Assembly: GCF_008274215.1 (NCBI RefSeq)
Contig: NZ_VTPS01000009.1
Coordinates: 1 to 64,000 of the forward strand
Direction: 5' to 3'
Source of the DNA: Calorimonas adulescens
GTDB lineage: Bacteria; Bacillota; Thermoanaerobacteria; Thermoanaerobacterales; UBA4877
DNA: 64,000 bases
The notes beneath the pieces are model-generated. The model saw only the letters and a list, made by a program, of their open reading frames with translations. It was not told where the DNA came from and ran no database searches. The position numbers were made by a program, and so were the translations under genes. Numbering within the stretch: position 1 is the first letter of the stretch; every line of letters starts with the position of its first letter. Below are positions 1-64,000 of this stretch, piece after piece.

Positions 1-45
1 GCCCATATTCCCTTTAAAATTTTGAAGCTGTTTTTTATTTTTTAT

Positions 46-99
46 CCAAAAAAGGGGAGTGCCGCTAACACTTAAATAGTGTTTTGCGACACTCCCTTT
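46..99 (-). terminator. Rho-independent terminator of the leftward gene
   Basis: Read on the minus strand, arms at 90-99 and 51-61 pair, with a second small hairpin inside (67-72 with 78-83), and a run of T follows (A-run at 48-53 on the plus strand). It starts two bases after the stop codon of the gene at 101-1129. Bases 1-45 hold nothing recognisable. Confidence 0.8.
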
Positions 100-100
100 G

Positions 101-1129
101 TTATTGTAGAGATATCGCCTCTTTGCTTATATAACCTATCAGGCCTGTACTGGTAAGGACTTTATAGTAATTTAAGTTATTGTTTATTAAGTTATCTGCC
201 AGCTCATTTAGGTCTTGTATAAGCTTTACTGTTTCGCCATTTGATAATTCTTTTTTCTTTATAAAGTTAATCCCATCATAATCATATAAATCAGTATTGC
301 TGTTTAGATTGGCATAACCACGTATATACCTCATTGATTCGTTATCCCAGTGGTATGTGCTTGATAATTTTCTTTGCTTGACCGTCTTAAATGTATCATC
401 CTCCGGAATGTTTTCATCAAGGGTATTTGATTCCATATATGCCTGGTACGAGTGCACACTGATTAATGTGTTATCCTGACTCATGCTGATTATGGCATCT
501 TCTTTCAGCTTTATCCACTTGTTTTCTGGATTGTTTTCATCCCATGCTGTATTCCAGTAGGCAGTATATTTTTCTGTACCGTTCCATGCCTCTTCAAGTT
601 TGCTATTATTCCATATGAATATTTCATTGATTGTGGATTTAAAGAATGCTCCAAACGATTCGTCAAGAGTTTCTTTAAGTAAGATTAGTGATTTATCATA
701 GAAGGGTAAGGTAAATAATTTAATTGAATTAATTGGTGCAAGATCGGTTGTAGTATAATAAATATAATACTGTTTTTTGCCATTGTTTGGCTCAAGTATG
801 GATAATAGGGAAGAATCGGGTGGGAGAGAAATTCCAATTATTATTTCCTTTTCAGGTCCTCCCAGAATATCACCTGAGCAGATATATGCTTTGACATCTG
901 TTTCATTTTCCCATTCATTCAGATTATTAGCATTGAGTATGATTTTAGTCAATTTATCGAGGGAACTTTGATTTCCGTTTAATGAGCTTTCTACAAGGGT
1001 GTAGCTTATGTCATTATCTGAGAAGATGTTAAAAACCCGCAAATCAAATTTGTTATTATAGAAATACGCAAAAAAAGGTATGCAGATTACAAGCATCAAC
1101 ATGATAAGAGATAAGATAGATCTTTTCAT
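101..1129 (-). CDS. Exported membrane-anchored protein of unknown function, SH3-like C-terminus
   Basis: I do not recognise the family. The protein opens with a lysine-arginine pair and one hydrophobic stretch (about residues 5-24), a signal anchor or uncleaved signal peptide, so most of it should lie outside the membrane. The last 35 residues (YYKVLTSTGLIGYI) resemble a bacterial SH3 strand pattern, which often binds cell wall. I start at 1129 because an AGGGGG ribosome binding site lies 6 bases upstream; the in-frame start at 1168 has none. It is a single-gene unit with its own terminator, divergent from the cysteine desulfurase. A role at the cell surface is inference. Confidence 0.6.
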   Translation of the reverse strand: MKRSILSLIMLMLVICIPFFAYFYNNKFDLRVFNIFSDNDISYTLVESSLNGNQSSLDKLTKIILNANNLNEWENETDVKAYICSGDILGGPEKEIIIGISLPPDSSLLSILEPNNGKKQYYIYYTTTDLAPINSIKLFTLPFYDKSLILLKETLDESFGAFFKSTINEIFIWNNSKLEEAWNGTEKYTAYWNTAWDENNPENKWIKLKEDAIISMSQDNTLISVHSYQAYMESNTLDENIPEDDTFKTVKQRKLSSTYHWDNESMRYIRGYANLNSNTDLYDYDGINFIKKKELSNGETVKLIQDLNELADNLINNNLNYYKVLTSTGLIGYISKEAISLQ

Positions 1130-1179
1130 ACGCAGCCCCCTGAAATAGTATATTTTTGTGAATGACATCGTATGAATAC

Positions 1180-1208
1180 TTGTTTAAAAATTAATATGTG
1201 TCTATAAT
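1180..1208 (+). promoter_or_regulatory. SigA-type promoter of the desulfurase-thiI operon
   Basis: TTGTTT at 1180-1185 and a perfect TATAAT at 1203-1208 are separated by exactly 17 bases. Transcription should begin near 1215, leaving a short leader before the ATG at 1242. Confidence 0.7.
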
Positions 1209-1241
1209 GTGATATGAATAACATTGAGGGAGTTGATTTAG

Positions 1242-2390
1242 ATGGAGATATATTTAGATAACAGTGCTACTACAAGGGTGAGAGATGAGATAATCAATAA
1301 TATTGTTGAGATCATGGTGGATAATTACGGGAATCCTTCTTCATTGCATCATAAGGGTTTTGAAGCAGAGAGGATGCTGCATTATTCCAAAGAGAAGATA
1401 GCTGGTCTATTAAAATGTAGTCCTGAGGAGATATATTTTACATCTGGTGGTACTGAGGCAAATAATTTAGCTATCAGGGGTTTTTTGAAAGCAAATAAGA
1501 GGCGTGGTAATCATATTATAACCACTGCTATTGAGCATCCTTCTGTACTAAATACATTTCTGGACTTAGAGAAAGAAGGTTACAGAGTAACAATACTCCC
1601 TGTTGACGCGATGGGGTATGTTGACGTAGGTGAAGTGAAGAAGTCAATTGTGGATGAGACTGCATTAATCAGTATAATGATGGTTAATAATGAGGTTGGT
1701 ACAATCGAACCCATCAGAGATATTGCAAAAATTACAAAGGATAAGGGGGTGGCGTTACATGTAGATGCTATACAGGGATTTGGGAAATTGGAGTTTAATG
1801 TAAAAGAATATGGTATTGATATGTTATCAATGAGTGGCCATAAGATACATGCTCCTAAAGGTGTGGGGGCACTTTACATCAATAAAGATGTAAGGGTTTC
1901 GCCAATTATTACTGGTGGTGGGCAGGAAAATAACATCAGGTCAGGCACAGAAAATATGCCTGGGATTGTTGGCATGGGGAAGGCTGTTGAATTATTAGAT
2001 GGTAAAATAGAAGCAAATGCCATGCATATGTATAATTTAAAAAAGAGATTTGTGGATGAACTTATGGACCTCGATGGATGGAGCATTAATGGGCCTGGCC
2101 TGAATGAAACCGCTCCGCATATAATAAACATATCCTTTAGTGGGGTGCGTGGAGAGGTACTGGTACACGCCCTTGAGGAATATGGCATATATGTGTCTAC
2201 GGGTTCTGCCTGCTCCTCAAAACACAGTAGTCAAAGTCATGTGCTGAAAGCTTTAGGGTTAAAACACTGTGCCATACAAAGCGCCATAAGAATAAGCACA
2301 TCTATCTTCAATACTGAGGAAGAAATGATTGAGACAGCAAGGGTGCTCAAACAAATTATACCTGAATTGCGCAAATATGCAGGGAGGTAA
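1242..2390 (+). CDS. iscS: Cysteine desulfurase (NifS/IscS family), probable sulfur donor to ThiI
   Basis: This is a PLP enzyme that removes sulfur from cysteine as a protein-bound persulfide. At 382 residues it is full length. Visible landmarks are EIYLDNSATT at the N-terminus, the substrate-binding region around H99, the PLP lysine K201 in SGHK and the catalytic cysteine C324 in STGSACSS. GGGAG precedes the ATG. It lies three bases before thiI, the same pairing as nifZ-thiI in Bacillus subtilis, where the desulfurase feeds 4-thiouridine synthesis. No iscU or suf genes are nearby, so a dedicated role in tRNA thiolation is the best inference, although broader Fe-S supply cannot be excluded. 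Confidence 0.93.
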   Translation: MEIYLDNSATTRVRDEIINNIVEIMVDNYGNPSSLHHKGFEAERMLHYSKEKIAGLLKCSPEEIYFTSGGTEANNLAIRGFLKANKRRGNHIITTAIEHPSVLNTFLDLEKEGYRVTILPVDAMGYVDVGEVKKSIVDETALISIMMVNNEVGTIEPIRDIAKITKDKGVALHVDAIQGFGKLEFNVKEYGIDMLSMSGHKIHAPKGVGALYINKDVRVSPIITGGGQENNIRSGTENMPGIVGMGKAVELLDGKIEANAMHMYNLKKRFVDELMDLDGWSINGPGLNETAPHIINISFSGVRGEVLVHALEEYGIYVSTGSACSSKHSSQSHVLKALGLKHCAIQSAIRISTSIFNTEEEMIETARVLKQIIPELRKYAGR

Positions 2391-2393
2391 ATA

Positions 2394-3551
2394 TTGCAAA
2401 TGAGAAAATTATTTCTGCTAAGTTATGGTGAGATGTCCCTAAAAGGGTCAAACAAAAAATTTTTTGAAGACATGCTAATAAGAAATATTAAAAACAGATT
2501 TAAAAACTGCCTGATTGAAAAATTGTCCGGGAAGCTGCTATTTACATTGGAGAGCAGCCAATCAGATAGAGATATAATTGACGAATTTAAAAAGATTTTT
2601 GGTATAAGCCGTATTGCAAAGGTATATGAGACAGACTTGCTTTTAGAGTCCATAGAAGAACTGGCGGTTGAATTATTGAAAGACTCAGACTTTAACAGTT
2701 TTAAGGTTGAAGCTAAAAGACCAAATAAAGCATTTGCTTACTTGAGCCCTGAGATAAATAAACTTCTTGGTCAGTATATTCTTGAAAATATCGAAGGTAA
2801 AAAGGTGGATGTCCATAATCCCGATTTAACAGTATATGTAGAAATACGTGACAAAGCTTTTATCTATATTGATGCTGAAAGGGGAGCTGGTGGCTTGCCA
2901 TATGGTACCTCGGGCAAAGCTGTGTCTCTGCTTTCTGGTGGTATTGATAGCCCAGTATCGTCATGGATGATGATGAAAAGGGGAATTGAAATTATCCCGG
3001 TCCATTTTTACAGCTTTCCGTTTACAAGTGAGCGGTCTAAGCAGAAGGTAATAGACATAACCAAAGAGCTCTCAAGGTATTCGAGTGATGGTATTAAACT
3101 TTATATAGCATTCTTTACGAATATCCAGAAATCAATTTATGAGAACTGCCCGGAGAATTACATTGTTACTATCATGCGGCGTATGATGATGAGAATAGCA
3201 TCGAGAATTGCTGAAAAAGAAAATGCTATAGGCATAATAACCGGAGAAAATGTTGGACAGGTAGCAAGCCAGACACTGGAAAGTATGTATGTCACAAATT
3301 CAGTAGCCAGTATGCCTGTTTATAGACCGGTAATAGGAATGGATAAACAGGATATCATTAAAATTTCACATGATATAGGTACCTACGATATTTCCATCAG
3401 ACCATATGAAGACTGCTGCACAGTTTTTGTACCTAAACACCCTGTTATAAAACCAAGTTTAGAAAGAGTTAATGAGATAGAGAAAGATCTTGACATTGAT
3501 GGGCTGGTAGAGGAAAGCATAGAAAGAGCAGAAACTTTGTATGTCAGGTAA
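2394..3551 (+). CDS. thiI: tRNA 4-thiouridine synthetase ThiI
   Basis: ThiI adenylates uridine-8 of tRNA and inserts sulfur delivered by the desulfurase encoded just upstream. The 385-residue protein has an N-terminal ferredoxin-like/THUMP half and a PP-loop ATP pyrophosphatase half opening at S181 (SGGIDSP). It stops without the C-terminal rhodanese domain of the E. coli enzyme, as is usual in Firmicutes. A conserved Cys-Cys pair occurs near the end (YEDCC). I start at the TTG at 2394, with a strong GGAGG site 6 bases upstream; the ATG at 2400 would be 12 bases away. Confidence 0.93.
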   Translation: MQMRKLFLLSYGEMSLKGSNKKFFEDMLIRNIKNRFKNCLIEKLSGKLLFTLESSQSDRDIIDEFKKIFGISRIAKVYETDLLLESIEELAVELLKDSDFNSFKVEAKRPNKAFAYLSPEINKLLGQYILENIEGKKVDVHNPDLTVYVEIRDKAFIYIDAERGAGGLPYGTSGKAVSLLSGGIDSPVSSWMMMKRGIEIIPVHFYSFPFTSERSKQKVIDITKELSRYSSDGIKLYIAFFTNIQKSIYENCPENYIVTIMRRMMMRIASRIAEKENAIGIITGENVGQVASQTLESMYVTNSVASMPVYRPVIGMDKQDIIKISHDIGTYDISIRPYEDCCTVFVPKHPVIKPSLERVNEIEKDLDIDGLVEESIERAETLYVR

Positions 3552-3563
3552 AAGTCATAATAC

Positions 3564-3585
3564 TATACTACTGGTATGTAGTATA
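3564..3585. repeat. Small hairpin after thiI
   Basis: An 8-bp perfect inverted repeat (TATACTAC with GTAGTATA, 6-base loop) sits 12 bases after the thiI stop. The bases after it on the plus strand are A rather than T, so it is not a classical terminator. It may end or protect the thiI mRNA. Confidence 0.35.
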
Positions 3586-3661
3586 AAAAATAAAGATGAA
3601 AAATCTGGGGAAACATTCAAAAAACAACATATCCGAGTATATGAATAGACCAACATGAAAG

Positions 3662-3718
3662 CGCACCTGACACAATGTGTCTATGAAGGTTATAATTTTA
3701 AGACCGTTGTCAGGTGCG
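3662..3718. repeat. 11-bp inverted repeat between convergent thiI and ychF
   Basis: CGCACCTGACA at 3662-3672 pairs perfectly with TGTCAGGTGCG at 3708-3718, and a second palindrome (GACACA-A-TGTGTC, 3669-3681) overlaps the left arm. Neither strand has the T-run of an intrinsic terminator. It could be a two-way stop for the convergent genes or the remnant of a small mobile repeat. Confidence 0.45.
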
Positions 3719-3748
3719 TGGAAATTGTCACCACAGTATAGTCAGCTT

Positions 3749-4855
3749 TTATACATTAAACCTGAAGACTACTACATCACCATCTTGCATTATATATTCC
3801 TTACCCTCTGAACGTATTAAACCCAGTTCACGTGCTCTTATCTGGCTTCCTGCGTGTACCAGGTCATCAAAAGATACAACCTCTGCTCTTATAAAACCTC
3901 TTTCAAAGTCACTGTGTATTTTCCCGGCAGCTTGAGGGGCCTTGGTATTTTTCACTATTGTCCATGCCCTAACTTCTTTTGGTCCTGCAGTAAAAAAAGT
4001 AATATAGCCAAGTATCTGATAAGCCTTTCTGATCAGCTTATTCAATCCCGGTTCTTCAATACCTATATCCTTTAAGAAAGCCAATTTTTCGCTATCTTCA
4101 AGGTCGGCAATCTCTGCTTCAATTTTTGCACAGATAGGTATAACTTCTGATCCTTCCCTTTCAGCATACTGTTTTAAAGAATTTATATATTTATTATTTT
4201 CACTGTCCAATATTTCATCTTCATTAATATTTGCTACATAAAGTACTGGCTTGTATGTAAGCAGGTCAAGAGTTTTGACAAACTCCATCTCTTCATTGTT
4301 ATCAAAACTCATCTTTCTCACTGGTATACCATTTTCTAATTCGTCTTTAATCCTTTCCAGTATTTCTACCTGCTTTATATAGGTTCTATCCCCGGATTTT
4401 GTCATCTTTTTAGTACGTTCCAAACGCCTTTCTATGGTTTCAAGGTCAGCAAATATCAGTTCCAGCGATATTGTTTCAACATCCCTCACTGGATCAATCG
4501 TGGTGTCAACATGGATTATATTTTCATCTTCAAAACATCTAACCACATGTATTATAGCATCAACATTTCTTATGTGAGAAAGAAATTTATTGCCAAGTCC
4601 TTCGCCTTTACTGGCACCTCGTACGAGCCCGGCTATATCAACGAATTCCACAGTGGCATGTATTATTTTTTGAGGATGCTCCATATCGGCTAATATTTGT
4701 AGTCTATGATCTGGGACGTCAACAACACCAACATTTGGCTCAATAGTACAGAATGGATAATTTTCAGCAGATACACCAACCTTAGTTAACGCATTAAACA
4801 ATGTGCTTTTTCCTACATTTGGTAATCCGACAATTCCTGCCTGCATCTGTTTCAC
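3749..4855 (-). CDS. ychF: Redox-regulated ATPase YchF (OBG family)
   Basis: YchF is a universally conserved OBG-family P-loop protein that binds ATP and associates with ribosomes. The 368-residue protein starts with the G1 motif GLPNVGKST (residues 10-18). In place of the NKxD that confers guanine specificity it shows NINED, as expected for the ATP-preferring YchF branch. A helical insertion and a C-terminal TGS domain ending in DGDVVVFRF complete the usual order. It is monocistronic, divergent from the sporulation lipoprotein gene, and has its own promoter at 4879-4907. Confidence 0.95.
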   Translation of the reverse strand: MKQMQAGIVGLPNVGKSTLFNALTKVGVSAENYPFCTIEPNVGVVDVPDHRLQILADMEHPQKIIHATVEFVDIAGLVRGASKGEGLGNKFLSHIRNVDAIIHVVRCFEDENIIHVDTTIDPVRDVETISLELIFADLETIERRLERTKKMTKSGDRTYIKQVEILERIKDELENGIPVRKMSFDNNEEMEFVKTLDLLTYKPVLYVANINEDEILDSENNKYINSLKQYAEREGSEVIPICAKIEAEIADLEDSEKLAFLKDIGIEEPGLNKLIRKAYQILGYITFFTAGPKEVRAWTIVKNTKAPQAAGKIHSDFERGFIRAEVVSFDDLVHAGSQIRARELGLIRSEGKEYIMQDGDVVVFRFNV

Positions 4856-4878
4856 CTCAAAAATTTTGGTCTTTTTAA

Positions 4879-4907
4879 ATTATATAATAACAGGAAAATT
4901 ATTGCAA
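4879..4907 (-). promoter_or_regulatory. SigA-type promoter of ychF
   Basis: On the minus strand TTGCAA (4907-4902) and a perfect TATAAT (4884-4879) are 17 bases apart. The start codon lies 24 bases further on. Confidence 0.65.
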
Positions 4908-4990
4908 CCTGACACTTAAATGCAGTACAACCATCAAATAATTTAATATTTGACATTGTACAGGTAAAAATAAATTTGAGGTGAGAAAAT

Positions 4991-5530
4991 ATGAAAAAGA
5001 ATAAATTAATATATGTAGTAATGATAGTGATGATATTTGCCATTATCGTTGAAGGATGTCAAGCGGCTCAAAGACCTGCATCACCGAGAATTACCCCGAG
5101 GACTACAAGGTATACACCCTCTGCCCCAAAGACAACACCATCTATACCATCACCAGGAGTGCCTTCTCCTTCAGTACCGAATAACTTATCTACAACCCCA
5201 TCAACAGTGAATATGAGGGCATCTACTATAGCTAATGCTGTTAACAAGATAAATGGTGTTGACAGGAGTTCAGTTGTAATAAGTGGGAACAATGCGGTAG
5301 TTGGCGTGAAGGTAACATCAAATTACCCTGGCAATGATATCGACAAACTAAAAAGAAATGTGGTTAACACGGTTAAAACAACCGATAAGGGCATAAAAAA
5401 TGTATATGTGACGACTGATGCAGGTCTATTTGACAGGATAGACAGGATAGCAAAGGATATAACATCAGGAAAGAGCTTAACAGGTTTTTCTGATGAAATT
5501 GGAGATATTATAAAAAAGATAAGTCATTAA
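4991..5530 (+). CDS. YhcN/YlaJ-type sporulation lipoprotein
   Basis: The N-terminus is a lipoprotein signal: two lysines, a hydrophobic core and C23 within IVEGCQ, where signal peptidase II would cut. A proline/threonine/serine-rich linker (about residues 25-70) follows. The C-terminal half (VNKINGVDRSSVVISGNNAVVGV, later GIKNVYVTTDAGLFDRI) matches the conserved core of the YhcN/YlaJ family, whose members sit in the inner spore membrane and influence germination in Bacillus. GAGGTGAG precedes the ATG, and a hairpin terminator follows immediately. The family call is firm; the precise role is unknown. Confidence 0.8.
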   Translation: MKKNKLIYVVMIVMIFAIIVEGCQAAQRPASPRITPRTTRYTPSAPKTTPSIPSPGVPSPSVPNNLSTTPSTVNMRASTIANAVNKINGVDRSSVVISGNNAVVGVKVTSNYPGNDIDKLKRNVVNTVKTTDKGIKNVYVTTDAGLFDRIDRIAKDITSGKSLTGFSDEIGDIIKKISH

Positions 5531-5562
5531 TGAAAGCCGGGCATTATACCCGGTTTTCATTA
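5531..5562 (+). terminator. Terminator of the YhcN/YlaJ gene
   Basis: GAAAGCCGGG pairs with CCCGGTTTTC across a 7-base loop, one base after the stop codon, and is followed by an AT-rich run. It rules out an in-frame ATG at 5530 as the start of the next gene, since that codon lies at the foot of the stem. Confidence 0.6.
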
Positions 5563-5607
5563 ATAAAGTGTGGGTGTGTTAAATATACTGGAGAAAGGGG
5601 GATAAGG

Positions 5608-6726
5608 GTGGAGTTTAAATACGCTATTGGAAATTTTGGTATATTTTATATTAACACAACAATAAGCACTTTTTTTGTAATGGTATTTCGTTTAAATGGA
5701 ATTCAAAATCCTGCGATACTTTTTGGAACGGGTTTATTAATGGGGGCATTTATTCAACCATTAATAGGCATAATAAGTGATATTTATATTAGTAAAGGCA
5801 GGAAAATTTTTATAATATTAGGTGTATTGATATGTGTTATATCAACATTGCTGCTGTTTTCAAAAAAAGGAAATATAATTTTTAACGTTATACTTTTTTA
5901 CATAGGTTTTCATCTTTATCAGATACCGCTTAGTGCGTTTATTCCTGATAATATTGAGGAAGACAAACTTAATACTGTATCTGGATTATGGAATGCAACA
6001 GGGAGTTTGGGTTCGATAGTTGCCCCAATTTTGGGAACCATTATGCTGCAAAAAGGCTACAATTATTTATTTTTAGGTATGTTTATTGTTATTATTATTT
6101 CTGCCGGAATTCCATTAGTATTGGTTAAAGAAAAAAAAGGCCAATTTTATAATAATAATGTAATTAATTCTCTTATTATTTATTTGACAGACAAAAATGT
6201 AAGAAACTTTTATATATCAAAATGCCTTTGGTGGGGCGGTTTAGGTGCATTTTTACCATTTATTATGGAGAATCTCATTTTTAAAGGAGTATCAGCAGAT
6301 GAAGCAGGAAAGATATGCACAGTTTTTATGATTTTTAACTGCATATCCTCAATATTTATATCAAGAGTAAAATTGGGCAGTGTTATATTACCACTAGCTA
6401 TTGCACTAATTACATTCAGTGGCTGCAATCTTTTGTTTTATATAAGTTCTAATATAAAATGGATATTTATATTAATTCCAATCTTTGGGGTTTCTTATGG
6501 GACAATTATGGTGTGTTCATATAATTTGATGATAAGGATGATACCGAAGGGAGAGGGGGGGATGTATCTTGGATTCGACAATATTTTTGTGAACATCCCC
6601 CAGGCAATATCTGCTTTTCTTGTATCTTCTTTGGCCATATACGATAAGGATATTTTTTTAATTATATCTTCATCATTTATGGCACTGGCGTGTATTTATA
6701 TATATCACTCATGGGATATTTCATGA
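5608..6726 (+). CDS. MFS transporter, SLC45-like
   Basis: This is an integral membrane carrier with about 12 hydrophobic segments over 372 residues. The pattern, with GNFGIFYINTTISTFFV at the start and LMGAFIQPLIGIISD followed by a basic loop (SKGRK), fits the major facilitator superfamily, closest in appearance to SLC45/GPH-like sugar carriers. No substrate can be read from the sequence. I start at the GTG at 5608, which has GAAAGGGGG upstream; an ATG at 5530 lies inside the preceding terminator. It ends shortly before an independent promoter, so it looks like a single-gene unit. Confidence 0.75.
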   Translation: MEFKYAIGNFGIFYINTTISTFFVMVFRLNGIQNPAILFGTGLLMGAFIQPLIGIISDIYISKGRKIFIILGVLICVISTLLLFSKKGNIIFNVILFYIGFHLYQIPLSAFIPDNIEEDKLNTVSGLWNATGSLGSIVAPILGTIMLQKGYNYLFLGMFIVIIISAGIPLVLVKEKKGQFYNNNVINSLIIYLTDKNVRNFYISKCLWWGGLGAFLPFIMENLIFKGVSADEAGKICTVFMIFNCISSIFISRVKLGSVILPLAIALITFSGCNLLFYISSNIKWIFILIPIFGVSYGTIMVCSYNLMIRMIPKGEGGMYLGFDNIFVNIPQAISAFLVSSLAIYDKDIFLIISSSFMALACIYIYHSWDIS

Positions 6727-6770
6727 TATACCAATGTACTATTATGATAAATTATGAGGCATGACATTTA

Positions 6771-6800
6771 TTGACTTATTGCATCGTGGAAAAGTATAAT
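6771..6800 (+). promoter_or_regulatory. SigA-type promoter of the M16 gene pair
   Basis: TTGACT (6771-6776) and a perfect TATAAT (6795-6800) are 18 bases apart. The leader to the ATG at 6869 is about 60 bases. Confidence 0.65.
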
Positions 6801-6868
6801 CTATAGTATTCCCGATATGCTTATGAGATAATATAAGATATATAATCAAAACAGGAGGAGGTTGTATA

Positions 6869-8131
6869 ATGAACATGGATAATGCAGTAAACATTAATGA
6901 TAATTTTACCCTGATTATTGATAGAGCGAGCCATTTTAAAACTATAACATTGAATCTTTACATTATGGAGCAGCTAGGTGAAAATGTAACAAAGTTTGCT
7001 TTGCTACCCTTGGTATTAAAACATGGGTCGAGAAATTTGCCAACTTTAAGAGACATTGAAAGCAGGCTTGACAATATGTATGGTGCTTTATTCAATATAG
7101 ATGTATTTAAAAAGGGTAACATACAGCTGGCAAATTATAGTTTGAGCGTTTTAAACGATAGATATGCTGATAATAGGCACTTAATAGATGACGCTTTGAG
7201 TTTCCTTAATGAAGTTCTATTTAATGTTCTAGTAGAAAACAATAAGTTTAATCAAAAGTATGTGGAAATAGATAAGGATAACATAAGAAAAATGATTGAA
7301 GCAAGAATTAATGACAAGAGAACATACGCCATTGAGAGATGCATTGAACTTATGTGTGCTGGTGATCCTTATGCCATTTATCCTCTTGGCATTGCAGATG
7401 ATATAAATAATATTAATGAGGAAAATTTATATAGCTACTATATTGACCTGTTTAGAAGAACAAGGGTTGTGATGGTTATTACTGGTGATATTGTTTCCAA
7501 AGATATGGTAGAAAAGGTAAAACAGATATTGCCAATTAATATACCAGACAGAAGAGTTTATTTTACCGGGGATTTAATTAAAAAAACTGATGAACTGCAT
7601 TTTTATAGTGAGTCTATGGATGTAACACAGGGTAAGTTGTCAATTGGCTATACAACAGAAACAAGACCCTGTGACGATGATTATTTTAGTCTGATGCTGT
7701 TTAATTCAATACTAGGGGGTGGACCTCAGTCAAAGCTATTTAATAATGTAAGAGAAAAAGCAAGCTTGGCCTATTATGCTTCTTCAAGATTGGAAAGATT
7801 CAAGGGAATATTGGAGATTTATTGTGGGATAGAGCTGGAAGACTATGAAAAAGCGTTGGAGATTATTGATAAACAAGTGGAAGAATTGAAGGCTGGGAAT
7901 ATAACAGACTATGAGTTCGAGGCATCAAAATCCGAATTGATTCATACGTTTAAGTCAATATTTGATAGTCCAAATAGAAGGGCTGGTTTATATCTCGGTG
8001 AATTACTTGCAGGTACCAATTACGGGCCAGAAGACTATATAAGAAAAATTTCCAGCCTTACCAGAGAAGACGTAGTAGAGGTTGGTCAAAAGGTAAATAA
8101 AAATACTGTATATTTTTTGAAAAACAAATAA
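6869..8131 (+). CDS. ymfF: M16 peptidase-like protein, YmfF type (no zinc motif)
   Basis: This 420-residue protein has the fold signature of M16 (insulinase/processing peptidase) proteins, but I find no HxxEH zinc motif in its N-terminal half, so it is probably the non-catalytic partner. It is followed 25 bases later by a second M16 protein that keeps the motif, matching the ymfF-ymfH arrangement in Bacillus. In M16 pairs one subunit usually carries the zinc and the other shapes the substrate chamber. GGAGGAGG precedes the start. The physiological substrate is unknown. Confidence 0.8.
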   Translation: MNMDNAVNINDNFTLIIDRASHFKTITLNLYIMEQLGENVTKFALLPLVLKHGSRNLPTLRDIESRLDNMYGALFNIDVFKKGNIQLANYSLSVLNDRYADNRHLIDDALSFLNEVLFNVLVENNKFNQKYVEIDKDNIRKMIEARINDKRTYAIERCIELMCAGDPYAIYPLGIADDINNINEENLYSYYIDLFRRTRVVMVITGDIVSKDMVEKVKQILPINIPDRRVYFTGDLIKKTDELHFYSESMDVTQGKLSIGYTTETRPCDDDYFSLMLFNSILGGGPQSKLFNNVREKASLAYYASSRLERFKGILEIYCGIELEDYEKALEIIDKQVEELKAGNITDYEFEASKSELIHTFKSIFDSPNRRAGLYLGELLAGTNYGPEDYIRKISSLTREDVVEVGQKVNKNTVYFLKNK

Positions 8132-8156
8132 TGATGGTAGAAGGAGAGTGCTGACG

Positions 8157-9449
8157 ATGAATTTTGAAGAGATTATTAAGGATAATGTCCTTAATGAAAC
8201 TATTTTTAGAAAAAAATATGAAAATGGTTTGGATGCATATGTTTTACCTAAAAAAGGTTTTTCCAAGAGCTTTGCTTCTCTAACGGTAAAGTACGGCTCC
8301 AACGACAGTAATTTTGTGTCATTGGGAAGCGACAGGCCGATTAAAGTACCTGACGGAGTGGCACATTTTTTGGAACATAAAATGTTTGAGAAAGAATATG
8401 GGAGTGTATTTGAACGGTTTGATAAGCTTGGTGTGTCTGCAAATGCGTATACAACTAACACGCATACAAGCTATTATTTTATCAGTACTGACAATTATTA
8501 TGAAGCACTGAATATTCTTCTTGAATTTGTGCAAGTGCCTTACTTTACCGATGAGACAGTTGAAAAAGAGAAGGGAATTATAATTCAGGAGTTGAGGATG
8601 TACAATGATGACCCTGAAAGGGAGATATTTAATAACCTTTTAAATTCCATGTTTATTGAACATCCTGTTAAAATAGATGTTGGGGGTACTGTAGAGAGCG
8701 TAAGAAGCATTGACAAAGATGTTTTATACTTATGCTATAATTCATTTTATAAACCGGATAATATGATATTTTTATCTATTGGAGATGTTGACCCGGGAAA
8801 GATTTTTGATTATGTGGAAAAGAGAATTGTTTGCAAGCAACAAGGAGAAATAAAAAGGATATATTCTGATGAACCTGATCAAATAAAAGAAAGCTATATT
8901 GAAAAGACAATGAATGTATCAATGCCATTAATGATTTTAGGATTCAAAGATATCAGTAAAGAAACAAATACAAAACTTTTGCTAAAAAAGTACGTCGATG
9001 TCACCATTAGCCTTGAAGCTCTGTTTGGCAAGAGTTCTGAAATATATAGCGAGCTCTATAATAAAGGCTTGATTACATCAAATCTGGGTTATGAATATGA
9101 AGCTGAATTAGATTATGGGTTTGTATTGATCTCATGCAGTACAGCTTCTCCACAAAAAGTTAATGAAGAGATAAGAGAGTATATAAAAACGAAAAGCGAT
9201 GTTGGAATAGATGAAGGTGAGTTTATGAAAGCAAAAAGGGTCATAAAGGGAGCAGTTATAAAGGCATTTGACTCGATTGAGACCCTTGGCCATTTTTATA
9301 ACTCATTTATGGTTAAGGGAATTAATGTATTTGAGTATATAGATGTCATCAACAACACAACACTCAGTGAGGTAAATGAAAGATGGAAGTCGATTTTGGA
9401 CTTTGATAGGGCTGTTTTATCAGTTATAAAGCCAGAAGAGAGAATTTAA
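8157..9449 (+). CDS. ymfH: M16 family zinc peptidase, YmfH type
   Basis: This is the catalytic half of the M16 pair. HFLEH (H70, E73, H74 from the chosen start) is the inverted zinc motif, and the downstream KEKGIIIQELRMYNDDP segment carries the third zinc-ligand glutamate. Length (430 residues) is normal. The ATG at 8157 is preferred over the GTG at 8148, which sits almost on the AAGGAG ribosome binding site. The gene ends inside its own terminator. It probably forms a heterodimer with the upstream protein. Confidence 0.85.
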   Translation: MNFEEIIKDNVLNETIFRKKYENGLDAYVLPKKGFSKSFASLTVKYGSNDSNFVSLGSDRPIKVPDGVAHFLEHKMFEKEYGSVFERFDKLGVSANAYTTNTHTSYYFISTDNYYEALNILLEFVQVPYFTDETVEKEKGIIIQELRMYNDDPEREIFNNLLNSMFIEHPVKIDVGGTVESVRSIDKDVLYLCYNSFYKPDNMIFLSIGDVDPGKIFDYVEKRIVCKQQGEIKRIYSDEPDQIKESYIEKTMNVSMPLMILGFKDISKETNTKLLLKKYVDVTISLEALFGKSSEIYSELYNKGLITSNLGYEYEAELDYGFVLISCSTASPQKVNEEIREYIKTKSDVGIDEGEFMKAKRVIKGAVIKAFDSIETLGHFYNSFMVKGINVFEYIDVINNTTLSEVNERWKSILDFDRAVLSVIKPEERI

Positions 9450-9470
9450 TTTTTTCTCTCTTTTTTTTTA
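9438..9470 (+). terminator. Terminator overlapping the ymfH stop codon
   Basis: GAGAGAA (9438-9444) pairs with TTCTCTC (9454-9460), followed by nine T. The left arm lies in the last codons of ymfH. It separates the peptidase pair from the mraZ operon. Confidence 0.75.
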
Positions 9471-9510
9471 TTTTAAGAAGGAATTTTTGAAGTTTTATAG
9501 AATTATCATA

Positions 9511-9539
9511 CAGTGGGGTAAAGTGGTTTAAAGTGGTTT
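9511..9539 (+). promoter_or_regulatory. MraZ box: three 10-bp direct repeats before mraZ
   Basis: Three GTGG units lie at exact 10-bp steps: CAGTGGGGT (9511-9519), AAAGTGGTTT (9520-9529) and AAAGTGGTTT (9530-9539). The last two match the AAAGTGKNNN repeats bound by MraZ in Mollicutes, and the 10-bp phase is what the ring-shaped MraZ octamer binds in E. coli. This is the expected autoregulatory site of the division operon. Confidence 0.75.
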
Positions 9540-9563
9540 AAAATGTTGAATGGAGATAGGAAA

Positions 9564-9995
9564 ATGCTTATTGGAGAATACAGACACACCTTAGATTCAA
9601 AGGGAAGAATAATAATCCCGGCAAAATTCAGGGGAGAATTAGGAGAACACTTTGTAATGACCAAAGGACTTGACGGGTGTTTGTTTGTCTATCCTCTAAG
9701 TGAATGGCAGAGCATTGAAGATAAACTGAGAAAGCTTCCAATGAACAAAAAAGACGCAAGAACCTTTGAACGTTTTTTCTTTTCAGGAGCTGTAGAATGC
9801 GAAATGGACAATCAGGGCAGGGTAGTTATACCACAAAACCTAAGGGAATATGCTGGTATCACCAATGAGGTGGTTATTATAGGTATTTCTACCAGGGTAG
9901 AGATATGGAGTCAGGATAAATGGGAAAACTACAATAATGAAAGTGATTATACTTATGAGGACATTGCAGAGAGACTGGAAGATATAGATTTATAG
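9564..9995 (+). CDS. mraZ: Transcriptional regulator MraZ
   Basis: MraZ is an AbrB-like, ring-forming DNA-binding protein that opens the division and cell-wall cluster and represses it. The 143-residue protein shows two SpoVT-AbrB-like repeats (GEYRHTLDSKGRIIIPAKFR at the start, later MDNQGRVVIPQNLR). I start at the ATG at 9564, preceded by GGAGATAGG, which gives the usual N-terminus MLIGEYRH; the ATG at 9543 adds seven atypical residues. The DNA repeats it should bind lie just upstream at 9511-9539. Confidence 0.93.
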   Translation: MLIGEYRHTLDSKGRIIIPAKFRGELGEHFVMTKGLDGCLFVYPLSEWQSIEDKLRKLPMNKKDARTFERFFFSGAVECEMDNQGRVVIPQNLREYAGITNEVVIIGISTRVEIWSQDKWENYNNESDYTYEDIAERLEDIDL

Positions 9996-10018
9996 GGAAT
10001 TTATAGGGAGAGACTTTT

Positions 10019-10948
10019 ATGAAGGAACATAAACCAGTGCTTTTAATTGAAACAGTAGAACTTTTAAAGGTAAAGGAAAATGGAGTATATGTGGATGGAA
10101 CGTTAGGAGCAGGTGGGCATTCTATGGAAATACTGAAAAGACTTAATGGCGGTAAGCTCATTGGTATTGATAGAGATATGAACGCTATTGAAATTGCCCG
10201 AAAAAATTTACGCGACTTTTCTAATATGGTTACACTGATTAAGGGGAATTTTAAAGATATAAAGAATATATTAAGCGAGGTTGGAGTCGACATGATAGAC
10301 GGAGCGGTCCTGGATTTAGGATTTTCATCCATTCAGGTGGATGATCCTGAGAGGGGCTTCTCATATCAAAATGATGGTCCATTGGATATGCGTATGGATA
10401 AAGATGATGATCTAACTGCAGAGGAGATTGTTAACACATGGGGAGAAAAGGAACTGGCAGAAATAATATCGACATATGGCGAAGAAAAATGGTCTTCAAG
10501 AATTGCTCACTTTATTGTTGAGGCAAGGGGAAAAAGGAAGATAAACACAACTGGTCAGCTGGCTGAAATAATTAAATCAGCTATTCCTGCTCGGGCAAGG
10601 AGGACAGGCCCGCACCCGGCCAAGAGGACATTCCAGGCACTCAGGATAGCTGTAAACTCTGAGATTGATATCCTGAGTGACGCATTAAAGAATTTTGTGG
10701 ATGTTTTAAAACCCGGTGGGAGGATATGTGTAATCAGTTTTCATTCTCTTGAGGATAGAATAGTAAAGCAAACATTTAAGGAATTGGAAAATCCCTGTGT
10801 TTGTCCTCCGGACTTACCGGCATGTGTTTGTGGGAAAGAACAGAAGTTGAAGATAATAACTAAAAAGCCAGTATTACCGGATTTGATGGAAATAGAAAAT
10901 AACCCTCGAGCCAGAAGTGCTAGGTTACGAGTTGCAGAACGGACTTAG
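10019..10948 (+). CDS. rsmH: 16S rRNA m4C1402 methyltransferase RsmH
   Basis: RsmH methylates N4 of C1402 in the decoding centre of 16S rRNA with S-adenosylmethionine. It is 309 residues, normal length. The SAM-binding motif is [11 protein letters not shown] near residue 27, and the C-terminal [12 protein letters not shown] is typical. GGGAGAG precedes the ATG. It is second in the cluster after mraZ, as in most bacteria, with 23 bases between them. Confidence 0.95.
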
Positions 10949-10982
10949 ACTCAGTTCTATAAATTGAAGGAGAGGAATAAAA

Positions 10983-11429
10983 TTGTTAGAGAGCCGTAGA
11001 GTAGAATATTATCAGGTGGATTACAATAAAGTTGAGAAAGCGAATAAAAAAATAAAACGTCAAAAACGGAAATTTAAAAATATGGTTCTCACCATTCTGT
11101 TGTGTAGTACAGCAATTTTACTGACATGCAGATATGTAAAGATAACACAGTTAAATTATGAGATTAATAACTTGGAAAAAGAACTAACCACTATTAATGG
11201 TGAGAACCAGAATTTAAATGTAAAGCTGGCCGAAACAGAAAATTTAAAAGAAATAGAGAATATAGCAAGAACAAAATTACATATGCATGAACCTCTAAAA
11301 GAAGATGTAGTTTATGTTGTTGTTGACAATTATCATGTCGCAAAATCCGAACCGCCACAGAAACCAACAAATAATAATTATGAAATTGGTAATTTTTTTA
11401 TAAAGATTTTTGGAACGATAATACGATAG
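10983..11429 (+). CDS. ftsL: Cell division protein FtsL-like
   Basis: This is a small bitopic protein: a basic cytoplasmic N-terminus, one membrane segment (about residues 36-56) and an external coiled coil rich in Asn, Glu and Leu (about 56-95), ending in a proline-containing tail. Sequence conservation of FtsL is low, so the call rests on architecture and on the position between rsmH and the PBP gene. FtsL joins FtsQ/DivIB and DivIC/FtsB to activate septal synthesis. The start is a TTG with AAGGAGAGG 7 bases upstream. Confidence 0.8.
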   Translation: MLESRRVEYYQVDYNKVEKANKKIKRQKRKFKNMVLTILLCSTAILLTCRYVKITQLNYEINNLEKELTTINGENQNLNVKLAETENLKEIENIARTKLHMHEPLKEDVVYVVVDNYHVAKSEPPQKPTNNNYEIGNFFIKIFGTIIR

Positions 11430-11445
11430 CCATGAGGTGATTGGT

Positions 11446-13542
11446 TTGCCCTCATCCTATAGCAGTATTAAAAAAAGGATTTTTATATTTTTGATTTTAC
11501 TTCTACTTGTTGGCACTGTTTTGATCGGGAGACTCGCTTGGATTCAACTGGTCCAGGGAAAGTGGTTAAAACAGAAGGCATTGGAACAGTCCACGCTGGA
11601 TATACAGGTAACCCCAAACAGAGGCACAATATTTGACAGAAATGGTGAAGAACTGGCCGTAAGTGCCAGTGCGGGGATGGTTACCGCTGTACCTCGCAGT
11701 ATAAGTGATCCGGAAGGAGTATCGGCGGAGCTTGCACCACTTCTGGGTTTAAAGAAGGAGGATATTTTACAGAAGATAAGTAACAAAAAATATCAGGAGG
11801 TGCTTCTTAAAAGAAAGGTTTCTAATGATATTATATCCGAGATTAGAAAACTCAATTTAAAAGGTATCGAAATTTCAAGCGATACTAAAAGATATTATCC
11901 CAACAACAACCTTGCAGCTCACGTACTTGGCTTTACAGGGACAGATAATCAGGGATTAGACGGTCTGGAAGCAATGTATGATAATATATTGACAGGAGTA
12001 CCTGGAAGAATATCAACTCCAAAAGATGCAAGCGGGAGGAAAATAGATGATTCGACCTCAGAATATTATAAACCTGAAGACGGATATAACCTTGTTCTGA
12101 CTATTGATGAGGTAATTCAGCATTATGTTGAAAAAGCACTGGATCAGGCATATGCTGATACAAAACCATCAAAGGGAATGAGTGCGATTGTTATGGACCC
12201 GCAGACGGGGGAAATACTGGCTATGGCAAACAGGCCTGATTATAATCCCAATGACCCGTTTGCAGGCCCTAAGGAAAATTGGTACAATTTATGGAGAAAT
12301 TATGCTGTGTCTAATGTTTACGAACCTGGCTCGGTATTTAAAGCAATAACTGCAGCAGCAGCGTTAGAGGAAGGTGTGGTAACACCGGATGAAGTGTTTT
12401 ATGACCATGGGTATATTATGGTTGCCGGTCAAAGAATAAACTGCTGGAGGTATTATAATCCACATGGACGTGAAACTTTTAAAGAAGGTGTCGAAAATTC
12501 ATGCAATGTTGTGTTCGTAACTGTAGCGCAAAGATTGGGAAAAGAAAAATTTTATAAATATATAAATGCCTTTGGATTTGGACAAAAGACAGGAATAAGA
12601 TTGCCGGGTGAAAGTACGGGAATAGTAAATCCCTTAGAAAAAATTGGGCCAGTTGAGCTGGCAACAATTTCATTTGGTCAGGGCATCTCTGTGACTCCAA
12701 TACAGATGATAACAGCGTTTTCAGCTATCGCCAATGGTGGGAAGCTGTTTCAACCATACATTGTCAAGGCTATCACAGACAACAATGGCAATGTAGTAAA
12801 AAAATATGAGCCTGTACTGGTAAGGCAGGTTATTTCCGAGGAGACCTCTAGAGAGATGCGTGACATACTTGAGGGTGTTGTTGCCAATGGAACAGGGCAC
12901 AGTGCATATTTGGAAGGCTACAGGGTGGCTGGCAAGACTGGTACTTCAGAAAAATATCAACAGGGGAAATATATTGCTTCCTTTGCTGCATTTGCACCCG
13001 CAGATGATCCTAAAGTTGCTGTCTTGGTTGTTATAGATGAACCAAATACTTTTTCCCATATGGGGGGTGCAATTGCAGCTCCAGTAGTGAAAAGTATATT
13101 GTCTGACACATTGCGCTATTTAAATGTAGAACCACGCTATTCAGAAAATGATTCTGAATACGTGCAAAAGGATGTTACTGTCCCCAATCTTATTGGCAAT
13201 AATGTTAATGATGCTGCAAAACAGCTTGATGAACTGCATTTGCAGTATAGCATAGAAGGTGTTGGCAATAAGGTTGTAGATCAAATTCCTAAAGAGGGAG
13301 AAAAAATAAAAGAGGGTTCCATGGTAATACTATACTTGGATGGGAAAAGTGAAGGCAATGTAAGGGTGCCTGACTTAAAAGGGAAGACCATACGCGAGGC
13401 AAGTGATATTTTGTCATCTTACGGTCTGAAGATAAATATTAAGGGTGATGGATATTGTGTGTCTCAAGATCCCGAGGCAGGTACCGAGGTTGCGCCTGGC
13501 ACCATTGTCAATCTCCAATTTAAACTTAATGATAACTCATGA
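11446..13542 (+). CDS. spoVD: Class B penicillin-binding protein with two PASTA domains (SpoVD/FtsI type)
   Basis: This transpeptidase cross-links peptidoglycan at the septum or spore cortex. The order is an N-terminal membrane anchor (about residues 10-30), PBP dimer domain, transpeptidase with active serine S296 in EPGSVFK, SCN at 352-354 and KTG at 497-499, then two PASTA repeats from about residue 575. SpoVD of Bacillus has one PASTA domain, and PBP2b has two but no sporulation role. With only one such gene in the cluster, it may serve both division and sporulation. I start at the TTG at 11446 with GAGGTG upstream; the GTG at 11437 lies within that site. Confidence 0.88.
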   Translation: MPSSYSSIKKRIFIFLILLLLVGTVLIGRLAWIQLVQGKWLKQKALEQSTLDIQVTPNRGTIFDRNGEELAVSASAGMVTAVPRSISDPEGVSAELAPLLGLKKEDILQKISNKKYQEVLLKRKVSNDIISEIRKLNLKGIEISSDTKRYYPNNNLAAHVLGFTGTDNQGLDGLEAMYDNILTGVPGRISTPKDASGRKIDDSTSEYYKPEDGYNLVLTIDEVIQHYVEKALDQAYADTKPSKGMSAIVMDPQTGEILAMANRPDYNPNDPFAGPKENWYNLWRNYAVSNVYEPGSVFKAITAAAALEEGVVTPDEVFYDHGYIMVAGQRINCWRYYNPHGRETFKEGVENSCNVVFVTVAQRLGKEKFYKYINAFGFGQKTGIRLPGESTGIVNPLEKIGPVELATISFGQGISVTPIQMITAFSAIANGGKLFQPYIVKAITDNNGNVVKKYEPVLVRQVISEETSREMRDILEGVVANGTGHSAYLEGYRVAGKTGTSEKYQQGKYIASFAAFAPADDPKVAVLVVIDEPNTFSHMGGAIAAPVVKSILSDTLRYLNVEPRYSENDSEYVQKDVTVPNLIGNNVNDAAKQLDELHLQYSIEGVGNKVVDQIPKEGEKIKEGSMVILYLDGKSEGNVRVPDLKGKTIREASDILSSYGLKINIKGDGYCVSQDPEAGTEVAPGTIVNLQFKLNDNS

Positions 13543-13562
13543 GAAAATTGCACAATACTCTG

Positions 13563-13592
13563 TTTACATTTTTAGGGAGTAAGTGGTATACT
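13563..13592 (+). promoter_or_regulatory. Candidate internal promoter before murE
   Basis: TTTACA (13563-13568) and TATACT (13587-13592) are 18 bases apart in the 85-bp gap between spoVD and murE. It would let the mur genes be expressed independently of the mraZ promoter. Confidence 0.5.
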
Positions 13593-13627
13593 ATTTGTTG
13601 CTTATATCAATGAAATGAGGAGAATAT

Positions 13628-15082
13628 ATGCTGTTATCAAAGATGCTTGATGGGCTACAGTATGTTGGTATAAATAACTTCCGTGATATGGAAATAAAAC
13701 GAGTAATGTATGATTCAAGAAAGGTTGAAGATGGAGATATATTTGTGTGTATAAAAGGTTTTAATACAGATGGTCATATGTATATAGGCCAGGCCATAAA
13801 AAAAGGTGCAAAAGCGGTCGTGATAGATGGAAATCATGAGATTAGAAGGGAAGATGTACCTGTCATAATTGTTGAGGATACAAGGAATGCATTGGCATAT
13901 CTATCAAGTAAAATTTATGGTTTTCCTTCTGGTAACTTTTGTCTTATTGGGGTGACTGGCACCAACGGTAAGACAACAGTTACTTTTTTGATAAAAAACA
14001 TATTAGATTATCTTGGTAAAAAGACAGGGCTTATTGGGACAATTAAAAATATTGTTGGCGATGAAGAGATTGCTTCAGAACATACAACTCCTGAAGCGGC
14101 TGATCTGCAAAAATTATTTCATGATATGACACTAAAAGGGATAGACTATTGTGTTATGGAGGTTTCCTCTCATTCATTGGAGCTTAAGAGGGTGGATTAC
14201 ACAGACTTTAATGTTGGAGTATTGACCAATATAACCCAGGACCATCTTGATTTTCATATTACGATGGATAACTATGTAAATGCCAAAGCTAAGCTTTTTG
14301 AAAGGTCTTCGGATTATTGCATTTTAAACGCAGATGATAAATATATCGAAACAATTAAGAGCAAATGTAATCATAAAGCACATATATGTACATACGGTAT
14401 AGAAAATGGAGATATCAGAGTAAAAATTAACAGTTTGAAAATAGGACAGACAAACTTTGATATTTTAATAAAGGGTAAAAGATATAATGTCAACTATAGG
14501 GTACCTGGACGTTTTAGTGTTTATAACGCCATGGCAGCGTTCTCAACATTGTATTGTCTAGGTTTTAGCCCGGAAGATATAGTAGAGGGGATGGAAAACT
14601 TTAATGGTGTTCCAGGTAGATTTGAAGTGTTGAATCTGCCGGTTGGTTTTAAGGTTGTCATTGATTATGCACATACACCGGATGGCCTTATGAACATATT
14701 AAACTCAATCAATGAATGTGAGCATTCAAGGATTATTACAGTATTTGGGTGCGGTGGGAATAGAGATAAGACTAAAAGACCATTGATGGGTAAGATAGCA
14801 TGTGAGCTGTCTGATTTGGTAATTATAACCTCAGATAATCCAAGGAATGAAGATCCGATGAAAATAATTGACGACATTGAAGCTGGGATTTTAAATAAGT
14901 ATAACAATTATTTTAAAATAGAAAATCGAAAGGAAGCGATAAAATTAGCACTGGACATGGCAAAAGATAATGATATAGTGTTACTTGCTGGAAAGGGCCA
15001 TGAGACATATCAAATTTTGGGGGATAGGACTGTTCCATTTGACGAACGATTAGTAGTTAAGGATATTTTGGGGGTAAAATGA
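13628..15082 (+). CDS. murE: UDP-MurNAc-tripeptide synthetase MurE (meso-DAP adding)
   Basis: MurE adds the third amino acid to the peptidoglycan stem peptide. The ATP loop GVTGTNGKTT is near residue 113. The motif DNPRNEDP near residue 400 marks enzymes that use meso-diaminopimelate; lysine-adding enzymes lack this arginine. The 484-residue length is standard. TGAGGAG precedes the ATG. It overlaps murF by four bases, implying translational coupling. Confidence 0.95.
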   Translation: MLLSKMLDGLQYVGINNFRDMEIKRVMYDSRKVEDGDIFVCIKGFNTDGHMYIGQAIKKGAKAVVIDGNHEIRREDVPVIIVEDTRNALAYLSSKIYGFPSGNFCLIGVTGTNGKTTVTFLIKNILDYLGKKTGLIGTIKNIVGDEEIASEHTTPEAADLQKLFHDMTLKGIDYCVMEVSSHSLELKRVDYTDFNVGVLTNITQDHLDFHITMDNYVNAKAKLFERSSDYCILNADDKYIETIKSKCNHKAHICTYGIENGDIRVKINSLKIGQTNFDILIKGKRYNVNYRVPGRFSVYNAMAAFSTLYCLGFSPEDIVEGMENFNGVPGRFEVLNLPVGFKVVIDYAHTPDGLMNILNSINECEHSRIITVFGCGGNRDKTKRPLMGKIACELSDLVIITSDNPRNEDPMKIIDDIEAGILNKYNNYFKIENRKEAIKLALDMAKDNDIVLLAGKGHETYQILGDRTVPFDERLVVKDILGVK

Positions 15083-16473
15083 TGATAACACTTGACGATA
15101 TTTTATTTGCTACAAAAGGAAATGTGATTGGCAATGCCTATCATAATCTAAGTTTTTCTGGTATTTCAATAGATAGCCGCAATATAAAAAATGGGCAACT
15201 TTTTATACCTTTGGTGGGGGAAAGGTTTGATGGCCATGATTTTATTTTAAATGCTGTACGAGGTGGAGCAACAGCATGTCTTACCCAGAAGGATATTGAA
15301 ATAGGTGACAACGATACAGTCCTGATAAGGGTACAGGATACATTAAGGTCACTTCAGGATATCGCAAAATATATGAGGCAAAAATATTCAAAAGTAAAAG
15401 TTATTGCCATAACGGGAAGTACAGGGAAGACAACAACAAAAAATTTTGTTACTTCTGTTTTATCGCAAAAGTATAAGGTTTTGAGCAATATAGGTAACTA
15501 TAATAACCAGATAGGTCTGCCTCTCACCTTGGTAGACATTGATGAGACACACGATATAGCAGTATTAGAAATGGGAATGAATTCTTTTGGAGAGATCAGA
15601 AACTTAAGTGATATAGCAAGACCGGATGTGGCAATAATAACAAATATAGGGACAGCTCATATAGGTAATTTAGGGTCCAGAGAAAATATTTTAAAAGCCA
15701 AACTAGAAATAACAGAGTTCTTTGGAGAAGATAATATTGCTTATTTTAATGGGGATGACGACCTCTTAAACAAGGTAAATGGCAATTATAGGATATTATA
15801 TTTTGGATTTAATGAAAAAAATGATATTCAGGCATTTAATATAAAGAGCAATAAACAAGATGGTATGGAGTTTGATGTAAGATACAAGGGAGACATAAAA
15901 CACTTTATGACAAAAATACCAGGGAAACATAATATCTTGAATGCTCTTCCCGCTATTGCTGCTGGATATAATTTTGGTATGAAATACGAGGATATTTTTG
16001 ATGGATTGGCTGGGACAGTTAATGAAAAAATGAGATTAAAGCTAATAAGTGTAAATGGCATAAGCATTATTGATGACACCTATAATGCAAACCCTGATTC
16101 TGTTAAGGCTGCTATAGATTATTTGATTGATATATCTACCAATAGAAGAAAGGTCGTAATATTGGGTGATATGCTTGAATTGGGTGAATATACTGTTAAA
16201 GCCCATGAAGAGATAGGTGAATACTGCCACCTATCAGGTATAGATCTGCTTATTGCCTATGGCGATTATTCAAAGCATATTGTTGATTCTGCTGTTAATA
16301 GCGGAATGAGGCCTGGCGATGTATTTTATTACCAAAATAAACAAGAACTGTTCCGAAGTTTAAAAACTATCGTCAAACCGGGAGACGTGATACTGGTTAA
16401 GGGTTCTCGAGGGATGAAGATGGATGAAATAGTAGATTACCTGGAGGAGAAATACGATGGGACAATTTTTTAG
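15079..16473 (+). CDS. murF: UDP-MurNAc-pentapeptide synthetase MurF
   Basis: MurF joins D-Ala-D-Ala to the UDP-MurNAc tripeptide. The Mur ligase ATP loop ITGSTGKTTTKNFV is near residue 113, and DDTYNANPDS near 333 is the family-specific substrate segment. It is full length (464 residues). The ATG overlaps the murE stop (ATGA), and its 3' end overlaps mraY by 17 bases, so murE-murF-mraY are tightly coupled. Confidence 0.95.
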   Translation: MMITLDDILFATKGNVIGNAYHNLSFSGISIDSRNIKNGQLFIPLVGERFDGHDFILNAVRGGATACLTQKDIEIGDNDTVLIRVQDTLRSLQDIAKYMRQKYSKVKVIAITGSTGKTTTKNFVTSVLSQKYKVLSNIGNYNNQIGLPLTLVDIDETHDIAVLEMGMNSFGEIRNLSDIARPDVAIITNIGTAHIGNLGSRENILKAKLEITEFFGEDNIAYFNGDDDLLNKVNGNYRILYFGFNEKNDIQAFNIKSNKQDGMEFDVRYKGDIKHFMTKIPGKHNILNALPAIAAGYNFGMKYEDIFDGLAGTVNEKMRLKLISVNGISIIDDTYNANPDSVKAAIDYLIDISTNRRKVVILGDMLELGEYTVKAHEEIGEYCHLSGIDLLIAYGDYSKHIVDSAVNSGMRPGDVFYYQNKQELFRSLKTIVKPGDVILVKGSRGMKMDEIVDYLEEKYDGTIF

Positions 16474-17443
16474 CTCTATTTTTTCTGATAGCCTTTTTGT
16501 GAATTTAATGCTAATAACAGTTTTATCCTTTATGCTTAGTATTTTTATAGCACCTCCAATTATAGAACAAATGGGAAGATTAAAATATGGGCAGGAGGTT
16601 CGTGAGGATGGACCAAAAACTCACCTTGCAAAATCGGGCACCCCAACAATGGGTGGAATTATATTTATAATTTCTTCTGTATTAGTTTCACTTTTCCTTA
16701 TACCTAACAGTATGGATAAATGGGCATTGATATTATTGACATTATCCTTTGCATTTATCGGATTTTTAGATGACTATCTTAAAGTAGTTAGAAAAAAAAG
16801 TTTGGGCTTAAAAGCAAGGGAGAAACTTATATTGCAATTTGTTATCAGCTTTATTTTTGCATATTACGTATATATAACCCACGGTAGTGAGATTTATATC
16901 CCATTTTTAAAGTTCTATGTAGATATTGGGGTTTATTTTATCCCATTTATTGTATTTGTTGTTGTTGGTACGGTAAACAGCGTCAATTTAACTGATGGAC
17001 TTGATGGCCTGGCCGCAGGAGTTACATTTATAGTATCGGCTTTTTTTACACTTTCGGGTCTAATGACAGGTAATATTGCAACAATGCTTTTTGGTAGTTC
17101 TATAACTGGATCAGTACTTGGTTTCTTGCGTTATAACATTTATCCTGCTGAGATATTTATGGGCGATACAGGTTCTTTAGCCTTGGGAGGAGCCGTTGCT
17201 GGTATGGCAGTCATAGCAGATATGCCTTTGATTTTACCTATTGTAGGTGGAATTTATGTGATAGAGGCAGCATCGGTAATTATACAGGTACTGTTTTTCA
17301 GGTTAACGGGCAAGCGGATATTTAAGATGAGTCCTTTGCATCATCATTTTGAGATGCTGGGGTGGCATGAGACAAAGGTTGTTAATTTGTTTATAATCAT
17401 TACGTTGATTTTATCTGTGATTGGACTAATTTCTTTATATTGA
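16457..17443 (+). CDS. mraY: Phospho-MurNAc-pentapeptide transferase MraY
   Basis: This integral membrane enzyme transfers phospho-MurNAc-pentapeptide to undecaprenyl phosphate, making lipid I. It has about ten membrane segments over 328 residues. The catalytic aspartates are visible in FLDDYLKV (near residue 110) and NLTDGLDGLA (near 178), and HHHFE near the C-terminus is the conserved histidine cluster. The start codon lies inside murF, preceded by GGAGGAG. Confidence 0.96.
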   Translation: MGQFFSSIFSDSLFVNLMLITVLSFMLSIFIAPPIIEQMGRLKYGQEVREDGPKTHLAKSGTPTMGGIIFIISSVLVSLFLIPNSMDKWALILLTLSFAFIGFLDDYLKVVRKKSLGLKAREKLILQFVISFIFAYYVYITHGSEIYIPFLKFYVDIGVYFIPFIVFVVVGTVNSVNLTDGLDGLAAGVTFIVSAFFTLSGLMTGNIATMLFGSSITGSVLGFLRYNIYPAEIFMGDTGSLALGGAVAGMAVIADMPLILPIVGGIYVIEAASVIIQVLFFRLTGKRIFKMSPLHHHFEMLGWHETKVVNLFIIITLILSVIGLISLY

Positions 17444-17461
17444 CGATTGGGGTGCTAAACA

Positions 17462-18805
17462 ATGAGTGAAAAGATTTTAGTAGTAGGGTTAGGTATGAGT
17501 GGTATAGCAGTTTCTAAGGTTTTAAATTCTATTGGGTATGAAGTGCTTGTATATGACGATAAACCATATGATCAGATAGAGGGAATAGACAAATTGCAAA
17601 ACCTGCCAATTACCCGAGTCATGGGCGATCCGTTGTCCTATATAAATGAGATAAACTGTATTGTAGTCAGTCCTGGTGTACCGCTGGACAAAGAATTTAT
17701 TGTAAAAGCGATAGATAGAGATATTGAAGTGATATCCGAAATAGAATTGGCGTACAGAATATCAAAAGCCCCTATAATAGCTATAACTGGAACCAATGGG
17801 AAGACAACGACGACTGCACTGACGGGAGAAATATTTAAGAATGCAGGTTTAAAAACAAGGGTTTCTGGGAATATAGGCAAGCCTTTGATTTATGATTGTT
17901 ATGAGGCGGATGATGATGAAATAATTATTGCTGAGATAAGTAGTTTTCAATTGGAAACTATAAGGTATTTTCATCCGCACATTTCTGCCATATTGAATAT
18001 AACTCCTGACCATTTAGATCGGCATAAGACAATGGAAAATTATATTTATATAAAGTCAAAGATTTTTATGAATCAAGATACTTCTGATTTTGCTATATTA
18101 AATTTTGATGATCCAAATACATGGGGCCTACATGATAAAATAAATGCACGGTTAGTGCCTTTCAGCCGAAGAGAAAGACTAAAAGATGGGTTATATATTG
18201 ACGGTGAACATATAATTTCTAACATTGATAACAGTATGGAAAAAATAATTGACATAAATGAAATTTTTATTCCGGGTAAACATAATCTTGAAAATGCACT
18301 GGCAGCCTGTGCAATTGCAAAGTCGTGGGGAATTAATAACGATACGATAAAATATACCCTGAAGACATTTAAAGGGGTGGAACACCGCATTGAGTTTGTA
18401 GATGAAATCAATGGGATAAAATTCATCAATGATTCTAAAGGTACTAATCCAGATGCAGCTATAAAGGCAATTGAAGCGATCAAAGGAGATATCATCCTTA
18501 TTGCTGGTGGCTATGATAAAGGCAATGATTATTATGATTTTATTCAAAGCTTTGATGATAAGGTCAGGTATTTGATACTTATAGGAGCAACTGCTGACAA
18601 GATAGAAAAGCAAGCTACCTCAATGGGCTATACAAATGTTGTAAGGGCGCAAACTCTGAAAGAAGCTGTGGATAAGGCGTATCAATTAGCAAAGAGGGAA
18701 GATACAGTATTGCTCTCGCCTGCCTGTGCCAGTTGGGATATGTTTAGTAACTTTGAAGAGAGAGGAAAGCTATTCAAATCTTATGTAAAGGCGCTCAGGG
18801 GGTAA
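17462..18805 (+). CDS. murD: UDP-MurNAc-L-alanine:D-glutamate ligase MurD
   Basis: MurD adds D-glutamate to UDP-MurNAc-L-Ala in the cytoplasm. It has the N-terminal nucleotide-sugar domain (VVGLGMSGIA), the ATP loop AITGTNGKTTTT near residue 109, NITPDHLDRH near 181 and a C-terminal domain with LLSPACASWDMF. The 447-residue length is normal. It lies between mraY and ftsW in the standard order. Confidence 0.95.
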   Translation: MSEKILVVGLGMSGIAVSKVLNSIGYEVLVYDDKPYDQIEGIDKLQNLPITRVMGDPLSYINEINCIVVSPGVPLDKEFIVKAIDRDIEVISEIELAYRISKAPIIAITGTNGKTTTTALTGEIFKNAGLKTRVSGNIGKPLIYDCYEADDDEIIIAEISSFQLETIRYFHPHISAILNITPDHLDRHKTMENYIYIKSKIFMNQDTSDFAILNFDDPNTWGLHDKINARLVPFSRRERLKDGLYIDGEHIISNIDNSMEKIIDINEIFIPGKHNLENALAACAIAKSWGINNDTIKYTLKTFKGVEHRIEFVDEINGIKFINDSKGTNPDAAIKAIEAIKGDIILIAGGYDKGNDYYDFIQSFDDKVRYLILIGATADKIEKQATSMGYTNVVRAQTLKEAVDKAYQLAKREDTVLLSPACASWDMFSNFEERGKLFKSYVKALRG

Positions 18806-18809
18806 ATTT

Positions 18810-19913
18810 ATGCCAAAAAAGGGAGTTTATGATTATAATCTGCTGATGATAGTAACAATACTCCTTGCTATAGGTATAGTAATGGTATTCAGTGCCAGCT
18901 CGGTATCAGCATACTTCAAGATGGGAGACCCATATTATTTTTTGAAACGTCAGCTTTTATGGGGCGCTCTTGGTTATGTCGTAATGATATTTTTCATGAA
19001 TTATGATTATTGGAAATTAAAAAAGTTTTCTAATATTACTTTGTTAATCACGATCTGCTTGCTTGTCGCTGTTTTGATTCCTGGCATAGGAATTGAAATA
19101 AATGAGGCAAAAAGATGGATCGGTTTTGGTGGACTTACCATACAGCCGAGTGAGATAGCTAAAATAGGTATAGTATTGTATATGTCTACAAGTCTAGAAA
19201 ATGGTGGCAAAGATAAACTCAACAATTTTTTTAAAGGCTTGGTTCCATATCTTGTATTGCTGGGTGTTATTTTTATTTTGATAGTTATGGAGCCCAATTT
19301 AAGTACAGCTGGTATAATCTTGATTGTTGGATTAGTAATTTTGTATACTGCTGGTGCAAAAATTTCACATATAGTTTTCCTTGTTTTTAGCGGGGTTGGC
19401 CTGGCCGCTTCCTTGATAGCATCTAATGCTTATAAACACTGGCAGGAACGTATATTTGGTTTTCTTGATCCATGGTCTGATGTAAGTGATACCACATTTC
19501 AAATAGTTCAATCACTTTATGCACTGGGTTCAGGAGGATTATTTGGTACAGGCCTTGGTAAGAGCAGGGAAAAACTTCTTTATTTGCCAGAGCCACAAAA
19601 TGATTTTATTTTTTCGATAATTGGGGAAGAATTGGGATTTATAGGTGCTTCCATTATAGTAGTTTTGTTTATTGCATTAATAATACGTGGTTTAAGAATA
19701 GCGGCACGTTCTCAAGATCTGTTTGCTGTACTGATGGCTACCGGTATTACATCATTAATTGGGATACAGGCTTTGATGAACATAGCTGTTGTGACATCCT
19801 CAATGCCGGTTACAGGAGTACCTTTACCTTTCATAAGTGCCGGTGGTTCATCAATGGTATTCACTATGGCCGGGGTAGGCATACTTTTAAATATTTCAAG
19901 ATATATTGAATAG
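18810..19913 (+). CDS. ftsW: SEDS lipid II polymerase, FtsW/SpoVE type
   Basis: SEDS glycosyltransferases polymerise lipid II together with a class B PBP. The protein has about ten membrane segments and the family motifs MVFSASS at the N-terminus, KRWI with QPSEIAK near 110-120, and a C-terminal GVPLPFISAGGSSM. In spore formers this position holds spoVE, and a separate ftsW may exist elsewhere; this cannot be settled here. Its partner is probably the PASTA PBP at 11446-13542. It starts 4 bases after murD. Confidence 0.9.
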   Translation: MPKKGVYDYNLLMIVTILLAIGIVMVFSASSVSAYFKMGDPYYFLKRQLLWGALGYVVMIFFMNYDYWKLKKFSNITLLITICLLVAVLIPGIGIEINEAKRWIGFGGLTIQPSEIAKIGIVLYMSTSLENGGKDKLNNFFKGLVPYLVLLGVIFILIVMEPNLSTAGIILIVGLVILYTAGAKISHIVFLVFSGVGLAASLIASNAYKHWQERIFGFLDPWSDVSDTTFQIVQSLYALGSGGLFGTGLGKSREKLLYLPEPQNDFIFSIIGEELGFIGASIIVVLFIALIIRGLRIAARSQDLFAVLMATGITSLIGIQALMNIAVVTSSMPVTGVPLPFISAGGSSMVFTMAGVGILLNISRYIE

Positions 19914-19925
19914 GAGATAATGATT

Positions 19926-21026
19926 ATGAAGGTATTGATTGCAGGTGGTGGTACAGGGGGGCACGTATATCCAGGGATTGCAATAGCAAAAGAGCTAAAA
20001 GAAAGAGATATTAATACTGAGATATTGTTTGTAGGTACTGAAAATGGACTGGAAAACAAAATAGTTCCAGGAGAAGGGTTCGAACTCAAGACAATACATT
20101 CAAAGGGATTCAAGCGAAAAGCAATAACTGAAAATTTTAAAACAATATCAGTAAATTTTCAGGGGTTATTGGATTCATATAGAATTGTTTCTAACTTTAA
20201 GCCAGATATAGCGATAGGCACAGGAGGATACGTGACTGGCCCTGTTCTTTTGATTTGTTCATTTATGAGAATCAAAACCGTTATACATGAATCCAATGTA
20301 ATCCCCGGAGTTACAAATAAAATCTTATCACGATTTGTTGACAGGATTGCTTTGAGCTATGAGGAGACAAAAAAATATTTTAATAAAAGGATAGCCGGAA
20401 AGATTGTAGTTACAGGAAACCCAGTACGAAAGGATATATTTATTTACAGGAAAAGTGAGGCAAAAAAAGCCCTTGGCTTTGATGTGTCAAAACCATTGAT
20501 TGTTTCTGTAGGTGGAAGCCGTGGAGCAGCTAATATAAATAAGACCGTTCTTTCATATTTAAATAACTATATGCCGTCAAACATACAGTTTCTATTTATT
20601 ACAGGTGAAAACCAGTATGAAAGTATAATTAAGCAATGCAATATGTTAAAAAATAAAGATGTGAAGGTTATACCTTACGCATATAATATGCCAGTTGTAT
20701 ATGCAGCGGCTGACCTCATTATCTGCAGAGCTGGGGCTATGACTATTTCAGAGTTAATAGCGTGTGGAAAGCCCTCTATCCTTATACCATCTCCATATGT
20801 AGCAGAAAATCATCAGGAATATAATGCCAGAACCTTGGAAAAAATAGGGGCAGCCAAGGTGATATTGGAAAAAGATCTTGATGAGAAAATTCTATATAAT
20901 TATATTAATGAAATAATATATAATAATGATAAATTAAAGGCAATGAGCGAAAGTGCAAAATCTTTATCTAAGCCTGATGCCCTCGATCAGATTGTTGATT
21001 TGATGTATACTCTGGCAAGGTCTTAG
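19926..21026 (+). CDS. murG: Lipid II synthase MurG
   Basis: MurG transfers GlcNAc from UDP-GlcNAc to lipid I on the inner membrane face. The N-terminal glycine-rich loop GGGTGGHVYPGIA and the second-domain motif VSVGGSRGA are clear, as is the UDP-binding ICRAGAMTISEL segment. It is 366 residues, normal for the family. I start at the ATG at 19926, 9 bases after GGAG; an ATG at 19920 is only 3 bases from it. Confidence 0.95.
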   Translation: MKVLIAGGGTGGHVYPGIAIAKELKERDINTEILFVGTENGLENKIVPGEGFELKTIHSKGFKRKAITENFKTISVNFQGLLDSYRIVSNFKPDIAIGTGGYVTGPVLLICSFMRIKTVIHESNVIPGVTNKILSRFVDRIALSYEETKKYFNKRIAGKIVVTGNPVRKDIFIYRKSEAKKALGFDVSKPLIVSVGGSRGAANINKTVLSYLNNYMPSNIQFLFITGENQYESIIKQCNMLKNKDVKVIPYAYNMPVVYAAADLIICRAGAMTISELIACGKPSILIPSPYVAENHQEYNARTLEKIGAAKVILEKDLDEKILYNYINEIIYNNDKLKAMSESAKSLSKPDALDQIVDLMYTLARS

Positions 21027-21031
21027 ATTGT

Positions 21032-21087
21032 AACCCTAACCTCTGCTCTAACATATTATAAAAATGTACTTAGAGCCGAGGAGGGTT
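21032..21087 (+). promoter_or_regulatory. Hairpin that buries the murA ribosome binding site
   Basis: AACCCTaaCCTCtGCTCTAA (21032-21051) can pair along nearly its whole length with the segment 21070-21087, which contains the AGGAGGG ribosome binding site of murA (21079-21085). The loop is 18 bases and AT-rich. In the folded form the site is hidden. No T-run follows, so it is not a terminator; translational control of murA is the natural inference. Confidence 0.55.
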
Positions 21088-21091
21088 ATAT

Positions 21092-22339
21092 ATGGGGAAA
21101 TATAAAATAGTTGGAGGTAAAAAAATTAACGGTTCTATAGAGATTGGTGGTGCAAAAAATGCTGCTTTACCCATAATCATCGCTACAACTTTGGCTAAAG
21201 GTGTTTCTATTATACATAATTGTCCGTATTTAGAAGACATAACAATATTAATAAAAATTTTGAGCAGGATTGGTTGTAAAATTATGTATCAAGACCATAC
21301 TCTGGTTATTGATACATCCAGCATTAATTCGACTGATTTGACCTTTGGTCTTTGTGAAAAGATAAGGCCATCTATTTTGCTGATAGGTGCGTTGATAGCA
21401 AATTATAGTGCTGTAAACATCACCTATCCCGGTGGCTGCGAAATAGGACCCAGGCCGATTGATCTGCATCTGAAAGGACTTAGGGCATTGAATATAAATA
21501 TTAAAGAGTCACATGGCAATATTAATGCGATAGCCTCAAAAATAAAGGGTAATGAGATTCTACTTGATTATCCAAGTGTTGGCGCCACAGAGAATATTAT
21601 GCTCGCAGCATGCCTTGCAGAAGGCAAAACCATCATCAGAAATGCAGCAAAAGAACCGGAGATAATAGACCTCCAAAACTTTTTAAATTTAATGGGTGCG
21701 GATGTAAATGGGGCAGGTACAAATTCTATCTATATTAGCGGGGTTGATAGATTAAATCCTGCTGAGTATACCATAATACCGGATCGAATAGCAGCAGGCA
21801 CTTACATGATTGCCGCTGCAATAACCGGTGGAGAAATAATATTAAAAAATGTAATAAGTGAGCATATTCAACCTATAATTGCAAAACTTAAGGAATGTGG
21901 TTGTTCTATTAATACAAATGAAAATATTTATTTAAAAGCGCCGCCAAGAGTAAAGGCGCTAGACATAATAAGAACCCTTCCATATCCTGGATTTCCTACA
22001 GATTTGCAGGCTCCCATAATGGCACTGATGTCCATTGCGAAGGGTACAACAATCATAACAGAGACAGTTTTTGAAAACAGGTTTAACCATGTAGAAGAAT
22101 TAAAAAAAATGGGTGCCGATATAAAGGTGGACGGGAGGATAGCTGTTATAAGAGGTGTAGATTGTCTGTATGGTTCTAGTGTTGCTGCAAAGGATTTGAG
22201 GGGTGGTGCTGCACTTGTATTGGCCGGTTTGGCGGCCTATGGTGATACGATTGTGGATAAAAATGAGCATATAGATAGAGGTTATGAGTGTTTTGATGAT
22301 AATTTGAGAAGTCTTGGGGCAGAAATTTATAAAATATGA
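21092..22339 (+). CDS. murA: UDP-GlcNAc enolpyruvyl transferase MurA
   Basis: MurA makes the first committed precursor of peptidoglycan from UDP-GlcNAc and phosphoenolpyruvate, and is the fosfomycin target. The catalytic cysteine is C116 in YPGGCEIGPRP, so the enzyme should be fosfomycin-sensitive rather than the Asp-bearing resistant type. The N-terminal IGGAKNAALP loop binds substrate. It is 415 residues, full length. It occupies the place where Bacillus has murB, and its translation may be gated by the hairpin at 21032-21087. Confidence 0.95.
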   Translation: MGKYKIVGGKKINGSIEIGGAKNAALPIIIATTLAKGVSIIHNCPYLEDITILIKILSRIGCKIMYQDHTLVIDTSSINSTDLTFGLCEKIRPSILLIGALIANYSAVNITYPGGCEIGPRPIDLHLKGLRALNINIKESHGNINAIASKIKGNEILLDYPSVGATENIMLAACLAEGKTIIRNAAKEPEIIDLQNFLNLMGADVNGAGTNSIYISGVDRLNPAEYTIIPDRIAAGTYMIAAAITGGEIILKNVISEHIQPIIAKLKECGCSINTNENIYLKAPPRVKALDIIRTLPYPGFPTDLQAPIMALMSIAKGTTIITETVFENRFNHVEELKKMGADIKVDGRIAVIRGVDCLYGSSVAAKDLRGGAALVLAGLAAYGDTIVDKNEHIDRGYECFDDNLRSLGAEIYKI

Positions 22340-22343
22340 AGTG

Positions 22344-23105
22344 ATGAATATGGAAACTAAAGTCTATCAATTTCCGCATAAAAAGAAAAGACATTCAAAG
22401 TTTGGTGTATGGATTATTATTACCTGCATATTTTTACTGATTTTTTATCTGGTGAATACAGACATTTTTATAGTAAAGAACATTGAAGTTACTGGTAATT
22501 ACTATCTTTCAGAGAAAGATATTATATCTCTGGCAGGTATAAGTCCCGGCCAAAATATTTTTACCATAAATTTGGACAAGATAAGAACAAATTTATTAGA
22601 GAATCCTCATATTAAAGATATAAAAATCAGGCGAAGTTTGCCGAACAGTATTATAATAGATATTGATGAAAGAAATGTTGTAGCTGCTGTTCCATATAGT
22701 GGAGTTTATCTTCAGATAGATGAGGATGGAGTAGTGATTGAGGTATCAAAAGAATATCAGGATAGTAGTATGCCAATTTTAAGTGGCTTAAAAGTAAAAA
22801 ATTTTTATGTTGGTAAGAAATTGGACTTAGAAAATATAAGTGAGTTCAATAAATCTCTTGCTATTTTGAAGGGATTGAAGGAAAATAAAATGGAGGATCT
22901 TATATCTGAGGTTAGAATACTTGATGGTAGTATTTCGTTGATTTCTTCTACAGGATTGATGATTGATTTTAATGTAGAAAAAAATATAGATTATCGGTTG
23001 TCTTTTTTAAAAAGTGTCTTGCTTGACCTGTCAAGTAAAAATTATAAAGAAGGGCACATTATTGTAGATGATGTTGGCAATATAATATATAGACCCAACC
23101 AATAG
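22344..23105 (+). CDS. ftsQ: Division protein FtsQ/DivIB
   Basis: This is a bitopic divisome protein. A basic N-terminus (HKKKRHSK) precedes one membrane segment (about residues 21-42), then a POTRA domain (IEVTGNYYLSEKDIISLAGI...) and a beta-rich region. FtsQ/DivIB stabilises FtsL and the FtsB/DivIC protein. Two close ATG codons (22344, 22350) are possible and the ribosome binding site is weak for both. Since murA stops only 4 bases earlier, re-initiation after murA is likely. Confidence 0.85.
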   Translation: MNMETKVYQFPHKKKRHSKFGVWIIITCIFLLIFYLVNTDIFIVKNIEVTGNYYLSEKDIISLAGISPGQNIFTINLDKIRTNLLENPHIKDIKIRRSLPNSIIIDIDERNVVAAVPYSGVYLQIDEDGVVIEVSKEYQDSSMPILSGLKVKNFYVGKKLDLENISEFNKSLAILKGLKENKMEDLISEVRILDGSISLISSTGLMIDFNVEKNIDYRLSFLKSVLLDLSSKNYKEGHIIVDDVGNIIYRPNQ

Positions 23106-23120
23106 TAGGAGGAGTTATAA

Positions 23121-23843
23121 TTGAGAATAAGAGGGCAAATAGCCATTTCATTAATATGTGTAATACTTGGTCTGATGATTTCCTTGCAGTTTCGTTCTGT
23201 ACAAAATGGTGGTGGAGCTGTGACAATTCAGAGGGTTGAAGAGCTGACGGCGCAGTTAAAACAGGTAGAAGATGAAAATAATAGTTTGAAACTGCAGGTT
23301 TCTCAGCTGCAAAATAAACTCGATGAATATGAGACATCATCTTCTCAAACCAATACGATTATATCTTCACTTAGAGAGCAACTGGAAGATGTCAATATAT
23401 TGGCCGGATTAACCGATGTACAGGGGCCGGGCGTAATAGTAACTCTTAATGATAGCAAACAAGAGATTCAACCTGGAGAAGACCCAAGTTTGTTTCTCAT
23501 TCATGATGACGATTTGTTGAAAGTTTTGAATGAACTTAGAGCTGCAGGGGCTGAGGCTGTTTCTTTAAATGAACAGCGAATTGTTGCAACAACAGAAATC
23601 AGATGCGTGGGTCCAACTGTGAATGTTAATTCGGTGAGGTTTGCGCCACCTTATGTCTTCAAGGCAATTGGTGATCCTGATACGTTGGAAGCTGCACTGA
23701 TGTTAAAGGGTGGTGTTGTTGACACATTGAGGTATTGGGGAATAGAAATCAGCATTAAGAAGGCTGATAAAATTATTGTACCCAGATACAATGGTACGTT
23801 GAACTTTAAGTATGCAGCTCCAGTGAAAGAGGGTGCAAAATAG
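23121..23843 (+). CDS. DUF881 membrane protein (YlxW type)
   Basis: One N-terminal membrane segment (about residues 7-23) is followed by a coiled coil (about 35-80) and a conserved external domain (GLTDVQGPGVIVTLND, later NELRAAGAEAVSLNEQRI). This matches the DUF881 proteins encoded as ylxW/ylxX between divIB and sbp in Bacillus. The function is unknown, although the location suggests the divisome. The start is a TTG with GGAGGAG 7 bases upstream. It overlaps sbp by one base. Confidence 0.8.
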   Translation: MRIRGQIAISLICVILGLMISLQFRSVQNGGGAVTIQRVEELTAQLKQVEDENNSLKLQVSQLQNKLDEYETSSSQTNTIISSLREQLEDVNILAGLTDVQGPGVIVTLNDSKQEIQPGEDPSLFLIHDDDLLKVLNELRAAGAEAVSLNEQRIVATTEIRCVGPTVNVNSVRFAPPYVFKAIGDPDTLEAALMLKGGVVDTLRYWGIEISIKKADKIIVPRYNGTLNFKYAAPVKEGAK

Positions 23844-24184
23844 TGATTATTCCAATAATAGGTTTAATAGTTGGTATACTGCTTGGCATTTTTTTACCAG
23901 TCAATATTTCGGCCACATATGCGTCGTATCTATCTATTGCAATACTGGCTTCCTTAGACTCTGTACTTGGTGGGGTTAGGGCAAACATGGAGAAAAATTT
24001 TGATTTGGATATATTCATAACAGGATTTATCAGCAATTCGCTTGTAGCAGCAGGCCTGGCCTACATAGGTGATTTATTGGGTGTACCAATTTATTTAGCT
24101 GCTATAATTGTATTTGGTAGCAGGATATTCAATAATATTGCAATTATTAGGAGGTACCTGGTATTTTCTTTGCGCAAGAAATAA
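23843..24184 (+). CDS. sbp: Small basic protein Sbp (DUF1290)
   Basis: This 113-residue membrane protein has about three hydrophobic segments and the family core YASYLSIAILASLDSVLGG. It matches sbp, always found next to ftsA in Firmicutes. Its function is not established. The GTG start overlaps the stop of the DUF881 gene (TAGTG), indicating coupled translation. Confidence 0.85.
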   Translation: MIIPIIGLIVGILLGIFLPVNISATYASYLSIAILASLDSVLGGVRANMEKNFDLDIFITGFISNSLVAAGLAYIGDLLGVPIYLAAIIVFGSRIFNNIAIIRRYLVFSLRKK

Positions 24185-24235
24185 TCAAAAAATAATAGGG
24201 GCCCTAATCGTTTTTACCATAAAGGGGGAAAATAC

Positions 24236-25471
24236 ATGAATGAAATAATAACTGGAATGGATATTGGTACTTCAAAAATATGTACCGTAATATCTCAAAT
24301 AAACAAAAATGGTGATATAGAAATCAGGGGTGTTGGTGTGAGCCCATGTACTGGTCTGAAGAAAGGTGTTGTTGTTGATATTGATGAGACAGTAAAAGGT
24401 ATAAAAAGTTCAGTCAGTCAGGCTGAGCATATGGCCAATATTGATGTCAGGACTGTATTTTTAAACGTTGCAGGTGGACATGTCAGTTTCATAAAAAATA
24501 GAGGAATCATTGCTGTTACTGGAGAGAACAGGGAGATTACGAAGCATGATATTGTCAGGGTAATAGAAGCCGCTAAGGTAATTGCAATACCTTCCGATAA
24601 AGAGATTATTGATGTTATACCAATCCAATATATTATAGACGGGTATGATGAAATACGCGACCCTATAGGGATGATAGGCACCCGATTGGAAGTGGATGCG
24701 AACATAGTAATATCATCGACGACATCTGTAGAAAACCTTACACGATGCATCCGTAAGGCAGATCTTGAAGTGGGTGGCGTTATTGCATCACCATTAGCTG
24801 AAGGCGAGGTTTTGGTATCACAGGACGAAAAAGAATTGGGGGTTTGTATACTTGACGTAGGAGCAGGGACAACAGATATTTCTGTATTTAAAGAGGGCAC
24901 TATTGTATATTCCAAGCTACTGCCTGTTGGTGGAGACCATATAACCAATGATATAGCAGTGGGGCTGAAAGTTTCCTTGGCAGAGGCCGAGAGGTTAAAA
25001 AAACAATATGGTTTTGCCATGGCAGATATGATTGATGAAGATGAAGAAATAAATATCAATGTTATAGGTAGCCAAAACCCGGTGAAGATTAAAATTAAAG
25101 ACATATGTGAGATAGTGGAAGCCAGGATACACGAAATCATTATGCTTACAAATAAAAATTTGATAGAATCAGGATTTAAGTCATCTATATCAACAGGGGT
25201 TGTATTAACCGGTGGGGGCATCTCTCAGATTAAGGGTAGTGTAGAGCTTGCACAAAAAATATTGGGTATTCCGGTAAGAATTGGGTCACCTGATTACATA
25301 GGGGTATCATTGCCTACGCATTCCGTAGCAGTTGGTATTATTAAATATGTGGCGAGACATAAAAGAGACATGCTGGGTACAGGTGCTATTGAAACAAAAG
25401 ACAGGCGACTCAATGGTCAATTCAGATTAATCGATAGGGTAAAAGAGTTTTTTTCTGATTTTTTCCAATAG
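24236..25471 (+). CDS. ftsA: Division protein FtsA
   Basis: FtsA is the actin-like ATPase that anchors FtsZ to the membrane. Actin-fold motifs are visible: TGMDIGTSKICTV (phosphate 1), LDVGAGTTDISVF (phosphate 2, near residue 205) and VLTGGGISQIKG (adenosine, near 323). The C-terminal LIDRVKEFFSDFF is an amphipathic membrane-targeting helix. It is 411 residues long. AAAGGGGG precedes the ATG, and ftsZ follows after 21 bases. Confidence 0.95.
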   Translation: MNEIITGMDIGTSKICTVISQINKNGDIEIRGVGVSPCTGLKKGVVVDIDETVKGIKSSVSQAEHMANIDVRTVFLNVAGGHVSFIKNRGIIAVTGENREITKHDIVRVIEAAKVIAIPSDKEIIDVIPIQYIIDGYDEIRDPIGMIGTRLEVDANIVISSTTSVENLTRCIRKADLEVGGVIASPLAEGEVLVSQDEKELGVCILDVGAGTTDISVFKEGTIVYSKLLPVGGDHITNDIAVGLKVSLAEAERLKKQYGFAMADMIDEDEEININVIGSQNPVKIKIKDICEIVEARIHEIIMLTNKNLIESGFKSSISTGVVLTGGGISQIKGSVELAQKILGIPVRIGSPDYIGVSLPTHSVAVGIIKYVARHKRDMLGTGAIETKDRRLNGQFRLIDRVKEFFSDFFQ

Positions 25472-25492
25472 ATTAACCAATAAGGGGGTTTA

Positions 25493-26578
25493 ATGCTAAT
25501 GATTGATTTTGAGGTTGAGAATTCACCTTTTGCTACAATACGAGTAATAGGTGTTGGTGGTGGCGGTACAAATGCAGTAGATAGAATGATAAAGGAAGGC
25601 CTAAAGGGTGTAGAATTCATAGCAATGAATACTGATAAACAGGCTCTATTTCATTCATCTGCATCCATAAAGATTCAGATCGGTGAAAAACTGACAAGAG
25701 GGCTTGGAGCAGGAGCAAATCCTGAAATTGGTAGAAAAGCTGCAGAGGAAAGTAGAGACGATATAGCAGAATATCTGAAAGGTTGTGACATGGTTTTTAT
25801 TACGGCAGGTATGGGTGGAGGAACAGGTACAGGAGCAGCGCCTGTCATAGCTCAAATAGCAAAGGAAATGGGGGTTTTGACCGTAGGGGTTGTTACCAAG
25901 CCTTTTACCTTTGAAGGGCATAAAAGAATGGCGCAGGCTGAGAAGGGAATAGAGGAGTTAAAGAAAAATGTTGATACTCTTGTAACAATCCCTAATGATC
26001 GACTATTACAAGTGGTGGAGAAAAAGACGTCCATGATAGATGCCTTTAAAATGGCTGATGATATTTTAAGACAGGGTGTTCAAGGTATTTCCGATTTAAT
26101 AACAATTCCGGGATTAGTTAATCTTGATTTTGCGGATGTTAAGACTATTATGTCTGAGACCGGCCTGGCCCATATGGGAATAGGTATGGCCAGCGGCGAG
26201 AATAGGGCGACTGATGCTGCCAAACTGGCCATACAAAGCCCTCTTCTTGAAACCTCAATAGAAGGAGCAAAAGGAGTTTTACTTAATATTACAGGTGGTC
26301 CCAATTTAAGTCTTTTTGAGGTTAACGAGGCTGCCAATTTTATCTATGAGGCTGCAGACCAGGATGCCAATATTATTTTTGGTGCTGTTATTGATGAGAC
26401 ATTAAATGATGAAATAAAAATTACAGTCATTGCGACAGGTTTTGAGCAGAGTGGTATCAAACAAAAACCATTAAAAGCTGGTACTGGCAAGGAAGAAAAA
26501 AGCATGGAATTTGATATTTATAATGAAGATGAACTTGATATACCAACCTTCTTGAGAAGAAATAAAAAGCGTTTATAA
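25493..26578 (+). CDS. ftsZ: Tubulin-like division GTPase FtsZ
   Basis: FtsZ polymerises into the division ring. The tubulin signature GGGTGTG is at residues 108-114, and the T7 loop is seen in the [10 protein letters not shown] segment. After a short linker the C-terminal peptide [11 protein letters not shown] is present, the part that binds FtsA and other anchors. It is 361 residues. GGGGG lies 5-6 bases before the ATG. A strong terminator closes the division cluster. Confidence 0.97.
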
Positions 26579-26588
26579 TACTTACACT

Positions 26589-26610
26589 ACTCCCGTTTGG
26601 GAGTTTTTTT
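26589..26610 (+). terminator. Terminator after ftsZ
   Basis: ACTCCC pairs with GGGAGT across GTTT, followed by seven T. It marks the end of the vegetative division cluster before the sporulation genes. Confidence 0.85.
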
Positions 26611-26616
26611 GTCGTA
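26608..26616 (+). promoter_or_regulatory. Possible Spo0A box before spoIIGA
   Basis: TTTGTCGTA matches the Spo0A box TTTGTCRAA at 8 of 9 positions and lies 122 bases before spoIIGA, overlapping the ftsZ terminator tail. spoIIG is a direct Spo0A target in Bacillus. One near-match is weak evidence, and I found no convincing -35/-10 pair nearby. Confidence 0.3.
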
Positions 26617-26737
26617 ATTTGCCTCAAAATTATACCGCTTTTTTTACAATAAATTTATGTTCTATTTGATATCATTAAAGCATAAAATGAATCGTTAGGA
26701 CATATAAAATATTAAGTATAAATAATAGAGGGTACCA

Positions 26738-27622
26738 ATGTATATAGATGTTATATTAATAGAAAACATTGTTTTAAACTATCTAGTTCTGTATATTACG
26801 TCTATTCTAGTAAAATATAAAAGCACATTTATAAAAATTTTTGTAGGGTCCTTGGTTGGAGCTCTGTATGTCATCCCTTTGTTTGTGTACAATAATGCGT
26901 TATTTAACTCTGTTACAATGAAGTTCATGCTTTCAGCATTGATGATAGTAATTGTATTTCACCCTACAAGGTTTAAAGAATTTATAAGACTGTTATCTTA
27001 CTTTTATTTAGTTTCATTGATATTTGGGGGTGTAGCATTTGCTTTATATTATTCAGTTATGGCATCAGAAAGTTATAGTCTCAATGGAATTTTTGTCATT
27101 AATGATTTTCCAGTAATACTTATAATCGCAACCATACTGCTTGGAAGTTTTTTGATATTTTACTGCATAGAATATGTAAGGAAAATACGTAAAAATCTAG
27201 TACAGATGGAGATCATAATTGAAAATAATTATGTTTCAACCTGTGCGTTGATCGATACAGGTAATACCCTGTATGAGCCAATAAGTCATATACCGGTAAT
27301 TATTGTGGAGTTTGATATATTGAAGGAGATATTGCCTGAGAAAGTGATAGAGTGTATTTCACAATTAAATCAGATAAACTCTCAGGACTTTGATAACTTT
27401 ACCTTAGATCAAAAATGGTTAAAAAGGTTTAGACTTGTTCCATTTAAAGCTATTGGCAAAGAAAATGGTATGCTTCTTGGCTTTAAACCAGACGGACTTA
27501 AGATTAAAGACGACAATGCGACCAAAGTCATCAATGATGTTGTACTCGGTATATATTTTGATAAATTATCTCAAAATAATGAATACGGTGCTCTGCTACA
27601 TCCTGATTTGCTGTCAGAGTAA
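26738..27622 (+). CDS. spoIIGA: Sporulation sigma-E processing peptidase SpoIIGA
   Basis: SpoIIGA is a membrane aspartic protease that cleaves pro-sigma-E in the mother cell after a signal from the forespore. The N-terminal half has about five membrane segments. The C-terminal half carries the single catalytic aspartate D173 in ALIDTGNTL, so it must dimerise like retroviral proteases. It is 294 residues, and its substrate gene sigE follows directly. Confidence 0.93.
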
Positions 27623-27645
27623 ATAAAAATATGGGGGGACATTCG

Positions 27646-28362
27646 ATGTACAAAATATGGAATGTCAGCAATTTGCTTGGTAGATTAATAAGAGAAATCC
27701 TAAGCCGCATTAATAAGATTTATTATATTGGAGGACCGGAAGCATTGCCGCCACCTCTCAGTGCTGTAGAAGAAAATGAACTCCTGGAGAGATTAAAGAG
27801 CGGAGAAAATGAGGTGAAAAGTGAGCTCATCGAGAGGAATCTCAGACTTGTAGTATATATCGCAAAGAAGTTTGAAAATACAGGTATAAACATAGAAGAT
27901 CTAATATCAATTGGAACTATTGGCCTCATTAAAGCTGTAAATACTTTTGATCCCAATAAAAAAATAAAATTGGCGACCTATGCATCAAGATGTGTAGAAA
28001 ATGAAATCTTGATGTTCTTGAGAAGGAACAATAAAACCAAGTTAGAAGTGTCTATAGACGAGCCATTGAATGTAGATTTAGATGGAAATGAGCTGCTGTT
28101 GTCTGATATTCTTGGCACTGATAACGAGGTAATATATCAATACGTAGAGAATGAAGTAGATAAACAGTTGTTAGAGATGGCAATACAAAAACTTTCGAAA
28201 AGAGAGAAAGACATAATAAATTTAAGGTTTGGCCTTAATGGGCAGATTGAAAAAACACAGAAAGAAGTGGCAGATATGCTTGGAATATCTCAATCATACA
28301 TATCCAGATTAGAAAAGAGAATTTTAAAGAGGTTAAGGAAAGAAATTACAAGGATGGTTTAG
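27646..28362 (+). CDS. sigE: RNA polymerase sigma-E precursor (mother cell)
   Basis: This sigma-70 family factor directs early mother-cell gene expression. The N-terminus carries the removable pro-sequence: an amphipathic helix followed by [16 protein letters not shown], where SpoIIGA cuts before the conserved YIGG region in Bacillus. Region 2 ([26 protein letters not shown]) and region 4 with a helix-turn-helix ([17 protein letters not shown]) follow. The ATG at 27646 has GGGGGG upstream; the ATG at 27631 lacks a site. Confidence 0.95.
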
Positions 28363-28363
28363 A

Positions 28364-28393
28364 GAATAATTACACTGTTCCTCGGCAATACTT
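28364..28393 (+). promoter_or_regulatory. Candidate forespore (SigF/SigG) promoter of sigG
   Basis: GAATA (28364-28368), 15 bases, then GGCAATACTT (28384-28393). The -35 fits the GMATR form of SigG and the -10 fits GGNNANANTN of SigF, with the SigF-type 15-base spacing. In Bacillus sigG is transcribed by SigF and then by SigG itself. Initiation near 28400 would give a very short leader. Confidence 0.45.
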
Positions 28394-28414
28394 AGATAAT
28401 AAGGAGGGACAGTT

Positions 28415-29188
28415 ATGGTTAATAACAAAGTTGAGATATGTGGTGTCAATACATCCAAACTTCCTATACTGACCAATGAGGAAATGCTTGAGCTAATGAA
28501 TAAAATGAAAAATGGCGACAAAGAAGCAAGAGAAAAATTTATCAAGGGGAATCTGCGACTCGTATTGAGTGTGATACAAAGGTTTAATAACAGGGGAGAA
28601 AGTGTAGACGATCTGTTTCAGGTTGGATGTATAGGCCTGATAAAGGCAATAGATAATTTTGATGTAAATCAAAATGTAAGATTCTCTACCTATGCTGTTC
28701 CAATGATTATTGGTGAAATAAGGAGATATTTAAGAGACAATAATTCCATCAGGGTGAGTCGTTCCCTTAGGGATATGGCGTATAAGGCTCTACAGATTAA
28801 AGATAGGCTTGTAAACGAAAATTCAAAAGAGCCCACCCTTTCAGAAATAGCAAAAGAACTTAATGTCTCTGAAGAAGAGATTGTGTTTGCACTGGATGCA
28901 ATACAGGACCCTATTTCCCTGTTTGAACAGGTATATCACGATGGCGGAGATGCAATATATGTCATGGACCAGATCAGCGATGAAAATAATCAAGATGATA
29001 CATGGCTTGATAATATATCTTTAAAGGAAGCAATGTCGAAGTTGAGCGAGCGGGATAAAAATATAGTGCGGCTGAGATTTTTTGAGGGCAAGACCCAGAT
29101 GGAAGTTGCAGAAGAAATTGGAATTTCTCAAGCTCAGGTTTCAAGACTAGAGAAATCGGCATTGAATCAGATGAGAAAGTATATATAA
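28415..29188 (+). CDS. sigG: RNA polymerase sigma-G (late forespore)
   Basis: SigG drives late forespore genes such as those for spore DNA protection and germination. The N-terminal VEICGVNTSKLPILTNEEM is characteristic. Regions 2 (NLRLVLSVIQRFNNRGESVDDLFQVGCIGLIKAIDNFD), 3 and 4 (QMEVAEEIGISQAQVSRLEKSAL) are all present in 257 residues. AAGGAGGG precedes the ATG. It lies 52 bases after sigE with its own candidate promoter. Confidence 0.96.
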   Translation: MVNNKVEICGVNTSKLPILTNEEMLELMNKMKNGDKEAREKFIKGNLRLVLSVIQRFNNRGESVDDLFQVGCIGLIKAIDNFDVNQNVRFSTYAVPMIIGEIRRYLRDNNSIRVSRSLRDMAYKALQIKDRLVNENSKEPTLSEIAKELNVSEEEIVFALDAIQDPISLFEQVYHDGGDAIYVMDQISDENNQDDTWLDNISLKEAMSKLSERDKNIVRLRFFEGKTQMEVAEEIGISQAQVSRLEKSALNQMRKYI

Positions 29189-29203
29189 GGTAGTTATTCA
29201 AGA

Positions 29204-29228
29204 TGGAGTGTCAGCTCCTTATTTTTTT
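29204..29228 (+). terminator. Weak terminator after sigG
   Basis: A short stem (GGAGT with GCTCC, 4-base loop) precedes seven T in the 103-bp gap before the next gene. Confidence 0.5.
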
Positions 29229-29291
29229 GTGTTTTTTTTATTACTTTGTTCATATTCATAATTTAGACAGGTATTTAAGGGGGGACGAGTT

Positions 29292-29537
29292 ATGGTCAAG
29301 ATAACGGAACTGAAGGAAAAAGAAGTTGTAAATATTCAGAATGGCTGCAAACTTGGTTATGTGAGTGATATTGATATTAACCTTGAAGATGGTGTGGTGG
29401 AGGCTTTGGTGATACCAGGAGGAAGCAATTTTTTGGGCCTGTTTAAAAGAAATAATGATATTATTATACCATGGAATTTTATAAGAAAAATTGGAGTAGA
29501 TGTAATACTTGTAGATATATCAGATAATATAACATAA
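29292..29537 (+). CDS. YlmC/YmxH family sporulation protein (PRC-barrel)
   Basis: This 81-residue soluble protein has the PRC-barrel pattern NIQNGCKLGYVSDIDINLEDGVVEALVIPG. It belongs to the YlmC/YmxH family found near sigG in Bacillus and Clostridia and linked to sporulation. No enzymatic role is known. GGGGG precedes the ATG. It has space for its own promoter, but I see no clear one. Confidence 0.8.
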   Translation: MVKITELKEKEVVNIQNGCKLGYVSDIDINLEDGVVEALVIPGGSNFLGLFKRNNDIIIPWNFIRKIGVDVILVDISDNIT

Positions 29538-29548
29538 GAAGGTAGACT

Positions 29549-29585
29549 TACAACATTTTGTTGTATATAATATATATAGTACAAC
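29549..29585. promoter_or_regulatory. Inverted repeats before nrdR, possible NrdR operator
   Basis: TACAAC (29549), GTTGTA (29560) and TACAAC (29580) form two overlapping inverted repeats around an AT-only core. NrdR controls itself and the ribonucleotide reductase genes through paired palindromes with a TATA-like core. The match to the published box is only partial. Confidence 0.35.
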
Positions 29586-29607
29586 ATGCTGATGGGGGTA
29601 ATTTGAA

Positions 29608-30066
29608 ATGAGATGTCCGTTTTGCGGAAATGAAGATACAAAAGTTATAGACTCTCGTTCTACAGATGAGGGTAATTCTATACGCAGGAGACGAGAATGT
29701 GAAAGATGTGGTAGACGTTTTACAACCTATGAAAAATTGGATGAAATACCTTATATGGTGATCAAAAAAGATGGTTCAAGAGAACCCTTTGACAGAAACA
29801 AAATACTTAATGGACTTATAAAGGCCTGTGAAAAGCGCCCTGTTTCAATAAATGTTTTAGATGATATTGTTAAAGATTTAGAGAAAAGGCTGTACAATAA
29901 TAATGAGAAGGAGGTACCAACGCAGTTAATAGGAGAGATGGTTATGGATGCATTAAAAGACACTGATGAAGTGGCTTATGTCAGATTTGCCTCTGTTTAT
30001 AGACAATTTAAGGATGTAAGCACGTTCATGGATGAAATCAAAAAACTGATGGACGAAAAGAGGTAA
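29608..30066 (+). CDS. nrdR: Ribonucleotide reductase repressor NrdR
   Basis: NrdR senses ATP/dATP and represses ribonucleotide reductase genes. The N-terminal zinc ribbon has C3, C6, C31 and C34, and the ATP-cone domain ([20 protein letters not shown]) begins near residue 49. It is 152 residues, typical. GGGGG lies 8 bases before the ATG. No reductase gene is in the window. It forms a short operon with pgeF, 4 bases apart. Confidence 0.95.
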
Positions 30067-30070
30067 ATAA

Positions 30071-30892
30071 ATGTACAAGACAGAAGTGTTTGCATTAAAT
30101 AACATATGTGATTTTGAATATTTTAATATACCTGCTTTTGAGTCTAAGGGCAATATATTTACCTTTTTTTCTACTCGAAATGGCGGTGTTAGTGGAGGGT
30201 ATTATAGCAGTTTAAATCTTAGTTTTAGAAAACAGGATGATATTGAAAACGTGGTAAAGAATTATGGCATATTGTGTAACAGATTTAATTTAAATATAAA
30301 TTCAATGGTATTTTCAGACCAAATACACAAGGATAATATAGTGAGGGTTAACTCTTCCCATTCAGGTTTTCCATTATATGGTAAAAAAATATATGATTGT
30401 GATGCGCTAATCACTGACGAAAGAGAACTCCCTCTTGTTACATATTATGCTGACTGTGTACCTATATACTTTTTTGACCCGGTTAATGAAGCTGTTGGCC
30501 TGGCCCATGCAGGATGGAGGGGAACCCTCATGAAGATTGGAGCAAAAGTGGTAGATAGAATGGAGGAAGTTTTTGGGACAAACCCTTCAAATTTGCTTGT
30601 TGCCATAGGTCCTTCAATAGGTTCATGTTGCTATGAAGTTGGCGGAGATATATATGACCTGTTTGCTTCTGAGTTTGTGGGAGACAACAATTTTATTTAT
30701 GAAGAAAAGGACGGCAAATATAAGCTTGATTTAAAATTATGTAATAGACAACAGCTTATAGAAAAAGGAGTTAAAAGCACCAATATATATATATCCAGTT
30801 ATTGTACATCATGTGAAGGACAGTATTTCTTTTCATACAGACGTGACAAAGGAAAAACTGGGTTACATTGTGCCATAATCATGTTAAGGTGA
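30071..30892 (+). CDS. pgeF: Purine nucleoside phosphorylase PgeF/YlmD-type (laccase-like fold)
   Basis: The protein has the full YfiH/YlmD domain: FFSTRNGGVSGGYYSSLN near residue 32, ADCVPIYF near 135, GLAHAGWRGT near 149 and CTSC near the end. Members of this family were first called polyphenol oxidases and are now known to be purine nucleoside phosphorylases or cell-wall editing enzymes. The usual site near sigG and ylmC is kept, but ylmE and sepF, which normally follow, are absent here. Confidence 0.85.
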   Translation: MYKTEVFALNNICDFEYFNIPAFESKGNIFTFFSTRNGGVSGGYYSSLNLSFRKQDDIENVVKNYGILCNRFNLNINSMVFSDQIHKDNIVRVNSSHSGFPLYGKKIYDCDALITDERELPLVTYYADCVPIYFFDPVNEAVGLAHAGWRGTLMKIGAKVVDRMEEVFGTNPSNLLVAIGPSIGSCCYEVGGDIYDLFASEFVGDNNFIYEEKDGKYKLDLKLCNRQQLIEKGVKSTNIYISSYCTSCEGQYFFSYRRDKGKTGLHCAIIMLR

Positions 30893-30900
30893 GGAGATGG

Positions 30901-31623
30901 ATGCAAATGTCTAGTAAAATACTAATAATCGAGGATGAACAAAATATTCAGGAACTGTTAAGTTTTAATATTTCCAATGCAGGGTATGATGTTAGAGTGT
31001 CTGATAACGGCAATGATGGTCTTGCGAAAGCATTCAGCGAATCTCCAGATTTAATTATATTGGATCTTATGCTACCAGATATGGATGGCTTTGAAGTTTG
31101 CAAGAGATTAAAATCAGATGTAAAAACTAAGATGATACCAATAATAATTCTTACTGCTAAAAGTGAAGAACTGGATAAGATATTGGGATTGGAGTTGGGT
31201 GCAGATGATTACATTACTAAACCTTTTAGTATAAGAGAATTATTGGCTCGTATTAAGGTTGTACTGAGGAGAGGCAAAGTTGAGGATGATGAGAAAGTTA
31301 ATAATGAGGAGTCAATAATAAAAATTGGCGATATGGAAATAGATTGTGAAAAGTTTACAGTAACTAAAAATGGGAATCCTCTTGACCTGACTTTAAAGGA
31401 ATTTGAATTGCTTAAGCTTTTAGTACTAAATAAGGATAAAGTGCTTACAAGAGATTTTCTTTTAGACAAGGTATGGGGGTATGAATATTCTGGAGAGACA
31501 CGTACTGTAGACGTTCATATAAGACATTTACGAAGAAAAATTGAAAAAGATGACAATTATCCTCAATATATTGAGACAGTTAGAGGAGTTGGATATAAGT
31601 TTAATGGCAAAGGAGCACAATAA
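30901..31623 (+). CDS. phoP: Phosphate response regulator PhoP
   Basis: This is an OmpR-class response regulator. The receiver domain has acidic E11/D12, phospho-acceptor D55 (ILDLMLPDMDG) and the ILTAK lysine; the winged-helix domain ends in RTVDVHIRHLRRKI and VRGVGYKF. It overlaps phoR by one base and stands directly upstream of PhoP-box arrays and the pst operon, which supports the Pho assignment over other OmpR types. The ATG at 30901 is chosen, with 30907 as an alternative. Confidence 0.9.
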   Translation: MQMSSKILIIEDEQNIQELLSFNISNAGYDVRVSDNGNDGLAKAFSESPDLIILDLMLPDMDGFEVCKRLKSDVKTKMIPIIILTAKSEELDKILGLELGADDYITKPFSIRELLARIKVVLRRGKVEDDEKVNNEESIIKIGDMEIDCEKFTVTKNGNPLDLTLKEFELLKLLVLNKDKVLTRDFLLDKVWGYEYSGETRTVDVHIRHLRRKIEKDDNYPQYIETVRGVGYKFNGKGAQ

Positions 31624-33350
31624 TGCAAAAAAGGCTTATGATTAGTTTTATAATAATAATGTGTCTTACTTTGACTTTAAGCTACATGTTATTTTTAAAT
31701 ATATATTCATCTCATATTGTTAAAATTATAAAAAATGAATTATATAAAGATGCAGACAATCTGTTTTTGTTTCTTTCTGAGCATGATGATGTAGAAGGGT
31801 ATCTTAATAGCTATGTCAATGAAACAGGAAATAATATATCTGTCGTTTATGACGGCAAGCAAATAAATTCAAGTCAAGGTGTTAGCAAAGAAATTATAAA
31901 TAATTTAACCAATAGATTGAAAGAAAGTGATAAATCAGATCTTATTAGAATCAGCGGTAATGAACGCATTATAGCTGTAGGTGAGTCTTCTCCTGATAGA
32001 GCCATTTCTGTATTCATATCGGCATCATATGATAAGTATGCTGGCTTTGGCGTTGATGAATGGACATATCTTATCGTTATTTTTACACTTTGTCTTGCTG
32101 TTTCCATATTATTATGGTATAGGTTCATATTCCATATTACGAGATCAATAAAAAATATAACACGGGTTGTCAGTGACATTACAGATGGCAATTACGAGGA
32201 ATTAATTCATTATGAATATGATGATGAAATGGGTGAACTGGTAAAAGCTTTCAATTTAATGGCGAATAAACTGAAATCAATAATGGAGGAAATGCATGAC
32301 AGGAATTCTAAACTTGAAGCTGTCTTGAAAGGCATTGTGAACGGTGTAATAGCTATAGATGACCATGGGAAGATAATATTAATTAATGAAGCTGCAAAAA
32401 AAATACTGAACTTATCCAATACTGATGTAATAGATAAATATCTGTTGGAAGTTATAAGGAACTATAGACTGTCTCAAGAATTAGATAGTTACATTCATAA
32501 AAAAACAAAAAACAATGTGGATTTTGAAATTAATCTTCCACAAAACAAAACTCTGAAAGTATATATTAATCCTATAGTTAATTCTGAATTAGCTAATAAA
32601 ACCATAGGAACTGTTATAGTGTTCAATGATATTACTGAACTCAAAAGGCTTGAAAGAATAAGAAGCGATTTTGTAGCAAATGTGTCTCACGAACTGCGTA
32701 CCCCATTAACATCCATTATGGGGTTTGTAGAGACTTTAAAAGAAGGGAATATAAAAGATGAAGCTACCACTGAGAGATTCCTTGATATTATCTCACTGGA
32801 AACAGAAAGATTAACACGACTCATAAATGATATACTTACGCTTTCTGAAATAGAAAATGTAAGAGAGGATGTAAAAAAAGATGTTATAGGTATTAAGGAT
32901 TTGATTGAGGATATTACGTATATACTTGATAGTAAAGCAAAAGAAAAGAACGTCAATATTTTAATAAAGATTGACCCTGAAGATTTAAAAATTATTGCAA
33001 ATAGAGATAGGATCCATCAATTATTTATTAATTTGATTGACAATGGGATAAAATATAATAAAGAAAATGGCACAGTTATAATAAATGTATGGAAGGAAAA
33101 ATGTAATATTAATATATCAGTTAAGGATACAGGCATAGGTATACCCAGAGAACATATTCCAAGAATTTTTGAGAGATTTTATAGAGTAGATAAAGGAAGA
33201 TCAAGGAAATTAGGGGGTACAGGACTTGGCCTGGCCATTGTAAAACATATAATAGAGTCTATGAATGGAGATATTGTAATCAACAGCGAACCAGGTGTAG
33301 GTACAGAGTTTCTTATAACCTTGAATGGTGTGTGCGATAATTTAACATGA
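31623..33350 (+). CDS. phoR: Phosphate sensor histidine kinase PhoR
   Basis: The architecture is that of PhoR. Membrane segment 1 (about residues 8-27) is followed by an extracytoplasmic sensor (about 30-145) and membrane segment 2 (148-168). A HAMP domain, a PAS domain (about 225-340), a dimerisation domain with phospho-accepting H356 in NVSHELRTPL, and an ATPase domain with GTGLGLAI complete it. The last codons contain the first PhoP hexamer of the pstS promoter. The start codon overlaps the phoP stop. Confidence 0.92.
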   Translation: MQKRLMISFIIIMCLTLTLSYMLFLNIYSSHIVKIIKNELYKDADNLFLFLSEHDDVEGYLNSYVNETGNNISVVYDGKQINSSQGVSKEIINNLTNRLKESDKSDLIRISGNERIIAVGESSPDRAISVFISASYDKYAGFGVDEWTYLIVIFTLCLAVSILLWYRFIFHITRSIKNITRVVSDITDGNYEELIHYEYDDEMGELVKAFNLMANKLKSIMEEMHDRNSKLEAVLKGIVNGVIAIDDHGKIILINEAAKKILNLSNTDVIDKYLLEVIRNYRLSQELDSYIHKKTKNNVDFEINLPQNKTLKVYINPIVNSELANKTIGTVIVFNDITELKRLERIRSDFVANVSHELRTPLTSIMGFVETLKEGNIKDEATTERFLDIISLETERLTRLINDILTLSEIENVREDVKKDVIGIKDLIEDITYILDSKAKEKNVNILIKIDPEDLKIIANRDRIHQLFINLIDNGIKYNKENGTVIINVWKEKCNINISVKDTGIGIPREHIPRIFERFYRVDKGRSRKLGGTGLGLAIVKHIIESMNGDIVINSEPGVGTEFLITLNGVCDNLT

Positions 33351-33400
33351 ATTTAACACTACGTTAATATCTAATTTACATTGAACTGATATCATATTAT
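33342..33400 (+). promoter_or_regulatory. PhoP-box array and promoter of pstS
   Basis: Four hexamers occur at exact 11-bp steps: TTAACA (33342), TTAACA (33353), TTAATA (33364) and TTTACA (33375). A TATTAT -10 lies at 33395-33400. This matches the TT(A/T)ACA-N5 direct repeats bound by PhoP dimers in Bacillus. The first repeat is also the penultimate coding sequence of phoR. Confidence 0.85.
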
Positions 33401-33441
33401 CCGTAGGAAAGAGTAAAAAATAACGGAGGTGCGTGCACAAA

Positions 33442-34371
33442 ATGTTAAATAGTAAAAGATTGGTATTAGTTCTTCTGTCTGTTTTGTTAATTGCAATGGT
33501 TATTTTATCAGGGTGCGGATCATCCCAATCTCGGCAACCTACTGCACCAGGTAATGGGTCGAGCAGTTCTGAACAAAATAGCGGACAAAGCTCAACTTCA
33601 GAAGATACTCTATCAGGTACTATAACTGCTGCAGGCTCAACAGCTATGCAGCCGTTAGTTGAAAAGGCGGCAGCCAGATTTATGGAATTACATCCTAATG
33701 TAACAATTACAGTTCAAGGCGGTGGCAGTGGGACGGGTCTTTCACAGGTTGCCAATGGGGCGGTTGATATTGGCAATTCGGACGTGTTTGCAGAGGAAAA
33801 ATTAGGTGCGGATCAAGCTAAGGAACTGGTAGATCACCAGGTAATAGCACAGGGATTTGCTGCAATAGTTAATAAGGATGTACAGGTAGATAGCCTTACA
33901 AAGCAGCAACTTATAGACATTTTTACAGGTAAAGTCACAAACTGGAAAGATGTTGGTGGCCAGGACCTGAAGATTGTTGTAGTTAATAGGCCGACCAGTT
34001 CAGGAACAAGGGTTACATTCATCGCTAAAGCTCTTGATGGTGCACAAGTAATAGAGGGCAATACATTAACTGAAGATTCGAATGGCACTGTTTTGGCCAC
34101 AGTCGCACAGCAGCCCGGTGCAATAAGTTATCTTGGCCTTGCATACCTTGATGAAAGTGTAAAGGCCCTTAAGATAGATGGCGTAGAACCAACTGTTGAG
34201 AATATTGTTGCAGGTACCTATCCGGTCTGGTCATTCGGACATATGTATACAAAAGGTGAACCAAAGGAACCCGTAAAGTCCTTTTTAGATTTCATGACCT
34301 CTGATGATGTTGCACAGATTGCAAAAAAATTGAACTATATTGCAGGTAGTGATGCTGCTAAGCTGAAATAA
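33442..34371 (+). CDS. pstS: Phosphate ABC transporter binding lipoprotein PstS
   Basis: PstS captures phosphate outside the cell for PstCAB. The lipobox VILSGC places the lipidated cysteine at C25, followed by a Ser/Gln-rich linker. The binding domain opens with ITAAGSTAMQPLVEKAA and includes VQGGGSGTGLSQVANG and RPTSSGTRVTF, which contact phosphate in this family. I prefer the ATG at 33442 to a GTG at 33433 that is only 3 bases from GGAGG. Its own terminator follows, so it is transcribed apart from pstC. Confidence 0.94.
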   Translation: MLNSKRLVLVLLSVLLIAMVILSGCGSSQSRQPTAPGNGSSSSEQNSGQSSTSEDTLSGTITAAGSTAMQPLVEKAAARFMELHPNVTITVQGGGSGTGLSQVANGAVDIGNSDVFAEEKLGADQAKELVDHQVIAQGFAAIVNKDVQVDSLTKQQLIDIFTGKVTNWKDVGGQDLKIVVVNRPTSSGTRVTFIAKALDGAQVIEGNTLTEDSNGTVLATVAQQPGAISYLGLAYLDESVKALKIDGVEPTVENIVAGTYPVWSFGHMYTKGEPKEPVKSFLDFMTSDDVAQIAKKLNYIAGSDAAKLK

Positions 34372-34452
34372 TAAATTTAATAGAAAACAGCACATTCTCA
34401 ATGTATGATGGTTTAATAGAAAATTAGAAAATTTTGCATTCCCGGTTAGATA

Positions 34453-34487
34453 TAGAGCAGGATAGATGTACCCTGCTCTATTTTTTT
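34453..34487 (+). terminator. Terminator after pstS
   Basis: A 9-bp perfect stem (TAGAGCAGG with CCTGCTCTA) and a T-run lie 80 bases after pstS. It uncouples pstS from pstCAB-phoU. Confidence 0.85.
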
Positions 34488-34556
34488 CAACTTTTTCGGG
34501 TAAGCAACAGACCCTGTCAAGAGCATTGTGACATAGTTGTATATAGTGATAAACAT

Positions 34557-34610
34557 TTTACATAAAATTAACACGGAATTAACATTTTTAACAAAGAGAA
34601 GTGGTATTAT
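34557..34610 (+). promoter_or_regulatory. PhoP-box array and promoter of pstCAB-phoU
   Basis: TTTACA (34557), TTAACA (34568) and TTAACA (34579) lie at 11-bp steps. A fourth TTAACA sits 9 bp later (34588), and the -10 TATTAT is at 34605-34610. The same -10 appears at pstS. A small hairpin at 34626-34644 lies in the leader before pstC. Confidence 0.8.
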
Positions 34611-34678
34611 AAACTTAAGATAATGGCTGGTATATAATACCGGCTTTATTTATGTGTAATGAAAGACAGGTGGATAAA

Positions 34679-35581
34679 TTGAAAAGTAGCAACTCAAAAA
34701 GAATAAATGAACTTTTGGGTAAGACTGTAACAACCATATGTGGTTTATTGGTAATTGCTATAGTTATTATGATAGTCATATTCATTACGTATAAAGGCCT
34801 CAGCACTTTTCTTGTTAATCATATATCCCCGATCGAGTTTTTTATTTCATCTTCATGGAATCCTGAGCTTCCACCATCGGATGGAGGACCCAAAGTTGGT
34901 GCATTTGTGTTTATTTATGGTTCTGTTTTGGTTTCCACATTGGCATTGATTATAAGTGCACCTTTGAGCGCAGGGACAGCTATTTTTATAACTGAGATTG
35001 CTCCTAAATGGGGACAAAAGGTGCTGCAGCCCATTATAGAGTTGTTTGTTGGCATACCATCTGTTGTATACGGATGGGTGGGCCTTAGTGTACTTGTGCC
35101 ATTCATAAGAAATAATATAGGTGGTTATGGGATGAGTGTGCTTGCAGGAAGTATTGTCCTCTCAATAATGATATTTCCCACTATTACTAGTGTCATGGTG
35201 GATTCACTGAAGGCTTTACCATTCGATTTAAATGAGGCCTCATATGCACTTGGTGCCACGAGATGGCAGACGATCGCGAGGGTACTTCTTCCTGCTGCAT
35301 TACCCGGAATGTTAACTGGAATCATTCTGGGGCTGGCGAGAGGGCTGGGTGAGGCTTTGGCAGTGCAGATGGTTATTGGAAATACACCAGGTAAAATCCC
35401 GACATCAATCTTGGACCCAGCCCATACAATGACAAGTATCATTACTATGGACATGGGTAATACAGTTATGGGGACGCTGGCAAATAATGCTCTATGGTCT
35501 ATCGCCTTACTCCTTATGATAATTTCGTTAATTTTTATCATATTAATAAGAGTAATAGGTAAGAGGAGGGTATACAGATGA
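34679..35581 (+). CDS. pstC: Phosphate ABC transporter permease PstC
   Basis: PstC is one of the two membrane subunits of the high-affinity phosphate importer. It has about six membrane segments, and the permease loop EASYALGATRWQTIARVLLPAALPGM that contacts PstB. I start at the TTG at 34679, 5 bases after AGGTGG; the ATG at 34652 adds nine residues without a good site. It overlaps pstA by four bases. Confidence 0.93.
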   Translation: MKSSNSKRINELLGKTVTTICGLLVIAIVIMIVIFITYKGLSTFLVNHISPIEFFISSSWNPELPPSDGGPKVGAFVFIYGSVLVSTLALIISAPLSAGTAIFITEIAPKWGQKVLQPIIELFVGIPSVVYGWVGLSVLVPFIRNNIGGYGMSVLAGSIVLSIMIFPTITSVMVDSLKALPFDLNEASYALGATRWQTIARVLLPAALPGMLTGIILGLARGLGEALAVQMVIGNTPGKIPTSILDPAHTMTSIITMDMGNTVMGTLANNALWSIALLLMIISLIFIILIRVIGKRRVYR

Positions 35582-36468
35582 GCGCTAAAGCCAGTGATAA
35601 GATTGCAACAATGGTATTATATTTAATTGCAGTGTTTATAGTTGCATTGCTTTTCTCGCTCGTAGGGTATATAATTTTTCAAGGATATAAGGTGATAGAT
35701 TGGCATTTTCTTACTGCACCAGCAGAAACTTTTGAAGCAGGCGGCGGAATAGGACCGCAGCTATTTAATTCTTTTTATATACTGATTATATCGATGCTTT
35801 TCACTGCTCCATTAGGATTGGGATGCAGTATATACCTTGCTGAGTATGCCAGACCGAGTAAGATAACTGATTTAATAAGGTTAAGTATTGAAACACTTGC
35901 ATCGTTGCCCTCAATAGTGGTTGGACTATTTGGACTCCTGATTTTTGTTAATATGACCGGGTGGGGATATACATTAATTGGGGGAGCTCTTTCAGTGACC
36001 ATTTTAAATCTTCCTGTTATGACCAGGGTATGTGAAGATTCTATACAAGGCGTGCCTGGCGAGTTGAAAGAGGCCAGCTATTCGCTTGGTGCTACTAAAT
36101 GGCAGACTATTACCAGGGTAATTTTACCTGTAGCTCTACCAGGAATAATTACAGGAATTATATTAACAGCAGGTAGAGTTTTTGGTGAGGCTGCTGCTCT
36201 TATTTATACTGCTGGCCTGAGTTCACCAAATTTAAACTTCAAAATATGGAATTTTTTCAATCCAAGATCGCCAATAAGCCTTATGAGGCCGGCTGAAACG
36301 TTGGCAGTCCATATATGGAAAGTGAATTCCGAGCATTTGTTGCCAGATACTCGTCAAATTGCAGATGGTTCAGCTGCAGTATTGGTTGTTGCTGTACTGA
36401 TATTTAATTTTACTGCCAGATGGCTTGGTTCTTATATACACCGTAAATTAAGCGGACACAGAGCGTAG
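35578..36468 (+). CDS. pstA: Phosphate ABC transporter permease PstA
   Basis: PstA is the second permease subunit. It has about six membrane segments, with the coupling loop [27 protein letters not shown] paralleling that of PstC. GAGGAGGG precedes an ATG that overlaps the pstC stop (ATGA), so both subunits are made in equal amounts. The 296-residue length is normal. Confidence 0.93.
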
Positions 36469-36490
36469 TTTGTTGAGGGAGGGAATTCAC

Positions 36491-37243
36491 TTGTTAAAAT
36501 TTAATGTTGAGAATTTGAATCTTTTTTATGGCGAATTACATGCACTTAAAAATGTTAATATGCAGGTTCACGAAAACAGTGTTATGGCTCTTATTGGGCC
36601 ATCTGGCTGTGGTAAGTCAACATTTTTGCGTACGCTTAACAGGATGAATGATCTTATTGATAATGTCAAGATAACAGGTAAGGTTTTTCTCGACAATGAG
36701 GATATATATGCTCCAAATGTTGATGTTATAGAACTGCGAAAACGTGTAGGAATGGTTTTCCAGAAACCAAATCCATTTCCGATGAGTGTGTATGAAAATG
36801 TTGTCTATGGACCTAAAATACATGGTATTCGTTCAAAGAGTAAACTCGATGAGATAGCCGAAAAAAGTCTTATATCAGCGGCTCTTTGGGACGAAGTTAA
36901 AGATAGACTCAAGGAATCAGCTTTAGAACTTTCTGGAGGACAGCAGCAAAGATTATGTATAGCGAGGACACTTGCAGTTAACCCTGAGGTTATATTAATG
37001 GATGAACCCACCTCCGCCCTTGACCCAATATCTACAGCAAAAATTGAGGAGTTAATTGAGACCCTAAAAGAAAGATATACTATAATAATAGTAACTCATA
37101 ACATGCAACAGGCGGGCAGAATTTCTGATTTCACATCATTCTTTTTAAATGGTGAGGTAATAGAATCAGGTCCCACAGAAAAGCTATTTTATAACCCGGA
37201 AGACAAACGTACCAATGATTATATTACAGGTAGATTCGGTTAA
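36491..37243 (+). CDS. pstB: Phosphate ABC transporter ATPase PstB
   Basis: PstB hydrolyses ATP to drive phosphate import. Walker [10 protein letters not shown] is at residues 36-44, the ABC signature [13 protein letters not shown] near 145 and Walker [14 protein letters not shown] near 165. The 250-residue length is the family norm with a TTG start at 36491, which has GGGAGGG upstream; the in-frame TTG at 36470 would add seven residues. Confidence 0.95.
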
Positions 37244-37260
37244 TAGGAGGGATATATGGT

Positions 37261-37920
37261 ATGACTACAAGGTATCACTATGATGAGCAACTAGAGGATT
37301 TACACTTAAAAATTTTGAAACTAGGCAGCATGGTGGAGGAAGCTATTGATAAATCCATAAGATCTCTAGTAGAGCATGATAAAGCTTTGGCAGAAGAAGT
37401 AATAGATAACGATGATGTTATTGATAGCTTTACTCTTGAAATTGATGATGAATGTGTAAGGATCATTGCAACACAACAACCCTTAGCAAGAGACCTCAGG
37501 ATAATAGTTGCAGGGCTTAAATTGGCAACAGATCTGGAAAGAATAGCTGACCATGCCGTAGATATTGCAAAAATAACAGAAAGAATAGCTGATGAGGTAT
37601 ATATAAAGCCCCTGATAGATATACCAAGAATGGCCGAAATGGTAAAAGAAATGGTTAAGGGAGCATTAGATGCATATGTTACCACTGACTCAACCCGTGC
37701 TATAGAGATAACAAAACTTGACGATGAGGTAGACGGAATATATAAGCAAATGTTCAGAGAGCTCTTGACATATATGATGGAGGATCAAAAAAATATACAT
37801 CAAGCAACACAATTTTTATTTGTTGGTAAATCTCTTGAAAGAATAGCTGATCATGCTACAAATATTTGCGAGTGGGTTATTTATATTGATAAAGGGATAC
37901 ATGAAGACCTGAATAAATAA
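37261..37920 (+). CDS. phoU: Phosphate signalling protein PhoU
   Basis: PhoU links the Pst transporter to PhoR and dampens the Pho response when phosphate is plentiful. The 219-residue helical protein has two related halves, each with an ERIADHA metal-binding motif (near residues 96 and 197). GGAGGG precedes the ATG. It closes the pst operon, followed by a very long hairpin. Confidence 0.94.
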   Translation: MTTRYHYDEQLEDLHLKILKLGSMVEEAIDKSIRSLVEHDKALAEEVIDNDDVIDSFTLEIDDECVRIIATQQPLARDLRIIVAGLKLATDLERIADHAVDIAKITERIADEVYIKPLIDIPRMAEMVKEMVKGALDAYVTTDSTRAIEITKLDDEVDGIYKQMFRELLTYMMEDQKNIHQATQFLFVGKSLERIADHATNICEWVIYIDKGIHEDLNK

Positions 37921-37938
37921 GTTTTTAAGTCTCTGGTG

Positions 37939-37991
37939 ACATATACGTAAGAAACCACGCTATTTTATAGCGTGGTTTCTTACGTATATGT
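37939..37991. terminator. 25-bp perfect inverted repeat after phoU
   Basis: Bases 37939-37963 and 37967-37991 are exact reverse complements around a TTT loop. The core is AAACCACGCTA/TAGCGTGGTTT flanked by AT-rich arms. There is no long T-run, only a TGTATATTTG tail, so termination is likely but the unusual length suggests a second role such as 3'-end protection. Confidence 0.7.
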
Positions 37992-38064
37992 GTATATTTG
38001 CAGTATATATTTTTGTAGGTATGGGAAATATAAAAACAAAAGACGGTAGATATGAGGTGATAAA

Positions 38065-38760
38065 ATGCCACTGAGTTATATAATTTTAATGATAATAGCA
38101 GTACTAATCCTTTTTGGCATAGCCCACAGGGTATTGGATAGATTAGGTTTGACTGATACTGTTGCCTTGGTTTTTATTATTGCTATTTTAGCCGGTTCGT
38201 TTATTCCTGATATCAGGGTACACCCACTACTGAGTATTAATATTGGTGGCGCTGTTATACCATTTATATTATCAGGATATGTCTTCTTTCATGCAGACAG
38301 TAGTGCTGAAAGAATTCGTTCCATTCTTGGTGCTATAATTTCTGGCATAGCTGTGTTTGCCTTGGGTATTTACTTACCTGATGAACCTGCCTCTGTTATA
38401 GTTGAGCCACTTTATGCCTACGCTGTTGCATGCGGATTAATCTCATATATGATTGGCCGCTCAAGAAAAGCAGCATTTATTTCAGGTGCAATGGGCATTA
38501 TTATAAGTGACATCATACAATGGGTTGTAAACATAATAAATAACATACCAGGAACAATACGTATGGGTGGTGCAGGGTTTATGGATGCTGTAATAATATC
38601 TTCTGTTATTGCAGTATTACTCGTTGAGGTTATTGGCGAGACAAGGGAAAAATTACAGGGAGGTACATCACAAAATAAATCACAGGAAACCAGTTTTTCA
38701 GGTCCTGCAAGAGTAAATGTCAGAGGGGGTAACCGTAATGTCAATAAAGGAAAAAGGTAA
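38065..38760 (+). CDS. DUF1614 membrane protein
   Basis: This integral membrane protein has about seven hydrophobic segments and a charged C-terminal tail (about residues 195-231). The sequence HRVLDRLGLTDTVALVFIIAILAGSFIPDI and GRSRKAAFISGAMGIIISDIIQW fits the DUF1614 family. Function is unknown. It overlaps spoIIP by 23 bases, and this neighbourhood is found in other Clostridia, which hints at a sporulation link. Confidence 0.7.
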   Translation: MPLSYIILMIIAVLILFGIAHRVLDRLGLTDTVALVFIIAILAGSFIPDIRVHPLLSINIGGAVIPFILSGYVFFHADSSAERIRSILGAIISGIAVFALGIYLPDEPASVIVEPLYAYAVACGLISYMIGRSRKAAFISGAMGIIISDIIQWVVNIINNIPGTIRMGGAGFMDAVIISSVIAVLLVEVIGETREKLQGGTSQNKSQETSFSGPARVNVRGGNRNVNKGKR

Positions 38761-39823
38761 AATATGCCTATTTTGCATCTTATTTTTCTCCTTTATAACT
38801 GCTGATCTAAACAAAGAAATGGTATTTGCTGATGAATGGTATGGGGAATCAGAAAAGTATTATACTGTTTATATAGAAGATAAAAAAGAGCCACTGTTTA
38901 TGACAGCATGGGAAATTTTCATAGGCGATGAATATTTGAGTTCAGATAATAAGCTATATAAAATTATAAAGGTCGACAGTGGAGATAATAAGGCATATGC
39001 AAAGTTTGTTAAAGATGTTAAAATGCCTGAGATTGATGTGGAAGATATTAAAGAAACAGTTGCACAACAGGTGTCAAAAAAAATAGGATTGTTATCAACA
39101 CATAGTGATGAGTCATATTTGCCATCGGACGGTAAAGCCTCTATAAATGGAAGAGGTGGTATATATGACGTAGATCAATCGTTGAAAAAAAGCATTGAAA
39201 GTAATGGGATTGAAGTATTGCTTGATGATACAATCTATCTTCCTCATGACGCAAAAGCTTATTCACGTTCAAGGAGCGGTGTACTAAGGCTTGTAAAAAA
39301 TGGTGCAGAGGCGGTATTAGATATACACAGGGATGCTGTTCCTCCGGAAGAGTATGTACGCAAAATAGAAGGTAAGAATGCGGCAGGAGTTCGAGTTGTT
39401 GTTGGAAGGGCAAACCCTAATAGGAGCGCCAATACTAACCTCGCATATAGGATAAAAGCTGTATCAGACAAACTGTATCCAGGTTTGGTAAGAGATGTAT
39501 TTTTTGGACATGGTAGCTACAACCAGGATATAGGACCAAATGTATTATTGTTAGAATTTGGTACACATACTATTCATAAAGAGCGGGCTGAGGTTTCGGC
39601 AACAATGTTTGGAGATGTAATAAGTAAGGCATTGTATGGCATAAATGAAAAAAAAGAAACGACACCAATAGGTTTAGTAAAGTCTACTCCCCAGCAACGG
39701 TCTACATCTATAAGAATTATAATTACTCTATTAGTAATTACAGTAATAGGAATTGGAGTTTTTATGTTTTTAAGTATGGGTGATAAAGAATGGCGAAGCA
39801 AGATTGGTAAAAGATTAAGATAA
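38738..39823 (+). CDS. spoIIP: Stage II sporulation protein P (SpoIIP), septal peptidoglycan hydrolase
   Basis: SpoIIP is the amidase/endopeptidase that works with SpoIID and SpoIIM to thin the septum during engulfment. After an N-terminal signal sequence (about residues 7-22) comes the catalytic domain with zinc-site residues in THSDESY, LDIHRDA and LLEFGTHT. Unusually, a clear membrane segment lies near the C-terminus (IRIIITLLVITVIGIGVFMFL) followed by a basic tail, whereas the Bacillus protein is anchored at its N-terminus. The ATG at 38738 has GAGGGGG upstream. Confidence 0.88.
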   Translation: MSIKEKGKICLFCILFFSFITADLNKEMVFADEWYGESEKYYTVYIEDKKEPLFMTAWEIFIGDEYLSSDNKLYKIIKVDSGDNKAYAKFVKDVKMPEIDVEDIKETVAQQVSKKIGLLSTHSDESYLPSDGKASINGRGGIYDVDQSLKKSIESNGIEVLLDDTIYLPHDAKAYSRSRSGVLRLVKNGAEAVLDIHRDAVPPEEYVRKIEGKNAAGVRVVVGRANPNRSANTNLAYRIKAVSDKLYPGLVRDVFFGHGSYNQDIGPNVLLLEFGTHTIHKERAEVSATMFGDVISKALYGINEKKETTPIGLVKSTPQQRSTSIRIIITLLVITVIGIGVFMFLSMGDKEWRSKIGKRLR

Positions 39824-39827
39824 TAAG

Positions 39828-39857
39828 GAGCAGGTATTTATACTGCTCTTTTATTTT
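39828..39857 (+). terminator. Terminator after spoIIP
   Basis: GAGCA pairs with TGCTC and GTAT with ATAC inside, followed by TTTTATTTT. It starts four bases after the stop codon. Confidence 0.75.
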
Positions 39858-39920
39858 ATACTAAATTATTATATAATCAAAATCTGAAGATAACTAAAGG
39901 ATTATTGGGAGGAAAATTTG

Positions 39921-41240
39921 GTGAAAAGTAAAGGACTGAAGATATCTGCAATAGAGTCTGGAAGTATAGCAGAAAAACTTAATATAAATCCAGGGGATAT
40001 ACTCTTATCTATAAACGACATTCCAATGAATGATGTTATAGATTATCTTTACCACAGTGCGGATAACCTCATTAATATTACTATCTTGAAGCAAGGTGGG
40101 GAGACTAAGAGGTATCGAATTCGCAAGAGATACGATAAGACACTGGGAATTTCATTTGATGATACTATAACAACAAACCCCAAACGTTGCCAAAATCATT
40201 GTATTTTTTGTTTTGTTGATCAAATGCCAAAGGGACTAAGGAAGAGCCTATACATAAAAGATGATGATTACAGGCTTTCTTTTCTTGATGGTAACTTTAT
40301 AACCCTTACCAATTTGAAAACTGATGAAATTAATCGCATAATTGAGTATCATTTGAGTCCTCTTTATGTTTCCATACACGCAACTGATAATGATGTCAGA
40401 AATTATTTACTGGGGAGAAAAAGAGGCGATTATGATATAATTAATATAATAAAAATCTTGATAAAGAATAATATTAAAATACACTGTCAGATTGTACTTT
40501 GCCCGGGTATAAACGATGGGAGTGTGCTTGAAAAAACTTTAAATGACCTTTATCAATTTTACCCTGATATAATGTCCTGTGCTGTTGTCCCTGTAGGACT
40601 TACCAAATTCAGAGAAGGACTTCCAGAAGTACGTTTTTATGATCAAGAATCATCTTGCCGTGTTCTTGAAATGATCTTTAATTGGAATGATAAATTGAAA
40701 AAGTTAATAGGAACAAATTTTGTTTTTCCTTCTGATGAGTTCTTTACAATTTCCGGTACACCAGTTCCTGAATCTTTTTATTATGAGGGCTATCCACAAC
40801 TGGAAAATGGCATTGGCATGTTGAGGAAATTTATGGATGAAGCACATTCTATAAGAAAAGAGAACTTTGAGATAAAGAAAAGAATAAGTGTATTAACCTC
40901 ATTAGCTGCTTTTCAAACAATAAATGAGTTAATAAATGAGTTTATGGGAAGTACCGATAAAATAATGTTGAAAGCTATAAAAAATAATTTCTTTGGCGGC
41001 AATGTTGATGTGGCTGGATTGATCACAGCGACTGATATTATAGAACAGTTACGTGGTGATATTAATGAAGATGTTATCATTATACCTGCTTCCATGCTCA
41101 AAGCAGATGAGGATATTTTTCTTGATGGTATGACATTGGAAGAGTTGCAATCAAAACTAAATAGAAAAATTGTGAAGTGTGATGTAAATGGCGAGATCTT
41201 TATCAAGACCTTAAAAAAGGAGGCACAAAACTATGAATAA
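39921..41240 (+). CDS. PDZ/radical SAM/DUF512 protein
   Basis: This fusion has an N-terminal PDZ-like domain (SGSIAEKLNINPGDILLSINDIP), a radical SAM-like core with C90-x3-C94-x2-C97 (CQNHCIFCFVDQMPKGLR) that should hold a 4Fe-4S cluster, and a C-terminal DUF512 domain. These proteins are common in Clostridia next to der, and their substrate is unknown. I start at the GTG at 39921, 8 bases after GGGAGG. It overlaps der by eight bases. Confidence 0.85.
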   Translation: MKSKGLKISAIESGSIAEKLNINPGDILLSINDIPMNDVIDYLYHSADNLINITILKQGGETKRYRIRKRYDKTLGISFDDTITTNPKRCQNHCIFCFVDQMPKGLRKSLYIKDDDYRLSFLDGNFITLTNLKTDEINRIIEYHLSPLYVSIHATDNDVRNYLLGRKRGDYDIINIIKILIKNNIKIHCQIVLCPGINDGSVLEKTLNDLYQFYPDIMSCAVVPVGLTKFREGLPEVRFYDQESSCRVLEMIFNWNDKLKKLIGTNFVFPSDEFFTISGTPVPESFYYEGYPQLENGIGMLRKFMDEAHSIRKENFEIKKRISVLTSLAAFQTINELINEFMGSTDKIMLKAIKNNFFGGNVDVAGLITATDIIEQLRGDINEDVIIIPASMLKADEDIFLDGMTLEELQSKLNRKIVKCDVNGEIFIKTLKKEAQNYE

Positions 41241-42552
41241 GCCATTAGTGGCTATAGTTGGAAGGCCAAATGTTGGAAAATCTTCACTTTTTAACGATAT
41301 AGTAGGTAAGAGGATATCCATAGTCGATGATGTACCTGGAGTTACAAGGGACAGGATATATTCGGAGGCAGAATGGTGTGGTGTTAATTTTGATGTCGTT
41401 GACACCGGAGGTATACAAATGGATGATGACGGTGATTTTTATCAGCTTATCAAAAAGCAGTCAGAAATAGCTATTGAAAATGCTGATGTTATATTGTTCG
41501 TAGTTGACGGTAAAGAAGGAGTAAATGAAGACGACAGAACCATCGCTAATTTTTTGAGAAAATCTAATAAACCCATTATTTTAGTATGTAACAAAGTAGA
41601 TGACTTCAATAAGTATTCACTGAACACTTTAGAATTTTATGAATTAGGTCTTGGCGAGCCTGCGGCGATATCAGCAGTGAATAAGATGGGCATTGGAGAT
41701 TTACTGGATAGGGTTATTAATTCTTTTGGGAGTATTTCCTGTGATAATAAAGATGAAGAAAATATAATGCGTGTGGCAATTGTAGGAAGGCCAAATGTAG
41801 GGAAATCCAGTCTATATAACAGGATTATAGGTCAGGAACGCTCTATAGTCAGCGATATACCTGGTACCACAAGGGATGCTATTGATACGCACGTAACAAT
41901 AGGAGATGACAGGTTTATATTCATAGATACTGCTGGATTAAGAAAGAAGAGTCAGGTCAAGGATAATATCGAACGTTATTCAGTTATCAGATCTTTAAAT
42001 GCCATTAAAAGGTCAGATATAACATTATTATTGATTGATTCTACAGAAGGAGTGACTGAACAGGATACCAAAATAGCCGGTTATGCGTTAGAAGAGGGGA
42101 AAGGAATAATTGTTGTTGTGAATAAATGGGATTTGGTAGAAAAAAATGATAAAACTATTGTGCTATATGAAAAAAATATAAGAGATAGATTGAGTTTTGT
42201 CGACTTTGCTCCTATAATTTTTGTATCGGCGGCAACGGGTCTGAGAATACATAAATTGATAGAACTAATAAAGGAAGTTTATAATAATTCCATATTGAAA
42301 ATAAAAACTGGTTTATTAAATGATGTTTTAAATGAATTTATAGCATTAAATCCACCACCTGCAGATAAAGGAAAGAGACTAAAGATATTCTATATGACTC
42401 AAACTGGTATAAAACCGCCGTCATTTGTGTTGTTTGTTAACAATAAAAATCTTTTTCATTTTTCTTACGAGAGGTATCTTGAAAATCAATTGAGAAACTC
42501 GTTTGGGTTTTTAGGTAATCCAATAAAAATCGATGTAAAAGAAAGGGAATAA
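41233..42552 (+). CDS. der: Ribosome assembly GTPase Der (EngA)
   Basis: Der acts in 50S subunit maturation. It has two tandem GTPase domains, each starting VAIVGRPNVGKSSL (near residues 5 and 177) with NKVD and NKWD specificity motifs, and a C-terminal KH-like domain (ILKIKTGLLNDVLNEF onwards). It is 439 residues, normal. AAAGGAGG lies before the ATG. A terminator follows. The genes plsY and gpsA, which usually separate der from spoIVA, are not here. Confidence 0.96.
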   Translation: MNKPLVAIVGRPNVGKSSLFNDIVGKRISIVDDVPGVTRDRIYSEAEWCGVNFDVVDTGGIQMDDDGDFYQLIKKQSEIAIENADVILFVVDGKEGVNEDDRTIANFLRKSNKPIILVCNKVDDFNKYSLNTLEFYELGLGEPAAISAVNKMGIGDLLDRVINSFGSISCDNKDEENIMRVAIVGRPNVGKSSLYNRIIGQERSIVSDIPGTTRDAIDTHVTIGDDRFIFIDTAGLRKKSQVKDNIERYSVIRSLNAIKRSDITLLLIDSTEGVTEQDTKIAGYALEEGKGIIVVVNKWDLVEKNDKTIVLYEKNIRDRLSFVDFAPIIFVSAATGLRIHKLIELIKEVYNNSILKIKTGLLNDVLNEFIALNPPPADKGKRLKIFYMTQTGIKPPSFVLFVNNKNLFHFSYERYLENQLRNSFGFLGNPIKIDVKERE

Positions 42553-42581
42553 ATTACATAATTTCCCAGGAAATAGTTTAT

Positions 42582-42609
42582 AAGGCCTTTTAGGGCCTTT
42601 TATTTTTTA
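42582..42609 (+). terminator. Terminator after der
   Basis: AAGGCC pairs with GGCCTT around TTTTAG, followed by TTATTTTTT. It separates der from spoIVA. Confidence 0.75.
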
Positions 42610-42689
42610 CCGGTTATAAAAATTTAGCTGATTCATATATATATAATGTCTATTATAATGTCCGAGTATCTTGTAAAGGGGGAAGAGCT

Positions 42690-44168
42690 TTGGAATATTT
42701 GAACATATATGAGGATATAGTTAAGAGAACAGATGGAGACATATACATTGGCGTTGTTGGACCAGTAAGAACAGGTAAATCAACATTCATTAAGAGATTC
42801 ATGGATTTGCTTGTAATTCCAAATATTGATAATAATTATAGAAAAGAACGTACAAGAGATGAACTTCCACAGAGCGGCAATGGAAAAACTATAAGCACAA
42901 CTGAACCTAAGTTTGTTCCTAATGAAGCTGTTGTCTTAAAGATGAATGACAATGTACAGATGAAGATAAGACTTATAGACTGTGTTGGTTATCTTGTTAG
43001 GGGAGCTTTAGGATATTTAGAGGGGGAAAAACAAAGGCTTGTTATGACACCGTGGTCTGATAAACCCATTCCTTTTGAACAAGCTGCAGAATTGGGTACC
43101 AGAAAAGTAATCAAGGATCATTCTACTATTGGACTCCTGGTAACAACTGATGGTACAATTACTGAAATACCCCGTGAAAATTATATTGATGCTGAAGAAA
43201 GGGTAGTAAAAGAGTTAAAGGAGATTAATAAACCTTTTGTAATAGTATTGAACTCGGCTAAGCCACTGGATAAGGAGACCGAAAACTTGAGGACCGTTTT
43301 GCAAGAAAAATATCAATCTCCAGTAATAGCGATGGATGTCCTTAATATGAATATAGGAGATATTAATAATATTATAGAAAAATTATTGTATGAGTTTCCC
43401 ATTAAAGAGTTAAGAATAAATTTTCCCAGATGGATAGAGGCACTGGAGGATGATTATTGGGTCAAAAAAGAAATAGTTGACATAATTAAAGTATCAATAG
43501 TATATCTTAACAAGTTAAAAGACGTTAGAAATTTTGTAGAAAATTTTATGAACCTTGATTATATAACTGAAGTGAAGATAAATAAAATTGATATGGGAAC
43601 AGGTATTGCAGATACAGATATCATACCTGATTCACAAATATACTATAAAGTTTTAAGTGATGTATCTGGTTTTGCTATTAATGATGATTATCATCTGTTT
43701 TCATTATTGACAGAATTAGCTAAAGCCAAAAAAGAGTATGACAAAGTTGCGGCTGCTTTGGAAGAGGCTAAGAGAAGTGGATATGGAGTTGTTGCACCAC
43801 AGCTGGATGAACTTGTATTGGAGGAACCAGAGATAGTAAAAAATGGTAATAGATTTGGTGTAAAGTTAAAGGCAAGCGCACCGTCATTACATATAATTAA
43901 GACTGATATAAAGACCGAGGTGTCACCAATTATTGGGACTGAACGGCAAAGTCAGGAATTAATTAATTATTTGCTTGATGAATTTGAGAAAGACCCACAA
44001 AAGATCTGGAATACAAATGTATTTGGCAAATCACTTCATGACCTTGTGAAAGAGGGTTTACAGAACAAACTATATAAAATGCCCGATGATGTACAATTTA
44101 AGCTTCAACAGACGATACAGCGTATAGTAAATGAGGGCAGCGGTGGTATTCTTTGTATAATAATATAA
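42690..44168 (+). CDS. spoIVA: Spore coat morphogenetic ATPase SpoIVA
   Basis: SpoIVA polymerises on the outer forespore membrane as the base layer of the spore coat, using ATP. The 492-residue protein has Walker A GPVRTGKST at residues 24-32 and a long helical and beta C-terminal part ending NEGSGGILCIII, typical of the family. The start is a TTG with AAAGGGGG upstream. SigE control is expected; I could not identify a confident SigE promoter in the AT-rich leader. Confidence 0.95.
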   Translation: MEYLNIYEDIVKRTDGDIYIGVVGPVRTGKSTFIKRFMDLLVIPNIDNNYRKERTRDELPQSGNGKTISTTEPKFVPNEAVVLKMNDNVQMKIRLIDCVGYLVRGALGYLEGEKQRLVMTPWSDKPIPFEQAAELGTRKVIKDHSTIGLLVTTDGTITEIPRENYIDAEERVVKELKEINKPFVIVLNSAKPLDKETENLRTVLQEKYQSPVIAMDVLNMNIGDINNIIEKLLYEFPIKELRINFPRWIEALEDDYWVKKEIVDIIKVSIVYLNKLKDVRNFVENFMNLDYITEVKINKIDMGTGIADTDIIPDSQIYYKVLSDVSGFAINDDYHLFSLLTELAKAKKEYDKVAAALEEAKRSGYGVVAPQLDELVLEEPEIVKNGNRFGVKLKASAPSLHIIKTDIKTEVSPIIGTERQSQELINYLLDEFEKDPQKIWNTNVFGKSLHDLVKEGLQNKLYKMPDDVQFKLQQTIQRIVNEGSGGILCIII

Positions 44169-44171
44169 GTC

Positions 44172-44200
44172 TTGAAAAAAAAGTGCCGATATATTATAAT
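44172..44200 (+). promoter_or_regulatory. SigA-type promoter of tRNA-Pro
   Basis: TTGAAA (44172-44177), 17 bases, then a perfect TATAAT (44195-44200). Transcription should begin near 44207, twelve bases before the mature tRNA. Confidence 0.8.
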
Positions 44201-44218
44201 AAATAACGTGAGCAATGT

Positions 44219-44294
44219 CTGGGTGTGGCGCAGTTGGTAGCGCGCTAGAATGGGGTTCTAGAGGCCGTGGGTTCAAGTCCCACCACTCAGACCA
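44219..44294 (+). tRNA. tRNA-Pro (anticodon GGG), CCA encoded
   Basis: A full cloverleaf can be drawn. The acceptor stem CTGGGTG pairs with CACTCAG (one G-U), the D stem is GCGC/GCGC, the anticodon stem CTAGA/TCTAG encloses ATGGGGT, giving anticodon GGG, and the T stem GTGGG/CCCAC has TTCAAGT in its loop. The discriminator is A and CCA is encoded. Its 3' end is the probable attachment site of the prophage that begins immediately downstream. Confidence 0.96.
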
Positions 44295-44325
44295 GTATGA
44301 AAGCTAATAGAATCAATATATAGAG

Positions 44326-44362
44326 AGACTTTTTAGGCGTTGCCGAAAGTCTTATTTTTTTT
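44326..44362 (+). terminator. Terminator after tRNA-Pro, overlapping the integrase end
   Basis: AGACTTT pairs with AAAGTCT, with a GGC/GCC hairpin inside, followed by TTATTTTTTTT. It stops the tRNA transcript before it runs antisense into the integrase gene, whose last codons overlap the T-run. Confidence 0.8.
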
Positions 44363-45557
44363 GCTCACCGTTGCCCAACCGTTGCCTAATTTCACATAAA
44401 GCCGCCTCAAATGATCTGATAGCTTCTTTCTTTTTCCCGGGTATTAAATGACTATAAAGGTCATATGTGTATGATGGTTTTTCATGACCTAGAATTTCCT
44501 GAACAGTATTTACATCAACGCCGTTAGCAAGTAGTATCGAAGCAAACGTATGCCTCATTCCATGCAATGTAACATCTAAACCAAGGTTTTCAGCAACGAT
44601 AGAAAATAATCTTGAAGTATAATCTAAGCTGAGGGGCTCCCCATTCTTTTTACAAAACACAAGATTATTGTTGTGATAGTCATCACCAAGTAAAACCATA
44701 TAATTCATTTGCGTTTTTCTATGTTTTCGCAGAAATTTAGCAAATTCTTTTGTCATTGGAATATATCGTATGCCTTTCTCTGTTTTTGTTCCTTTCTTCT
44801 GCTGTCCTTTCCCCTTGAATTTTGCATAGCTTTCATTAACATAAATAATCTCTTTTTCAAAATCCAACTTGTCCCATGTTAAGGCAAGCAATTCACCTCT
44901 TCGCATACCTGTATGAGCGGCACCCATGAAAACTGCTGCATAATCCTCATTATATTTTTTCGCTTCTTCAATAAAAAAGTCTATTTCCCATGGTTTAAGA
45001 AATTTAATATTTCTCTTTTCTGGTCTTGGGACAGTAATTTCATTGCACGGATTAAATTTTATTATTTTTAAAACTTTGACGGCAAATTCTAATGCGGAAT
45101 TGAGCAATGTGTAATGATATTCCAAGCTCCTATTCCCTAGAGGTTTTCTTTTATCATTCCCTTTTTTCTTTTTTGCTAGATACTCCTTTATATGATAAGG
45201 CTTTAATTGTTGTATTGGAATGGATGAAAAGTATGGAAGCAGGTGAGCATCAATAACATACCTATAATTTTCATAAGTCGTTTGCTCTAGCTCAACTTCG
45301 CAATACATTTCATACCACTTTTCGATTATATCTCCAACAGTTAATTCCGAAGGCTCGACATATACTCCGTTCTCCAGTTCTTGTATCATCTTATACATTT
45401 CTTTTTCAGCAAGCTGTTTATTTTTCCTGTCGTTTTTATCCAGCCTTACTGATTTTACAATTCTCTTACGTTCACCTGTTACTGGATCCCGACCCATATC
45501 GATGACAATGGTCCAGGATGATTTATAGCGTTTTTCAAGGTGCCCTGTGATCTGCAT
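44352..45557 (-). CDS. int: Phage tyrosine integrase
   Basis: This site-specific recombinase should integrate and excise the prophage at tRNA-Pro. The N-terminal arm-binding domain (RYKSSWTIVIDMGRDPVTGERKR) and SAM-like core-binding domain (about residues 70-165) are followed by the catalytic domain with R219 (TGMRRGE), H332-x2-R335 (HGMR), H358 and nucleophile Y368 (LYSHL). It is 401 residues and intact. It resembles Tn916-like phage integrases. It reads leftward toward the tRNA, 57 bases away, the classic arrangement. AAGGAG precedes the ATG. Confidence 0.95.
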   Translation of the reverse strand: MQITGHLEKRYKSSWTIVIDMGRDPVTGERKRIVKSVRLDKNDRKNKQLAEKEMYKMIQELENGVYVEPSELTVGDIIEKWYEMYCEVELEQTTYENYRYVIDAHLLPYFSSIPIQQLKPYHIKEYLAKKKKGNDKRKPLGNRSLEYHYTLLNSALEFAVKVLKIIKFNPCNEITVPRPEKRNIKFLKPWEIDFFIEEAKKYNEDYAAVFMGAAHTGMRRGELLALTWDKLDFEKEIIYVNESYAKFKGKGQQKKGTKTEKGIRYIPMTKEFAKFLRKHRKTQMNYMVLLGDDYHNNNLVFCKKNGEPLSLDYTSRLFSIVAENLGLDVTLHGMRHTFASILLANGVDVNTVQEILGHEKPSYTYDLYSHLIPGKKKEAIRSFEAALCEIRQRLGNGEQKK

Positions 45558-45608
45558 GATAATTCTCCTTTCTTAGATTATTTTTAATAGGCGTTTGCGA
45601 AACGCCGC

Positions 45609-45634
45609 AGCCTGCATAAATACAGGCTTTTATT
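45609..45634 (+). terminator. Terminator upstream of the transposase
   Basis: AGCCTG pairs with CAGGCT across 8 bases, followed by TTTATTTATTT. No rightward gene precedes it. Insertion sequences often carry such a stop to block outside transcription from entering the transposase gene. Confidence 0.5.
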
Positions 45635-45726
45635 TATTTCTTTTATATATAACTCCTCTCCAAAATGTGGTAAAATTAAGTTATGAGCAATAATAAAACA
45701 ACATCTCGGAAAGGAGTTATTAACTT

Positions 45727-46930
45727 ATGACAAGACCAAAACAATTATCCTTTGCAGACATTTATTCCGACTGTAATAGTATTTTTGAAGATGATAAATA
45801 TCACTTCCTTTCACTTCTTGAAGAAAACATTGATCTTGAAGAACTTATTCCGTCTTCCTTCTATGATCACTTTTATTCCTCTATTGGTAGAAATCGTGTA
45901 TATCCTTTATCCGGTTTCCTTTGGGCTTTGCTCATTCAGCGGATTTTCTCTATTCCTACTGACAGTCTTCTTTTGATTTTTCTCCAGTACTCACAAGAAA
46001 GCAATGCAGCTTGATGATTCCTATGACCCTTACAAAGCAGCTTATAAATCCATGCCTTCTCATGCGGATTCAAACCGGAACATTAAACAGCTTTATATCA
46101 ATGGACATTTTTGCTATGTTTTCAAGTTCGGTATGATTACCAATGGTCTTGGTATTGTCCGTGATATCTCATTCTATAATAAAGATTTCCTGGATGCGCA
46201 CCCGGACATTGTTGTGGAAAAGAAATCGGATTCTCCCGAAGAAGATAAGTCCCTCGGTGATTCCAAAGCTCTTATCCCTGTCCTAAAGGATTTTTTTAAT
46301 AAGCACCCTCTGATAAATCCCAGGACCTTCCTTGGAGATTCTGCTTTTGATGCAGTTAACATCTATAAATCTCTGTTTAGCGAACTGCATTTTGAAAAAG
46401 CATATATCCCTCTTAATTCACGTTCAGGACTTGAAGATCAGGACTACACCATTAACGAAGATGGTATCCCATGTTGCCCTCATGATAAGAATCTTCCTAT
46501 GAAACCGGAGGGCAGCAAATCAAACTTAAGGTGCAATCTTCCGACTTTTAAGTTTGTATGTCCTAAGATGTCCTGGGATAAGTGTGATGACGGCAAATAT
46601 CGTCGCCGTACACACTGTGACAACCCCTGCACTGACTCTGCCTGCGGACGGATGGTATACATTTATCCTGAAAAGGATCTTCGTACTTATCCCGGTACAA
46701 TCCGTGGTACGGAGGAATGGGATGAAACCTACAAAATCCGTTCCGTAGTTGAAAAGTCAATCAACCATTTCAAAGACAGTTTTTGCCTTGCCGGACGCAG
46801 AACCCAGAATGAAAAAACACTGCATGCTGATTTATTATTGGCCGGTATTACCCAGTTAATCACGGTTGTTGTTGCTGACCGTATTCATAAACATGAATAC
46901 ATTCGCAGCCTGAAACCACTTATTGCATGA
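45727..46930 (+). pseudogene. IS1182-family transposase, internally deleted and frameshifted
   Basis: The first 95 codons (45727-46014: MTRPKQLSFADIYSDCN...) encode the N-terminal domain. The reading then shifts to 46004-46930, which encodes the C-terminal DDE region (PSHADSNRNIKQLYINGHFCYVFKFG... to RSLKPLIA). From my knowledge of the family, roughly 100 residues between the halves, including the first catalytic aspartate region, are missing. The join is at YSQES/MQLDDSYDPYKAAYKS. AAAGGAG precedes the ATG. It cannot make an active enzyme. Confidence 0.85.
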
Positions 46931-47139
46931 ACCATATTACATAGAAACTCATTGCATTTCCATATGCCTATATCCAATGGGTTTATTTCCTGCGCCCATT
47001 TTTTCTGCCTGCATATATTAAGTCAAGCTTTCCATCCACTTTGAGCTTAAAAAATCAAGTTCTGTTGTTTTTAGACATTTTCAGGCTCATCTGAATTTTT
47101 TGACCTACCTCATTTCGCAATTACTTAATTATTTTTAAT

Positions 47140-47161
47140 ACCGATTTAAAACCGATTTAAA
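47140..47161. repeat. Tandem 11-bp repeat beside the IS remnant
   Basis: ACCGATTTAAA occurs twice in perfect tandem, directly after the right copy of the IS flanking repeat. It may be part of the phage regulatory region that the insertion split. Confidence 0.5.
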
Positions 47162-47250
47162 ACCAACAATAACGATCACCACCTTTTATTTTAAAGACAC
47201 GTTATAACCCAATATGTCTTTTAAAACATAATTCCTCCTTAATAGCTTGT

Positions 47251-47466
47251 TTATAAAATAGCATGTCCCAATTCATGGGCGCAAAATACGATTTGTGATT
47301 TCATGCTATATTTTAAATCAATGAATATGTAAGGGTCCTTATATGCTCTTAATATATACGTTTTTTTGGAAGGATGTAGTTTACAAAAATTAATTTCTAT
47401 ACCCAACTTTTTAGCAATTTTGAAAGGATTTTTAGTGTTAAATGAGGCTTTAAGCACACTTGCCAA
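47251..47466 (-). pseudogene. Truncated ImmA/IrrE-like metallopeptidase
   Basis: The 71-residue product runs through an ImmA-type N-terminal half and ends two residues after the zinc motif HELGH (FCAHELGHAIL then stop). A complete enzyme needs about 60 further residues with the third zinc ligand, so this copy should be inactive. The start is a weak TTG; coding potential continues upstream without a good start. An imperfect inverted repeat at 47189-47226 follows it. It lies just downstream of a second, more complete ImmA-like gene. Confidence 0.65.
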
Positions 47467-47516
47467 AGAAATTATTTCTGAAAGAGCTATAGAATCCCCC
47501 CTTTATTTTTTAGTTA

Positions 47517-47969
47517 TTATTCTAAAATATTTAATAACCATTTTTTAGGTAGGTATAAAGCTCTTGCTATCTGTTCTATAGTTAAGTCCTCAAAGTCTTT
47601 GTCAAATAAATTAATATTTAGCAATTTTAATGCAAAGTAATTAGCTTGTTTATCTAATTTACCTATATTAATAAGATTTTTATTAAAAGCAGCATTATAA
47701 ATGTCTACATGTATAATAGCATGAGCTAATTCATGCGCAAGTACAAATTTTTCATAATGAATATCTAAATCATTCCTGATAAAAACAATTTCCATACCGT
47801 CATAATTTCTATAATACAAAGCCTCGTTCCCTTGAAATAGGATATTTTCTTTTGGCAGTTTCTTAATAGTTATACATAACTCATCATATAACTCATAAAT
47901 ATTAAGGGTCTTATATAACTCAAACAAACCAGCAATAAAATCATCTATCCATTGGTATTTATTATTCAT
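47517..47969 (-). CDS. ImmA/IrrE-type metallopeptidase, probable anti-repressor
   Basis: The 150-residue protein has the zinc motif HELAHAIIH and a downstream KLDKQANYFALKLL segment that supplies the third ligand, as in ImmA. In ICEBs1 and many phages ImmA cleaves the repressor to release the element. The gene is next to and co-directional with the repressor gene, matching that pairing. The ATG at 47969 has GGAGG 5 bases upstream. The short C-terminus (LPKKWLLNILE) is normal for the family. Confidence 0.85.
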   Translation of the reverse strand: MNNKYQWIDDFIAGLFELYKTLNIYELYDELCITIKKLPKENILFQGNEALYYRNYDGMEIVFIRNDLDIHYEKFVLAHELAHAIIHVDIYNAAFNKNLINIGKLDKQANYFALKLLNINLFDKDFEDLTIEQIARALYLPKKWLLNILE

Positions 47970-48009
47970 AAGTGCCTCCAGCAATTAGATAGGATTTCGT
48001 CAGGTTTGT

Positions 48010-48588
48010 TTATTTCTTATATTTATAACTAATTAATTCTAATTGTCGTAAAAGTTCATTTGCAAAGTCAATTATTTCCTCGTCGCTCATTTTATTGATA
48101 TCAAACCCACCGAATCCCATTATTGAAGGCTGCCCTAAAATGAACCTCATGGCTTCTTGCGGGGTTTTAAATTGTATTTCTTTATCAGTATCCCCATTTA
48201 ATATATCACTTACTTTTATATTGAGAACCTTAGCAATAGAATTTAAAGTTTCAAGACTAGGATTATATCTTCCATTTTCAACATCAGCTAAATATGAACG
48301 AGAAATATTAGCTTTATCTGCCAATTCTTGTTGAGTTAAACCTGCCTGTTTTCTGTATTTTTTAATATTAGCACCTATTTCCACATCTTTTATTTCTTCA
48401 TGCCCTAAAAGATAGTCGGTTGTTACATTAAAATATTCGGCTATTTTCTTTAAAACCGTATAACTTGGATTTCGTGCACCAGTTTCATACATGCCAATCA
48501 TAGAAGTTGTAACTCCTATTATTTTACCGAGTTCCTCTTGTGTCATTTTTCTGCTTAACCTTAATTCTTTTATTTTCTTTCCTACCAT
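48010..48588 (-). CDS. Phage repressor with two tandem XRE helix-turn-helix domains
   Basis: Residues about 5-60 (KIKELRLSRKMTQEELGKIIGV...) and about 73-130 (NIKKYRKQAGLTQQELADKANI...) are both complete Cro/cI-type domains. A helical tail (about 140-192) could dimerise or be the ImmA target. Two DNA-binding domains in one repressor are less common than the one-domain form. GGGGGGTG precedes the ATG. The gene reads leftward from the operator region and should repress both promoters there. Confidence 0.88.
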   Translation of the reverse strand: MVGKKIKELRLSRKMTQEELGKIIGVTTSMIGMYETGARNPSYTVLKKIAEYFNVTTDYLLGHEEIKDVEIGANIKKYRKQAGLTQQELADKANISRSYLADVENGRYNPSLETLNSIAKVLNIKVSDILNGDTDKEIQFKTPQEAMRFILGQPSIMGFGGFDINKMSDEEIIDFANELLRQLELISYKYKK

Positions 48589-48609
48589 ATCTTTAACACC
48601 CCCCTAACA

Positions 48610-48755
48610 ACTATTAGTTATATTATAACTAATAGTTATAATTAAATCAATCCAACTGATAGTGATAATTCAAGAAATAAAGAGCAAATAAAAGAAAATA
48701 GCTGATAAATTCTCACTATCAGTTGTAATTACTCTTGATAGATACAACTAATAGT
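48610..48755. promoter_or_regulatory. Repressor/Cro operator region, five 9-bp sites
   Basis: The palindrome ACTNNTAGT (or its variants) occurs at 48610-48618, 48628-48636, 48655-48663, 48715-48723 and 48747-48755. A sixth copy is at 48985-48993 inside the end of the Cro-like gene. The first two lie in a perfect 14-bp inverted repeat (48609-48637). Sites sit within the spacers of both divergent promoters, so binding would block both. Confidence 0.8.
48622..48650 (-). promoter_or_regulatory. Leftward repressor promoter
   Basis: On the minus strand TTGATT (48650-48645), 17 bases, perfect TATAAT (48627-48622). One operator fills part of the spacer (48628-48636) and another covers the start region (48610-48618), so the repressor should control its own synthesis. 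Confidence 0.75.
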
Positions 48756-48763
48756 GTTATCAT
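48735..48763 (+). promoter_or_regulatory. Rightward early (lytic) promoter
   Basis: TTGATA (48735-48740), 17 bases, TATCAT (48758-48763), with an operator copy at 48747-48755 between them. It should drive the Cro-like gene and the early operon. Confidence 0.75.
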
Positions 48764-48786
48764 TATAACTAAAAGGAGGGAAAATA

Positions 48787-49011
48787 ATGGCAAACCATAT
48801 AACTAAGTTAAGGGAAAATGCAGGTTTTAAAACAGCTAAAATCGCGGCTGAAGCACTTGGCATCAGCAGTGGTATGATGTATCAAATGGAAGGCGGTCAT
48901 AAAAAACCAAGTCCAGAGCTTGCTATAAAAATGTCTAGTATATTTAAATGTACTCTGGAAGATATTTTTTTACCGTTTAATACAACTAATAGTTATAAAA
49001 AGATGGCTTGA
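48787..49011 (+). CDS. Cro-like XRE family DNA-binding protein
   Basis: This 74-residue protein is essentially one helix-turn-helix domain (KLRENAGFKTAKIAAEALGISSGMMYQMEGGHKKPSPELAIKMSSIF). As the first rightward gene, opposite the repressor and behind an operator-controlled promoter, it is the probable Cro equivalent. AAAGGAGGG precedes the ATG. The last codons (NTTNSY) are encoded by the sixth operator copy. Confidence 0.85.
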   Translation: MANHITKLRENAGFKTAKIAAEALGISSGMMYQMEGGHKKPSPELAIKMSSIFKCTLEDIFLPFNTTNSYKKMA

Positions 49012-49172
49012 ATCAACATCTCAATAAATTCATTGAAATAAAATCAAAAAATAAAGAAAGGAGTATTGATATTCAATTTGATGTAAAACACCAGACAAGA
49101 CTTGTCATATCAGCATTAGAAAGCATACTTGGATACCCCAAAAAACAACCGGAAGAAGCGGAGGCGAAAGCA
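49008..49172 (+). CDS. Possible small early protein, unknown
   Basis: An open frame of 54 codons starts with a TTG overlapping the stop of the Cro-like gene and ends overlapping the next start (ATGA). The second half (FDVKHQTRLVISALESILGYPKKQPEEAEAKA) reads like a real helical protein. No good ribosome binding site precedes the TTG; an AAAGGAG lies further inside, before an ATT codon. Coding is plausible but not proven. Confidence 0.4.
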
Positions 49173-49348
49173 TGAAAGCTGCATTGACAGTAAAGGAATC
49201 AGCGGAATATCTCAATTGCAGTCAATGGTCGATGTATGAACTTATCTATAGAAAGAAGGTGAAACATTTCAGGATAGGGCGAAGGATATTGGTGCCTGTG
49301 AAAGAGCTTGATGAGTTCATAAATACCGGTGGAACAGAAAAGTATTGA
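49172..49348 (+). CDS. Excisionase-like helix-turn-helix protein (HTH_17)
   Basis: This 58-residue protein is a single winged-helix of the MerR/excisionase type (LTVKESAEYLNCSQWSMYELIYRKKVKHFRIGRRILVPVKELDEFI). Such proteins bend DNA for excision or act as small regulators. Its place among the early genes favours a control or excision role in concert with the integrase. The ATG overlaps the preceding frame; GCGGAGGCG lies upstream. Confidence 0.75.
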   Translation: MKAALTVKESAEYLNCSQWSMYELIYRKKVKHFRIGRRILVPVKELDEFINTGGTEKY

Positions 49349-49393
49349 AGTAAATATCATCTGAAAGAATCGATGAAGCAAGGAGGTAAGAGG

Positions 49394-49612
49394 GTGAAAG
49401 AAATAAAGATCAATCTCACCAGAGATGAAATTGACAACGTATTAACTGCTACTCAGCGCCAAATCGAATACAAGCAAGAAGCATTGAAGTTATATCAAGA
49501 TTTCGACCTTAGTGAAACATCCCAAAATTCGGTAATTGAAGAAATTAAATTGCTTGATTCCGCATATAAAAAGCTGTTTCAGGCACTACTTAAAGAGAAA
49601 AGAGGGCAGTAA
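49394..49612 (+). CDS. Small helical phage protein, unknown
   Basis: This is a 72-residue protein of charged, helix-forming sequence (RDEIDNVLTATQRQIEYKQEALKLY...). I do not recognise the family. The GTG at 49394 is chosen because AAGGAGG lies 7 bases upstream; an ATG at 49373 precedes that site. It is part of the rightward early operon, two bases before the next gene. Confidence 0.6.
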   Translation: MKEIKINLTRDEIDNVLTATQRQIEYKQEALKLYQDFDLSETSQNSVIEEIKLLDSAYKKLFQALLKEKRGQ

Positions 49613-49614
49613 TT

Positions 49615-49893
49615 ATGCTAAAGGAAGAATTAGAAAAAGAAATTAATAACATCACTCAACAACTTAATGAATGTAACCAAATAATAGCCGAAGCCGTAGA
49701 AGCTACTAAAAAAACAGACAAGCTTCGAACAAGATTAAAAGAACTTATGGTTGAATACCTGAAAATAGATATAGTAAACACCAAGCTAAAACCACTTTTC
49801 ATCTTTCAGGGCAAAACAAAAGACCTTCTCAAAGAGCTCCAGCAAGAGCTTGAGAAGGCACAAAACCACTCACCCTCATTTTACCACTGGTAA
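49615..49893 (+). CDS. Small coiled-coil phage protein, unknown
   Basis: This 92-residue, highly charged protein is probably coiled-coil (LEKEINNITQQLNECNQIIAEAVEATKK, later LKELQQELEKAQ). No family is recognised. It follows the previous gene by two bases and AGAGGGCAG serves as a site. The C-terminus ends in aromatic residues (FYHW). Confidence 0.6.
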   Translation: MLKEELEKEINNITQQLNECNQIIAEAVEATKKTDKLRTRLKELMVEYLKIDIVNTKLKPLFIFQGKTKDLLKELQQELEKAQNHSPSFYHW

Positions 49894-49919
49894 ATGAGGG
49901 AATCAAGGGAGAGAAAAAG

Positions 49920-50153
49920 ATGCCAGATAAAAACGTAAAGTTTAAAATCATACAAAACCTCGGAATCCTTTTCGCATCCTCAAAAGGCTGGAAAAAAGAG
50001 ATTAATCTAATCAGCTGGGATGGTCGAGAACCTAAATACGATATCCGGGATTGGGACCCTGAACATAAAAGAATGAGTAAAGGTATTACATTGACAGCTG
50101 AAGAGCTGAAAAAGTTAAAGGAGATCCTGGATAATATGATTACTCTGATATAG
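49920..50153 (+). CDS. YdbC/PC4-like single-stranded DNA-binding protein
   Basis: This 77-residue protein carries the PC4-like core FKIIQNLGILFASSKGWKKEINLISWDGREPKYDIRDWDPEH followed by a C-terminal helix (LTAEELKKLKEILDNM). YdbC of Lactococcus has this fold and binds single-stranded DNA as a dimer. In a phage early operon it may assist replication or transcription. GGGAGAG precedes the ATG. Confidence 0.8.
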   Translation: MPDKNVKFKIIQNLGILFASSKGWKKEINLISWDGREPKYDIRDWDPEHKRMSKGITLTAEELKKLKEILDNMITLI

Positions 50154-50209
50154 ACGCAGAAACTGAACTTACTAAAGATGCGGTAAATAGCACAAAGATT
50201 TTAATTATT

Positions 50210-50371
50210 ATGATCAAAACAGAAGCAGGCCCTGTTTATGTAAATTACAACTATTATTGCTATCTTAAAAGATTAAAATTGGAATTTCGATTTAACACAC
50301 CTCCATTACCTATAGGTTTATTCAAAAATAACGAACTTGTCGGGATTTTATGCCCGATAAAATTAAAGTAA
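50210..50371 (+). CDS. Doubtful small frame in the early operon
   Basis: A 53-codon frame begins with MIKTEAGPVYVNYNYYCYLKRL. The frame is open further upstream to 50141 but has no other start codon, and no ribosome binding site precedes this ATG. It may be a decayed gene. Otherwise the 240 bases between the PC4-like gene and 50394 are empty. Confidence 0.25.
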   Translation: MIKTEAGPVYVNYNYYCYLKRLKLEFRFNTPPLPIGLFKNNELVGILCPIKLK

Positions 50372-50393
50372 ATCAAGAGGAGAGGAAGAAACC

Positions 50394-50816
50394 ATGGATA
50401 TCAATATTAAAATCGATGCGCCCGAATTAGCGGGTGCAATCCAATCCCTGGCTGCAGCTTTGATTAAACTGTCCAAACCAGTATCTGAATCCATTCCAAC
50501 ACCTGAACCGGAACCGACACCAATAGCACAATTTAAACCAGCACCAACAGCTGTCCCGACTACCCCTATATCAACATCACAACCGATATCAGAACCGGTA
50601 CCAATACCCGCACCCCCGACAATTGTTCCAACTACACCGCAGACATACACTATGGAACAACTGGCGGTAGCAGCTACACAGTTAGTCGATGCTGGTCGCA
50701 GAATGGAACTCGTGGCTTTGTTGAACAGCTTCGGTGTACAAGCACTCACCGCATTGCCCAAAGAACAATACGGCGCATTCGCTACAAAACTTCGAGAGAT
50801 GGGGGCCAAAATATGA
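50394..50816 (+). CDS. Phage protein with proline-rich linker, unknown
   Basis: A short N-terminal helix (about residues 1-30) is joined by a Pro/Thr/Ile linker (about 34-85) to a C-terminal helical domain (TMEQLAVAATQLVDAGRRMELVALLNSFGVQALTALPKEQY). Such a C-terminal domain is often encoded before DUF2800 genes in Firmicutes phages; its function is not known. AGAGGAGAGG precedes the ATG. It overlaps the next gene by four bases. Confidence 0.7.
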   Translation: MDINIKIDAPELAGAIQSLAAALIKLSKPVSESIPTPEPEPTPIAQFKPAPTAVPTTPISTSQPISEPVPIPAPPTIVPTTPQTYTMEQLAVAATQLVDAGRRMELVALLNSFGVQALTALPKEQYGAFATKLREMGAKI

Positions 50817-51985
50817 AAAATATCGAGGCCCAGGTCCCGGTAGCCGAACATGCTTTATTATCGGCCTCAGGGGCGCATAAGTGGCTGGTATGCACACCAT
50901 CCGCAAGACTGGAAGAGACTTTTCCGGAGACCACAAGCGAATATGCGGAAGAAGGGAGATTAGCCCATCAAATTGCAGAGTTAAAACTTCGGAAGCACTT
51001 TATTGAACCCATGAAAGCTAAGACTTTTAACAACAAACTTAAAGAACTTAAAGAAAATCCTTTATTCCAGGAAGAAATGTTAAATCACGTGGATGAATAC
51101 TTTAATTATGTTTACAAAATAGCACTTAATTATCCTTCAACACCCTATGTAACTATCGAAAAAAAGCTGGATTACAGCGCTTATGTTCCTGAAGGTTTCG
51201 GCACCGGAGACTGCATCATAATTGGTGGCGACACCCTTCACATAATTGATTTTAAATACGGAAAGGGGGTGCCTGTGTCAGCAGAAGACAATCCGCAAAT
51301 GAAACTTTACGCACTGGGGGCTTTATCAGCCTATTCAATCCTGTATTCAATCAAAAAAGTGAAGATGTCTATAGTGCAACCCAGATTAGACAGCATTTCA
51401 GAATGGGAAATATCAGCAGCAGATTTGTTAGCCTGGGGTGAAAGTATCAAACCTATCGCACAAAAAGCCTTTAATGGCGAGGGAGATTATGTTCCCGGAG
51501 AACATTGTCGGTTTTGCCGGGCAAAAGCCCTATGCCGGGCCCGGGCAGAATTCAATATGAGTCTTGAGAGCTATAATATGATGAAGCCCCCAATAATCTC
51601 GAATCAGGAAGTGGGAGAAATCCTGATAAAAGCTCAGGACCTGGTTAAGTGGGTTAAGGACCTTGAGGAATATGCTTTGTCAGAATGCTTGGCCGGCAAT
51701 GATATACCCGGATGGAAAGCGATTGAAGGCCGAAGCGTAAGACAATTTACCGACCAAGAAGCAGCTTTTAAGGTACTCATGGCAAACGGCATAGATGAAG
51801 CCATGCTGTATGAACGTAAACCGTTAACCTTAGCAAGCGTTGAAAAGTTACTGGGGAAAGCAAAATTCAAAGAACTATTAGACGCTTATGTAGAAACGCC
51901 GCCCGGAAAACCGACTTTAGTACCGGAAAGCGACAAACGAGAACCGATAAGACGCATAAGCGCAGAAGAAGATTTTAAAAGCTAA
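50813..51985 (+). CDS. DUF2800 nuclease, PD-(D/E)XK type with cysteine cluster
   Basis: The 390-residue protein contains a RecB-like nuclease core: an N-terminal acid/histidine segment (EEGRLAHQIAELKL), GTGDCIIIGGDTLHIIDFKYGKG with catalytic D and K, and QMKLYALGAL. A cysteine near residue 25 and a C-x2-C-x5-C cluster (HCRFCRAKALC) after the core match the iron-sulfur arrangement in AddB and Cas4 nucleases; cluster binding here is inference. It is probably the phage recombination or replication nuclease, coupled to DUF2815 and the polymerase. Confidence 0.85.
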   Translation: MKNIEAQVPVAEHALLSASGAHKWLVCTPSARLEETFPETTSEYAEEGRLAHQIAELKLRKHFIEPMKAKTFNNKLKELKENPLFQEEMLNHVDEYFNYVYKIALNYPSTPYVTIEKKLDYSAYVPEGFGTGDCIIIGGDTLHIIDFKYGKGVPVSAEDNPQMKLYALGALSAYSILYSIKKVKMSIVQPRLDSISEWEISAADLLAWGESIKPIAQKAFNGEGDYVPGEHCRFCRAKALCRARAEFNMSLESYNMMKPPIISNQEVGEILIKAQDLVKWVKDLEEYALSECLAGNDIPGWKAIEGRSVRQFTDQEAAFKVLMANGIDEAMLYERKPLTLASVEKLLGKAKFKELLDAYVETPPGKPTLVPESDKREPIRRISAEEDFKS

Positions 51986-52014
51986 AAAATTATATGTAAA
52001 GGGGAAAAGTGAAA

Positions 52015-52713
52015 ATGAGCAAAAATAATCCACAGCATGTAGTAACCGGCAAAGTGAGACTTAGTTATGTGCATCTGTTTACACCTTATGCGAGTAAACC
52101 AGGACAGGAACCAAAATATAGCGTTACGATTTTACTCCCGAAATCCGATATCGCGGCAAAACAGCGAATTGATGCAGCCATCCAGGCAGCCATTCAGACT
52201 GGGATATCCTCCAAATGGAATGGTGTCAGACCCCCACAAATAGCAATACCCATCCATGACGGCGACGGGGTCCGGCCTTCTGACGGAATGCCTTTTGGCG
52301 AAGAATGCAAAGGGCACTGGGTATTTACGGCATCCTCCAAACAACCTCCACAGATAGTGGATTTACAGCTTAACCCGATTATTAATCAAAGTGAAATCTA
52401 TTCCGGCATTTATGCTAGAGTATCAATTCAATTCTTCCCTTACTCCAACAGCGGTAAAAAAGGTATCGGATGCGGCCTGGGCAATGTTCAGAAACTCGAA
52501 GACGGAGAACCGTTAGGTGGGCGCACCACCGTCGCTGACGATTTTGGCGACAGCACCGACATATACACCACGCAACAGATACCTGCTTATACTCAACCAA
52601 TACAACAAAATCAGCCGGTATATTCACAATTAAATACACAGCCAATTCCTTCGGCACCGCAAATTGACCCAATAACTGGTATGCCGATTACCGGCCGAGT
52701 GATGGGCATATGA
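52015..52713 (+). CDS. DUF2815 phage protein, probable single-stranded DNA-binding protein
   Basis: The N-terminal VVTGKVRLSYVHLFTPYASKPGQEPKYSVTILLPKSD is the DUF2815 hallmark, a T7 gp2.5-like OB-fold family. The C-terminus is a Gln/Pro/Thr-rich flexible tail (about residues 180-232). It sits between the nuclease and the polymerase, where a single-stranded DNA-binding protein would serve both. The ATG at 52015 gives the standard N-terminus; the GTG at 52009 is an alternative. Confidence 0.85.
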   Translation: MSKNNPQHVVTGKVRLSYVHLFTPYASKPGQEPKYSVTILLPKSDIAAKQRIDAAIQAAIQTGISSKWNGVRPPQIAIPIHDGDGVRPSDGMPFGEECKGHWVFTASSKQPPQIVDLQLNPIINQSEIYSGIYARVSIQFFPYSNSGKKGIGCGLGNVQKLEDGEPLGGRTTVADDFGDSTDIYTTQQIPAYTQPIQQNQPVYSQLNTQPIPSAPQIDPITGMPITGRVMGI

Positions 52714-54698
52714 AACATCTATCAATCGACTTGGAAACCTTTAGCAGTATAGATATCAATAAAGCGGGACTGTACCGATACGTACAGTCCCCCGATTTCC
52801 AAATATTGCTTTTTGCATTTGCCTTCGATGATGACCCTGTACAGGTAGTTGATCTGGCTCAGGGTGAAAAAATACCCCAACATGTCATATCCGCTCTGTG
52901 GGACCCAAATATTATCAAGCATGCCTATAATGCATCCTTTGAATGGTACTGCCTAAGCAAATTTTTCAGTATATCAAACCCGGAAGCATGGCTCCCCCAA
53001 TGGCAGGATACCATGCTGCACGGCTTATATTGCGGTTACACAGCAGGCCTGGCAGCCACAGGCGCCGCACTAGGGCTGCCTGAAGATAAAAAGAAAATGA
53101 GCATCGGCCAGGCGCTTATCCGGACTTTTTGCGTGCCCTGCAAGCCCACAAAAAGCAACGGATACCGGACAAGGACGTTACCACACCATGAACCTGAAAA
53201 GTGGAAATTATTCAAGCAGTATAACGTCCAGGATGTAGTGACTGAGCGGGAAATAGAACATAGGCTGTCTGCCTTTCCAGTGCCGGAGCAGGAACAAAAA
53301 CTCTGGCGGCTGGATCAGCAGATAAATAATTATGGGGTTATGGTGGACCAGGATCTAATTGAAGGGGCTTTATATTGCAGTGAAAAAATTACAGATGAAT
53401 TAATGAATGAGGCAATAAAGATTTCGGGCCTGGACAATCCCAAAAGTGTCCAGCAATTATCACAATGGCTCGAAGAGGAAACCGAAGAAGAAATACCGAA
53501 CCTGCAAAAAGATACTGTCAAAAATCTCATTAAAACTACCGAAGATGAAAAAGTTAAACGCATGTTAGAGATCCGCCAGGAGCTTTCCAAAACATCCGTG
53601 AAAAAATATACAGCCATGAAAGAAGCTGTATGCGACGACGGACGTATCCGAGGGCTATTACAATTTTACGGAGCCAACCGTACTGGCCGATGGGCAGGCC
53701 GTCTCGTCCAGGTTCAGAACCTTCCTCGAAATTATCTTGAAACATTATCCCACGCCAGGGATTGTGTTAAATACAAAAAAGTAGACGCCCTGAAAATTGT
53801 ATATGGCAGTATTCCGGATACCCTCTCGCAGCTCATTCGAACCGCTTTTATACCATCTCCTGGCCACATACTCATCGATGCGGATTTTAGTGCAATAGAA
53901 GCCCGGGTAGTCGCCTGGCTTGCCGGTGAACAATGGCGGCTTGATGTGTTCAACACCCATGGCAAAATCTATGAAGCCTCAGCATCCCAAATGTTCGGAG
54001 TTCCGATAGAAAAAATAGTAAAAGGTAACCCGGAATATGTCTTAAGGCAAAAAGGCAAAGTTGCGGAATTGGCTTTGGGTTATCAGGGTTCCGTAGGTGC
54101 CCTTATCAAGATGGGTGCACTGAATATGGGACTAACCGAAGAAGAACTACCGGAGATTGTGCAACGGTGGAGATCCTCAAACAAAAGGATTGTGGACCTC
54201 TGGTATGCAGTAGAAAATGCCGCTCTCAGTGTAATAAGGACTGGTCAACCTGTAGGTATAAAAAATCTGCTATTTGCCCGAGAAGGAAACTATAACACTG
54301 GCCAAGATTTCTTAACAATTACTTTGCCCAGTGGCCGAAAGTTATTTTATGTAAAACCGTTCATCGCACAAAACGACCGGGGCCAGGATGCGCTATATTA
54401 CCACGGCATGAATCAAAATTCAAAAAAATGGGAAACAGTGTCTACTTACGGGGGTAAATTGGTAGAAAATATAACCCAAGCAGTTGCTCGGGATTGTCTG
54501 GCTGAAAGCCTAATGAGGCTTACTGCTGCCGGATACAAGATTGTTTTTCACGTACATGATGAAGTCGTGCTGGATGTGCCGGAAGAAAAGGCAGACCTTA
54601 ACCAGGTATGTGAGATAATGGGGCAACCAATACCCTGGGCGCCAGGATTACCGCTTAAGGCTGATGGATTTATAACCAAATATTTCAGGAAAGATTAA
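52710..54698 (+). CDS. Phage family A DNA polymerase
   Basis: This 662-residue replicative polymerase has an N-terminal 3'-5' exonuclease domain (D7 and E9 in SIDLETFS) and a polymerase domain. Motif A is DADFSAIEARV with D390, motif B is in RQKGKVAELALGYQGS and motif C is HVHDEVVLD with D617. There is no 5' nuclease domain, as in T7-like enzymes. The ATG overlaps the DUF2815 stop (ATGA). It should copy the phage genome with the primase-helicase at 55104. Confidence 0.95.
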   Translation: MKHLSIDLETFSSIDINKAGLYRYVQSPDFQILLFAFAFDDDPVQVVDLAQGEKIPQHVISALWDPNIIKHAYNASFEWYCLSKFFSISNPEAWLPQWQDTMLHGLYCGYTAGLAATGAALGLPEDKKKMSIGQALIRTFCVPCKPTKSNGYRTRTLPHHEPEKWKLFKQYNVQDVVTEREIEHRLSAFPVPEQEQKLWRLDQQINNYGVMVDQDLIEGALYCSEKITDELMNEAIKISGLDNPKSVQQLSQWLEEETEEEIPNLQKDTVKNLIKTTEDEKVKRMLEIRQELSKTSVKKYTAMKEAVCDDGRIRGLLQFYGANRTGRWAGRLVQVQNLPRNYLETLSHARDCVKYKKVDALKIVYGSIPDTLSQLIRTAFIPSPGHILIDADFSAIEARVVAWLAGEQWRLDVFNTHGKIYEASASQMFGVPIEKIVKGNPEYVLRQKGKVAELALGYQGSVGALIKMGALNMGLTEEELPEIVQRWRSSNKRIVDLWYAVENAALSVIRTGQPVGIKNLLFAREGNYNTGQDFLTITLPSGRKLFYVKPFIAQNDRGQDALYYHGMNQNSKKWETVSTYGGKLVENITQAVARDCLAESLMRLTAAGYKIVFHVHDEVVLDVPEEKADLNQVCEIMGQPIPWAPGLPLKADGFITKYFRKD

Positions 54699-54703
54699 AT
54701 CGC

Positions 54704-54720
54704 AGTATGTAAACTATACG
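54704..54720 (+). promoter_or_regulatory. Leader motif, copy 1 of 2
   Basis: AGTATGTAAACTATACG is followed within 9-30 bases by a strong ribosome binding site and a small gene. An almost identical 17-mer (one base different) occurs at 60984-61000 before the methyltransferase gene. It may be a shared phage regulatory signal or a trace of duplication. Confidence 0.45.
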
Positions 54721-54734
54721 AAAGAGGGGGAATT

Positions 54735-54979
54735 ATGGATTACTCAAAATATAACATGGATTATAGATTAGATAGAAAAGCGTTTATTGATGAAATATAT
54801 GCGGATAAATTATATTGTGACGGTTGTATTAACTTGAAAATACATCATGCGATATTAATCCTTGGCGAGATGATTATAAGTGTGAATGCGAGGCGCTTGG
54901 TGAAATGAGATTAATAACACGTCCCCAAAATATACCTAGAAGTTTACTGTGTTTATTGCTTGATTATTATCAGCAATAA
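54735..54979 (+). pseudogene. Small cysteine-containing phage protein, frameshifted
   Basis: After GAGGGGG, an ATG opens a frame reading MDYSKYNMDYRLDRKAFIDEIYADKLYCDGC.... Its tail (to 54908) looks random, while another frame from about 54860 gives NPWRDDYKCECEALGEMRLITRPQNIPRSLLCLLL to 54979. Joining them would give an 80-residue protein with two cysteine pairs, suggesting a zinc ribbon broken by one frameshift. The 124 bases after it hold no gene. Confidence 0.45.
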
Positions 54980-55103
54980 TGCACATTTCAAAGATTATAC
55001 GAAAATACTCTCCAAACTCGGAGAAAGCAGGAATTGATTAAATCATTCGTCAGATCTCAAAACAACTTTATAAAATTTTATTCAATCTTTTAGGTGGTGG
55101 CTT

Positions 55104-57506
55104 ATGCTCATTAACAACCGAAAAATAACGATATCCGCTGCTGGAAACCGCAGAGCAACACGATGGCCAGCACAAACATTATATTGGTCGGAATTCGTGG
55201 AACGCTTAAAAACGCCCGTAAGAGGCACTGAAACTTTAACCGAATACTTACGTTTACCCAAAAGCCGTCAAGACGATTTAAAAGATGTGGGCGGCTTTGT
55301 AGGAGGCCTTTTAAAAGACGACAGAAGGAAAGCAAGCAACGTAATCGGAAGGGATATTATAACACTTGACCTTGACAACATACCTGCGGGCGACACTCAG
55401 GACGTATTGCGCCGAATTGAAGCCTTGGGATGTGCTTATGTCGTATATTCCACACGTAAACATGAGGAAGCAAAGCCACGACTTAGGGTAATCATACCGG
55501 GCAACCGGACAATTACAGCCGATGAATACGAACCGCTAGCCCGGAAGTTGGCAAGCATCATTGGAATAGAATTATGTGATCCTTCTACCTTTGAGGCTTC
55601 CAGGCTCATGTATTGGCCTTCATGCTGCTCTGACAGCCAATACGTCTATCAATATGGAGACAAACCTTTCCTGGATGTGGACGGGTTACTGGCAATGTAT
55701 AAAGACTGGCGCAATGTGGCAGAATGGCCTGAAATACCAGGAGTACAGCAGACACATGCAAAGCTCGCCGCAAAACAGGGAGATCCTACGGCCAAAGCAG
55801 GTATCGTCGGCGCCTTCTGCAAAGTATATGACATCTATAAGGCTATGGATACTTTTTTACCCGGCGTTTATGCCCCATGCGACGGTAAACCGGACCGATA
55901 TACTTATACCGGTGGATCCACAACTGGCGGTGCAATTGTATATGATAACGGAACATTCCTTTATTCGCATCATGCCACAGATCCAGCGGGAGGGCAGCTG
56001 GTAAATGCTTTTGACCTCGTGAGATTGCATAAGTTTGGTGAACTGGACGATGAGGCAAAGCCCGATACCCCTACAAATAAATTGCCATCTTATGCGGCAA
56101 TGTGTGAGCTGGCGGTATCGGATGCCCAGGTGGTAGCATTACTCAATCAAGAGCGATACGAAAAAGCCACTCAAGATTTTGCTGTAAGCACTGTAAGTCA
56201 AGATGATAATACCAATTGGATAAGTAAGTTGCAGGTCAGCACCACCACCGGTATGCCGGCAAAGACAACGGACAATATCCTGATTATACTGGAAAACGAT
56301 CCACTTTTGAAAGGAAAGCTTGCTTTTGATGAATTCGCCAACAGAGGTCTGGTGCTGGGCCCCCTACCCTGGGACCCTCGCACAGAGCGCCGACAATGGA
56401 CAGATGTCGATGACGCCGGTCTCAGACATTACCTTGAACATACTTATAAAATCACTGGTAAAGACCGAATATTTGACGCTATCGCTTTATGTGCTCACAA
56501 ACATCTGATAAATGACGTAAAAGACTACTTAACCAGCTTAGAATGGGACGGCATCAAACGTCTTGATACCCTCCTTATAGACTACCTGGGGGCCGAGGAT
56601 ACGCCATACACCAGAGCGGTCATACGAAAGTCTCTTACGGCAGCTGTGGCCAGGGTAATGACACCTGGAGTAAAATATGACTTTGTACCGATTATAGCTG
56701 GGCCGCAGGGCATAGGTAAAAGCACTTTTTTAAGAATCCTTGGCCGGCAATGGTTTTCTGACAGCCTAACAACTTTTGAAGGCAAAGAAGCATCTGAAAT
56801 GGTCCAGGGTGTATGGATCAATGAGCTCGGGGAACTAAACGGCCTTAATCGTTCAGAAATCAATGCCGTAAAGCAATTTATAAGCAGGACGGACGATATA
56901 TATCGAGAACCATATGGTCGGCGCACAGGCAGATACCCCAGGCGATGCGTATTTTTCGGGACTACGAATGACGCTGAATTTTTAAGAGACAAGACGGGCA
57001 ACCGGCGCTTTTGGCCGGTAGATGTGGGCATTCAGCCTGTAAAAAAAGACGTTTTTAATGATTTAGAAAATGAAGTAGACCAAATATGGGCTGAAGCATT
57101 CGTTCACTGGCAGCTGGGGGAACCGTTATATTTAACAGGTGAAATAGCAGCTGAAGCAAAGAGAGAGCAGGAAGCACATGAGGAAAGCAATGCAAAAGAA
57201 GGCATTATTCAGGAATTTGTTGAACGTCGGGTGCCACTGGATTGGGAAAAAAGGACCTTGAATGAAAGGCGATTATATTGGGCCGGGGAGTTTGGCCGTG
57301 ACACCGGCGAAACCATGGAACGGGACCGGATATGCGCCGCAGAAATATGGTGCGAATGCCTGGGCGGGGATATCAAGTATATGAAAAGGTCCGATGTGTT
57401 GGAAATAAATAGCATTTTGGCAAACATCCCTGGCTGGAGAAGAAGTAAAGGTGCCTTTCGTTTTGGGTGTTATGGAAAGCAAAGAGGGTTTATAAAAATC
57501 AAATAA
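55104..57506 (+). CDS. VapE/VirE-type phage primase-helicase
   Basis: This is an 800-residue two-part replication protein. The N-terminal half has a primase-polymerase-like core (RDIITLDLDNIPAGD near residue 85 with paired aspartates and KPRLRVIIPG). The C-terminal half is a virulence-associated E helicase domain with Walker A GPQGIGKST at 533-541, Walker B-like GVWINELGEL and arginine-rich YREPYGRRTGRYPRR. It probably primes and unwinds at the origin. The iteron-like cluster directly downstream is a candidate for the site it acts on. Confidence 0.88.
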   Translation: MLINNRKITISAAGNRRATRWPAQTLYWSEFVERLKTPVRGTETLTEYLRLPKSRQDDLKDVGGFVGGLLKDDRRKASNVIGRDIITLDLDNIPAGDTQDVLRRIEALGCAYVVYSTRKHEEAKPRLRVIIPGNRTITADEYEPLARKLASIIGIELCDPSTFEASRLMYWPSCCSDSQYVYQYGDKPFLDVDGLLAMYKDWRNVAEWPEIPGVQQTHAKLAAKQGDPTAKAGIVGAFCKVYDIYKAMDTFLPGVYAPCDGKPDRYTYTGGSTTGGAIVYDNGTFLYSHHATDPAGGQLVNAFDLVRLHKFGELDDEAKPDTPTNKLPSYAAMCELAVSDAQVVALLNQERYEKATQDFAVSTVSQDDNTNWISKLQVSTTTGMPAKTTDNILIILENDPLLKGKLAFDEFANRGLVLGPLPWDPRTERRQWTDVDDAGLRHYLEHTYKITGKDRIFDAIALCAHKHLINDVKDYLTSLEWDGIKRLDTLLIDYLGAEDTPYTRAVIRKSLTAAVARVMTPGVKYDFVPIIAGPQGIGKSTFLRILGRQWFSDSLTTFEGKEASEMVQGVWINELGELNGLNRSEINAVKQFISRTDDIYREPYGRRTGRYPRRCVFFGTTNDAEFLRDKTGNRRFWPVDVGIQPVKKDVFNDLENEVDQIWAEAFVHWQLGEPLYLTGEIAAEAKREQEAHEESNAKEGIIQEFVERRVPLDWEKRTLNERRLYWAGEFGRDTGETMERDRICAAEIWCECLGGDIKYMKRSDVLEINSILANIPGWRRSKGAFRFGCYGKQRGFIKIK

Positions 57507-57553
57507 TCCGTTAATAGTCAAAATATGGTAATTGAATATAAAATATTGTCTCT

Positions 57554-57897
57554 GTTAACATCGTCAACATCGTCAACATTCAATGTTGACGGCTGAAACC
57601 CGCATAAAATCTAATACTATAGCTTTTGTCTACATTGTCTACATTCTTTTCTATAGTAAGTATAAAAAGAGAGGGTATAAAGGGTATATAGCACTTAGTA
57701 CGCCTGTACAGCCTGTTTTATATATTTTATATATAGAAAAAAATGCTAACTTTGTTGACAAAACCCTTCAAATGCAAGTAGGACAAGGCTTTGACCCGTC
57801 AACATTCTATGTTGACAATGTTGACAGGTTCCAGTGACAAAAGCTGTTAAGTGTAGGTAGGGCAAGGCTTTAAGCTGTCAACATTGTCTGTCAACAT
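57554..57897. repeat. Iteron-like cluster of GTCAACAT repeats, candidate phage origin
   Basis: Twelve copies or close variants of GTCAACAT lie in the 415-bp gene-free gap. Direct copies are at 57554, 57563, 57572 (9-bp steps), 57628, 57637 (9 bp, variant GTCTACAT), 57798, 57877 and 57890. Inverted copies are at 57583, 57752, 57809 and 57818. A very AT-rich stretch (about 57645-57750) lies in the middle. Two longer similar blocks (TAGG-CAAGGCTTT...GTCAACATT) start near 57778 and 57855. Repeats flanking a melting region beside replication genes suggest an origin. Confidence 0.65.
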
Positions 57898-57921
57898 TCT
57901 ATTGCGAAGGAATGAAATACC

Positions 57922-58212
57922 ATGAGAGAAAAAGATATCGAACAATATTTACGAAATAAGGTAAGAGAGTTCGGAGGCAGAGCATATAAATTTATCTCTC
58001 CAGGCAGTGCAGGGGTGCCTGACAGACTGGTGCTGTTTCCTGGAGGTCGTATGGCCTTTGTGGAATTGAAAGCGCCGGGAGAAAAATCCACACCTTTACA
58101 AAAGGCGCAGCAGGAAAAAATCCGAGCTTTGGGGTTTCCAGTATATGTGATTGACAGCAAAGAAAAAGTAGATGCTTTTATTTATCAGCATGCGGGAGTG
58201 GTTGTGAAGTGA
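57922..58212 (+). CDS. VRR-NUC domain nuclease
   Basis: This 96-residue protein is a stand-alone VRR-NUC (PD-(D/E)XK) domain: EKDIEQYLRNKV at the N-terminus, AGVPDRLVLFPGGRMAFVELKAPGE with catalytic D, E and K, and a C-terminal strand. Phage VRR-NUC proteins are thought to resolve or nick branched DNA. It is always near a SNF2-like helicase in such modules, as here, with a four-base overlap. Confidence 0.9.
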   Translation: MREKDIEQYLRNKVREFGGRAYKFISPGSAGVPDRLVLFPGGRMAFVELKAPGEKSTPLQKAQQEKIRALGFPVYVIDSKEKVDAFIYQHAGVVVK

Positions 58213-59591
58213 AATTTACGCCATATGCTTATCAAAAATATTGCATAAACAGATTAATAGTTGATCCGGTTTTAGGTCTTTATCTTGACATGGGTTTAGG
58301 CAAGACTGTTATAACAATGACTGCAATAAATGACTTAAAATACAATCGATTTGCCATAAATAAGGCCCTGGTTATAGCCCCTAAAAAAGTTGCAGAAGGA
58401 ACATGGAGCAAGGAAGCTGCGAAATGGGACCACCTGTATTTATTGAGAATATCGGTAGTAATGGGAACTGTAAAACAAAGAGTAAGAGCGCTTAATACTC
58501 CTGCCGACATTTACATCATTAACCGTGAAAACACACAATGGCTTGTAGATTATTATCGAAATAACTGGCCCTTTGATATGGTGGTAATCGACGAATCCAG
58601 TAGCTTTAAAAACCACCAGGTTAAAAGATTTAAAGCACTGACCTGGGTGCGCAACAAGATAAGCAGAATTGTGGAATTAACCGGCACACCAGCACCAAAC
58701 GGATTATTGGACCTGTGGGCGCAAATATATTTACTGGATGAAGGTAAAAGGCTAGGTAAAAAATTTACACACTATCGTGAAAGATATTTCGACCCGGACC
58801 GGCGGGACCGGGATCATGTTTTCAGCTATGCGCCAAAGCCAGGAGCTGAAGAATCTATTTGTGAACTTTTGAGCGATATATGTGTAAGCATGAAAGCAGA
58901 AGATTATTTAGAACTGCCGGATTGCATTACAGTCAATGTGCCGGTAGTTCTGGATACTAAAGCTAAAGCAGCGTATGAAAAGTTGGAAAGGGAAATGCTT
59001 CTTGAAATTGATGAAAGCATGATTGATGCTGGCAGTGCAGCAGTATTAACAAATAAACTTTTGCAGCTTTGTAATGGCGCTATATATGATGAAAACTGTA
59101 AGCCTGTTGAAATACACAACTGTAAAATTGAAGCTTTTTTGGAACTTATAGAAGCTTTGAACGGTCAGTCAGTGTTGGTTTTTTACAACTTTCAACATGA
59201 TCTGCAACGAATTAAAAAAGCTCTAGCAGGATCCGGTCTTAGAGTGAGAGAGCTTAAAGGTTCGCAAGATGAAGATGATTGGAACAATAGAAAAATCGAT
59301 ATCCTATTGGCGCATCCGGCCAGTTGCGCCTATGGTCTAAATCTTCAACAAGGTGGCCATCACATTATATGGTTCGGTCTTAACTGGAGCTTAGAGTTAT
59401 ATCAACAAGCTAATAAACGATTACATCGGCAGGGGCAAACGGAAAAGGTTATCATACATCACCTGGTTGTTGAAGGAGGGGTTGATGAAGATGTCATGGC
59501 AGCGCTGGAGGATAAAAGCGCTACCCAGGATCGGTTGATGGAGGCTTTGAAAGCAAGAATTGAAAAATATCAAAAGGAGATGTCTAAATGA
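58209..59591 (+). CDS. SNF2-type DEAD-box DNA helicase/translocase
   Basis: This 460-residue superfamily 2 ATPase has GLGKT (29-33) as Walker A and VVIDESSSFKN as the DExx motif. ELTGTPAPNGLLDLWAQ is motif III, and the C-terminal half ends with SLELYQQANKRLHRQGQTEKVIIHHLV as motif VI. It acts on double-stranded DNA with the VRR-NUC partner. The GTG start overlaps the stop of the nuclease gene. Confidence 0.92.
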   Translation: MKFTPYAYQKYCINRLIVDPVLGLYLDMGLGKTVITMTAINDLKYNRFAINKALVIAPKKVAEGTWSKEAAKWDHLYLLRISVVMGTVKQRVRALNTPADIYIINRENTQWLVDYYRNNWPFDMVVIDESSSFKNHQVKRFKALTWVRNKISRIVELTGTPAPNGLLDLWAQIYLLDEGKRLGKKFTHYRERYFDPDRRDRDHVFSYAPKPGAEESICELLSDICVSMKAEDYLELPDCITVNVPVVLDTKAKAAYEKLEREMLLEIDESMIDAGSAAVLTNKLLQLCNGAIYDENCKPVEIHNCKIEAFLELIEALNGQSVLVFYNFQHDLQRIKKALAGSGLRVRELKGSQDEDDWNNRKIDILLAHPASCAYGLNLQQGGHHIIWFGLNWSLELYQQANKRLHRQGQTEKVIIHHLVVEGGVDEDVMAALEDKSATQDRLMEALKARIEKYQKEMSK

Positions 59592-59764
59592 GAGATAAAA
59601 AATGACATCGTGTTATAGATCCTGAACTTATTGATATGGCCATATACGAATATAAAGCCTGTCAAATCCGGCATGATTTTTACCGCAAAAAAATTAAGGA
59701 GGCGGTTAAAAGTGGACAAGCTATACCGTGTAATGGGTATATTCAGTTTGGAGGTAGAAGGTGA
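59588..59764 (+). pseudogene. Small phage protein interrupted by an in-frame TGA
   Basis: The ATG overlaps the helicase stop (ATGA) with AAAGGAG upstream. Codons 1-5 read MRDKK, then TGA at 59603-59605. The same frame continues as HRVIDPELIDMAIYEYKACQ and so on, ending GYIQFGGRR at 59764. It looks like a 58-residue gene with a single nonsense change. Internal re-initiation at the ATG at 59636 is possible. Confidence 0.5.
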
Positions 59765-59888
59765 AGATTTCCGAGAAGCCAGGGAAAAAGTACACAGAAT
59801 TTTACGAGTGGATGAAATAGAACACAACATAATAAATGTGGAAGAGGTGTCGTCTGACGAGCGAAAATGCAGTCGAGTACAAATGTGA
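59712..59888 (+). CDS. Small phage protein, unknown
   Basis: This 58-residue protein (MDKLYRVMGIFSLEVEGEDFREAREKVHRIL...) has a beta-strand then helix pattern. The GTG start has AAGGAGG 9 bases upstream and lies within the end of the preceding frame. An ATG at 59631 exists, but its extra residues look non-coding. Function unknown. Confidence 0.55.
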   Translation: MDKLYRVMGIFSLEVEGEDFREAREKVHRILRVDEIEHNIINVEEVSSDERKCSRVQM

Positions 59889-60129
59889 TCAAGATAAACT
59901 GAGACTTGATTTAGTGCTACTAGATATTGTAATTACAGCAAAGAGGATTTTGAGAGAAATCCAAAGTATAATCAAAGCGGGTATGCTGACCCAACAGCTT
60001 ATGAAGCAAACAGAACTTGATAAAAAGGTTCATAAAAACCGTATAACTTGGATTTCGTGCGCCAGTTTCACACATACCAAATTTGATAAATGTTTTTTGA
60101 TAAATGTTTTAAAGTTTATTATTGATTGA
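59836..60129 (+). pseudogene. Degenerate gene remnants (two fused fragments)
   Basis: A 97-codon frame contains YKCDQDKLRLDLVLLDIV, like the N-terminus of phage DUF5664-type proteins, but then loses similarity. A second frame across about 59930-60030 reads NYSKEDFERNPKYNQSGYADPTAYEANRT, typical of another small phage protein. The region appears to be two gene ends joined by deletion. A 14-bp tandem repeat (TTGATAAATGTTTT twice, 60083-60110) follows. I see no intact gene here. Confidence 0.35.
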
Positions 60130-60157
60130 AATAAGAGATAAGAAAGGAGTTCAAATA

Positions 60158-60337
60158 ATGAAAAGGATTTATGTTGTTAGTAAAGATAAAAAATCAGGTT
60201 TATGGTATGCACATATGGCTGGTTTTCCTTGGATTCCAGTTTGGGGGAGTTGTAGCAAAAGTAAAATAGAAGCACAAAAGGTTGCAGCCAATATGATGTG
60301 TTTATCATTAAAAGAATATTTACAACTTCGTTTATAA
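60158..60337 (+). CDS. Small phage protein, unknown
   Basis: This 59-residue basic protein (MKRIYVVSKDKKSGLWYAHMAGFPWIPVWGSCSKSKIEAQKVAANMMCL...) has several aromatic residues. The sheet-then-helix pattern recalls HicB-like small folds, but the match is too weak to name. The ATG at 60158 has AAGGAG upstream and is preferred to the ATG at 60122. Confidence 0.55.
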   Translation: MKRIYVVSKDKKSGLWYAHMAGFPWIPVWGSCSKSKIEAQKVAANMMCLSLKEYLQLRL

Positions 60338-60362
60338 TTTATAAAGAAAGGCAGGTGATAAT

Positions 60363-60492
60363 ATGGCAAAAACAAAGAGAATTGAGTTATATGAGGGTGT
60401 AAAGGATAATGGTTGAAAAAATTGGCACCATGATTCAAAATCTTATGAACGAATATAAAAAATTTACCATAGTCAAACCAGATTGGTATTAA
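60363..60492 (+). other. Tiny overlapping frames, possibly one frameshifted gene
   Basis: A 17-codon frame (60363-60416, MAKTKRIELYEG...) with a good ribosome binding site overlaps a 27-codon frame (60409-60492, MVEKIGTMIQNLMNEYKKF...). Together they would make a 42-residue protein if one base were changed. Coding is uncertain. Confidence 0.25.
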
Positions 60493-60508
60493 GGGGAGTG
60501 ATGACAGT

Positions 60509-60964
60509 ATGAACTACATAAAAGAAGCTGAAAATTATTTATACTATTACGCCGACATGCATCGGAGCCTTGAGCGGATGGAACATGAAATATGCAAATT
60601 AGTGTCCCAGGCCGGGCCAAGAGGAATAAAATCGGCGGTGCTGGACGAAACCGGCATTAAGGCCGGACACCAGGATGAAACCATGAATATCCTTTTCCGG
60701 CTTCAAATACTCACTGAGAATAAAGAAGAGACGAAGCGGGAACTTGAAAAAATAGACAAAATTTTGGACGAAATCAGCAGGGACCCCGGCTGCGAACTCT
60801 ATGGCCTGGTGCTCCGCAAATGGTATATTGAACAGAGGCCGAAGGAAGAAATTGCGGCGGAAATCGGATACAGCAGCAGACAGAGTATATATTCGCTCCA
60901 GGCAAAGGCTATTAGGAAATTTGCAGTGCAGTTCTTTGGGATTAGGATGGTGGAAGATTTATAA
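60509..60964 (+). CDS. ArpU/RinA-like late transcription regulator
   Basis: The 151-residue protein has a helical N-terminus (EAENYLYYYADMHRSLERMEHEI) and a sigma region 4-like helix-turn-helix at the end (RPKEEIAAEIGYSSRQSIYSLQAKAIRKFAVQFFG). This is the pattern of ArpU/RinA-type regulators that switch on late genes in Gram-positive phages. It lies between the replication module and the terminase genes, the expected place. AAGGGGAG precedes the ATG. Confidence 0.75.
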   Translation: MNYIKEAENYLYYYADMHRSLERMEHEICKLVSQAGPRGIKSAVLDETGIKAGHQDETMNILFRLQILTENKEETKRELEKIDKILDEISRDPGCELYGLVLRKWYIEQRPKEEIAAEIGYSSRQSIYSLQAKAIRKFAVQFFGIRMVEDL

Positions 60965-60983
60965 AGGTGTGAGAGAATGGCAT

Positions 60984-61000
60984 AGTATGTAAATTATACG
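60984..61000 (+). promoter_or_regulatory. Leader motif, copy 2 of 2
   Basis: AGTATGTAAATTATACG differs by one base from the copy at 54704-54720 and again precedes a strong ribosome binding site (AAAGGGGG) and a start codon. Confidence 0.45.
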
Positions 61001-61018
61001 TAGTAAAGGGGGCTAGGT

Positions 61019-61471
61019 ATGCAACGTATTTTAGATGCGACTTGTGGCAGCCGAATGATTTGGTTTGATAAACAGAACCCAGACGTTTTGTATATGGATA
61101 ATCGGAAATTAACGGATATTCTATGTGATGGCAGAGTATTAAACATAAACCCCGATGTAGTTGCAGATTTTAGAAAAATGCCTTTTCCAGACAATACTTT
61201 TTATCTAGTTGTATTCGATCCTCCACACCTGTTGAAAGCTGGTAAAAACTCATGGTTGGCCAAGAAATATGGTGTACTTTCCCAGAATTGGAAACAAGAT
61301 ATTGCACAGGGTTTTCGTGAGTGTATGAGAGTACTAAAGCCCAATGGAACATTAATTTTTAAATGGAATGGAGAACAAGTTAAATTGAGTGAAGTTTTAA
61401 AAGCCATTGGCCAAAAGCCGCTATTCGGAAACCGAAGAAGTAAGACACATTGGTTAGTTTTTATGAAATAA
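61019..61471 (+). CDS. Phage class I SAM-dependent methyltransferase
   Basis: This 150-residue protein has the motif FDPPHL near residue 65, the DPPx signature of N6-adenine/N4-cytosine or related amino-methyltransferases. LDATCGSRMIWF at the N-terminus is the SAM-binding motif I. RVLKPNGTLIFKW and a C-terminal KTHWLVFMK are also typical. It lacks a target recognition domain, so specificity is unclear. DNA or nucleotide modification against host restriction is possible. Confidence 0.75.
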   Translation: MQRILDATCGSRMIWFDKQNPDVLYMDNRKLTDILCDGRVLNINPDVVADFRKMPFPDNTFYLVVFDPPHLLKAGKNSWLAKKYGVLSQNWKQDIAQGFRECMRVLKPNGTLIFKWNGEQVKLSEVLKAIGQKPLFGNRRSKTHWLVFMK

Positions 61472-61575
61472 TGAACATTTCAAAGATTAACTACAGAAAT
61501 GATAGAAATGGGGTATGCTAACATCAAGATAAGATAATTTTGGAAAAAAAATAGACAGACATTTGATTCTTGGTG

Positions 61576-61584
61576 TGATATAAT
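61576..61584 (+). promoter_or_regulatory. Extended -10 promoter before the terminase genes
   Basis: TGATATAAT is an extended -10 (TGN-TATAAT). I see no standard -35 at the usual distance, which could mean dependence on the ArpU-like activator. Initiation near 61591 would place the start just 9 bases before a terminator. Confidence 0.5.
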
Positions 61585-61599
61585 GCCATTAAGTGATAG

Positions 61600-61624
61600 A
61601 GCACCTGAATATAGGTGCTTTTTA
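61600..61624 (+). terminator. Terminator immediately after the late promoter
   Basis: AGCACCT pairs with AGGTGCT (6-base loop) and is followed by T residues. It lies between the candidate late promoter and the terminase genes, so late transcription must pass through it. Confidence 0.75.
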
Positions 61625-61639
61625 TGTATTGTTTTTTAG

Positions 61640-61753
61640 GGGTTATCACGAGTTTTTAACAAAAGGCTTGAAAGAAGTTTCCCATCCTCTATAGGTGGAA
61701 GAGACATAAATGCAGCAATAAATATACTGCATGAAGGATTAAGACAACAATGA
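61640..61753 (+). pseudogene. C-terminal remnant of a TnpB transposon nuclease
   Basis: Thirty-seven codons end with GGRDINAAINILHEGLRQQ and a stop. This matches the RuvC-III end of TnpB (DRDxNAAxNIL), with the third catalytic aspartate kept. Nothing of the rest of TnpB is present, so a transposon was largely deleted. The bases downstream to about 61906 may be its right end. Confidence 0.6.
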
Positions 61754-61850
61754 AGAAACTAAGGGAAGAAACCAAAGGAAACTGAAGAAGAAAACTAAAA
61801 ACAACCCTATTAAGAAACTATGTTCAATGGAGAATAATGGAAGAATAACG

Positions 61851-61906
61851 GGTCCTTCCAGAAGGGTGAGGAGGATGCGGGTCTGGCGAGGCCCGAAATT
61901 TCACCC
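61851..61906 (+). ncRNA. Structured segment after the TnpB remnant, possible relic of the omega RNA
   Basis: GGGTGA (61864-61869) pairs with TCACCC (61901-61906) around a 7-bp hairpin (CGGGTCT-GGCG-AGGCCCG, 61878-61895). A further hairpin (CCTTC-CA-GAAGG) competes at the left. TnpB guide RNAs are made from this part of the transposon, after the tnpB end. The GC content is higher than its surroundings. It could instead be a leader structure of the terminase operon. Confidence 0.35.
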
Positions 61907-61957
61907 AGTATGAAACAAAAAAATCATGCAACTTTGCAACTTTTTTGGTGATAGAAA

Positions 61958-62494
61958 ATGGATAAAAAAGTAAAAATCCTGGATGACAAAATTTGCCTCA
62001 GCACAGCAGCTATGTGCGAGGTGTTTAACATAGATAAATCGACCATGAAGCGCTGGGGTGATGATGGATGCCCAAAAATCGCCCGGGGGTGGTGGTCTCT
62101 GGCAGAAGTTTTACGTTGGCGGGGATTAGTCAGCGCTGGCGGCATACAGACAGAAAAAGACGTGGAAAGGTTATCTCTTCAAGAACAAAAGCTATATTAT
62201 GAAGCCAAATACAAACAGGCACAGTCGGAGGCCGCTGAATTTAAAAACGCAATACAGAGAGGAGAATATATTCTAAAAGATGACATCATCACTGAACTTC
62301 AGCGATTTTTTATTGTCCTGAAAAGGTCCATGCTTGGCTACAGTAGGAGGATAGCCACAGAGCTTGCCGGTTACGTAGACTCTGTTACTGCCAGGAGGAT
62401 TGAAAAGATGATAACGGAGCTGACGCTGGATGTCCTTGAACAAATCAGCATTGACGGAGTCTATAAGCCGTCGAAGAAAAAACGTAAAAATTGA
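61958..62494 (+). CDS. terS: Terminase small subunit
   Basis: The 178-residue protein starts with a MerR/Nu1-like winged helix (CLSTAAMCEVFNIDKSTMKRWGDDGCPKIARGWWSLAEVLRW) that binds packaging DNA. A long helical oligomerisation region (QEQKLYYEAKYKQAQSEAAEFKNAIQRGEYI) and a basic tail (PSKKKRKN) follow. This is the Nu1 type that partners gpA terminases, and the gpA-like gene overlaps its 3' end by 65 bases. Confidence 0.88.
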   Translation: MDKKVKILDDKICLSTAAMCEVFNIDKSTMKRWGDDGCPKIARGWWSLAEVLRWRGLVSAGGIQTEKDVERLSLQEQKLYYEAKYKQAQSEAAEFKNAIQRGEYILKDDIITELQRFFIVLKRSMLGYSRRIATELAGYVDSVTARRIEKMITELTLDVLEQISIDGVYKPSKKKRKN

Positions 62495-64000
62495 ATGGTC
62501 CTCATGGTTACAAAAAGCTCTGAAGGTGTTTAAGCCTCCTGAGCAGCTGACGGTCTCCGAATGGGCAGATAAATTTCGAATCTTAGACGCAAAGACATCC
62601 GCCGAACCCGGCCTCTGGAGGACGGCAAGGACGCCGTATCTTCAGGGGATAATGGACGCATTCACTGATCCTGACATAGAAGAAATAATCTTTGTAAAGC
62701 CTACGCAGATAGGCGGCACCGAATGTCTGAATAACATAGTTGGTTATATCATTGCCCAGGATCCGAGCCCGACACTGATTGTATATCCCACACTGGAACT
62801 TGCTGAATACACATCAAAAAACAGGGTCCAGCCCATGATAAACCTTTGCCCTGTATTGAGGGATCGATACCAGGATAAAGAGAGTAAAACTCTTGAATTA
62901 CAATTCGACGGGATGTATGTAGTGCTATCTGGAGCTAATAGCCCAGCATCCTTAGCATCTAGGCCCATACGGTATTTATTCATGGATGAAGTTGATAAGT
63001 TCCCGACATTTTCCGGGAAAGAAGCTGATCCTAGAAGCCTTGCCTGTGAGAGAACTAAAACCTTCGCACATAACAAAAAGATATTTCAAACATCCACGCC
63101 AACCCGAAAGAACGGTCCTATATGGCAGGAATGGGAAAACGCCGATGACCAAAGAGAATATTATGTTCCATGCCCTCATTGTGGCCATTATCAAACACTA
63201 CGATTCAAGCAGATAAAATGGCCTAAACCTGAAGGACAGGAACCAACTCCGGATGATGCCAGGGCAACAGCATATTATGAATGCGAACAGTGTCATGGCA
63301 TAATCACTGATGGTCATAAACAGGGGATGCTTCGAGCCGGCAGGTGGGAGTCCAAGAAAAAAACAGGAACATGCAAAACCGCTTTTCATCTTAATGCAAT
63401 TTATTCACCATGGGTAAGATTCGGTGATGTGGCTTATGAATTCCTCAAATCCAAAGACTTTCCTGAGCTTCTAATGAACTTTATAAACTCCTGGCTTGCG
63501 GAACCTTGGGAGCAGACGGAGGTCAAAATGGATTCCGATCTGGTTTTGGAGCGACAGAGCGAATATGAGGAAACGGTGGTCCCTGACGGCACCATGTTGC
63601 TCACTGCAGGAGTAGATGTTCAGAAGGACCATTTTTATTATACAATCCGAGCCTGGGGCACCAGCATGACCAGCTGGAATATAACTCATGGCGTTGCAGA
63701 AACCTGGGATCAGATAGAATACATTATGAATCTTCCCTACCATGACCGGCAGGGTAATATATATCAAGTCAATCTTTGTGCAGTAGACTCCGGTGACCGG
63801 ACCGATGAAGTATATGACTTTTGTGCTTTTAATCAGGAATGGGCGGTGCCCGTGAAAGGGTCATCGAATCCGCTGCTAAGCCGATATAAAGTTAGCACTA
63901 TCGATAAAACCGATAGTAAAGCTCATGGAATGAGGCTTTATCTTGTAGATGGGAACCAATACAAAGATATGATTGCTGGCAGGATGAAAAGGCCTAACGG
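62430..64000 (+). CDS. terL: Terminase large subunit, gpA type (partial, cut by window end)
   Basis: The frame is open from 62430 to the last base. It begins with a gpA-style segment (LTVSEWADKFRILDAKTSAEPGLWRTARTPYLQGIMDAFTDP) and the ATPase loop KPTQIGGTE at residues 90-98. FMDEVDKF (D186, E187) is the Walker B motif. A zinc ribbon follows (CPHCGHYQ ... CEQCHG), then the nuclease core opening TAGVDVQKDHFYYTIRAWG and AVDSGDRTDEVY. It cuts and packages phage DNA. The ATG at 62430 has GGAG 10 bases upstream; a TTG at 62451 is the alternative. Confidence 0.93.
   Translation, partial: MSLNKSALTESISRRRKNVKIEWSSWLQKALKVFKPPEQLTVSEWADKFRILDAKTSAEPGLWRTARTPYLQGIMDAFTDPDIEEIIFVKPTQIGGTECLNNIVGYIIAQDPSPTLIVYPTLELAEYTSKNRVQPMINLCPVLRDRYQDKESKTLELQFDGMYVVLSGANSPASLASRPIRYLFMDEVDKFPTFSGKEADPRSLACERTKTFAHNKKIFQTSTPTRKNGPIWQEWENADDQREYYVPCPHCGHYQTLRFKQIKWPKPEGQEPTPDDARATAYYECEQCHGIITDGHKQGMLRAGRWESKKKTGTCKTAFHLNAIYSPWVRFGDVAYEFLKSKDFPELLMNFINSWLAEPWEQTEVKMDSDLVLERQSEYEETVVPDGTMLLTAGVDVQKDHFYYTIRAWGTSMTSWNITHGVAETWDQIEYIMNLPYHDRQGNIYQVNLCAVDSGDRTDEVYDFCAFNQEWAVPVKGSSNPLLSRYKVSTIDKTDSKAHGMRLYLVDGNQYKDMIAGRMKRPN

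Follow-up and report, generated by a model that had tools for sequence, protein, structure and literature searches.

In the PICI/SaPI satellites, the pri-rep-ori module places the origin directly after the initiator helicase gene, and the origin consists of two iteron sets round an AT-rich region (PMC6092414). The Rep proteins of SaPIbov1 and SaPI5 are of the DUF927 and Primase_Cterm/D5 types, and the SCCmec helicase Cch2 binds direct repeats just 3' of its own gene via its C-terminal domain (PMC7581432). In the PLE satellites of Vibrio cholerae, the DNA-binding domain of RepA covaries with the iterons and is exchanged with them as a module; Odn, a nuclease of anti-PLE phages, may be a selective force behind diversification (PMC8263062). 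In phage P4, the alpha protein by itself acts as primase and helicase and binds the origin, reading short repeats through a C-terminal winged helix.

We analysed a stretch of 64,000 nucleotides of Calorimonas adulescens (positions 1 to 64,000 of contig NZ_VTPS01000009.1; hereafter, the window), in which a cluster of short repeats follows the gene of a VapE-type protein (Table 1). As in PICI/SaPI, the putative origin lies directly after the initiator helicase gene, with two repeat sets round an AT-rich region. However, PICI/SaPI are satellites, whereas the VapE module belongs to tailed (pro)phages and also comprises genes for PolA, SSB, VRR-NUC and SNF2; the protein is of VapE type rather than of the DUF927 or Primase_Cterm/D5 types of the SaPIbov1 and SaPI5 Reps; and the repeat word is hypervariable, with covariation down to single residues. 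With Cch2, the proposed VapE system shares C-terminal recognition of repeats beside its own gene, binding by VapE being inferred, but Cch2 belongs to the D5/Primase_Cterm helicase family, has three AAGTG iterons, and word diversity is unreported for it. As in the PLE RepA–origin pair, an initiator DNA-binding domain covaries with iterons; there, in contrast, it is the RepA_N N-terminal domain, the iterons are of ~30 bp and fall into two groups only, and there is no single-residue code.

Table 1. Coordinates of the VapE module and of the repeat cluster (positions in the window)
Feature	Position	Strand	Remarks
DUF2800 / PD-(D/E)XK exonuclease gene	50813..51985	+	Pfam and PHROG matches
Enc34/Gp2.5-type ssDNA-binding protein gene	52009..52713	+	upstream of vapE
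Phage DNA polymerase A (family A) gene	52710..54698	+	upstream of vapE
vapE, 800 aa	55104..57506	+	AEP-type primase-like N-terminus, VapE AAA+ helicase domain, C-terminal winged helix; proposed initiator
vapE C-terminal winged-helix domain, codons 697-800	57192..57503	+	AF2 model of the domain alone, pLDDT 86; H-H-H-strand-strand
Codon K792	57477..57479	+	main specificity column, best of 800
Codon R794	57483..57485	+	AC is followed by A where the residue is R, by T or C where it is K
Gene-free gap, 415 bp	57507-57921		vapE stop codon ends at 57506, VRR-NUC start at 57922
Exact GTCAACAT sites, n=8	57563+, 57572+, 57583-, 57798+, 57809-, 57818-, 57877+, 57890+	both	
One-mismatch sites, n=4	57554 GTTAACAT; 57628 and 57637 GTCTACAT; 57752- GTCAACAA		
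Left iteron group	57554..57590	both	+ at 57554, 57563, 57572; - at 57583
Central tandem pair GTCTACATTGTCTACAT	57628..57644	+	9-nt period; counterpart with 8- or 9-nt period in most relatives
AT-rich core	57645..57745		candidate unwinding element; 72% AT, 90% AT in final 31 nt
GCCTGTACAGCCT doublet	57702..57714	+	GCCT at 9-nt spacing; word-independent conserved element
Right iteron group	57752..57897	both	- at 57752, + at 57798, - at 57809, - at 57818, + at 57877, + at 57890
VRR-NUC nuclease gene	57922..58212	+	next in module; Pfam VRR_NUC E 1.9e-5, phrog_93
SNF2-type helicase gene	58209..59591	+	downstream of VRR-NUC

The element is a tailed prophage, as seen from its integrase and repressor genes and its GpA-type large terminase. 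Since the window has PolA, SSB and the GpA large terminase of a tailed phage, we did not class it as a PICI, and the module is thus not one carried by a phage-inducible satellite. A DDE transposase gene (46004-46930), apparently an insertion sequence in the prophage, lies between the integrase gene (44352-45557, minus strand) and the repressor region. The repressor-like protein (48010-48588, minus strand) contains two HTH_3 stretches, and its gene precedes one for an IrrE-like peptidase (47517-47984, minus strand); TATAACT occurs six times at about 48401-48900, near the repressor and Cro-like genes, possibly as repressor operators.

The initial annotation, made from the sequence alone, had described twelve copies or near copies of an 8-base word, in both orientations and partly in 9-bp steps, in a gene-free 415-bp gap between the primase-helicase and VRR-NUC genes, a very AT-rich core between two groups of copies, two larger blocks similar to each other, and the absence of a classical initiator gene. 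These observations held, the last of them among the ORFs scanned. The eight exact and four one-mismatch GTCAACAT sites span 57554-57897, and those at 57554/57563/57572, 57628/57637 and 57809/57818 are spaced exactly 9 bp apart. Only ~0.3 sites with up to one mismatch are expected in 344 bp, given the window-wide rate after shuffling (57 per 64 kb). Eight exact sites fall in the gap, against at most one in any other 415-bp stretch of the window, and TGTTGAC, with nine copies in the gap, is the window's most repeated 7-mer. Within the right group, two 62-nt blocks (57756-57817 and 57835-57896) are 76% identical. The AT-rich core is flanked by left and right iteron sets, as in the map of the family described below; the doublet of GCCT at 57702-57714 had been overlooked. 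No match to a DnaA-, DnaD- or Rep-type initiator was found among the scanned ORFs (some small ORFs were outside the scan).

We analysed the domains of VapE. The VapE-like AAA+ domain is present (Pfam VapE-like_dom, PF05272, E 7e-83), residues 5-798 match phrog_256 (DNA helicase; E 0, 1108 bits), and the primase-like N-terminus matches phrog_9765 (DNA primase). The AF2 model of the full protein (mean pLDDT 87) predicts a C-terminal winged helix, in which the wing hairpin corresponds to codons 778-798. Residues 368-797, comprising the helicase and the winged helix, match PriRep1 (7pds, 'Similar to D. nodosus vapE'), which was solved with dsDNA, both by fold (Foldseek E 8.5e-39) and by sequence profile (E 2.5e-120). 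When the C-terminal domain was searched alone, 7pds was the sole confident fold match (E 2.7e-6). By model and fold match, then, the window VapE has a helicase homologous to that of PriRep1 and a C-terminal winged helix like that of PriRep1.

Searching viral contigs and bacterial genomes with VapE yielded 219 loci. The median length of the gap between vapE and VRR-NUC was 286 bp (209 loci where both genes could be placed). In 164 of 207 gaps one 6-mer was enriched at p<=0.01 relative to dinucleotide shuffles, while 43 had no enriched word at this threshold. Observed and expected counts in the related gaps were 777 and 259 for GTNNAC, and 635 and 265 for GTNAC; control patterns were not enriched in these gaps. 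The word itself varies between relatives, with 35 classes in the dereplicated training set and 48 in the pooled set, of the form NNN(N)AC (words were called automatically, and long gaps and weak arrays were left out). Even next to a 98%-identical VapE, GTCAAC is replaced by GTTAAC. A search for the repeat near vapE of relatives, as the initial annotation had proposed, thus finds the cluster again but mostly not the literal GTCAACAT, because the word and its reader change together; GTCAACAT as a conserved feature was rejected. The annotation had also held that absence of the repeat from close relatives would refute an origin, which is misleading, as GTCAACAT is missing even beside the 98%-identical VapE.

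What is kept is the place and the layout. Iterons immediately 3' of the proposed initiator gene are present in the window and in relatives, with a median of nine copies per gap over ~250 bp, and most gaps follow one fixed map of orientations. Forward copies occupy the first 80 bp and reverse ones lie at about 60-110; a tandem pair in forward orientation (8- or 9-nt period) comes next, at ~120-160, and beyond it are an AT-rich stretch and a last set of reverse copies towards the end of the gap. The cluster, the conservation of its place and layout, and the diversity of the word are thus directly observed. The cluster recurs at the same place in most relatives, which supports the theta-type origin layout that the initial annotation had proposed, origin activity itself being inferred. 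The doublet of GCCT at 9-nt spacing (consensus ACGCCTAAtaCGCCTAAT), ~74 nt past the tandem pair, was found in 60 of 129 related gaps, where shuffled sequence gives 0.4. As it is kept whatever the iteron word, something constant may read it.

Among named phages, repeat clusters occupy the same gap in S. aureus phi12, phiSa2wa_st80, Enterococcus phiFL4A and Listeria LWP01 (L269, L276, L273 and L274), with words that are TGTTGCATCA-like, TGGATAC and TGTCAACA. The clusters of the distant phi12 (TGTTGCATCA-like) and phiFL4A (TGGATAC) fall outside the NNN(N)AC dictionary. In three loci (L060, L061 and L280, the last being Bacteroides phage BF503P2) vapE is followed directly by VRR-NUC, and the fetched stretch shows no repeat cluster; their origin, if alike, must therefore be elsewhere. 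The winged helix is present in all three, and the VapE tails of L060 and L061 are identical. Five genomes carry two VapE prophages each (L396-L400 with L304, L296, L301, L305 and L302), and the words differ in 5/5. Five pairs have no power to show word avoidance, because ~92% of random pairs differ anyway (669 of 8256 have the same word).

We then tested sliding segments of VapE for association with the word, with a correction for similarity across the whole protein. The best segment, 776-795, is the wing (r 0.181; best outside the C-terminal part, 0.115). The tests covered VapE, PolA and VRR-NUC, the SSB and DUF2800 proteins being left out; segments of PolA and VRR-NUC showed no association with the word (maximum 0.065 and 0.031, respectively, versus 0.16-0.18 for the wing at the same loci). 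By single columns, 792 reached a partial r of 0.436 (z 10.3), followed by two others of the wing at 0.174 and 0.144, and was again top of the 800 columns in pooled disjoint nearest pairs (p 8e-7). A tree-based parsimony count of co-changes placed 784, 782, 786, 792, 783, 785 and 776 in the top ten, most of which lies in the wing. Column 792 was seventh by this count, so the wing region is firmer than the single residue.

Residue 792 is V, P or A with GTAAC, L with GTTAC, K with GGAAC, mostly A with CTAAC and Y with GAAAC; it is mostly K or R with GTCAAC, L or M with GTATAC, and W with TGGAC and GTGAC. No clean residue could be assigned to GTCTAC (K in 5 of 9), GTAAAC or GTTGAC. Residue 794 follows the base after AC by the rule given in Table 1 in 145 of 152 pooled loci (p 1.5e-7 in disjoint nearest pairs), and in 41 of the 44 closest pairs differing in that base both members fit.

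Predictions were recorded before further loci were fetched, and loci with VapE at least 95% identical to the training set were removed, leaving 52. The residue-based predictions were right for 21 of 26 scorable loci; residue frequencies alone would give 5.1, and none of 10000 permutations exceeded 14. A further candidate rule, linking the base before AC to Pro784 or to a wing shorter by two residues, was clear in training (21 of 40 loci with base T had the Pro pattern, 11 of 15 with base G the short wing) and weak in the held-out set (4 of 15 and 1 of 4, respectively), and was dropped. The covariation of the word with the wing of the VapE winged helix is thus established. That the C-terminal domain reads the iterons, as the initial annotation had surmised of VapE as a whole, is supported by this covariation and by the predictions on new loci and is the likely explanation, though in the absence of binding data it remains an inference.

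Natural switches of the word show the same region changing. From the window to locus L001, VapE differs at 20 of 800 residues, five of them in the last 22 (R779K, A784T, F785Y, K792H and K798R). In the gap, 10 of 12 sites carry a C-to-T change (as read on the word strand) at position 3 of the word, while word positions 1, 2 and 5-8 are unchanged (0/72) against 34/273 changes outside the sites. Another locus (L293), in a genome of another family, has the same GTTAAC gap and the same 20 VapE differences. Across 21 disjoint close word-switch pairs, identity is 93% over the VapE body and 69% over the last 30 residues, as against 90% and 88% for 12 pairs that share a word. At the DNA level, identity in pairs of the L129/L258 type is 90-95% until about 120 nt before the vapE stop, drops to 44-63% in a stretch made up of the final 90 nt of the gene and the beginning of the gap, and is back at 95% in VRR-NUC; same-word control pairs have no such drop at the vapE end or in the gap. 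The divergence in word-switch pairs is therefore concentrated in the last ~30 vapE codons and the gap. It is possible that the block is exchanged, or that it evolves rapidly and jointly; the data do not separate the two.

It could be argued that the repeats, though bound by VapE, mark an operator or a partition/incompatibility site, replication starting elsewhere. Binding and origin function are indeed separate claims, the covariation backs binding specificity only, and a cluster directly upstream of VRR-NUC and SNF2 is in a plausible operator position. However, two repeat groups round an AT-rich core, 3' of a replicative helicase gene, are the layout of the functionally proven PICI/SaPI origins (PMC6092414), a median of nine sites over ~250 bp is many for an operator, and, apart from the cluster, the scan turned up only one repetitive stretch, a shorter one of six copies near the repressor gene at ~48.4-48.9 kb. 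We consider this explanation unlikely.

Still less likely is another reader (a host factor, the phage SSB, VRR-NUC or a small regulator), with VapE correlating by linkage alone. The 3' end of vapE adjoins the gap, so some correlation may come from linkage. But VRR-NUC, equally close on the other side, has no association (maximum r 0.031), and the signal comes from a small number of identified wing residues that also predicted the held-out loci, rather than from a general linkage gradient. Finally, the repeats might be a neutral low-complexity expansion or a structured RNA: slippage can make repeats, and there was one sub-threshold Rfam match. This was to MIR821, a plant miRNA family, at 30 bits against a gathering threshold of 249, and was rejected. 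The enrichment over dinucleotide shuffles in 164 of 207 gaps, the fixed layout and the concerted change at a single word position all but rule out such an origin of the repeats.

We thus favour the view that the gap is a theta-type prophage origin, with a layout like that of the PICI/SaPI rep-ori, bound by VapE itself. We consider this likely, binding, hexamer loading, melting and origin activity all being inferred. In the proposed mechanism, VapE, with its primase-like and AAA+ helicase parts, would be its own origin-binding initiator: the C-terminal winged helix would bind the ~9 short repeats either side of the AT-rich core, hexamers would assemble on them, the core would melt, and VapE would unwind and prime for the phage polymerase and SSB. 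Residues 792 and 794 of the wing, together with 782-786, would fix the sequence specificity. Since the specificity codons are at the 3' end of vapE and adjoin the iterons, reader and sites can change or be swapped as one short block. A bolder reading is that VapE phages hold dozens of mutually orthogonal replicons, specified by wing residues 782-786, 792 and 794, and that the last ~30 vapE codons move or diverge with the origin as a lock-and-key cassette, driven by interference from co-resident phages, satellites or origin-directed nucleases. We offer this only tentatively, and on present evidence would lean slightly against it.

Three features appear to be new: the setting of VapE in tailed phages, how many words there are, and covariation down to single residues of the wing. 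No description of this origin or code was found in the full-text literature searched, which left out most subscription papers, and prior knowledge cannot be excluded. VapE, named for its association with virulence, would gain a specific job, that of reading and opening the phage origin. The family is large (1048 phage records in one collection by protein search), and not all members need share the origin. In many phages, those of the gut and of the S. aureus phi12 type among them, an unannotated gap would become an origin that can be predicted. The pairs of wing and word amount to a testable protein–DNA recognition code, in which the specificity of a winged helix appears to lie in the wing and not in the recognition helix, and they would provide a natural set of origins, perhaps mutually incompatible or orthogonal.
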